Source of the DNA: a virus
Reading direction: 5' to 3' (one strand)
Virus record (IMG/VR): IMGVR_UViG_3300047551_003156
Location: 1-26,352 of that record
DNA length: 26,352 nt
Position numbers and translations under genes: made by a program. The notes beneath the pieces were generated by a model. That model did no database searches and was not told where the DNA came from. It worked only from the letters and a program-made list of their open reading frames with translations. Shown here one piece after another: positions 1 through 26,352 of the stretch. How positions within the stretch are numbered: position 1 is the first letter of the stretch; the number at the start of each line of letters is the position of its first letter.

Positions 1-246
1 CACCAACCCAGCCTCAGGCTGAACCGTCAACTCGATGTGGTCATCAGGGCTGCCAGTACCACCCCACTCAACCGTCAACTTCACCGCCGTCGACGAAGTG
101 TTGACCGCATACAACCAAATCTCGTCAAGAGTCGTAGTCGTCGTCGAACCAGTATGAATCGTCGTACCAGCCGTCGCAGTCGCGGCAACCTTGATGGCTT
201 TACCATCCGTCGAACCGCTGAGAATCGTCTTGCTGTACGTTGCCAT
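1..246 (-). CDS. Small virion protein, N-terminal part (runs off left edge)
   Basis: The reading frame opens at an ATG preceded by a clear Shine-Dalgarno (AGGAG, about 6 nt upstream) and stays open for 82 codons to the window edge, so the C-terminus is missing. The translation begins MATYSKTILSGSTDGKAIK and continues with Thr/Ser/Val-rich strands ending EWGGTGSPDDHIELTVQPE. There is no charged helix or signal peptide. This looks like the small all-beta structural or decoration proteins that follow fibre genes in many tailed phages, but I cannot assign an exact role. The Shine-Dalgarno overlaps the stop codon of the 165-aa gene just upstream, which implies co-translation with it. The family resemblance is from memory and the function is inferred. 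Confidence 0.75.
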   Translation of the reverse strand, partial: MATYSKTILSGSTDGKAIKVAATATAGTTIHTGSTTTTTLDEIWLYAVNTSSTAVKLTVEWGGTGSPDDHIELTVQPEAGLV

Positions 247-254
247 TGTTGCTC

Positions 255-752
255 CTAACTGAAAATCTGGACTGGTAGAACGATTTGGTCGGTGTCACCC
301 GACGAAAGTGCCGTCGCCCACTTTACACCAGCCGTCTCCGCAGAGTCAGCCGTCAACACCGTATTGTTTGCACCCACCCCCACGCGCTGAACGTCGGTGC
401 CGTTGAACACCACGACGTCACCCTTCGTCGTGTAACGCGAAGCAAGGAAGTTCGCTTCGTCGGCTTCATCCGCCGAGAACACGGGGTAGATAGTCGCGCC
501 CGAAGCATGGGACTGGGCGGTCGTGTCATCCTGTGCGCGAGTAAGGGTAAGAGTAGAGCCGGAGATAGTGGCTGAGCACTTCTCTTCGCTGGCGGTCCCT
601 GGGCTGATGACCACGTAGAACGGAACGGATGCGGTTGACGGCCAGCCAGTGGTAGCAGCAATCGTGATTGACGTGTCACCGGACGCGAGCGCGTTGGTGA
701 TCGTCGTCTGGGCTGCTGCACCCTTGTACTGTCTGCGTGTCACTGCTGCCAT
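255..752 (-). CDS. Fibre-type virion protein, 165 aa
   Basis: This 165-aa protein has an ATG start with GAGG seven nt upstream, 7 nt after the stop of the 616-aa gene. It is rich in Thr, Ser, Ala and Gly. The segment SITIAATTGWPSTASVPFY followed by VVISPGTASEEKCSATISG is typical of phage virion proteins that carry a small beta-barrel ahead of fibre or tail-tip regions. The later part (residues about 90-150: DEADEANFLASRYTTKGDV, then GVGANNTVLTADSAETAGVKW) resembles the repeat found in phage fibre shafts and knobs, where NTVLTADS-x-TAGVKW is common. I infer a virion appendage protein, probably receptor-facing. No enzymatic motif is visible. Confidence 0.75.
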   Translation of the reverse strand: MAAVTRRQYKGAAAQTTITNALASGDTSITIAATTGWPSTASVPFYVVISPGTASEEKCSATISGSTLTLTRAQDDTTAQSHASGATIYPVFSADEADEANFLASRYTTKGDVVVFNGTDVQRVGVGANNTVLTADSAETAGVKWATALSSGDTDQIVLPVQIFS

Positions 753-759
753 CGGGACC

Positions 760-2610
760 TCATCTTACACTGCGCATGACCACTATAGCAGTGCCTTCGA
801 CGTCGTTGGCACGGTGGGCGTAGTTGATTGACCTGGCTTGGAACTGGACGTTTTCCACGACCACGGCAAAGGTATCGTCGTTTTCTTGGTAGGTGATGAC
901 CCTGGGACTGTCGACCAGGTCGCGCAGCAGACGCAGTTCTTGGTCGACGTCTTGCCAGTACTCCCGGCCCATGACGCTGAGCTTGTGGTGCATGACAAGC
1001 GGTACGGTAAAGATCTGGCTGCGCAGCGGTGCCGCGTAGGCCCTGGCCATCCAACGCGTGACGGTGGGTCCGGTGGTGGCGGTTTGGCGGGCCAGGGTCA
1101 GTTTGAGTTCTGCCTCAAAGACCCGGTCCTCCAATCCGTCTAACGTCTTTTCTTTTGCCCTTTGCGTATCGAACGCCGCGAAATCGTGGTACGCCCCGTT
1201 GTCTGACGCAATAGACGCGGTGACCGACCCGACCAGCGGATAAGTACGCAAGTCGATCTTGGGAATGAACTTCGCGTCCGGCACACCCCAGCGGTAGATA
1301 CCTGACGTGAGGTAGCCGGAAGTGACAAGGTTGGTTGCATGCGGGGTAAAGACGCCGACACCTGCGACAGTGAACAAAGGTTTGTTGTTGAACTCGTGGA
1401 TACACGTGACGGTTCCCTGGGCTGTTGCCATCAGGTCGGAAGCGTAGGCGGGTTGGTTGGTGGAGATGAACACGGAGATGTCCATGCGTCCGATACCGGT
1501 GGAAGTGGAGTCGTAGTTGCTCCAAGCAAAGTAAACGTACTTACCGATGCCGGCAAAAGTGTTGACACCTCCGCTGATTTCAATCAACGGACCGATCACC
1601 AAATTGCCGTCCGTATCAGCCGAGCAGAACCGGAAACCGGTCGTGGTGCCCAACACGATGTAGCCGAGATAGCCGTAGATGGATGTGATGATTTCACCCT
1701 GTGGCAGTTCGGCTGCCGCAGTGGGAATGTCAAGTGCGGTGCCGTCGGCTTTGATCGTGGTCTTGTAAATGATGCTGACGTTGCCACCGTAACCTGCCGC
1801 ATAGATGTGGGTTTGACCAGCAGCGAAACCAACCCATGACCAGTTCGTGTTCGGATGCGTGTACAAAGCACTGGGGTTGTTCGCCGACGAACCAGCAGAA
1901 GTCGTGATGTTCCAAATCTTGCGTTTATCCGCACCTTGCCCAGCCACCATGAGGCGACCCTTCACATACGCCATGTGCCCAGCCTCAATACCTGTGATGT
2001 ACGCCGACGAGGTGGAGATGCCAGCGTTCGTCTGATCGATGTCGCCGTTGTCATACGAATAGAACACGTTGTAGCCGTCAGAGGTGAGACTGTAAATGTT
2101 GGATGCAGCCGTACCAGTCACTGTGGTAACCGTCGAGAAGTCAGTCGTGTATTTGATGTTCTGCCCATCCGACCCATATAGTCGCCCATCGGCAGTCGTT
2201 GCGTACAAGTTCGTGCCCGAAGTCGGGTACACGTTCGTGGTGTCGGACAAAAGCGACAACGTGCCCTTGTCCCAAACATTCACACCCTTGGAGGCATTGA
2301 ATCTGAAAGGTTCGGAATCGGAAGCGTCGGAATACTCCTGACCAGATCCGTAGTGCCACGATGATTGAGAGCGACGCCACAAGCCCTGCGGATTGATTGC
2401 GCTTTCGCCTGGTTCTGCAGACTGGTCGACCGAGTCGCGGACGCGAGCATCGAACACGCGGCTCCACTGGTTGGACGCGGTGTCCACCATGTATGGACGA
2501 CCGTTGATTGCGACCGGGAACACGTCCGGTACGAGTTGGGATGCGCCAGTACCGGTGTAGTACGCGGGAGCCGGGCGGAAAGGCGCGGTGAATGTTGTGA
2601 GCGTAGCCAT
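760..2610 (-). CDS. Putative tail nozzle/hub protein, 616 aa
   Basis: A 616-aa protein starting at an ATG 3 nt after the stop of the 294-aa gene, with AGGAAG upstream. Most of it (residues about 90-430) consists of repeated short beta strands with aromatic and Gly-Asn turns (for example NLYATTADGRLYGSDGQ, DGYNVFYSYDNGDID and HIYAAGYGGNVSIIY), a pattern expected of beta-propeller blades. The C-terminal 150 residues are a mixed alpha/beta domain ending VVVENVQFQARSINYAHR. Large propeller-containing proteins directly after an adaptor gene are typical of podovirus tail nozzles (T7 gp12-like position) and of tail hubs. The role is inferred from architecture and order; no direct sequence signature proves it. 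A receptor-binding propeller is an alternative. Confidence 0.65.
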   Translation of the reverse strand: MATLTTFTAPFRPAPAYYTGTGASQLVPDVFPVAINGRPYMVDTASNQWSRVFDARVRDSVDQSAEPGESAINPQGLWRRSQSSWHYGSGQEYSDASDSEPFRFNASKGVNVWDKGTLSLLSDTTNVYPTSGTNLYATTADGRLYGSDGQNIKYTTDFSTVTTVTGTAASNIYSLTSDGYNVFYSYDNGDIDQTNAGISTSSAYITGIEAGHMAYVKGRLMVAGQGADKRKIWNITTSAGSSANNPSALYTHPNTNWSWVGFAAGQTHIYAAGYGGNVSIIYKTTIKADGTALDIPTAAAELPQGEIITSIYGYLGYIVLGTTTGFRFCSADTDGNLVIGPLIEISGGVNTFAGIGKYVYFAWSNYDSTSTGIGRMDISVFISTNQPAYASDLMATAQGTVTCIHEFNNKPLFTVAGVGVFTPHATNLVTSGYLTSGIYRWGVPDAKFIPKIDLRTYPLVGSVTASIASDNGAYHDFAAFDTQRAKEKTLDGLEDRVFEAELKLTLARQTATTGPTVTRWMARAYAAPLRSQIFTVPLVMHHKLSVMGREYWQDVDQELRLLRDLVDSPRVITYQENDDTFAVVVENVQFQARSINYAHRANDVEGTAIVVMRSVR

Positions 2611-2613
2611 CGG

Positions 2614-3498
2614 CTACTTCCTAAACTGGATCGGGTACTGTGCTTTCAGGCGGCTTGCTTCCGCGTGGATCCTGTTCCGTCTCAATGCGACGATGTTGCC
2701 GAACGACTTGGCTACTGCGTCCGGCGGAACTTCTTCAGGGCGGCGCGTGTCCGACTGGGACTCGGTGAAGTTGCGTTTGATTTCGCGGCCAGCCATCATG
2801 CGCATGATCACGCCCATCTCGATGATGTCATCGCACGTGGTCGGCAAGAAGCAGTCGGTGGTCAGGTCAGATGATTCGCTCGTAGCCCTGACAAACGGAG
2901 CTTTGTAGCGCACGCGCACGGTGCCGGCTTTGATTATCTCGTCAAACACAAGCGTGTTGCCCGACGCAAAGTCGCTGGTCGGCAGTCCTGTTTGCAGGCG
3001 CACGGTGCTGATGACCGGATAGTCATCGGCCAAGTAACGCAACCGCACGTCAATCAAGTCCAGGATCGTGCCAGATCCGGTGATGTTCAACTGACGATCC
3101 GAACCGTTGTAAGTCAAGCTTGTCGTGACCACGCGATACAAACCGTTGTTGCTCGACGACAAGTCGTCCAGTTCTGCGTTGACTGCTTCCAGCATTTGTG
3201 CGCGCGGAAAGCGCGGAGACAAGGTGACTATGACCCCAGAGGAGTGTGATGCTGCGGTGGTTCCGCCGTAACCGCGTTCGACCGTGAGCGTCTTGGTTGC
3301 CGGGTTGGCTTCCCACACGTAGAGCAACTCGGATTCGATTTCGAATACAGCACCAGCACGAAGGCCGCCAATATCGTAAGAGAGTACGACAGACGTCGCA
3401 CTATCATTGACGCTCGACGCCAACTTGTTGCGTTCTTCAACGACCCCTGCCAACATCTGGCGCGACGCCCTGTTGAGGACCGTCGCCACCGTAGTCAT
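2614..3498 (-). CDS. Putative head-tail adaptor / tail-tubular-A-like protein, 294 aa
   Basis: The ATG directly follows the stop of the 42-aa gene, with GGAGG 13 nt upstream. The protein combines a beta-rich domain (residues about 25-90: SVVLSYDIGGLRAGAVFEI, then LLYVWEANPATKTLTVERG, a fold seen in several phage virion proteins) with helices of the kind found in adaptor proteins (PRAQMLEAVNAELDDL) and a strand-rich core (LIDVRLRYLADDYPV). The C-terminal part has long helices with charged residues (DDIIEMGVIMRMMAGREIKRNF). Phage proteins with this make-up lie between capsid and tail genes and form the ring below the portal. The placement just before a large putative nozzle supports that role. 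It is an inference from layout plus secondary-structure impression. Confidence 0.6.
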   Translation of the reverse strand: MTTVATVLNRASRQMLAGVVEERNKLASSVNDSATSVVLSYDIGGLRAGAVFEIESELLYVWEANPATKTLTVERGYGGTTAASHSSGVIVTLSPRFPRAQMLEAVNAELDDLSSSNNGLYRVVTTSLTYNGSDRQLNITGSGTILDLIDVRLRYLADDYPVISTVRLQTGLPTSDFASGNTLVFDEIIKAGTVRVRYKAPFVRATSESSDLTTDCFLPTTCDDIIEMGVIMRMMAGREIKRNFTESQSDTRRPEEVPPDAVAKSFGNIVALRRNRIHAEASRLKAQYPIQFRK

Positions 3499-3627
3499 CT
3501 AGTAGTTGTATCCTCCGTAACCGGGGAACGAACCGGCTTGCGCTTTGGCGGAACTCTTGCGAGTGCGCTTGCGCTTCGTCGTCTTCGGTGCACCGGCCAT
3601 CTCTTTGGCTGGTTTCTTCTGGGCCAT
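3499..3627 (-). CDS. Small basic protein, 42 aa
   Basis: A 42-codon frame starts at an ATG that overlaps the stop of the 36-aa gene (TAATG) and ends immediately before the ATG of the 294-aa gene, so it fills the gap exactly. It begins MAQKKPAKEMAGAPKTTKRK, carries about a dozen Lys/Arg in its first 30 residues and ends in a Gly/Tyr tail (GSFPGYGGYNY). Such polycationic peptides in structural operons may bind packaged DNA or dock on acidic capsid surfaces. That role is inference. The overlap geometry and lack of any gap support a real gene. Confidence 0.7.
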   Translation of the reverse strand: MAQKKPAKEMAGAPKTTKRKRTRKSSAKAQAGSFPGYGGYNY

Positions 3628-3737
3628 TACTTCTTCTTGCCCATCTTCATTTTCTTGCCCGACTTCTTAGCTTCGGCCTTGGCCATCGCCATTCCCTTCT
3701 TGCTGTAAGGGAACTCTTTCTTTCCAACTTTCGGCAT
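3627..3737 (-). CDS. Small lysine-rich protein, 36 aa
   Basis: The ATG has a strong Shine-Dalgarno (AGGAG, 5 nt spacing) and lies 21 nt after the stop of the 90-aa gene. The peptide begins MPKVGKKEFPYSKKGMAMAK and ends GKKMKMGKKK; about 40 percent of residues are lysine. The MPKVGKKxFPYSKKG opening is a pattern I recall in tiny phage proteins from virion operons, whose function is unknown. It is translationally coupled to the 42-aa gene by a TAATG overlap. Possible roles are DNA condensation in the capsid or charge-mediated assembly; neither is shown by the sequence. Confidence 0.75.
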   Translation of the reverse strand: MPKVGKKEFPYSKKGMAMAKAEAKKSGKKMKMGKKK

Positions 3738-3758
3738 GACTGCTCCTGTTCTCGGTTC

Positions 3759-4031
3759 TTACCACTTTACTTTATCAGCCCAGTACGCGGCTGACATTTT
3801 GCCTTTGGCAATGTTCTTGGCGTGGCGTGCCTTAAAGGACTCGCGACGCTTCCGATATGCCTCGGACTCACCCTTTTTCTCGGGTGAACCCTGTACACCT
3901 TGCTGTCCAAAACGGATCAGCTTGACCTTGCTACCCTCTTTTGCCAGCACCGCGTGGGACTTGCTGGCATTGGGGGTGCGCTTTGGCTTGTTATATCCGG
4001 CGAACGTTTCGCCCCTGTACTTGATTGTCAT
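3759..4031 (-). CDS. Conserved basic phage protein of unknown function, 90 aa
   Basis: The ATG overlaps the stop of the 77-aa gene (TGATG at 4029-4033). The sequence has a conserved-looking core, SHAVLAKEGSKVKLIRFGQQ, then a helical basic tail (YRKRRESFKARHAKNIAKG) ending SAAYWADKVKW. I recognise this tail (ESFKARHAKNIAKGKMSAAYWADKVKW-type ending) from uncharacterised proteins in many unrelated tailed phages, where it often lies near structural genes. No catalytic motif is visible. Its repeated occurrence beside head/tail genes suggests a virion or assembly role, which is inference. Confidence 0.8.
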   Translation of the reverse strand: MTIKYRGETFAGYNKPKRTPNASKSHAVLAKEGSKVKLIRFGQQGVQGSPEKKGESEAYRKRRESFKARHAKNIAKGKMSAAYWADKVKW

Positions 4032-4264
4032 CAGTCTGTTGTTGCCTCCAAACGGGCGGACCCGTTTATCTGTTCTGGTTGACCACCAGTCTGTCGGATT
4101 CTTTTGTAGGCGTCAAGGTCTTTGTCCAACAATTTTTCCTTACGATTCAATTCCCCCACGGCTTTGCGGGTAGGGGTGGCCGACCCGGAAATGGCAACGT
4201 GCGCTATGCGGCAGCCAAAGCACCCTTCGACGTCAAGGTTTGGATGTGTCTCTTGGTGTTTCAT
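4031..4264 (-). CDS. Small CxxC protein (GCFGC motif), 77 aa
   Basis: The start codon is preceded by GAGGGG with good spacing, 16 nt after the stop of the fibre gene. Near the N-terminus there is HPNLDVEGCFGCRIAHV, with a His and two Cys that could bind a metal ion. It is followed by a helical region (NRKEKLLDKDLDAYKRIRQ) and the segment TGGQPEQINGSARLE. I recall this layout from small proteins in actinobacteriophage structural operons, function unknown. A single CxxC pair suggests either a zinc site completed by the nearby histidines or by a partner subunit. It is translationally coupled to the 90-aa gene. Confidence 0.78.
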   Translation of the reverse strand: MKHQETHPNLDVEGCFGCRIAHVAISGSATPTRKAVGELNRKEKLLDKDLDAYKRIRQTGGQPEQINGSARLEATTD

Positions 4265-4280
4265 TTGTCCCCTCTGGTGT

Positions 4281-5036
4281 TCATGTTATGTACGCACCGT
4301 ACCCGGCGGCAACCAGATCATCTTTCTCTGCCTGGGTTACCGGGTTGGCATGGCCACCGTGATAGGTGATCTCAACCACGCTGCTGTCGTTCTGCTCCGC
4401 TTCCGTGAACGTGCCGTCCGTGAGCTTGTAAACGTTTCTGCCTCGGGCGGTCGGCTGGAAGAACCTGAACAAACGCAATGCGATTCCGTCGGTACCCTCC
4501 TCGTACCAACTGACCAAGTCGTCGGTCGGAGGCCTGAAGAACATGACCTTGTAAAAGTTGATTGACTGGGTTCCCGAACCGGAAGACGATGCGGTGACAC
4601 TTACGACCCTGGCACCGACAGCCGTTTGTGTGCCAGTACCGGAGTTGGTGATTGTGCGCTTGTGGGTGATGAAAGACGTGGTCGATGACGACCCGTAACC
4701 AACATTGACAGCGCTTCTAACTTTTCCTGAAGTGTAGTTTGCTGTGCTACTACCCGTACCAAAACCAGACGCGGTCCTTATTGCAATAAGCAATCCGGTC
4801 GCTCCGCCCCCGGAAGAACCAAGTCCAGTACCAGTAGCCGAGCGTGGAAGAACCTCTATATATGCGATGCTGCTGCTTCCAGTTCCAGAACCTGTTGCGG
4901 TTCTCGGCACCACGCGAACGCCAGAAGCGGTCTGTGTTCCGACACCGGAACCAGTGGCATTCCTTATAACCGCGCCCCTGTAAAAAGAAGGCGTGTTTAC
5001 GAAAGATATCGTGAAATCAAGTTCACCAGTAGCCAT
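4281..5036 (-). CDS. Repeat-containing tail fibre-like protein, 251 aa
   Basis: An ATG with AAGG upstream, 13 nt after the previous stop. Residues about 25-165 are seven tandem copies of a 20-residue unit of the form R-(T/S)-A-T-G-S-G-x-G-(T/S)-(Q/S) followed by about nine beta-prone residues. The unit starts are at residues 25, 45, 65, 87, 107, 127 and 147. The C-terminal domain (170-251) is non-repetitive, with DDLVSWYEEGTDGIALRLF, a segment YKLTDGTFTEAEQ and an Ala/Gly end. A repeated thin shaft with a distinct C-terminal head fits a fibre or spike protein. Binding partner unknown. The position after the capsid gene and before the adaptor gene places it among the virion appendage genes. 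Confidence 0.75.
   Translation of the reverse strand: MATGELDFTISFVNTPSFYRGAVIRNATGSGVGTQTASGVRVVPRTATGSGTGSSSIAYIEVLPRSATGTGLGSSGGGATGLLIAIRTASGFGTGSSTANYTSGKVRSAVNVGYGSSSTTSFITHKRTITNSGTGTQTAVGARVVSVTASSSGSGTQSINFYKVMFFRPPTDDLVSWYEEGTDGIALRLFRFFQPTARGRNVYKLTDGTFTEAEQNDSSVVEITYHGGHANPVTQAEKDDLVAAGYGAYIT
4542..4964 (-). repeat. Seven tandem 60-nt coding repeats in the fibre gene
   Basis: The repeats are seen in the translation: Arg-Thr-Ala-Thr-Gly-Ser-Gly-Thr-Gly-Ser-type units recur every 20 residues (one spacing of 22). The DNA copies have diverged, so they are old repeats rather than recent slippage products. Confidence 0.85.
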
Positions 5037-5049
5037 GTGGCTACCTTAC

Positions 5050-5412
5050 TCAGTCGAGGCTGAGAGTCAGCGACGTGATTTGGAAAGTGTCACCCGCGGT
5101 GACCGCAGCAGAAGAAGAAAGAGCACCCGTCCACAGACAGTTGCCGCCACTTGATGCATCCCACAACGACCAATGCGAGTAGGTCTCGGTGGTCGAAACG
5201 TTGGTCCATTCGGCAGTTCCCGACGTGACCATGCTGCCGCTTGCAGCTGCGCTCCATGTCACGACTTTGCGCGTGGTCTCTGCGGCTGCGTTGTTCGTGC
5301 CGGCTTCGCCCGGATCCCCCAGATGAAGTTTCACGTAAGTGTTTGCTACGGAAAAGGATTGGTTACGAAGCGTGTCGAGAAGAAGATTCTCGGCGTAGTT
5401 GGAGATTGACAT
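5050..5412 (-). CDS. Beta-rich tail/fibre-associated virion protein, 120 aa
   Basis: I use the ATG at 5412 (MSISNYAEN) because GAGG lies 7 nt upstream; a TTG six codons earlier has no ribosome site. The protein has an N-terminal helix (NYAENLLLDTLRN), then YVKLHLGDPGEAGTNNAAAE and a string of strands with SHWSLWDASSGGNCLWTGAL. The combination LHxGDPG...TNN...W and HWSLWDA...LWTG is a widespread phage virion domain seen in tail fibre-associated or minor tail proteins, predicted to fold as a beta sandwich. It is the first gene after the terminator behind the capsid gene. Confidence 0.75.
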   Translation of the reverse strand: MSISNYAENLLLDTLRNQSFSVANTYVKLHLGDPGEAGTNNAAAETTRKVVTWSAAASGSMVTSGTAEWTNVSTTETYSHWSLWDASSGGNCLWTGALSSSAAVTAGDTFQITSLTLSLD

Positions 5413-5431
5413 GATTACCTCGCTGTTCAAT

Positions 5432-5471
5432 GATAGCAGAAGGGGCCGGGCGAGGGGATACGCCCGGCCCC
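5432..5471 (-). terminator. Hairpin terminator downstream of capsid gene
   Basis: On the minus strand GGGGCCGGGCG pairs with CGCCCGGCCCC (11 bp, no mismatch) around an 8-nt loop, starting 18 nt after the capsid stop. The following bases TTCTGCTAT are only partly U-rich, so termination may be incomplete. Partial read-through would lower expression of the tail genes relative to the capsid gene. Confidence 0.7.
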
Positions 5472-5489
5472 CGACTTGCTACTCGTTAC

Positions 5490-6443
5490 TTACGAGTTTG
5501 CGCCGATGCTCGACGACGACTCAACGCGGCGCAGTGACGCCTCGCGGAATCGGCCGTAGCCACCCAGCCAGTACCAACCAATCGGCTGGAAGCGGAAGAG
5601 GGTGTCGGTGATCGGACCACGCACCACGCGGGGGAACGGTCCGTTGCCGTCGACGACTGAGTGCGCCTTGGCCAAAGCCTGGCGACCCATGATCAGCGTG
5701 GCGTAGACGTCCACGGTGGAGCTTGCGCCCTCGTCCGTGAAGATCTTGCCGCGCGGCGTCTCGATGAAACGCACGCCTTCGAACGCGCCGATCTCGCCCA
5801 TGTAGATGTTGGCGGGATCGCTGTACACGTGCGGGTCACGCCACGAGGCGACGCCCGTCTCACGACGGAGGTCGTACGACACGTCCGGGTGGATGTAGCC
5901 CATGTACATGCCGCCGAACGACACGGCGTTCGCCTTGCGGAGAGCGGCGACGACCTTGCGGACGTCGTTCGCTTCGATGACGTCTTCGGCCTGCACCGTG
6001 GCGCGGCTCGACGGATCGGTTGCACCGCCGCCACCGTAGATCACGTTGGTGCCAGCCGAGATGACGTCGCGCACGACGCTGTCGATCGAGATACCGGCGT
6101 TGTAGCCGACGACGTTCGCCGCAGCAGCGTCGACGTCGAGGAACGACGTACCACGCAGCTTGGCAGTCGTCGAGACTGCGTTACCGTACTCGGTCAACGT
6201 GACGGTCACTTGGCTGTCGCTCATTGCGACGGCGGTGACGTCTGACGTTTCGGTCAGGGGCGTGTCAGCCACAGCAAGATCGTTGAAGATCGTGAACGTG
6301 ACTGCCGAACCCGGCATTGCTTGAGCGACCGGCATGACGTCGGCGACCGCGTCGAACAGAAGTTCGCTGCGGAGCGCGAAGTACGCAATCCGGTCAAATG
6401 CTGTCTGGTCTGTTGACAGACTCGACATTTGTGTATAGGCCAT
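5490..6443 (-). CDS. Major capsid protein, 317 aa
   Basis: The 317-aa product lies directly after the scaffold gene, ends in the hairpin terminator and has the make-up of an HK97-fold coat protein. It has an N-terminal arm (MAYTQMSSLSTDQTAFDR), a strand-rich P-domain-like region (VTFTIFNDLAVADTPLTE, VTVTLTEYGNAVSTTAKL), a long helix (VIEANDVRKVVAALRKANA), YMGYIHPDVSYDLRRETGV and a C-terminal section with WYWLGGYGRF. The YIHPDVSYDLR area is characteristic of the N4-gp56 family of major capsid proteins. A hairpin precedes the gene at 6469-6483. The ribosome site is weak (CAGGTAACAGG before the ATG). Assignment rests on order plus remembered family pattern; length is usual for the family. Confidence 0.85.
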   Translation of the reverse strand: MAYTQMSSLSTDQTAFDRIAYFALRSELLFDAVADVMPVAQAMPGSAVTFTIFNDLAVADTPLTETSDVTAVAMSDSQVTVTLTEYGNAVSTTAKLRGTSFLDVDAAAANVVGYNAGISIDSVVRDVISAGTNVIYGGGGATDPSSRATVQAEDVIEANDVRKVVAALRKANAVSFGGMYMGYIHPDVSYDLRRETGVASWRDPHVYSDPANIYMGEIGAFEGVRFIETPRGKIFTDEGASSTVDVYATLIMGRQALAKAHSVVDGNGPFPRVVRGPITDTLFRFQPIGWYWLGGYGRFREASLRRVESSSSIGANS

Positions 6444-6468
6444 GGCCTGTTACCTGTTCTTTCCCCGA

Positions 6469-6483
6469 CAGGCCGGGGGCCTG
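6469..6483 (-). other. Small hairpin between scaffold and capsid genes
   Basis: CAGGCC-CCC-GGCCTG forms a perfect 6-bp stem with a 3-nt loop in the 44-nt gap. There is no U-tract, so it is not a terminator. It may stabilise the 5' end of a processed capsid mRNA; function not shown. Confidence 0.5.
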
Positions 6484-6487
6484 CGGG

Positions 6488-6937
6488 CTAGATGTTTTCT
6501 GATTCTTGCCTTGCTTGAGCCAGCAGCTGCATCACTTCGTTCGCGTCCTTGGCTTGATTGATCCTGGAGTTCCAGTCAACTACCGGTTCGCTGGTCTGAC
6601 CAGCGGAACTTGCCTTCTGCATCCTGGCCCACGCCTGCTGCTCTTGTGTAGGAGCAGCTTGAGCTTGAGCCTGAAGCAGGTTGGCTTCTTCAGCAGCCTT
6701 CCGGATGGCTTCGGGAGTGAACTCACCTTCGTAGCCCTTGATGAAGTACTTAGCCATCGGAGCATCCATCGGGATACCGGCTTTTGAAAACGCCAGTTCC
6801 TTTTGAAGCTTCTCGGCTTCAGCGGCCTTTTCTCTCAAGGCCTTCACCTCGGACTCCAGTTCTTTCATTCTTGCTCGAACTGGATTCTTACCGGTTTGTT
6901 CTTGTGCCTCGTCCTCGAAATCGTGAACGTCTGACAT
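6488..6937 (-). CDS. Scaffolding-like protein, 149 aa
   Basis: A short, highly charged, almost entirely helical protein encoded directly upstream of the capsid gene. The ATG has GAGGAG six nt upstream. Residues about 20-48 (ARMKELESEVKALREKAA and following) form a coiled coil. A Pro/Gly segment (KAGIPMDAPMAKYFIKGYEG) separates it from a second helical, Gln/Ala-rich half (residues 85-149). This layout is shared by scaffold proteins of many small-capsid phages: a dimerising coiled coil and a C-terminal coat-binding helix. The role is to guide procapsid assembly before being expelled or degraded. Inference from position, size and composition. Confidence 0.75.
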   Translation of the reverse strand: MSDVHDFEDEAQEQTGKNPVRARMKELESEVKALREKAAEAEKLQKELAFSKAGIPMDAPMAKYFIKGYEGEFTPEAIRKAAEEANLLQAQAQAAPTQEQQAWARMQKASSAGQTSEPVVDWNSRINQAKDANEVMQLLAQARQESENI

Positions 6938-6954
6938 GTCTCACTCCTCGCCCA

Positions 6955-6979
6955 CTTCGGACGCGGAGGTTGTCCGAAG
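6955..6979 (-). promoter_or_regulatory. 5' leader hairpin of scaffold/capsid mRNA
   Basis: In the minus-strand leader, CTTCGGAC pairs with GTCCGAAG (8 bp) around the loop AACCTCCGC. The loop carries CCTCC, complementary to part of the GAGGAG ribosome site about 15 nt downstream. A role in translation control or transcript stability is possible but unproven. Confidence 0.45.
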
Positions 6980-7047
6980 GCTGCTTCACCCTTGTGTTTC
7001 ACGTTGAAGCCGGGGCTCTCCAACGGTGTCCCTTGTGGAACGAGTCC

Positions 7048-7076
7048 AGTGTATCGACGAATTCAGACCTTGTCAA
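7048..7076 (-). promoter_or_regulatory. Sigma70-type promoter for scaffold and capsid genes
   Basis: Minus-strand TTGACA at 7071-7076 (a perfect -35), a 17-bp spacer and TACACT at 7048-7053 (-10). The -35 begins 4 nt after the stop of the 388-aa gene. The predicted start near 7041 gives a leader of about 100 nt before the scaffold ATG. This is the best canonical promoter in the window and would give the coat genes their own supply of mRNA inside the long late operon. Confidence 0.75.
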
Positions 7077-7079
7077 GGC

Positions 7080-8246
7080 CTACTGTGCTTGACCTACTCC
7101 GGTCTCGACCGTGCCAGAGGTAGCACCACTTGTCCTAGCAAACTGGCCGCCACCCTCGAACTGGGCAACACGACTGCGCTGACGACGCCTCAACAGATCC
7201 AGTGCGTTCGTGTCGTAGCGGAAGGCTGCACCGAGCTGTTGCTCCCTGGTCATTGCTTCTTCGCCACCCATGGTCTGATACAGCCCGGACAACGCCCCCA
7301 TCTCACCAAACCTGTCCATTGCTTCCTGGCCGGTAATCCCGCGCGAAGCAAGAGTTTCGGCTTCTGTAGCGCTCAACTGCATACCGGCTTGCTCCTGGCC
7401 ACGGGCCGCTATCTCAGCAGCCTGGGCCTTACGGACACGCTCACGGGTGGTCAGCATCGGCTGAGCTCGCTTGGGGTCTAAGAAGAAAGCAGCAAGGTCA
7501 CCCTCTGCCACCCCGTACAGTTCTTGCATCTGACGCCTGACGGCAGGATCGGCGTCGGCCACTTTGCGGTAGCCGTTGTTGATTCGATCCTGTAGTTCGG
7601 CCGGGGATACGTCGCCCTCGATCCATTTCTCAAAGTCGGTCTGGTCGTTGTAAAAGTCGTTAGGTAGACCGTTGGCTTGAAGAAGCTGACGGTAGGACTC
7701 TTCCAGTCCGATGTAGGTCGCTGGGTCCAGTTCTGGTAGTCCGGCTGCTGCTCGTGCGGCGTTGCCTGCAAAACGTTTCTTGTAGGCGTCTTCATTTCGT
7801 AGGGCAAAGATGATTGCGTCAGCGTTTTCCAAGTCAACCGTTCCGCTGGTAATGATGTTGTTGACTGCGCTCTCCAAGGACGACAGACCGAAGCGGGATA
7901 GCAAGGCTCGCATTCTGCTGAACGCGTCACTACGTGCCTTGGGAAGGAAGATATCGGTGGTTGACGTGGAGGTGTCTGTGTCTTCTGTGTCGGCATCACC
8001 TTCGTCAATTTCGTCGGTTGATCCGTCGTCGTAAACGACGATTGTCAGTTTCTTGCCGTCACGAACTACCGAATACCGACGCGTTTCTTTTTTTGTGGGT
8101 TTCGGCGGTGGCTTCGTTTGTGTCGGCTGCAAGCCGATGTCTGCACGAGACAGACCCATGGTTTCGGCAGCCTGGCCAAACGTGGCACCGCCAGGAAAGA
8201 TTTCCATTCCGGCAAGTTGTTCGTTGGTGAGTGGCGTGTCGCTCAT
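7080..8246 (-). CDS. Putative virion-associated protein, 388 aa
   Basis: The ATG overlaps the stop of the 341-aa gene (ATGA). The N-terminal 40 residues hold a short amphipathic segment, followed by a Pro/Lys linker (KPPPKPTKKE), a small strand region (RYSVVRDGKKLTIVVYDDG) and an acidic, Asp/Glu/Thr-rich stretch at about residues 74-98. The remainder is helical and Ala/Gln/Arg-rich with a Gly/Ser/Thr tail (QFARTSGATSGTVETGVGQ). I do not recognise a family. It lies between a giant head protein and the scaffold gene, so a minor capsid, internal core or ejection role is likely, by position only. No enzymatic motif seen. Confidence 0.65.
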   Translation of the reverse strand: MSDTPLTNEQLAGMEIFPGGATFGQAAETMGLSRADIGLQPTQTKPPPKPTKKETRRYSVVRDGKKLTIVVYDDGSTDEIDEGDADTEDTDTSTSTTDIFLPKARSDAFSRMRALLSRFGLSSLESAVNNIITSGTVDLENADAIIFALRNEDAYKKRFAGNAARAAAGLPELDPATYIGLEESYRQLLQANGLPNDFYNDQTDFEKWIEGDVSPAELQDRINNGYRKVADADPAVRRQMQELYGVAEGDLAAFFLDPKRAQPMLTTRERVRKAQAAEIAARGQEQAGMQLSATEAETLASRGITGQEAMDRFGEMGALSGLYQTMGGEEAMTREQQLGAAFRYDTNALDLLRRRQRSRVAQFEGGGQFARTSGATSGTVETGVGQAQ

Positions 8247-9268
8247 TTGATCAACCCGAATGCCCTTTCAAGCGTGGACGCGACGCTGGACACCAGCTTG
8301 TTCGCGTTGTCCGTGTACTTCCAACCGTACTCGTCCTTGGTCTTCAACATGCGTGACCAGTCGGTAATGCTCATGGCAGAGCCGTCTTCGTTCTTGTGTT
8401 CGAGCGCTTTGCGGTACATGTCTTTTTTGTAGGAGATGTCGCTGACCGGTTTCTCAAGCAGACGCGAGGCATACGTTTGGTATGGCTCGAACACGTCGTT
8501 GACCGTAAAGCCCTGATCGAACAAATCGGCAAACGCGCCGTACTTCTGTTTGGCTCCGTACCTTGCCTTGTTGATCAACAGTTCCGTGGACTGCGGCACG
8601 CCGTTGATGGTGGCGCCGGTGAGCGCCGCTTCAATCGTGGCATCGTCGTAGTCGTAGTCGTAGGCCTTGAGCGTAGCTACAAGATCCATGGCTTCTTTGG
8701 TTTGCGCCACACCACCGGTGCGGTCAGCCAGCTTGCCGTAAGCCAAGTACTTAAGTTCCAGATCGTTGCGTCCGTCGCGCAAAGACTGCAAAGCCAAGTT
8801 GTCCAGTTCGCTGACAGTCAACCCGAGGCCGGCAAATGCGGCACGGATCTCGCTGGTCTTGTTCTTGAGCCTGTCTTGTTTCTCGACGGGATCCAACGTG
8901 TCCCATTCGGCCCTGGCTTTAGTGGTCTTTATTGCGTACTGGGTGGATTCGACCTTGGTCTTGAACGCGGCTTGTCCGGCCGTGCTGGTCAGGTCATAGG
9001 CGTCAGGGTTCTGGGCTACGTCAATGAACAAGTCGATAAGGTCGCCGAAGATCTGTCGTGCTTCTGCTTCACCTGCCCCGCCATCCAGCATCTGCGACAG
9101 TTGCGGGAACTGCTGCTTGAAATACGTACGCCAGTCTTTGGGGTTGCCGCCGACGTAAATCTTGTCGTACTGTTTGCCGAGCGATGTGCGGTTGGCGGTC
9201 GTGTCCGTCATGCCGCGAGCATCAAGCTGCTCCTTGATCCACTTGTCGCGCGTCGGATTAGATGCCAT
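8243..9268 (-). CDS. Putative internal virion protein, 341 aa
   Basis: Starts at an ATG overlapping the previous stop (TGATG). The protein is soluble, helical and charged, with no signal peptide or membrane segment. It opens with ASNPTRDKWIKEQLDARG and contains long helices (for example EAEARQIFGDLIDLFIDVAQ and KTTKARAEWDTLDPVEKQDR). I recognise no family. Tight coupling on both sides with the 269-aa and 388-aa genes suggests the three products act together, in a manner comparable to the set of internal core proteins in podoviruses. That comparison is a hypothesis based on gene order and composition. Confidence 0.65.
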   Translation of the reverse strand: MASNPTRDKWIKEQLDARGMTDTTANRTSLGKQYDKIYVGGNPKDWRTYFKQQFPQLSQMLDGGAGEAEARQIFGDLIDLFIDVAQNPDAYDLTSTAGQAAFKTKVESTQYAIKTTKARAEWDTLDPVEKQDRLKNKTSEIRAAFAGLGLTVSELDNLALQSLRDGRNDLELKYLAYGKLADRTGGVAQTKEAMDLVATLKAYDYDYDDATIEAALTGATINGVPQSTELLINKARYGAKQKYGAFADLFDQGFTVNDVFEPYQTYASRLLEKPVSDISYKKDMYRKALEHKNEDGSAMSITDWSRMLKTKDEYGWKYTDNANKLVSSVASTLERAFGLIK

Positions 9269-10077
9269 CAGCTACCGCTCAAATACGAGAATGCGAGTTT
9301 GATTGCGTTGCCCAACTGGTAGGCCGCACCTTCCGACGGGTTGGCTTTTTCTGCTTGGAGTTTGGCGGCGACCGCAACCGACGGTGCGCTGCGGCTGGCC
9401 GCAGCCATCTTTCTTTCGTTGTCCTGGATTGCTTTTACGGCCATGTCGATGTCCTGCTTGGTGGGTGCACGTCCCATCCTGGAAAAGAATGCTTGCTGCA
9501 GGTAGTAGCGGATGTCTTCATCGGCTGTGACTTTGACTGCGGTGCCGCCGCCAGCGACGGCGGACATGCCGGCGAGCATCTTGGCAACCGATTGGACGAT
9601 CAATCCTTTCTGGTTGGAGAATCTCAGCAGATTGACCATCGCGTTGATGTCGGTATTGCTGTAACCACGACCAGAAAGAATCAATCCCGACGGATCACCG
9701 GTGGTGTAAAAACCGGTTCGCTGCATTTGTTTTGCCAAGGCAGCAAGATCGGTGGGGCTGAACTTCAAGAACTGTTGCTCTGCGGTTTCTGCGTCTTCCA
9801 GGTACTTGCCACGAACCAAATAGCCTTCGTCGTCCAACAGGGCCTGCCCATAAACGACCTGTTGACCTTGACGTATCTGTGCACGCGTGGCAACGTCACT
9901 TCCGCCACCGGCTTCTAGTGCGCCATAGTTTATGAAGAAAGCGTTTGTTGCCAGTCCTTCGTCGTAACTGAACTGGTCATCGACTCCGTAAGAACGCTTG
10001 CCTTTGATGACCCTCGGGTACTCGAATGGGTTGCGAGGCTGCGGGACCGTCGTGTCTTGGTTTATGGGGTCTGCCAT
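9268..10077 (-). CDS. Putative internal virion protein, 269 aa
   Basis: I choose the ATG at 10077, which overlaps the stop of the 1739-aa gene (TGATG); a GTG one codon upstream is less likely. The N-terminus is polar (DPINQDTTVPQPRNPFEYP), followed by helices with Gln/Ala (for example SPTDLAALAKQMQRTGF), a Gly/Ala segment with moderate hydrophobicity (VAKMLAGMSAVAGGGTAV) and a helical domain with YYLQQAFFSRMGRAPTKQD. The last motif recalls short helical repeats in phage internal proteins but is not diagnostic. No family is recognised. Its neighbours indicate a head or ejection role. Confidence 0.65.
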   Translation of the reverse strand: MADPINQDTTVPQPRNPFEYPRVIKGKRSYGVDDQFSYDEGLATNAFFINYGALEAGGGSDVATRAQIRQGQQVVYGQALLDDEGYLVRGKYLEDAETAEQQFLKFSPTDLAALAKQMQRTGFYTTGDPSGLILSGRGYSNTDINAMVNLLRFSNQKGLIVQSVAKMLAGMSAVAGGGTAVKVTADEDIRYYLQQAFFSRMGRAPTKQDIDMAVKAIQDNERKMAAASRSAPSVAVAAKLQAEKANPSEGAAYQLGNAIKLAFSYLSGS

Positions 10078-13000
10078 CACTCAACCTCTTGTGAAAGAAC
10101 TCTCGACCAAATTCTATCAAATTCGGGGTTTTGACTGGCAAGGGCTTCGCCGAGGGCAAACAGTTGCGCGCGCATGCCGGTCTTCTTTATGGACTTCAAC
10201 GACAATCCACCCATGGTTGCTTCCAGTTCGTCGCGCTTGTCGATGTACTGCTTCAGCTGCGGGATGATCGGATTGTTGGAAAGGCGCACGTCTTTCACGG
10301 CGTTGCGCAGTTCGTCTAATTGGTTGGCGAATTTACCCACTTCGAACTCTGGGCGAATGGGGAATCCAGGGTATTCTTCGTGCAGTTGCTCGCGATAAGC
10401 GGCCAGGATGTTGCGTTGCTTTTCGCTGGGGTTATCCGGGAACATCTTGCGCATTGCCCTGTAGCGGGTGGAGCCGACACGCAACTGGGCCAGGTCGATA
10501 AGTTCGCGGTCGCCAATCCGCTCGCGGCTGCCCTCTTCCAACTGGCGTTCCCAAACCGAGAAGTCGTAGTCGGCGCCCATCGGTCCAAAGTAGGCACCGG
10601 TGCGTTGATAGGCAGACATTACGTCGCGGTTCTCGCGCTCCCATTTGCCGAACGCTTCGGTTGCCTCAACACCGTCACGGAGCACTTTGCTCTTTGACGA
10701 AGTGTAAAGCATAAGCTCGTCTCCGTAGAGACCGAGGAACCTGTCGATCGAGGTGTCGTAGTCCTCGGTCTGCATCTTGCGGAGTTCCGTCAACAACACA
10801 CCGACGTACTTGTCGCCCAGATCCGTGGGGACTTTCCATTCCTGGACACCGGCTGCTGGTCCGAGGAACTGGGACATGGCGCGCATACCGGTTAGAACCC
10901 TGGCCCTAGCCTTGGCATCGGCCAGCAGTTCGTTGACTCCGTTTTCCGTAGACAGGTCGTACTTCGGATTTACGCTGAGCGCACGCAACGTCTCGATGTA
11001 TACGTTTCCGTACGTGCTGGTTCGGTTTTCGGTATCCGCAAAGAAAGCTTCAAGTGACTTGCGTACGGTGCCAGGGAACACACCGACGGCCAAGTCGCCA
11101 AGTTTGGTTTCGCCATAGGGCAAGAACAGTTCTTTGAGGTCGTCGTACTTAGGGATGTCGGGCAGGAAGGACGAAACGGCGAACTGTGCGTACGGTCCGA
11201 GTGCCGGATAAATATTGATGCCTTGCGACAAACGGGACAACGGAGCAGACAACGGGGCGTCGATACCGGTGAACAGTTTGGCAATGGAACCGGACAACGG
11301 AAAGTGGAACTGAACTTCATTGGTTTGCGGGTCGCGGAACAAGAACCCGCGACCGTCCTGGTCGGGGTCGGCTTGTTCGATTCCTTTGTAGACGCGGGCG
11401 AATTGGCGGACCATGTGGATGTTGTGCTGCATGCCCAGGACCATGTACGTGCCGAGCACGTCTTTCCATGCTTGCGCGAATGGCATGACAATACGCAGAG
11501 CGTCAACCAAGTTGCCCCTGGTGGCCGCGTCATAAAGCAGTTCTTTGGTGTCGGACAACGCTTTGAACCTGGCAAAGTCATCGAGGTCACCGACAGCCAG
11601 CGTTCCTTTTGCTTCCGCTGCAGTGCGTGTGTTGAGTCGCTCGATCTTGTCGGCGACACGGTTCTTTTGCCTGACGCCTTCGCCAAGGTATTCGCGGATG
11701 GTCTTGCCCTCTTCTTGGGCTTTGGCCAAGATGTCGTCGTACAGCTTCTTGCCCTCTTCGTAAGAAAGCCTGTTTACGTGGCGGCTGATTTCTTGGTAGT
11801 AGTACTGGCGGAACGTTACCGATCGTTCGAGGCGGCGCACCGCGGTGTCGTTCAGTACGTTGAACAGCCAGCCGGTGGCATGATCGACGCCGTTGGCCAA
11901 GAGTTGTTGATCGCTGGCATTGCCGGCTCCGCGCAAGATTTGCTCCGATGCAACCTTGACCGGAAGTCCGGGGACCACGCCATCGGGAGAGACTGGTGCT
12001 CGCTCAATCAGGCGGCGTGCAGCAACGCTCGACTTGCCAGGGGCGTGACCATCCAACGCAAAACGTTCGACGAACGGCACCCACGTTGCCACGGCTTCCG
12101 CATCGTCCGATGCTTTTTCCACCTTTGTCACGATCCCTTGCACGCCGTTGAGACTTGCCTGACTACCGGCTTTGATGGGTGCGGTTTGTGTTCCCGCGCC
12201 ATAGCGCACGAGTTGTCCGATGTTTACGGCTTTGGCGTTGGCGAAGTCGCCGATGCCGTCGTAGGCAGCCATGAACTCAAGTTCGGGGATCTTGCCGGTG
12301 AGTTGACGCAAACTCGTGATGTCAACGGCCAACGCTTGGTTGATCAGGGCTTGGCGCACGATGTCTTCGCGCCCGAGCGATATGGCTTCGTCGAAGTTCA
12401 AAGGTGCGGAAATGTCGTTGCCTGGATGCTTGTCCGATTTGTAGGCAATGCCTTGGAGATGTTGTCGTTTGACGGTTTGATAGGCCGGGCTTGACTTGTG
12501 CGTCAAGAACCAATCGGCCACCTCTTCGGCGATTTGTTGGTCGCTCTTGCCTTGTTGAATTCCGCGGAGAACGATCTTGGTGGTTTCGTTCTTGCGTGCC
12601 ATCTGCAACTGTTCGACGACACCTTTGGTGTGCATGTAGGTGTCGTACGCTCCGGGACCTTTGCGAGAAAAAGCAGGGAACGATCCGGTGCGAACCTGGT
12701 ACGACACTTCGTCTGCCGGTGTCCAGCCGACACGCAACGAAACGTTGCCCAACTGTTCGGCAAGTTGTTCTTGCACCACCGAAGCAGCGGTGACGTTGTC
12801 CATGTATTCGGCCTCTGCATCGGCTTGGAACAACGGCTTGCCTGTTCGCTTGGCGTACTTCTTTGCCGCTTTCAAACCGGCTGCCGTTGCTTCGAACCTG
12901 GTTTCTCCGACGTATATGTACTGGCCTGCGCGGGTCGCTTCTTCGGCGATGGTTTCACCAGTGCGCAACTTGCGGGCGACACCAAGGTTCGTCATGTCCA

Positions 13001-15296
13001 CGCCGGTGATGCTCTTGCCGTACTTGATTCCTTTGCCCGGTAGACCCACGGCGATGTGGATGAATTCCAGCGGATGCAGCACCGACGAGTTGGCGAGACT
13101 GCGCACCCCGCCAAACGCCATACGGATCTGGGCGTCGATGCCGTTGCGCATGATGTAACCGATGGTGGCAAGATTCAACGGTTTCCAAATCCTGTTTTGC
13201 AGGTAGTCGACAAGGTCGATGGCGAGACGTGCTTTGCCGGTGACGGCACGCACTTGCTCGCGGTACGACATCGAGTCGATTGCGTCCTCGATCGACTTGA
13301 TTTGTGTGCGGACTTCGTCTGTCAAAGCCGGGCCGCGCAGGTCCCTGAGTTGTGCCAGTTCTCCCTGGAGTTCACGGACCTTTGATTCGTCGGTGTAGCG
13401 GGTGACTTCCAGCAGTTTGGTTTTGCTGGCAATCGGGAGTTTCTTCATTTCGATTCCGGCAAAGTCGAATGCTTTCTGGAACAGCGGGTTGCGGGTCAAG
13501 CGTCGCAGTTCGCGCGCGTCCGGCAAGGTGCGTGTGCGGTCGAGCATGTGCACCAACTTGGCTGGTCCGGCGAACGACGCATCGTCCATGATCGGTGCGG
13601 CTCGTTGCAGGAATTCTGCGTACACTGCGTCGTCGCCGTGTTCGGCCAGCAGTTGCGCCATCATTCGCAGGTGCCCGTTGTCGGTGTCGATTCCCATGCG
13701 GTCAACTAGGTAGCTGCGTACCTTGTCCAGGTTTCCGCTGACGCGTTCAAAGACGTCTTGGATGACACGGTCTTCGATTCCGTTGGCTTTCAGCACGTGG
13801 CGTATCGCGTCGTTGTATTCGCTGAACGACTGGTATTTGGCCGGGGCGGTACCACGGTTGGAAAACGATTGGATTGCTTTGTCGCCCCATTCCTTGATTA
13901 CGTCTTCGCTGACGCCTGACGTGCGCATCGACAGCGTCATGTTCCTGATCGCGTCCAAGTCGTCAAGATTGTCGCCAGATACGACGATTGATTCCTTGGG
14001 CATTTGCGTGAACCAGCGGGTCTTGAGCAACGCGCTCCTGGTTTTGCGGACGCGGTAGGCACCGATCGGTGACGACAAAACGTCTGCTTTGCCCATGGTG
14101 AACGGTTCGGTCAGGGCGCTGATGACTTCGTTGCGCGTCTTGGCCAGGGCCAAACGGTCGGCGACGTTGGTGTCGATTTCAAACCTAAAGATGTCTTCGA
14201 GGATCTCCATGCGATTCGTCTTCTCGGTCAACGTGTCGACCAGTCGTATGGCAAGCGGATTGTTCTGCATGAACGAAATGAACTTCTCGGCGTCGATGTT
14301 CTCGCCGGAAATCCCGGCTTGCAAACCGGCTTCGCCTTTCAACGTGAACGTTTCGTCTGCCAGGAGTTTGCGCACGATGCGTGCGTCTTCTTTGGAAAGC
14401 AACGGAGCCATTTGGCTGCCGGCCTTCAACGCGACATTGATGTCTTCTCCTGCCTGCAAGGCGCGCAGAACGTTGCCAGCCGTACCGGCACCCTTGGTCA
14501 ATCCCTTGGCGATGTAAAGCGAAGGGTCTGGCAGCGCAAGCATCACGGCTGCGTCGACTACGCCGGAGCCGTATTTGTAGAGCCTGGAGTTTTCTCCTGC
14601 CCACCCGAACATTGCGCGTCCGATCGTGAAAGCGTTGCCGTAAATCGTGCCACGATAAGCGCGTGCGCGTTTGGCTTGTTCTTCGCGCAGCGTCTGGCTC
14701 ATGAAATATCCTTCGCCGATCTGCTCGGGATTGTCGAGCATGGTGGCCAGCGACGTCGATTCCCACAGTCCGAACAGATCGAAGTCAGATGATCCGGTCA
14801 GGTTTGCGGCGACGCTCTGTGTCACCTCAGGCACGAGATCAAATACCGCGGTGCTCCATCGCACGGTTGGTTTGGCTACGTACTGTTGGAACGCACCCAT
14901 TCCTTGTCCGAGTGGTTGATACACGTTTTCGATTGCTGCCGTGGCCGCACCCGGAACGATGAAGTCAAACGTTGCTTTCGCGCTTTTTGCCAACCAGCCG
15001 ATGGCATCGAACGCGTAACGAACCGGTGCAGCCAACACGCCCTGTTCGCTTTTCTTGGCGTCGTACTGCCCGAGTTCGCGCATTGCCGCAGCCGCACCAA
15101 CGACGTCGATTGCTTGATCGGACACGCCGTACTTGGCAAGACTCATGACGGTCTTTGGTTGCACCCACGGATACTTCTGCGCAATCGAGTTTGCGCGCGC
15201 CATGGTTTCCGGCGAATTGATGTTGTATCCGGGTTGCTGCTGTTCGTCAGCCAGCTTCCCGTATTCGTTTACCGTAAAGCTTTTAGCCCACTCCAT
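10077..15296 (-). CDS. Giant virion protein, 1739 aa (possible ejection protein)
   Basis: The longest gene of the window, starting at the base after the stop of the 127-aa gene. The product is mainly helical. It opens WAKSFTVNEYGKLADEQQQ, then has several weakly hydrophobic or amphipathic stretches in the first 300 residues (AFDAIGWLAKSAKATFDFI, VVDAAVMLALPDPSLYIAKG). The middle is long, charged and helical, and around residue 1265-1275 there is VMPFAQAWKDVLGTYM, followed by a Pro/aromatic-rich segment with PLSGSIAKLF and FLPDIPKYDDL. I see no clear protease, transglycosylase, ART or MuF signature. Size, helical character, position next to the portal and absence of a tape measure suggest an internal protein ejected with DNA (T7 gp16-like role). 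This is inference; a fused multi-domain head protein is the alternative. Confidence 0.8.
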   Translation of the reverse strand: MEWAKSFTVNEYGKLADEQQQPGYNINSPETMARANSIAQKYPWVQPKTVMSLAKYGVSDQAIDVVGAAAAMRELGQYDAKKSEQGVLAAPVRYAFDAIGWLAKSAKATFDFIVPGAATAAIENVYQPLGQGMGAFQQYVAKPTVRWSTAVFDLVPEVTQSVAANLTGSSDFDLFGLWESTSLATMLDNPEQIGEGYFMSQTLREEQAKRARAYRGTIYGNAFTIGRAMFGWAGENSRLYKYGSGVVDAAVMLALPDPSLYIAKGLTKGAGTAGNVLRALQAGEDINVALKAGSQMAPLLSKEDARIVRKLLADETFTLKGEAGLQAGISGENIDAEKFISFMQNNPLAIRLVDTLTEKTNRMEILEDIFRFEIDTNVADRLALAKTRNEVISALTEPFTMGKADVLSSPIGAYRVRKTRSALLKTRWFTQMPKESIVVSGDNLDDLDAIRNMTLSMRTSGVSEDVIKEWGDKAIQSFSNRGTAPAKYQSFSEYNDAIRHVLKANGIEDRVIQDVFERVSGNLDKVRSYLVDRMGIDTDNGHLRMMAQLLAEHGDDAVYAEFLQRAAPIMDDASFAGPAKLVHMLDRTRTLPDARELRRLTRNPLFQKAFDFAGIEMKKLPIASKTKLLEVTRYTDESKVRELQGELAQLRDLRGPALTDEVRTQIKSIEDAIDSMSYREQVRAVTGKARLAIDLVDYLQNRIWKPLNLATIGYIMRNGIDAQIRMAFGGVRSLANSSVLHPLEFIHIAVGLPGKGIKYGKSITGVDMTNLGVARKLRTGETIAEEATRAGQYIYVGETRFEATAAGLKAAKKYAKRTGKPLFQADAEAEYMDNVTAASVVQEQLAEQLGNVSLRVGWTPADEVSYQVRTGSFPAFSRKGPGAYDTYMHTKGVVEQLQMARKNETTKIVLRGIQQGKSDQQIAEEVADWFLTHKSSPAYQTVKRQHLQGIAYKSDKHPGNDISAPLNFDEAISLGREDIVRQALINQALAVDITSLRQLTGKIPELEFMAAYDGIGDFANAKAVNIGQLVRYGAGTQTAPIKAGSQASLNGVQGIVTKVEKASDDAEAVATWVPFVERFALDGHAPGKSSVAARRLIERAPVSPDGVVPGLPVKVASEQILRGAGNASDQQLLANGVDHATGWLFNVLNDTAVRRLERSVTFRQYYYQEISRHVNRLSYEEGKKLYDDILAKAQEEGKTIREYLGEGVRQKNRVADKIERLNTRTAAEAKGTLAVGDLDDFARFKALSDTKELLYDAATRGNLVDALRIVMPFAQAWKDVLGTYMVLGMQHNIHMVRQFARVYKGIEQADPDQDGRGFLFRDPQTNEVQFHFPLSGSIAKLFTGIDAPLSAPLSRLSQGINIYPALGPYAQFAVSSFLPDIPKYDDLKELFLPYGETKLGDLAVGVFPGTVRKSLEAFFADTENRTSTYGNVYIETLRALSVNPKYDLSTENGVNELLADAKARARVLTGMRAMSQFLGPAAGVQEWKVPTDLGDKYVGVLLTELRKMQTEDYDTSIDRFLGLYGDELMLYTSSKSKVLRDGVEATEAFGKWERENRDVMSAYQRTGAYFGPMGADYDFSVWERQLEEGSRERIGDRELIDLAQLRVGSTRYRAMRKMFPDNPSEKQRNILAAYREQLHEEYPGFPIRPEFEVGKFANQLDELRNAVKDVRLSNNPIIPQLKQYIDKRDELEATMGGLSLKSIKKTGMRAQLFALGEALASQNPEFDRIWSRVLSQEVE

Positions 15297-15680
15297 TTAG
15301 GACATCCAACGTGATGCAAGATCCGCCAAGTCGTCGTTTTGTTCGATCTGCGCCAAAAGCTTGAGTTCTTCGACGGCCGCAGCCTTCGGATCGTACATCG
15401 GTATGCCGGCAGCAATCGGGCCAGGCCCGGGGCCGAACGGTGCACCGGCAGTGATCGGCTCGTTCGGGCGTGCCGTAGGAGCGGACAACGGCGGCAGTGG
15501 TGCTGATTTGGTTTGCCGCGCCGCCTGTACTTCGGTAGGCGCAGAACCCATCGGCACGGCACGCTGGCTGGCCATCTGTTCGCTTGCTTTGCCGTACGTC
15601 TGCTTGGACGCGACCATGCGCTTGACTTTCGCCTGCGGCTGGTTCAGATCCGTGCGGATTCCGTATGCTCTATCTGCCAT
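15297..15680 (-). CDS. Pro/Ala-rich protein next to portal, 127 aa
   Basis: A 127-aa frame starting 6 nt after the portal stop, with GGGGTGAT upstream of the ATG; its stop abuts the start of the 1739-aa gene. The N-terminal 50 residues are basic and Gln-rich (RTDLNQPQAKVKRMVASKQ). The middle is Pro/Ala/Gly-rich and probably disordered (APFGPGPGPIAAGIPMYD), and the C-terminus is a short acidic helix (AVEELKLLAQIEQNDDLAD). I do not recognise it. A disordered linker with a terminal helix could bridge portal and internal proteins; this is speculation from position. Confidence 0.65.
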   Translation of the reverse strand: MADRAYGIRTDLNQPQAKVKRMVASKQTYGKASEQMASQRAVPMGSAPTEVQAARQTKSAPLPPLSAPTARPNEPITAGAPFGPGPGPIAAGIPMYDPKAAAVEELKLLAQIEQNDDLADLASRWMS

Positions 15681-15686
15681 CAGTCA

Positions 15687-17435
15687 TCACCCCAGTTGAC
15701 CAAGTAGTGCCTCTAATGAAGGTTCTCCGCCGGCGACACCGGCTTCTGCGCCCATACCCGGGGCAGCAAGACCAGGCATCGTCTCCGGCGATCCAGGTGC
15801 CATCATCGCCGCCTGCCTGTCGCGTGCGCGCTGATCGGTTCGTGACACGGCTTCGTACAGCGACACGTCGTTCTCCATGACCAGACGAACCAGATACGCC
15901 ATGTCGTCCGGCTGGTACGGGCCAGCTGGGTTGACTGCTTGCTGTTGAATGCTGGCAAGCAACGCTGCCTCTACGCCTTCGGAGATGATCCGGTCGTGTT
16001 CCAGTTCCGGATCCGCAATCAGCGGGTCTGCTTCGCGTGCCGACTCCTTGCTCATCATGCCGACACCCAGACGTTGGCCGAGTCCGATGATCAGCGAGTT
16101 GACGTCCGAACCGGCAGCCGAGTAGCTGACGTAGTGGAAATCTGTTTCCCAGATCTTGTTCGGCACGTACGACTCTTGTCCGGTGCTGACGCGGGACGGG
16201 ATGAAGAAGGTCTTCGGGAAGTCACCCCAGTATGCGCGCTCAACGGCGATCGCAATCTTGTCTTCTTCCACGAGCGAGTGCTCGAACAGCGACTGTGCTT
16301 CTTGTACGCGGTAGTCGACGGTTGCCGACAACACGTTTTCTCCGCGACGACCGGTGCGGATGTTCGATGCTGATTCGCCGCCGAACTCCGCCGGGATCGC
16401 GCCTTCGAGACGTTCTTGTCGTTCGAGACGATCGAGTGCGGTGTCGGTTTTGTAACCGGGGTTCAACTGCAACTGCTGGATGTCGCCGCCTTTGACCACG
16501 CCCAAGATGCCGGACTTGCCGTCGGCGATCTGGAGGATCTCGGGGTTCTCGCCCGGGCGCGCGACAAGGTATTCCTCGGGGAAGATGCCGCGTTCAATGG
16601 CGATTTCGGTGAGGGCCTGGAGTCGTGCGCGCGTGTAGTACATGCCGAGCACGCCGTCAAACTGGCCGCGCGGTTTGTCCAGGTTGATGCGGTTGCACAC
16701 CACGGCAAGCGGACGACCCGTACGGTTGGGGATTGCTTCGAGCATGATTGCTTCCAGGCCCGCGCGTTCAGCAACGCTGAGTTCCGGATTGTCTTCTGCT
16801 CCGAGCACCACAAGTTGGATTGATTCGGCGTCGGTGTATTCCAGCATCGTGTAGCGGGAGTCGCTGTTGATTTGACCAAAGCGAAGTTGTCCGCCAACCA
16901 GGTCGCCGTAGTTGCGCAGCAGCCACTGTGCGCTGGCTTTGTAGGTGAAGATGCAGTTGTCCGGGACCATCGTGTCGGGATCGTCGACTGGGGCAGCAAA
17001 TGTGTCGAGCGGATTGCGCACCACCCACTGCGGATTCAGCGTGCGGAAGTTGGGGCGGATCATGACGCCGGACTGCGCGTAAGCCAACAGGTGGCGTGCG
17101 CGTCGACGCATCTTCATTTTCATCTTGTTCTCGTCCCAGATGGACAGCATTGCTTTGCGCCTAATGCGTGCGTAGCTCTTGGAACGTTCTGATCCTTCTT
17201 TTGACGGCGGGAAGTATGGCGATGGCATGGTCGAAGCAATGCGCATTGACATCTGTTCAAGGCCTTGTACCAGCAGGTTTGCGACGTTGGTTTTGGCGTT
17301 CTTGTCAAGTTCGTTCAACGGGACGACGACGTCACCGTTGGCCAAGTCACGCACGCGTCGCATCTGGTCGTGGATCGGACCAGCCGCCAGACGGCGGTTG
17401 TGGTAAAGCTCTACGATTTCTTCGGTTGACAGCAT
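15687..17435 (-). CDS. Portal protein, 582 aa
   Basis: The ATG overlaps the stop of the 1006-aa gene (TGATG). The N-terminus LSTEEIVELYHNRRLAAGP, the early basic helical region (YARIRRKAMLSIWDENKMK) and the central strand-rich part (SGVMIRPNFRTLNPQWVVR, NPLDTFAAPVDDPD) fit the stem, wing and clip organisation of portal proteins. A long helical region (LEGAIPAEFGGESASNIRTG, LSATVDYRVQEAQSLFEHS) resembles the crown-side helices. The length (582) is usual. The portal forms the dodecameric ring through which DNA is packaged and ejected. Position shortly after the terminase supports the assignment. The C-terminal 60 residues are Met/Pro/Gly/Ala-rich and probably disordered. Confidence 0.82.
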   Translation of the reverse strand: MLSTEEIVELYHNRRLAAGPIHDQMRRVRDLANGDVVVPLNELDKNAKTNVANLLVQGLEQMSMRIASTMPSPYFPPSKEGSERSKSYARIRRKAMLSIWDENKMKMKMRRRARHLLAYAQSGVMIRPNFRTLNPQWVVRNPLDTFAAPVDDPDTMVPDNCIFTYKASAQWLLRNYGDLVGGQLRFGQINSDSRYTMLEYTDAESIQLVVLGAEDNPELSVAERAGLEAIMLEAIPNRTGRPLAVVCNRINLDKPRGQFDGVLGMYYTRARLQALTEIAIERGIFPEEYLVARPGENPEILQIADGKSGILGVVKGGDIQQLQLNPGYKTDTALDRLERQERLEGAIPAEFGGESASNIRTGRRGENVLSATVDYRVQEAQSLFEHSLVEEDKIAIAVERAYWGDFPKTFFIPSRVSTGQESYVPNKIWETDFHYVSYSAAGSDVNSLIIGLGQRLGVGMMSKESAREADPLIADPELEHDRIISEGVEAALLASIQQQAVNPAGPYQPDDMAYLVRLVMENDVSLYEAVSRTDQRARDRQAAMMAPGSPETMPGLAAPGMGAEAGVAGGEPSLEALLGQLG

Positions 17436-20400
17436 CAGCTTTTCCTCGTTGTTGACTTGATTAGACGTACAAGATCTTTCTTGGTGAACTCAGTTGACTT
17501 CATCAAGGTCTTGAATTGCGCAGGATCCATACCTTCACCGACGGGGCGTGTAAACACACCACGTACGCCGCGATCCCTGCTGAAACGAGTCGGTGCACCA
17601 GTGCTGACCTGCAGTTTAAATCCTGCCTGTTCGACGGCAAGCAACTGTTCGTAGTCCATCGTTTTTGGATTCATCTCGAAGAATTCTACGCCTTTGGGCC
17701 GCTCTGGTGCAGGGGCTGAGACCGGTACGTCTGGTGTGACGTCGGCGTAATCAACTCGACCACGGCGACCTGGCAACGGCGTGACATCCAGCTGTTGGTT
17801 GACGACGTTGTAGATGTCAGCCGGGTCTGGTGACTGCAATCTCTTCAGAGAACGTTCGTTGACGCTCATGCTGTGCAGCGGCTGCGAGACATCCTTTGGA
17901 TACGTGCGCGCGCGTGCGGCACGCTCCATGCGACGCAAACGGGCACGCACTTCGCCGTAACGGCCGCGAACACCTATTCCGGTCTTGCCCAACTTGCGTT
18001 CACCAACCGCTTGTTCTTGTTCGCGTTTGCGAGCTTTGGACTCAAGTTGCGCTTTACGCGCTTCTTTTCGTGCCTGTTTGACTTGTTCTTCGGGAAGTTG
18101 ACGCGCCACGGATTCACGTGTAAGTTGCTGTCTTTCCTCAAATTTTTCTTGACCGCCCTTTGGTTTGGCTGCAACGTTCTTGCGCGATCGCGCTTTCTTC
18201 AAAAGTTCTTTGTTGCTTGCCGCAATTTCCTGTGCGCTACGTGTATCGGCAATTGGTGCGCCGGTTCTTTCGTTGAAAGTTCCCTGTTTGGATATGCGCT
18301 CTACACGTTCCGCGCGCGACTCGCCTGGTGTTTTTCTACGTTGACGCAAGTTCCTTCTGCCGCGAGTCACGCCCTGCATGACCTTGGCTTCTGCCGCAGC
18401 CATCTGATCCAACTGTTTGCGAACTTGGCCAAGGTAAGTGTTCGGGTATTGCTCCTGGCCTTCGCGGTTGACCGTGGACTCTCTGCGGATTTGTTCCATT
18501 TTGGCTTTGCCTTCGGCCGTAGTCGGAACGCCTTCGACATCGAATTCGATCTTGACTTCGCTCTTCTTGACGGGGGTGACCGGTTGATCAAACTCAAGTT
18601 TTGGTCCGCCAAGGCTCGGGCTTTTTTGTGCGCGAGGATTCTCTGGGCCAAGAACGCCGCGACGACGCAACTGTTTGGCGCTCTTTTGCTCCATCAGTTT
18701 TGCTTCCGACACGTAAATCGTGCGCTGTGCCGGCAAGCCCGTCTTCGGGTTGATCACCGGCGCACCAGTCTCCGGATTGACGACGTACTCGACGCGCTCA
18801 ATCGGGGCTTCACGCAGCACCTTCAAGTTCTCGGCAGACATCTTTGTCTGCTTAGCTTCTTCAAGCTGTGCTTTTGTGAACTTTTGCTTGGGAGCTTTCT
18901 TTTTACTTGTCGAACTCGACGGTAACTTTTGCTCGCTTGGACTTGGTTTTGACGGGTCCACGCTTGGGCTGCTTGCGGGCGGGGTTACCTCTGAGGTTTG
19001 GGTTTTCTGAAACGGGGTAGGTTTCGAACTCGAATCGACCACTTTCTCCGTAACGTTCGATGAGCTCGGCGTCTGTGAGCTCGTCGATTGTTTTCTCTTT
19101 CGTGGTGCTTTTGGGGCAGCGCCACCAACCACCTCCCCCTGGGCTGGCGTGCCCTTGGCGGGTTCCACTTTGGGAGCGTCATCAAATTCAATCTTGACGT
19201 CCGTGCTGGTCTTCGTGGTTTTTGCTTTCTTCGATCCCTTTGTTTTGGTCACCGGCTTGGTTGCAGCAGTTGCTGGTGCTTGTTCGACCTTGGTTGCCGG
19301 AGCAGTGAACTGTTCGGGTGTGACGGTCTTCTGGAACTCGGTCGGAGGTGTTTGGCCTTCGACTTTGACCGGATTCGACGGAGCCACTTCCGGTGCCTTG
19401 GTCGGGCTGGAAGATGTCTGCGGTTTGTCAAGAACGACGCGATCCAAAGCCTTTTCGACTTTGGCATTCTTCGACGCATTCTTTCCTGGCTGCACTTTTC
19501 TCGGAACACCACGCAACTTCGACTGCGTGGCTGGTGCGGTTTCGGTGGTTGCTTGACGAACTGCCGGTTCGCTGGCAACGACTCGTTCAGTGGTGGAAGC
19601 AACGGGGGTGGTTTCGTTGATCGGCGTTGTCTTGCCGCCCTTGAACTTGGTGCGCGCATAGTTGGTGGCGGCTTGTCCCACGCCACCAAAAATTTCTTGG
19701 TCGGCAGAACGCACAAGATTGCCGACTCCTTTGATTTTGCCAATTCTGCTAACGCCACGTCCAACAAGACTGGCGCCTTTCTTCAAAAAGAATTTTCCAG
19801 CACCAACATCAAGTGCGCCGATTGTGACGTCACGCGCAGCTTCAGCAAGATTCTTGACGCCTTCCATCTTTTGACCCTGCTTGAAAGCGGTTACTGCTTC
19901 GTCAAGGTTTTGTGAAGCTGGCCGAACCATTCGCAAGCCAGGAATGCCAGGGCCAAAACCAATCGTTTGGCTATACCCAGGAATGTTTACATCAGCAGCC
20001 CAGTCAACGAACTTCGACGGCTGGTATGGTTTGCCTGGTTCTGACCATTGTCCGCGCCTGACGTTTGCTTTTGACTGTGCTTGCGTCTGTGTGGTGGTCG
20101 TACGTTGGGTTGAAGTTACCGGTCGTGGCGACGTGTACCCGCCGAGCGACGGAGAACCGATGCGACCTGCCGGAGAAGAAACAGACGGGATCTCCGGAAT
20201 CGAAGTGCTCGACTTGTTGGTCGGCAGGTTCTGGCGGACGCGTTGACGCAACGCTTTGCGACGCTCTTGCGGCGCATCAGGCAGGATGGTCCTGGCAATC
20301 TTGCCGCGACCCTCGACGCTTGCAGCAAGGACATCAAAACGGTTGGCCAGTCGTTGACGCTGGTCGACGGACAGTTCGTCCCAACCTTTGTCCTCTGCGC

Positions 20401-20455
20401 GCTCCTCAATGAAGCGTTGTTTGATACGACCGTAAGGGTCTTTCTTTTGAGCCAT
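17435..20455 (-). CDS. Large low-complexity basic protein, 1006 aa
   Basis: A 1006-aa protein between terminase and portal. Residues 1-60 form a charged helical module resembling the N-terminus of the 179-aa protein encoded at 23417-23956. Residues about 185-260 contain a Gly/Ala/Lys amphipathic stretch (GAGKFFLKKGASLVGRGVS). Residues about 275-530 are Pro/Thr/Ser/Lys-rich and presumably disordered. Residues 530-850 are highly basic helices. The motif K-(I/L)-E-F-D occurs at 421, 619 and 635, and SPSLGG at 101 and 612. The C-terminal 100 residues look folded (TMDYEQLLAVEQAGFKLQV). There is no enzyme motif. Such a protein in the packaging cluster may be a DNA-binding or capsid-interior protein; function unknown. 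The ribosome site is weak (GGG, 7 nt before ATG). Confidence 0.75.
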   Translation of the reverse strand: MAQKKDPYGRIKQRFIEERAEDKGWDELSVDQRQRLANRFDVLAASVEGRGKIARTILPDAPQERRKALRQRVRQNLPTNKSSTSIPEIPSVSSPAGRIGSPSLGGYTSPRPVTSTQRTTTTQTQAQSKANVRRGQWSEPGKPYQPSKFVDWAADVNIPGYSQTIGFGPGIPGLRMVRPASQNLDEAVTAFKQGQKMEGVKNLAEAARDVTIGALDVGAGKFFLKKGASLVGRGVSRIGKIKGVGNLVRSADQEIFGGVGQAATNYARTKFKGGKTTPINETTPVASTTERVVASEPAVRQATTETAPATQSKLRGVPRKVQPGKNASKNAKVEKALDRVVLDKPQTSSSPTKAPEVAPSNPVKVEGQTPPTEFQKTVTPEQFTAPATKVEQAPATAATKPVTKTKGSKKAKTTKTSTDVKIEFDDAPKVEPAKGTPAQGEVVGGAAPKAPRKRKQSTSSQTPSSSNVTEKVVDSSSKPTPFQKTQTSEVTPPASSPSVDPSKPSPSEQKLPSSSTSKKKAPKQKFTKAQLEEAKQTKMSAENLKVLREAPIERVEYVVNPETGAPVINPKTGLPAQRTIYVSEAKLMEQKSAKQLRRRGVLGPENPRAQKSPSLGGPKLEFDQPVTPVKKSEVKIEFDVEGVPTTAEGKAKMEQIRRESTVNREGQEQYPNTYLGQVRKQLDQMAAAEAKVMQGVTRGRRNLRQRRKTPGESRAERVERISKQGTFNERTGAPIADTRSAQEIAASNKELLKKARSRKNVAAKPKGGQEKFEERQQLTRESVARQLPEEQVKQARKEARKAQLESKARKREQEQAVGERKLGKTGIGVRGRYGEVRARLRRMERAARARTYPKDVSQPLHSMSVNERSLKRLQSPDPADIYNVVNQQLDVTPLPGRRGRVDYADVTPDVPVSAPAPERPKGVEFFEMNPKTMDYEQLLAVEQAGFKLQVSTGAPTRFSRDRGVRGVFTRPVGEGMDPAQFKTLMKSTEFTKKDLVRLIKSTTRKS

Positions 20456-20473
20456 GTCTACCCAAAAGATAGC

Positions 20474-20479
20474 ATACTA
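20474..20479 (-). promoter_or_regulatory. Possible -10 box ahead of the 1006-aa gene
   Basis: TAGTAT on the minus strand overlaps the terminase stop codon and lies 18 nt before the ATG. A start 6 nt downstream would leave a 12-nt leader. There is no -35 match, so support is weak. Confidence 0.3.
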
Positions 20480-22426
20480 AATCCAGGACGGACGCCACAA
20501 TTTCGGCGGAGCCTTGAACGGTGACAGTCCCGGCATGTGAAGCTCGGCGAACCAGTGGGCCATGACCAGGTCGGTGCCGTTCTTTTTGTCGCGGGTCCAG
20601 GTTGACATTTCGTCCACGAAAGCCAGCGTCTTCCAGTTGTCGCGCATGGTCGGAAGCCGTACGGAGCCGGCGCGCCACAGCGGAGGCAGCAAGGCTTCGA
20701 CGCCCAGGTCGTCGTCGAGTTTGTTGCGGTTGGTGGTGTGCGGGATGATCATCGTCTGGTGTAGTGCCTGCCACTTGCGGATGAAGTCATGCGCTAAAAG
20801 GAAGCGTTGCGCTGCGTTGATTTCCACGACCCAATGGCTGATCGGGTAGCCGAGATCCCAAGATCGGTTCTGCCACTCTTCCATCAAGCCGTAGTGTGTG
20901 CGGTTGGCGGTGTCATAGCCGAGCAGTTCTTCTGCGGTCAGCTTGACGCGTTCCATGTCGATCAGGTAGCGCAAGTTGGTCTTGGGTTGGTACAGCCACC
21001 ATTGCACGGCCCAGAACATGGTCGGGCTCGGGTCGACGGTAGCGATCGAAATAATGGGGGGTTCAAGGTTTGGTGGCACGTAGCCGGGGCGTCGATCCTG
21101 GTCGATGCATCCCGGGTAGAGCACGCCGTCGTTGCCCATGCCTCCGGTGGCCCACACGCGTTCGATCAGGTAGTAGCCCTGTTGGACGTCTTCTTGCTGG
21201 TAGACGGTGGAGAACTTGACCGGCGAGTTGTGGCGGATGTAGGACAAATCTTTCCACGACAACCTGAACGGCTCCAGTAGCGGGCCGCTGGGCCAGGCTG
21301 GTGCGGTCGTGCGACGCGACTCGGGTCCCTGGTCCAAGTCCTCGTAGTACGCCTTGTAGACGATGTGGTCGTACTTCCAACGTTTGACCGGTTCCTTGCT
21401 TTCTGTTTCGGTTACGTCTTCGCCGTCGTAGTCGTCGGGGTCTTCTTCGTACGTCACTTTTGACAGGCAGTGTGCGTAGAGATCTTGGGGTCCGAGCCGC
21501 TGGCCGATGACCGCCAGCACGCCGCCAGGCTCGACACGGGCTTCAGCCATCGAGTCCCATCGTTCGATCAACTTGTCGCGGGCCACCGACTCTTTGGAGT
21601 TCTCCGGTGACGCGACGTCGTCAAACAAGCACAGGTCGGCGCGGTGTCCGATGAACTCCGATTCAATACCGTACGCCGACACGGTCGGCTCCTTGTTGTC
21701 CAATCCGCCCGAGCCGTACTGTTCGACGATGAACTCTTCAGCACGCCACAACGCACCCACGTTCGTCGGCTTGAACCTGCCGTAGTCCAACGACAAGCAG
21801 GCTTCGGCGTTGATCGCCAGACCGCGACGCACCATCTCCGGGTCCGGTTGCAGCGGCTGGGTGCGCTCCAGGGTTTCGCGGATACGACGCGAGTACATCT
21901 TGGCCAGCGTCTGAGAAATCGACCCGATCATCACGCGGATCGCGCGGTTGCGCACGATGCACCACACCGCCACGTCGTGGAACAAAGTCGACTTGCCGGC
22001 ACCCGGAGGACAGTTCAACACAAGGAATTCTTTGTCGTTGGATTCCAGTTTGCTGACGATCTTGTAGGCGGCATCGACCTGCCATGGGCTGGGCACGCGG
22101 CCCAGGTAGCGCATGCGGAAATAGTCGAAGTCTTCAAGGGCGCGCGCAGCTTCTTTGCTTAGACGTGTGGGTGGGATGACCGGAGGCAAGTCTTTGTTGA
22201 CGACCAGGTCGCGTTTCAATGCGTTGCCGCCGCTGGCTTTGCCGAACTCCAGATTCTGTTTATCAAGTTCCGCCGACGTAGCTTTGGCTTTGGCCACCCA
22301 CTTGGTAGCACTGGAGTAGGAAATGCCTGCCATCCTGGCGGCTTCTTTCATGTTGATGCCGGACGACATCGCCTGCCAGAACATGGCGCGGTCTTCTGGT
22401 GTGATCGGCCTGTTGCCTTTTGCCAT
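20477..22426 (-). CDS. terL: Terminase large subunit with N-terminal HTH
   Basis: A 649-aa packaging motor. Residues 8-50 form a helix-turn-helix (ITPEDRAMFWQAMSSGINMK followed by EAARMAGISYSSATKWV), normally found in the small subunit. The ATPase domain has Walker A CPPGAGKST (139-147) and Walker B LCLFDD (265-270). The nuclease domain has ISIATVDPSPTMFW (Asp465), VVEINAAQ (Glu535) and GTDLVMAHW (Asp619), giving a plausible acidic triad. The protein cuts concatemeric DNA and drives it through the portal. No separate small terminase gene is visible in the window. There is no Shine-Dalgarno before the ATG; two overlapping TAGCAT boxes lie just upstream. Confidence 0.92.
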   Translation of the reverse strand: MAKGNRPITPEDRAMFWQAMSSGINMKEAARMAGISYSSATKWVAKAKATSAELDKQNLEFGKASGGNALKRDLVVNKDLPPVIPPTRLSKEAARALEDFDYFRMRYLGRVPSPWQVDAAYKIVSKLESNDKEFLVLNCPPGAGKSTLFHDVAVWCIVRNRAIRVMIGSISQTLAKMYSRRIRETLERTQPLQPDPEMVRRGLAINAEACLSLDYGRFKPTNVGALWRAEEFIVEQYGSGGLDNKEPTVSAYGIESEFIGHRADLCLFDDVASPENSKESVARDKLIERWDSMAEARVEPGGVLAVIGQRLGPQDLYAHCLSKVTYEEDPDDYDGEDVTETESKEPVKRWKYDHIVYKAYYEDLDQGPESRRTTAPAWPSGPLLEPFRLSWKDLSYIRHNSPVKFSTVYQQEDVQQGYYLIERVWATGGMGNDGVLYPGCIDQDRRPGYVPPNLEPPIISIATVDPSPTMFWAVQWWLYQPKTNLRYLIDMERVKLTAEELLGYDTANRTHYGLMEEWQNRSWDLGYPISHWVVEINAAQRFLLAHDFIRKWQALHQTMIIPHTTNRNKLDDDLGVEALLPPLWRAGSVRLPTMRDNWKTLAFVDEMSTWTRDKKNGTDLVMAHWFAELHMPGLSPFKAPPKLWRPSWI

Positions 22427-22430
22427 GCTG

Positions 22431-22441
22431 ATGCTATGCTA
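22431..22441 (-). promoter_or_regulatory. Possible -10 boxes ahead of terminase
   Basis: Minus strand TAGCATAGCAT: two overlapping TANNNT boxes. Initiation 6 nt after the first would give a transcript with a leader of about 3 nt. No -35 match is visible and the ATG lacks a Shine-Dalgarno. The 79-nt gap (22427-22505) holds nothing else apart from a weak inverted repeat (ACGCC...GGCGT). Confidence 0.35.
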
Positions 22442-22505
22442 CAGACGCCCGTCGGCATGACGTGCAGGCGTTGGGTTGTCGCCTAGCTTTCCGTGCCGGC
22501 GGGTT

Positions 22506-23417
22506 TTACTTTTTCTTTTTGTCGTAAGTCGTGTAATTCGACGGCTTGCGTTTGTCGGCAAGTTTTTTGTACTGGTCTTTCCAGTAGTTGATGTCTGCGG
22601 GCATCAACTTAGCTCCGTAGTTTTGGGATCGTTGATCGTAACTCATCAACGTATTCGGATTGTTTTCGATGGGTTCAGGGTGTCCAAAGCCGAGCGTATG
22701 GCCGAATTCGTGCTGGGTAACGTGGGCTCGGAATTGCGGATCCTGCATGTAGGAATTGAATTTGTTTTGTGCCGCCGTATTCACTTTGAGATCTTTGATG
22801 TGGGGACGACGATCCCTCGCGTCAGCAGGGTGAAAGGGTGATCGGTAAGCAGAGCCAGCATAGGGCAAATCGCTCATGTCGGCTTCGCCCTTGATGTTTA
22901 ACTGCAAAGTTCTGTCTGCGTTCGTGACAGGTTCGTACCTGTCTTCTTTCAAAGGTATCGGCATGACCTGGAAATTTTTACCGAAGTACACCGAATTTGC
23001 TCTGGCGAATTCTTTCAACCCGGCATCAATGGCCATCATCCTGTTCATGTGGTACTCGCGCCTGTCCATTGCGCCTTGGGTCAAATACTCGACTTTGTAC
23101 TGGGGGTTGATCAAAACGGTGTCAATGTCTTTCAAAAACGTTTCCGCGCTCGAATACTCAGGGTCAGGCAAGTAGTCATCGCCGTAAACGGCGCGTTGCC
23201 CTTTGGTGTTGTAGTCGTCACGATAACCGGCGTTTTGGTACGGCATGACGTTGATTGGTTGCGGCTCCGGATAATTCGGCACACCCCACGGCCCGAATGT
23301 CGTTTGATCCTTGGGAATCTTTTCGATTCGATCCGGCGGCAAACGATCGTTGCCGCGCACTCCGCGAGTGCCGCCAAAGTACCCTCCGTAGTTGGCGCGA
23401 GGATCTTTGCGGGGCAT
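22506..23417 (-). CDS. Metzincin-type zinc metalloprotease, 303 aa
   Basis: The ATG overlaps the previous stop (TGATG). Residues 236-246 are HEFGHTLGFGH, an exact metzincin site HExxHxxGxxH: His236, His240 and His246 bind zinc and Glu237 is the general base. A Met-turn follows in TLMSY (Met258), 12 residues after the third His, as in matrixins and relatives. Upstream, AGSAYRSPFHPADARD and HIKDLKVNT resemble the strand region before the active-site helix of matrixin-like domains. The protein has no signal peptide, membrane segment or cysteine, so no cysteine switch and no sign of secretion. The N-terminus is Gly/Arg-rich (RANYGGYFGGTRGVRGNDR) and the C-terminus Lys-rich. Its place beside the terminase suggests a virion or maturation role; substrate unknown. 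Confidence 0.88.
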   Translation of the reverse strand: MPRKDPRANYGGYFGGTRGVRGNDRLPPDRIEKIPKDQTTFGPWGVPNYPEPQPINVMPYQNAGYRDDYNTKGQRAVYGDDYLPDPEYSSAETFLKDIDTVLINPQYKVEYLTQGAMDRREYHMNRMMAIDAGLKEFARANSVYFGKNFQVMPIPLKEDRYEPVTNADRTLQLNIKGEADMSDLPYAGSAYRSPFHPADARDRRPHIKDLKVNTAAQNKFNSYMQDPQFRAHVTQHEFGHTLGFGHPEPIENNPNTLMSYDQRSQNYGAKLMPADINYWKDQYKKLADKRKPSNYTTYDKKKK

Positions 23418-23956
23418 CAATCCCAGAATTTCAAGTTACGGCTCAACCAGTTCTTGATGTCTTTACCGGTCGGACCGCGACTGGCCCAACCCGGAGCATC
23501 AGCATTCAACTCGTTGTAGTTCTGCACCATGTTCAAACGCTGCTGACGTGCACTAGCCGGCATACCGAACTGATTCAACGGACCACCCCAGGCAGGATTC
23601 TCTGCCACCATATTGCCCAACGCAACCTGCTTCTCAACAGCCGACACAGGAGCAACATACGGAGAACCAGGCAGCACCGTGCTGTTCGGACGATCAGCCG
23701 GAGTCAAACCATACGAAGGAGTCACCTTCTTGCTACCGGTCGACTTACCCTTCTGAGACGTGGCAAGAATCTTGCGAATACCGGCAATGTTCGTGACCGA
23801 AGCAATTTGCTGACGGCCCTCTTTGGTTTGCGACAACGACTCAAACTTGGCGCGGAACTTCGCCTTTGACTCCGCATCCGACCTACCTGTCTTTGCCACA
23901 CGCTGCTGCACGAACGCACGACGGGCTGCGGCAACCGGATCGTTCTTCTTGGCCAT
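23417..23956 (-). CDS. Basic helical protein with shared N-terminal module, 179 aa
   Basis: I take the ATG at 23956 (MAKKNDPVAAARRAFVQQR); an in-frame upstream start at 23998 would run back through the end of the neighbouring gene. The start is 4 nt after that gene's stop, so translation is probably coupled. Residues 1-65 are basic helices resembling the first 60 residues of the 1006-aa protein: MA-x-K-(K/N)-DP opening, an R-x-F-x-x-(Q/E)-R motif, R-x-(R)F, then EGR followed by IA. The middle (80-120) is Pro/Ser/Val-rich and the C-terminus helical with conserved-looking WASRGPTGKDIKNWLSRNL. No family is recognised. The shared module suggests the two proteins dock on the same partner. Confidence 0.7.
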   Translation of the reverse strand: MAKKNDPVAAARRAFVQQRVAKTGRSDAESKAKFRAKFESLSQTKEGRQQIASVTNIAGIRKILATSQKGKSTGSKKVTPSYGLTPADRPNSTVLPGSPYVAPVSAVEKQVALGNMVAENPAWGGPLNQFGMPASARQQRLNMVQNYNELNADAPGWASRGPTGKDIKNWLSRNLKFWD

Positions 23957-23960
23957 GACC

Positions 23961-24278
23961 CTACTGTACTCCAGCAGCGTCACCGCCACCAGCACCACGC
24001 TTCTTCTTCGGCTTCACCGGATACGGAACATACACTGTCTTGCCTGGAAGCTGCACCACGCGAATCTTTTCACGAGGACGTTTAATCGGATCCGGAAAAT
24101 CGTACTTCCCGGGACCGTACGCTCCGCGAATGTCGGGACGCATCGCACCAGCAAACGACAAAGCGTTACCCGGATCGTTACGACCCGACAACCCGTCAAT
24201 CAAACCGTACGACCCGCCACCAGCATCCAACGTCGACATGTCACTCGACTTCTTCTTGGACGACTTCTTGGCCGGCAT
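23961..24278 (-). CDS. Basic protein at head of packaging operon, 105 aa
   Basis: The ATG at 24278 is preferred: TACGAT lies exactly 6 nt upstream, consistent with a leaderless transcript starting at the ATG. A TTG at 24305 in the same frame would place that box inside the gene. The protein opens with a Lys/Ser cluster (PAKKSSKKKSSDMSTLDAG), is Gly/Asp/Pro-rich in the middle (GLIDGLSGRNDPGNALSF) and ends with a basic strand region (REKIRVVQLPGKTVYVPYP) and a Lys/Gly tail. No known family is recognised. It is the first gene after the long gap, so it probably starts the structural transcription unit. Confidence 0.65.
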   Translation of the reverse strand: MPAKKSSKKKSSDMSTLDAGGGSYGLIDGLSGRNDPGNALSFAGAMRPDIRGAYGPGKYDFPDPIKRPREKIRVVQLPGKTVYVPYPVKPKKKRGAGGGDAAGVQ

Positions 24279-24648
24279 GACAAAATCGTAGCACGAGGTT
24301 GCCAACCGGAAAAACAGGTGCTAAGGTGTCCCCCACAACACCCGAAGAATCCGATACCCTAAACGGTTACATTCCTCCGCGCACTTCAACTACGCGGGCA
24401 GCATGGCTAGACCGCACGGGATTAGTGGCCTGAAAAGGGGACCGGTGGTGTTCGTCTCTTTCGGTATCAAGACAGACGGGTTCAGACGCAAAACAGAACT
24501 TGGGGGGCTAAGAAGCACCGCTCAGTAGCAGTAGCACAAAGACACAAGCATCTGAGCTACCCCTACATTTACGTAGCTGGAGAGGACGGGTAATTGCGGC
24601 GGCATGGGGGCGGTGGCTCGGCAGACCCCCAGATGCGTCAGGGGCGAA
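24279..24648. other. 370-nt region without a supported gene
   Basis: Neither strand has an open frame with a ribosome site. A plus-strand frame of 41 codons (24403-24528) lacks a Shine-Dalgarno and would run against all other genes. Small inverted repeats are present (CCGCG with CGCGG near 24378-24398; AGCTAC with GTAGCT near 24553-24580; TGGGGG with CCCCCA near 24605-24632). It lies between the strong terminator at its right and the first gene of the packaging operon at its left, so it may hold regulatory, origin or packaging sites. Confidence 0.5.
24285..24290 (-). promoter_or_regulatory. Leaderless-type -10 box (TACGAT)
   Basis: TACGAT fits TANNNT and ends exactly 6 nt before the ATG of the 105-aa gene. 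In actinobacteria a -10 box in this place starts transcription at the A of the start codon. No good -35 is present and no Shine-Dalgarno precedes the ATG. Confidence 0.5.
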
Positions 24649-24693
24649 AAGAGAAAAAAAAAGGGGCGCAGGTGCGTGAGCACCTGCGCCCCT
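24649..24693 (-). terminator. Strong intrinsic terminator after the 117-aa gene
   Basis: On the minus strand AGGGGCGCAGGTGC pairs without mismatch with GCACCTGCGCCCCT (14 bp) around a 4-nt loop, and is followed by an uninterrupted run of T. This is the strongest terminator in the window and closes the 117-aa gene's transcription unit. Confidence 0.92.
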
Positions 24694-24712
24694 GTCGGCG
24701 GTGATTGCGTTG

Positions 24713-25066
24713 CTATTCGCCGTCGAGTTCGACGACTGCGTTCGTGGACTCTTCGAGCACCTGCCCCGTGTACGGGTTCAGGCGTGCGAAGCCTGTCCAC
24801 AAGCCCTGACGAACGCCGTTCTCCGTGCGCCAGCCCACTCGGTGAGTGAGCACGAACACGGCGAGTTCGCCTGAGCGTTGCTTGTGAACCACGATGGAAT
24901 CGCCCGCCTGTGCGCTCTCAGGCGCGCAGATTGCGTACTCCTTGCGTGGCTTTCCGTTGCGAAGCACGGCGTTGCCGTGCTCGTCAACCAGCGTGCGACC
25001 AGTCGCACGCCATGTACCGCTGAGCACGCTCGCAAGCGTGCTCATGATTGCCTGAATGGTGTCCAT
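24713..25066 (-). CDS. Stand-alone accessory protein of unknown function, 117 aa
   Basis: I choose the ATG at 25066 because AAGGAG lies 7 nt upstream; the frame extends 35 codons further but that part runs through the promoter region and reads as low-quality Cys/Arg/Thr-rich sequence. The protein starts MDTIQAIMSTLASVLSGTW and has strand-like segments (EYAICAPESAQAGDSIVVH, ELAVFVLTHRVGWRTENGV, GLWTGFARLNPYTGQVLEE) and an acidic end. No family is recognised. Flanked by its own candidate promoter and two terminators, it looks like an independently expressed accessory (moron-like) gene. A 10-bp hairpin sits in its 5' coding region. Confidence 0.8.
   Translation of the reverse strand: MDTIQAIMSTLASVLSGTWRATGRTLVDEHGNAVLRNGKPRKEYAICAPESAQAGDSIVVHKQRSGELAVFVLTHRVGWRTENGVRQGLWTGFARLNPYTGQVLEESTNAVVELDGE
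25021..25044 (-). repeat. Perfect 10-bp hairpin in the start of the 117-aa gene
   Basis: TGAGCACGCT and AGCGTGCTCA are perfect inverted copies separated by 4 nt. In the mRNA the loop is UGCG. The element covers codons about 8-15 and begins 22 nt downstream of the start codon, where a stable stem could hinder initiation or act as a regulator binding site. Confidence 0.8.
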
Positions 25067-25122
25067 GTGTGTTCTCCTTGTGTGTGTGTAGGTGTGGGTG
25101 GGACACCACCGCCGACAACCCG

Positions 25123-25128
25123 ATTGTA
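25123..25128 (-). promoter_or_regulatory. Candidate -10 (TACAAT) for the 117-aa gene
   Basis: TACAAT lies 56 nt before the ATG in a 177-nt gap between this gene and the terminator of the preceding unit. No clear -35 is seen at 16-18 nt. The leader contains a run of CA dinucleotides before the Shine-Dalgarno. Confidence 0.4.
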
Positions 25129-25235
25129 CGCCACCCCGAAATCGGCGACGACAACACGCGCACACACGCACGGCGCACGCTCACCTGCGCGCCCATGCGC
25201 CTGCGTGGTATTGCGCGCTGGCATCGGTAGCAGAA

Positions 25236-25285
25236 AGACGAAAAAGGGGCGCAGTCCACAGGTTTCCCTGCGAACCACGCCCCTT
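25236..25285 (-). terminator. Intrinsic terminator after the 49-aa gene
   Basis: On the minus strand AAGGGGCG pairs with CGCCCCTT (8 bp); inside it CAGG-GAAA-CCTG forms a second small stem capped by a GNRA tetraloop. TTTTTCGTCTTTC follows. It lies 40 nt after the stop of the 49-aa gene and closes the right-hand unit. Confidence 0.75.
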
Positions 25286-25325
25286 CTCGCTGGTTACCGT
25301 GCTGATTGCTGCCTACACACAAGCA

Positions 25326-25475
25326 TCAATCGCGCAAGGTCAACCACAGGAACACAAGGATCCCTATGAATACAGCGTTGATTGCCACGTCCTTGCCGGT
25401 CATTGGCTCTCTGGCTGATGTGATAAGTGTGCTCACTGGTAGTAATGGGAGCAGTAAATCGGCGAAGCGTCTCAT
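25326..25475 (-). CDS. Small membrane protein, 49 aa
   Basis: A 49-codon frame begins 2 nt after the stop of the 223-aa gene and ends shortly before a terminator. It opens MRRFADLLLPLLPVSTLIT (hydrophobic, residues 4-19), then has a polar turn (SAREPMTGKD) and a second hydrophobic segment, VAINAVFIGILVFLWLTL (30-47), ending RD. The second segment is a convincing transmembrane helix; the first is interrupted by prolines. A two-segment 49-aa peptide could be a holin-like or membrane-modulating protein, but no lysin gene is nearby, so no function is assigned. A 69-codon frame overlapping it in another register looks like noise. Confidence 0.65.
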   Translation of the reverse strand: MRRFADLLLPLLPVSTLITSAREPMTGKDVAINAVFIGILVFLWLTLRD

Positions 25476-25477
25476 GG

Positions 25478-26149
25478 CTACGCCTCATCGCTGTCTTCCC
25501 CATTGTCGCTGATGTCTCTTATCCGCTTTGCCATCACTGCGTAGATGGCTGGCGTTTCTTTCTCCATCAGGCGACCTGCTTCGGCAAGCATCAAGAGTGA
25601 CTTGACGAGCCTGCCTTCTGTGTCTGTGAGTTGGCATTGAGTCATGAACTCGTCAGGTTCGATGTCTCCTGATGCGATGTCGACATGATGGGTTGTCAGG
25701 TCGTCACCGATGCCTGCTCTTGACACGGTTAGTTTCCGCCCTGCGTAGCAGACCAGCAGGTTGTCTCGGGTCATCATGAACAAGGCGAAAGTGTTTTTCT
25801 TGCGCGCTTCGTTGATGCTGACTGACGCTTCTGGTCTGGTCATCAGGTGCGTGGCTGTCTCGTAGGAAGGGAACGAATGGGTGAGTGTGAACTCGGCTCC
25901 CATGCGGTCATCTCCCTTGACTTCCAACGGGTTGGGCAGGCTGTCAGGGTCGATGGTGTCGTCGCCCCTGATGATGAACAGGTGGGTTGAGCAATGTGCC
26001 TTGCCCCCCTGTGCTATCAGTTGCTGACCCATCTTGCGGAAGTGGGGCATGGCTCGCATGTGCTCTGCGGATTGTTCTTGGTCTATCTTGTCCCGCAGGG
26101 ACTGGAGTATGTCCTCGGCTTCCTTGATTACCTGTTCTTCGTTGGTCAT
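25478..26149 (-). CDS. Unknown protein downstream of VWA gene, 223 aa
   Basis: The ATG overlaps the stop of the VWA-domain gene (ATGA) and has AGGAAGG upstream, so the two are co-translated. The protein begins with an acidic helix (TNEEQVIKEAEDILQSLRD), followed by a mixed alpha/beta middle (THLFIIRGDDTIDPDSLPN, EFTLTHSFPSYETATHLMT, NTFALFMMTRDNLLVCYAG) and a C-terminal helical part ending in an acidic tail (DISDNGEDSDEA). It has no signal peptide or recognised motif. It probably functions with the VWA protein. No family assigned. Confidence 0.75.
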   Translation of the reverse strand: MTNEEQVIKEAEDILQSLRDKIDQEQSAEHMRAMPHFRKMGQQLIAQGGKAHCSTHLFIIRGDDTIDPDSLPNPLEVKGDDRMGAEFTLTHSFPSYETATHLMTRPEASVSINEARKKNTFALFMMTRDNLLVCYAGRKLTVSRAGIGDDLTTHHVDIASGDIEPDEFMTQCQLTDTEGRLVKSLLMLAEAGRLMEKETPAIYAVMAKRIRDISDNGEDSDEA

Positions 26150-26352
26150 GACTTCCTTCCTCTCTGGAGTCTGGCGAGCAGGGCTACTGCTTCGTCAGGG
26201 TTTTGTACTTGGATTATGCGCTTGGACTTGATGAACTTTCTCGTATCAGTCACAAGGTTTCTGGTCTGGTGGTCGCCTTTGCCTGTGACTTGACCGTCGG
26301 ACACCCAGATGACGGGTGACTTGGAGTTGAGTCGCAGGTTGTTGTACGCCCA
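26146..26352 (-). CDS. VWA-domain protein, C-terminal 68 residues (runs off right edge)
   Basis: The minus-strand frame is open from the window edge to a TGA that overlaps the next ATG. The 68 visible residues include SPVIWVSDGQVTGKGDHQT, with the hydrophobic strand and -SDG-xxTG- pattern of a von Willebrand factor A fold (late strand with an Asp near the metal-binding loop), then a helix and strand (RNLVTDTRKFIKSKRIIQV) and a short helix with DEAVALLARLQRG. The N-terminal part, including the MIDAS DxSxS motif, is outside the window. VWA proteins commonly work with a MoxR-type AAA+ ATPase, which could be encoded further right; not seen here. Confidence 0.7.
   Translation of the reverse strand, partial: WAYNNLRLNSKSPVIWVSDGQVTGKGDHQTRNLVTDTRKFIKSKRIIQVQNPDEAVALLARLQRGRKS

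What the first reader, a model, noticed from the sequence alone, without database searches (positions are those of the whole stretch)
22506..23417. Cysteine-free metzincin protease encoded in a phage packaging cluster
The protein carries a complete HExxHxxGxxH site (236-246) and a Met-turn (258), as in matrixins. Phage prohead proteases known to me are serine-type (S14, S49, U35/S78), not zinc metzincins, and no such gene is visible in this window although a scaffold gene is. The protein lacks signal peptide and cysteines, so it is not a typical secreted, cysteine-switch enzyme. It may process virion proteins, degrade the scaffold, or travel in the virion and act on host surface or cytoplasmic proteins.
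Basis: partly seen in the sequence, partly recalled or inferred. Interest (0 to 1): 0.65.

Follow-up and report, generated by a model that had tools for sequence, protein, structure and literature searches.

The report
Phage metzincin in swappable effector slot
A virus of (probably freshwater, probably actinobacterial) bacteria carries a zinc-protease-like gene in a spot beside its DNA-packaging motor where related viruses swap in other enzyme genes, many resembling ADP-ribosylating enzymes, which suggests an interchangeable tool used against the host rather than a part for building the virus.

Summary
In detail: window 22506-23417(-) encodes a 303-aa, cysteine-free protein with HEFGHTLGFGH (236-246) and NTLMSY (Met258). 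Three full-length homologues (32-33% identical by BLAST) in related phage contigs keep every His and the Glu, but have Thr at the Met-turn position. One homologue pair has dN/dS about 0.18.

The interpretation shifts. It is not a conserved morphogenesis protease. Among 36 related contigs plus the window with a complete interval between a conserved leader and terL, only four carry it. Others carry nothing, ADP-ribosyltransferase-fold proteins, or unknown proteins in the same place. Two homologues are 89% identical in DNA although their terL genes are only 70% identical, so the gene moves as a cassette. Several cargo families, including the other three metzincins, share an N-terminal tag (NPIxDIxxTVGxWLGG). 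Thirty-six slot proteins hold no cysteine in 9,419 residues and have pI 9-11.5.

Best reading: an accessory effector protease at a polymorphic cargo locus, probably packed in the virion and injected, as T4 Alt and internal proteins are. Delivery, substrate and activity are inferred. The AlphaFold model failed (pLDDT 39), so the metzincin fold rests on motifs.

Side find: a covarying structured RNA upstream of the slot, without an Rfam match.

The parts
24350..24514 (-). Conserved structured leader upstream of the variable slot (about 165 nt)
   Evidence: nhmmer E 1.8e-45 in the window and in 58 other (partly overlapping) loci just upstream of the slot; 23 tested pairs 99.2% paired, covariation score 0.360 against at most 0.078 for slid controls; no Rfam match
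23961..24278 (-). Slot gene 1, 105 aa, pI 10.1, no cysteine, Lys-rich, unknown function
   Evidence: sequence; no PHROG
23417..23956 (-). Slot gene 2, 179 aa, pI 10.5, no cysteine; begins with N-terminal 'tag B' shared with the 1006-aa protein
   Evidence: tag B HMM built from other contigs hits it at E 2.3e-16
22506..23417 (-). Slot gene 3: metzincin-like protease, 303 aa, no cysteine, pI 9.0
22680..22712 (-). Zinc-binding/catalytic motif HEFGHTLGFGH (residues 236-246)
   Evidence: invariant H236 E237 H240 G243 H246 in four homologues
22638..22655 (-). Met-turn NTLMSY (residues 255-260); Met258 is Thr in the three homologues
20477..22426 (-). Terminase large subunit, 649 aa, right border of the slot
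   Evidence: phrog_38 E 9.2e-62
17435..20455 (-). 1006-aa, pI 10.3, cysteine-free protein in a second variable slot between terL and portal; starts with tag B
   Evidence: tag B E 6.6e-22; the equivalent position is empty or holds other tag-B-like proteins in relatives; annotated endolysin in Streptomyces phage FlowerPower
15687..17435 (-). Portal protein
   Evidence: phrog_104 E 7.2e-14
5490..6443 (-). Major head protein (Phage_capsid_3), 317 aa
   Evidence: PF13252 E 1.1e-47, phrog_1357 E 1.6e-82

Best explanation
The gene is one alternative cargo in a polymorphic locus that lies between a conserved structured leader and terL in a clade of podovirus-like phages. Its product is an accessory zinc endoprotease of metzincin type, made late together with the packaging proteins, most likely taken into the head through its N-terminal region, ejected with the DNA, and cutting a host protein (for example a defence or regulatory protein) at the start of infection. 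Shown: the motif and its conservation, purifying selection in a homologue pair, the patchy distribution, cassette-like exchange, sibling cargos with an ADP-ribosyltransferase fold, tags shared by different cargos, and the lack of cysteine and high pI. Inferred: zinc binding, proteolysis, packaging, injection and any substrate.
For: All His/Glu/Gly motif residues invariant in four homologues at about 34% identity; dN 0.066, dS 0.368 for L016/L082. Only 4 of 37 contigs with a complete leader-terL interval have it; the interval runs from 49 nt (empty) to 1,646 nt in relatives and about 1,860 nt here. L016 and L082 protease genes are 89% identical in DNA but their terL 70%; L066 and L082 terL are 91% identical in protein but the proteases 64%. 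Tag 'MARK-NPIxDIxxTVGxWLGG' is shared by three of the metzincins, ART-fold proteins and other families, beside terL wherever terL is on the same locus. Sibling cargo model (pLDDT 79, pTM 0.77): best Foldseek hits are Arr ADP-ribosyltransferases (prob 0.98-0.99), and the structural re-alignment rows are nearly all ART-fold enzymes, led by Rhs toxin TreX and Arr-2. 0 Cys in 9,419 aa of 36 slot proteins against 0.98% in terL; pI 9-11.5. Published precedents: phage ARTs encoded near terminase/portal are predicted to be head-packaged (PMC9503650); T4 internal proteins are targeted by a 10-residue N-terminal sequence, and Alt is injected (PMC9026906, PMC9503650); zincin peptidases and ARTs are the commonest protein-targeting domains of polyvalent proteins, many of them predicted to be virion-packaged (PMC5512222).
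Against: No virion proteomics is at hand for these phages; packaging is by analogy. The window protein itself lacks a detectable tag A; only GG.RG remains. The fold could not be modelled (pLDDT 38.6). Pfam M10 is below its cut-off. The Met-turn Met is Thr in the three relatives. A basic, cysteine-free protein could equally be a DNA-associated structural protein, and several non-slot genes of this phage also lack cysteine.
Confidence: 0.5

Rival explanations
1. Late intracellular effector that is not packaged: an accessory protease acting in the producing cell, for example against a late-acting host defence, against superinfecting phage, or to aid lysis.
For: Same accessory, swappable distribution; encoded in the late packaging cluster; polymorphic anti-defence genes also sit in variable slots (general knowledge); the phage-derived Listeria metzincin Mtz acts with Tim to sensitise cells to lysins (PMC8235301).
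Against: Shared N-terminal tags on unrelated C-terminal domains, absence of cysteine and basic charge suggest a common destination; no signal peptide, unlike Mtz.
Confidence: 0.25
2. Morphogenesis protease that degrades the scaffold or trims capsid/tail proteins.
For: Position beside terL; no serine prohead protease found in the window.
Against: Absent from about 90% of close relatives that have the same terL neighbourhood; moves independently of terL; Phage_capsid_3-type head protein with a separate small scaffold-like gene.
Confidence: 0.06
3. Pseudo-enzyme or structural internal protein: the zinc motif is a relic and the protein serves as a basic, DNA-associated virion component.
For: Met-turn Met replaced by Thr in three homologues; basic and Lys-rich tail; siblings of unknown function in the slot.
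Against: HExxHxxGxxH fully invariant although the sequence as a whole is about 34% identical; dN/dS about 0.18.
Confidence: 0.1
4. Self-processing module: the protease cuts its own N-terminal region or neighbouring tagged cargos after entry or packaging, as proposed for zincin domains of polyvalent proteins.
For: PMC5512222 proposes this for zincin domains; the window has two tag-B proteins next to or near it.
Against: Most relatives with the same tags have no protease; single-domain protein.
Confidence: 0.09

Closest known systems
Serralysins/matrixins (MEROPS M10) and other metzincins
   Same: HExxHxxGxxH and, in the window protein, a Met-turn at the usual distance; PDB profile hits are almost all metzincins; PF00413 is the best Pfam family.
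   Different: Below the Pfam cut-off; no secretion signal, cysteine switch or recognisable C-terminal repeats; Thr instead of Met in the turn of three homologues; encoded in a phage packaging cluster.
T4 internal proteins and Alt (CTS-targeted, injected head proteins)
   Same: Basic, variable proteins sharing a short N-terminal segment with divergent remainder; ART-type enzyme among them; accessory.
   Different: Virion location not shown; no prohead protease found in the window to remove the tag; podovirus-like phage; tag sequence unrelated.
Polyvalent proteins of phages (Iyer et al. 2017, PMC5512222)
   Same: Same domain repertoire (zinc peptidase, ART) next to virion/packaging genes.
   Different: Here single small proteins exchanged at one slot, not multidomain giants; polyvalent MPTases use a Glu as third ligand, this one a His.
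Listeria phage-derived metzincin Mtz with Tim (PMC8235301)
   Same: Phage-associated HExxHxxGxxH/D plus Met-turn protease; accessory gene.
   Different: Mtz has a Sec signal and is secreted with a TIMP-like partner, located after holin-lysin; ours has no signal and no such partner was seen.

Membership tests
Metzincin clan | HExxHxxGxxH/D zinc site | tested here: met
   HEFGHTLGFGH 236-246; invariant in four homologues
Metzincin clan | Met-turn | tested here: met
   NTLMSY, Met258 in the window protein; but NT[IV]TSY in the three homologues, so not a constant of this family
Metzincin clan | Metzincin fold with the three His in a zinc site | tested here: inconclusive
   AlphaFold2 with four sequences: pLDDT 38.6, pTM 0.31; fold search meaningless. 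Order of predicted elements (strand 100-106, helix 117-145, strands 148-151, 170-176, 187-193, helix 273-289) is compatible only
Matrixin PF00413 (M10) | Score over the curated cut-off | tested here: not met
   16.7 bits against 24
Metzincin clan | Zn-dependent endoproteolysis | not testable with these tools
   needs purified protein
Prohead protease | Conserved with the head genes of the clade | tested here: not met
   4 of 37 complete leader-terL intervals
T4-type internal/injected proteins | Common N-terminal targeting segment on different proteins | tested here: inconclusive
   Tag A shared by three metzincins, ARTs and others, but not detected in the window protein
T4-type internal/injected proteins | Present in the virion and injected | not testable with these tools
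   needs virion proteomics
Polyvalent proteins | Two or more effector domains in one polypeptide | tested here: not met
   303 aa, single recognisable domain
ADP-ribosyltransferase fold (sibling cargo, not the protease) | ART fold | tested here: met
   Foldseek Arr prob 0.98-0.99, E 4e-3 to 6e-3, TM about 0.45; structural rows nearly all ART-fold, Z 5-7, so probable rather than certain; sequence profile search found nothing

The most novel reading that the evidence does not exclude
A two-slot, polymorphic effector-loading system in small podovirus-like phages: short N-terminal tags (A and B) direct exchangeable enzymes, including a metzincin and Arr-like ADP-ribosyltransferases, into the virion for injection, with a structured leader RNA marking the cassette border.
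Probability: 0.4. Interest if true: 0.78.

Novelty: new variant of a known kind. Interest (0 to 1): 0.6.

Why it matters
If true, a group of environmental phages common in metagenomes carries a compact, interchangeable arsenal at a defined genomic address, with short tags that could be the packaging signals. This makes a general question, how small phages choose and load proteins for injection, directly testable, and gives a genomic marker (leader RNA + tag + terL) for finding further effectors, among them proteases aimed at host proteins, of which few are known in phages.

Tried and rejected
AlphaFold of the protease with its three homologues failed (pLDDT 38.6), and the fold search with it gave only prolyl-tRNA synthetases at E 0.06 or worse, which I disregard. 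No relative of the protease in annotated phages, PHROGs or, with the patterns used, 84,980 bacterial/archaeal genomes; terL also found no genome relative, so host assignment by prophage failed. A single-sequence scan of IMG/VR found nothing; alignment and terL scans found three homologues. A motif scan for QHEFxHxxxGxxxH-type sites gave two contigs that did not join the family. Pfam/PHROGs gave no confident name to sibling cargos; a ParB-like reading of the L063 cargo and a large methylase-like ORF upstream of terL in L040/L043/L080 are by eye only. Prohead protease, secreted matrixin and polyvalent protein were considered and set aside for the reasons in the membership table.

Full report
Observation. 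The ORF at 22506-23417 on the minus strand is real: 303 aa from ATG, its start overlapping the stop of the previous gene. HEFGHTLGFGH at 236-246 and NTLMSY at 255-260 are as reported, there is no cysteine and no hydrophobic segment. Two of 200,000 shuffles of its composition contain the motif, and in six-frame translations of 80 related contigs the full motif occurs only in homologues.

Family. A single-sequence search of the viral collection found nothing and annotated phages have no relative. Fetching 80 contigs with a related terL and searching their ORFs revealed two full-length homologues, L016 and L066; an alignment search added L082, and 80 loci around the L082 terL added no more. All four keep H236, E237, H240, G243 and H246 at about 34% identity. 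The Met of the Met-turn is Thr in the three relatives. Weak profile matches point to metzincins: PF00413 at 16.7 bits against a cut-off of 24, and a PDB list (E 0.06 to 2) dominated by serralysins, myroilysin and MMPs. The structure prediction with four sequences is unusable, so the fold is inferred from motifs.

Locus. In this phage clade the stretch between a conserved leader and terL is variable. The leader was recognised because L016, L066 and L082 share about 180 nt upstream of the slot; a profile finds it at E 1.8e-45 in the window, 24514-24283 minus, and in 58 other loci, several of them copies of one contig. After merging duplicate contigs by hand, 36 contigs plus the window have a complete interval. 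Its length is 49-1,646 nt in relatives and about 1,860 nt here: about nine contigs have essentially nothing, seven an ART-like cargo, three (plus the window) the metzincin, and the rest other, mostly basic, proteins of unknown function.

Exchange. L016 and L082 protease genes are 89% identical in DNA, while their terL genes are 70% identical; L066 and L082 terL proteins are 91% identical, their proteases 64%. The high-identity block between L016 and L082 ends with the gene. This is cassette exchange, and a capsid-maturation enzyme would not be expected to behave so. dN/dS between L016 and L082 is about 0.18, so the protein is maintained.

Siblings. Proteins in the slot share N-terminal segments while their remainders differ. 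Tag A (MARK-x-NPIxDIxxTVGxWLGG) occurs on three metzincins, on ART-like proteins and on other families, and where terL is on the same locus the gene lies beside it. The commonest C-terminal domain (VHGS..GL..I.P...) was modelled with 17 sequences at pLDDT 79 and pTM 0.77; Foldseek ranks Arr rifampin ADP-ribosyltransferases first (prob 0.98-0.99), and structural re-alignment gives almost only ART-fold enzymes, led by the Rhs toxin TreX, Arr-2 and Tpt1. Z is 5-7, so the fold is likely, the reaction unproven. The window protein itself has no detectable tag A, but its upstream neighbour (179 aa) and the 1006-aa protein after terL both start with tag B at E 2.3e-16 and 6.6e-22, from a model built on other contigs only. 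The place between terL and portal is a second variable slot.

Composition. Thirty-six slot proteins contain no cysteine in 9,419 residues, with pI 9.0-11.5, against 0.98% cysteine in terL; the 1739-aa protein, head protein and other putative virion proteins of the window also lack cysteine. This fits a virion destination but does not prove it.

Mechanism. Literature gives the analogy: phage ARTs encoded beside terminase and portal are predicted to be head-packaged (PMC9503650); T4 internal proteins are targeted by a short N-terminal sequence, and Alt, an ART, is injected (PMC9026906 and PMC9503650); zincin peptidases and ARTs are common domains of polyvalent proteins, many predicted to be packaged (PMC5512222). 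I therefore favour an injected accessory protease (0.5), with an unpackaged late effector as main rival (0.25). Morphogenesis (0.06) is unlikely given distribution and mobility.

Phage. terL, portal, a very large protein and a major head protein occur in the order of Streptomyces phage FlowerPower, Beephvirinae. An actinobacterial host is plausible but not shown; genome scans found no relative. The freshwater origin is also an inference.

Novelty. The library searched holds no paper that joins matrixin, phage and terminase, and the one phage-origin metzincin found, Listeria Mtz, is secreted and paired with a TIMP-like protein (PMC8235301). I rate this a new variant of a known kind: phage cargo effectors.

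Noticed in passing
24350-24514 (-), and L016:8135-8300, L082:527-690, L066:286-450: Conserved leader of about 165 nt upstream of the variable slot, with strong compensatory base changes (10 pairs with two-sided changes, 77 cells, 99.2% paired; slid controls at most 3 pairs). No Rfam family at either threshold tried. Possibly a packaging RNA or regulatory leader near the genome end.
   Followed up: partly
17435-20455 (-): Second variable slot between terL and portal: 1006-aa basic, cysteine-free protein with tag B; relatives have unrelated proteins of 230-1565 aa with similar N-termini, or none.
   Followed up: partly
L098:3821-4258, L059:9498-9980, L094:912-1424 and others: Family of ART-fold proteins (VHGS motif) beside terL, undetected by Pfam, PHROGs and PDB sequence profiles but matching Arr by fold.
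   Followed up: yes
L063:246-884: Slot protein whose C-terminal part looks ParB/Srx-like by eye (VIIGRVNGKKTLMEGNHRV); Pfam gives only DUF7329 at E 0.026.
   Followed up: no
L040, L043, L080 upstream of terL: Large DNA-methylase-like ORF (DPPY and DPFTGSGSTG motifs) ends 2 nt from terL in some relatives.
   Followed up: no
24662-24693 and 25243-25286 (-): Two strong terminator-like hairpins upstream of the leader, suggesting the slot and packaging genes form their own transcription unit.
   Followed up: no
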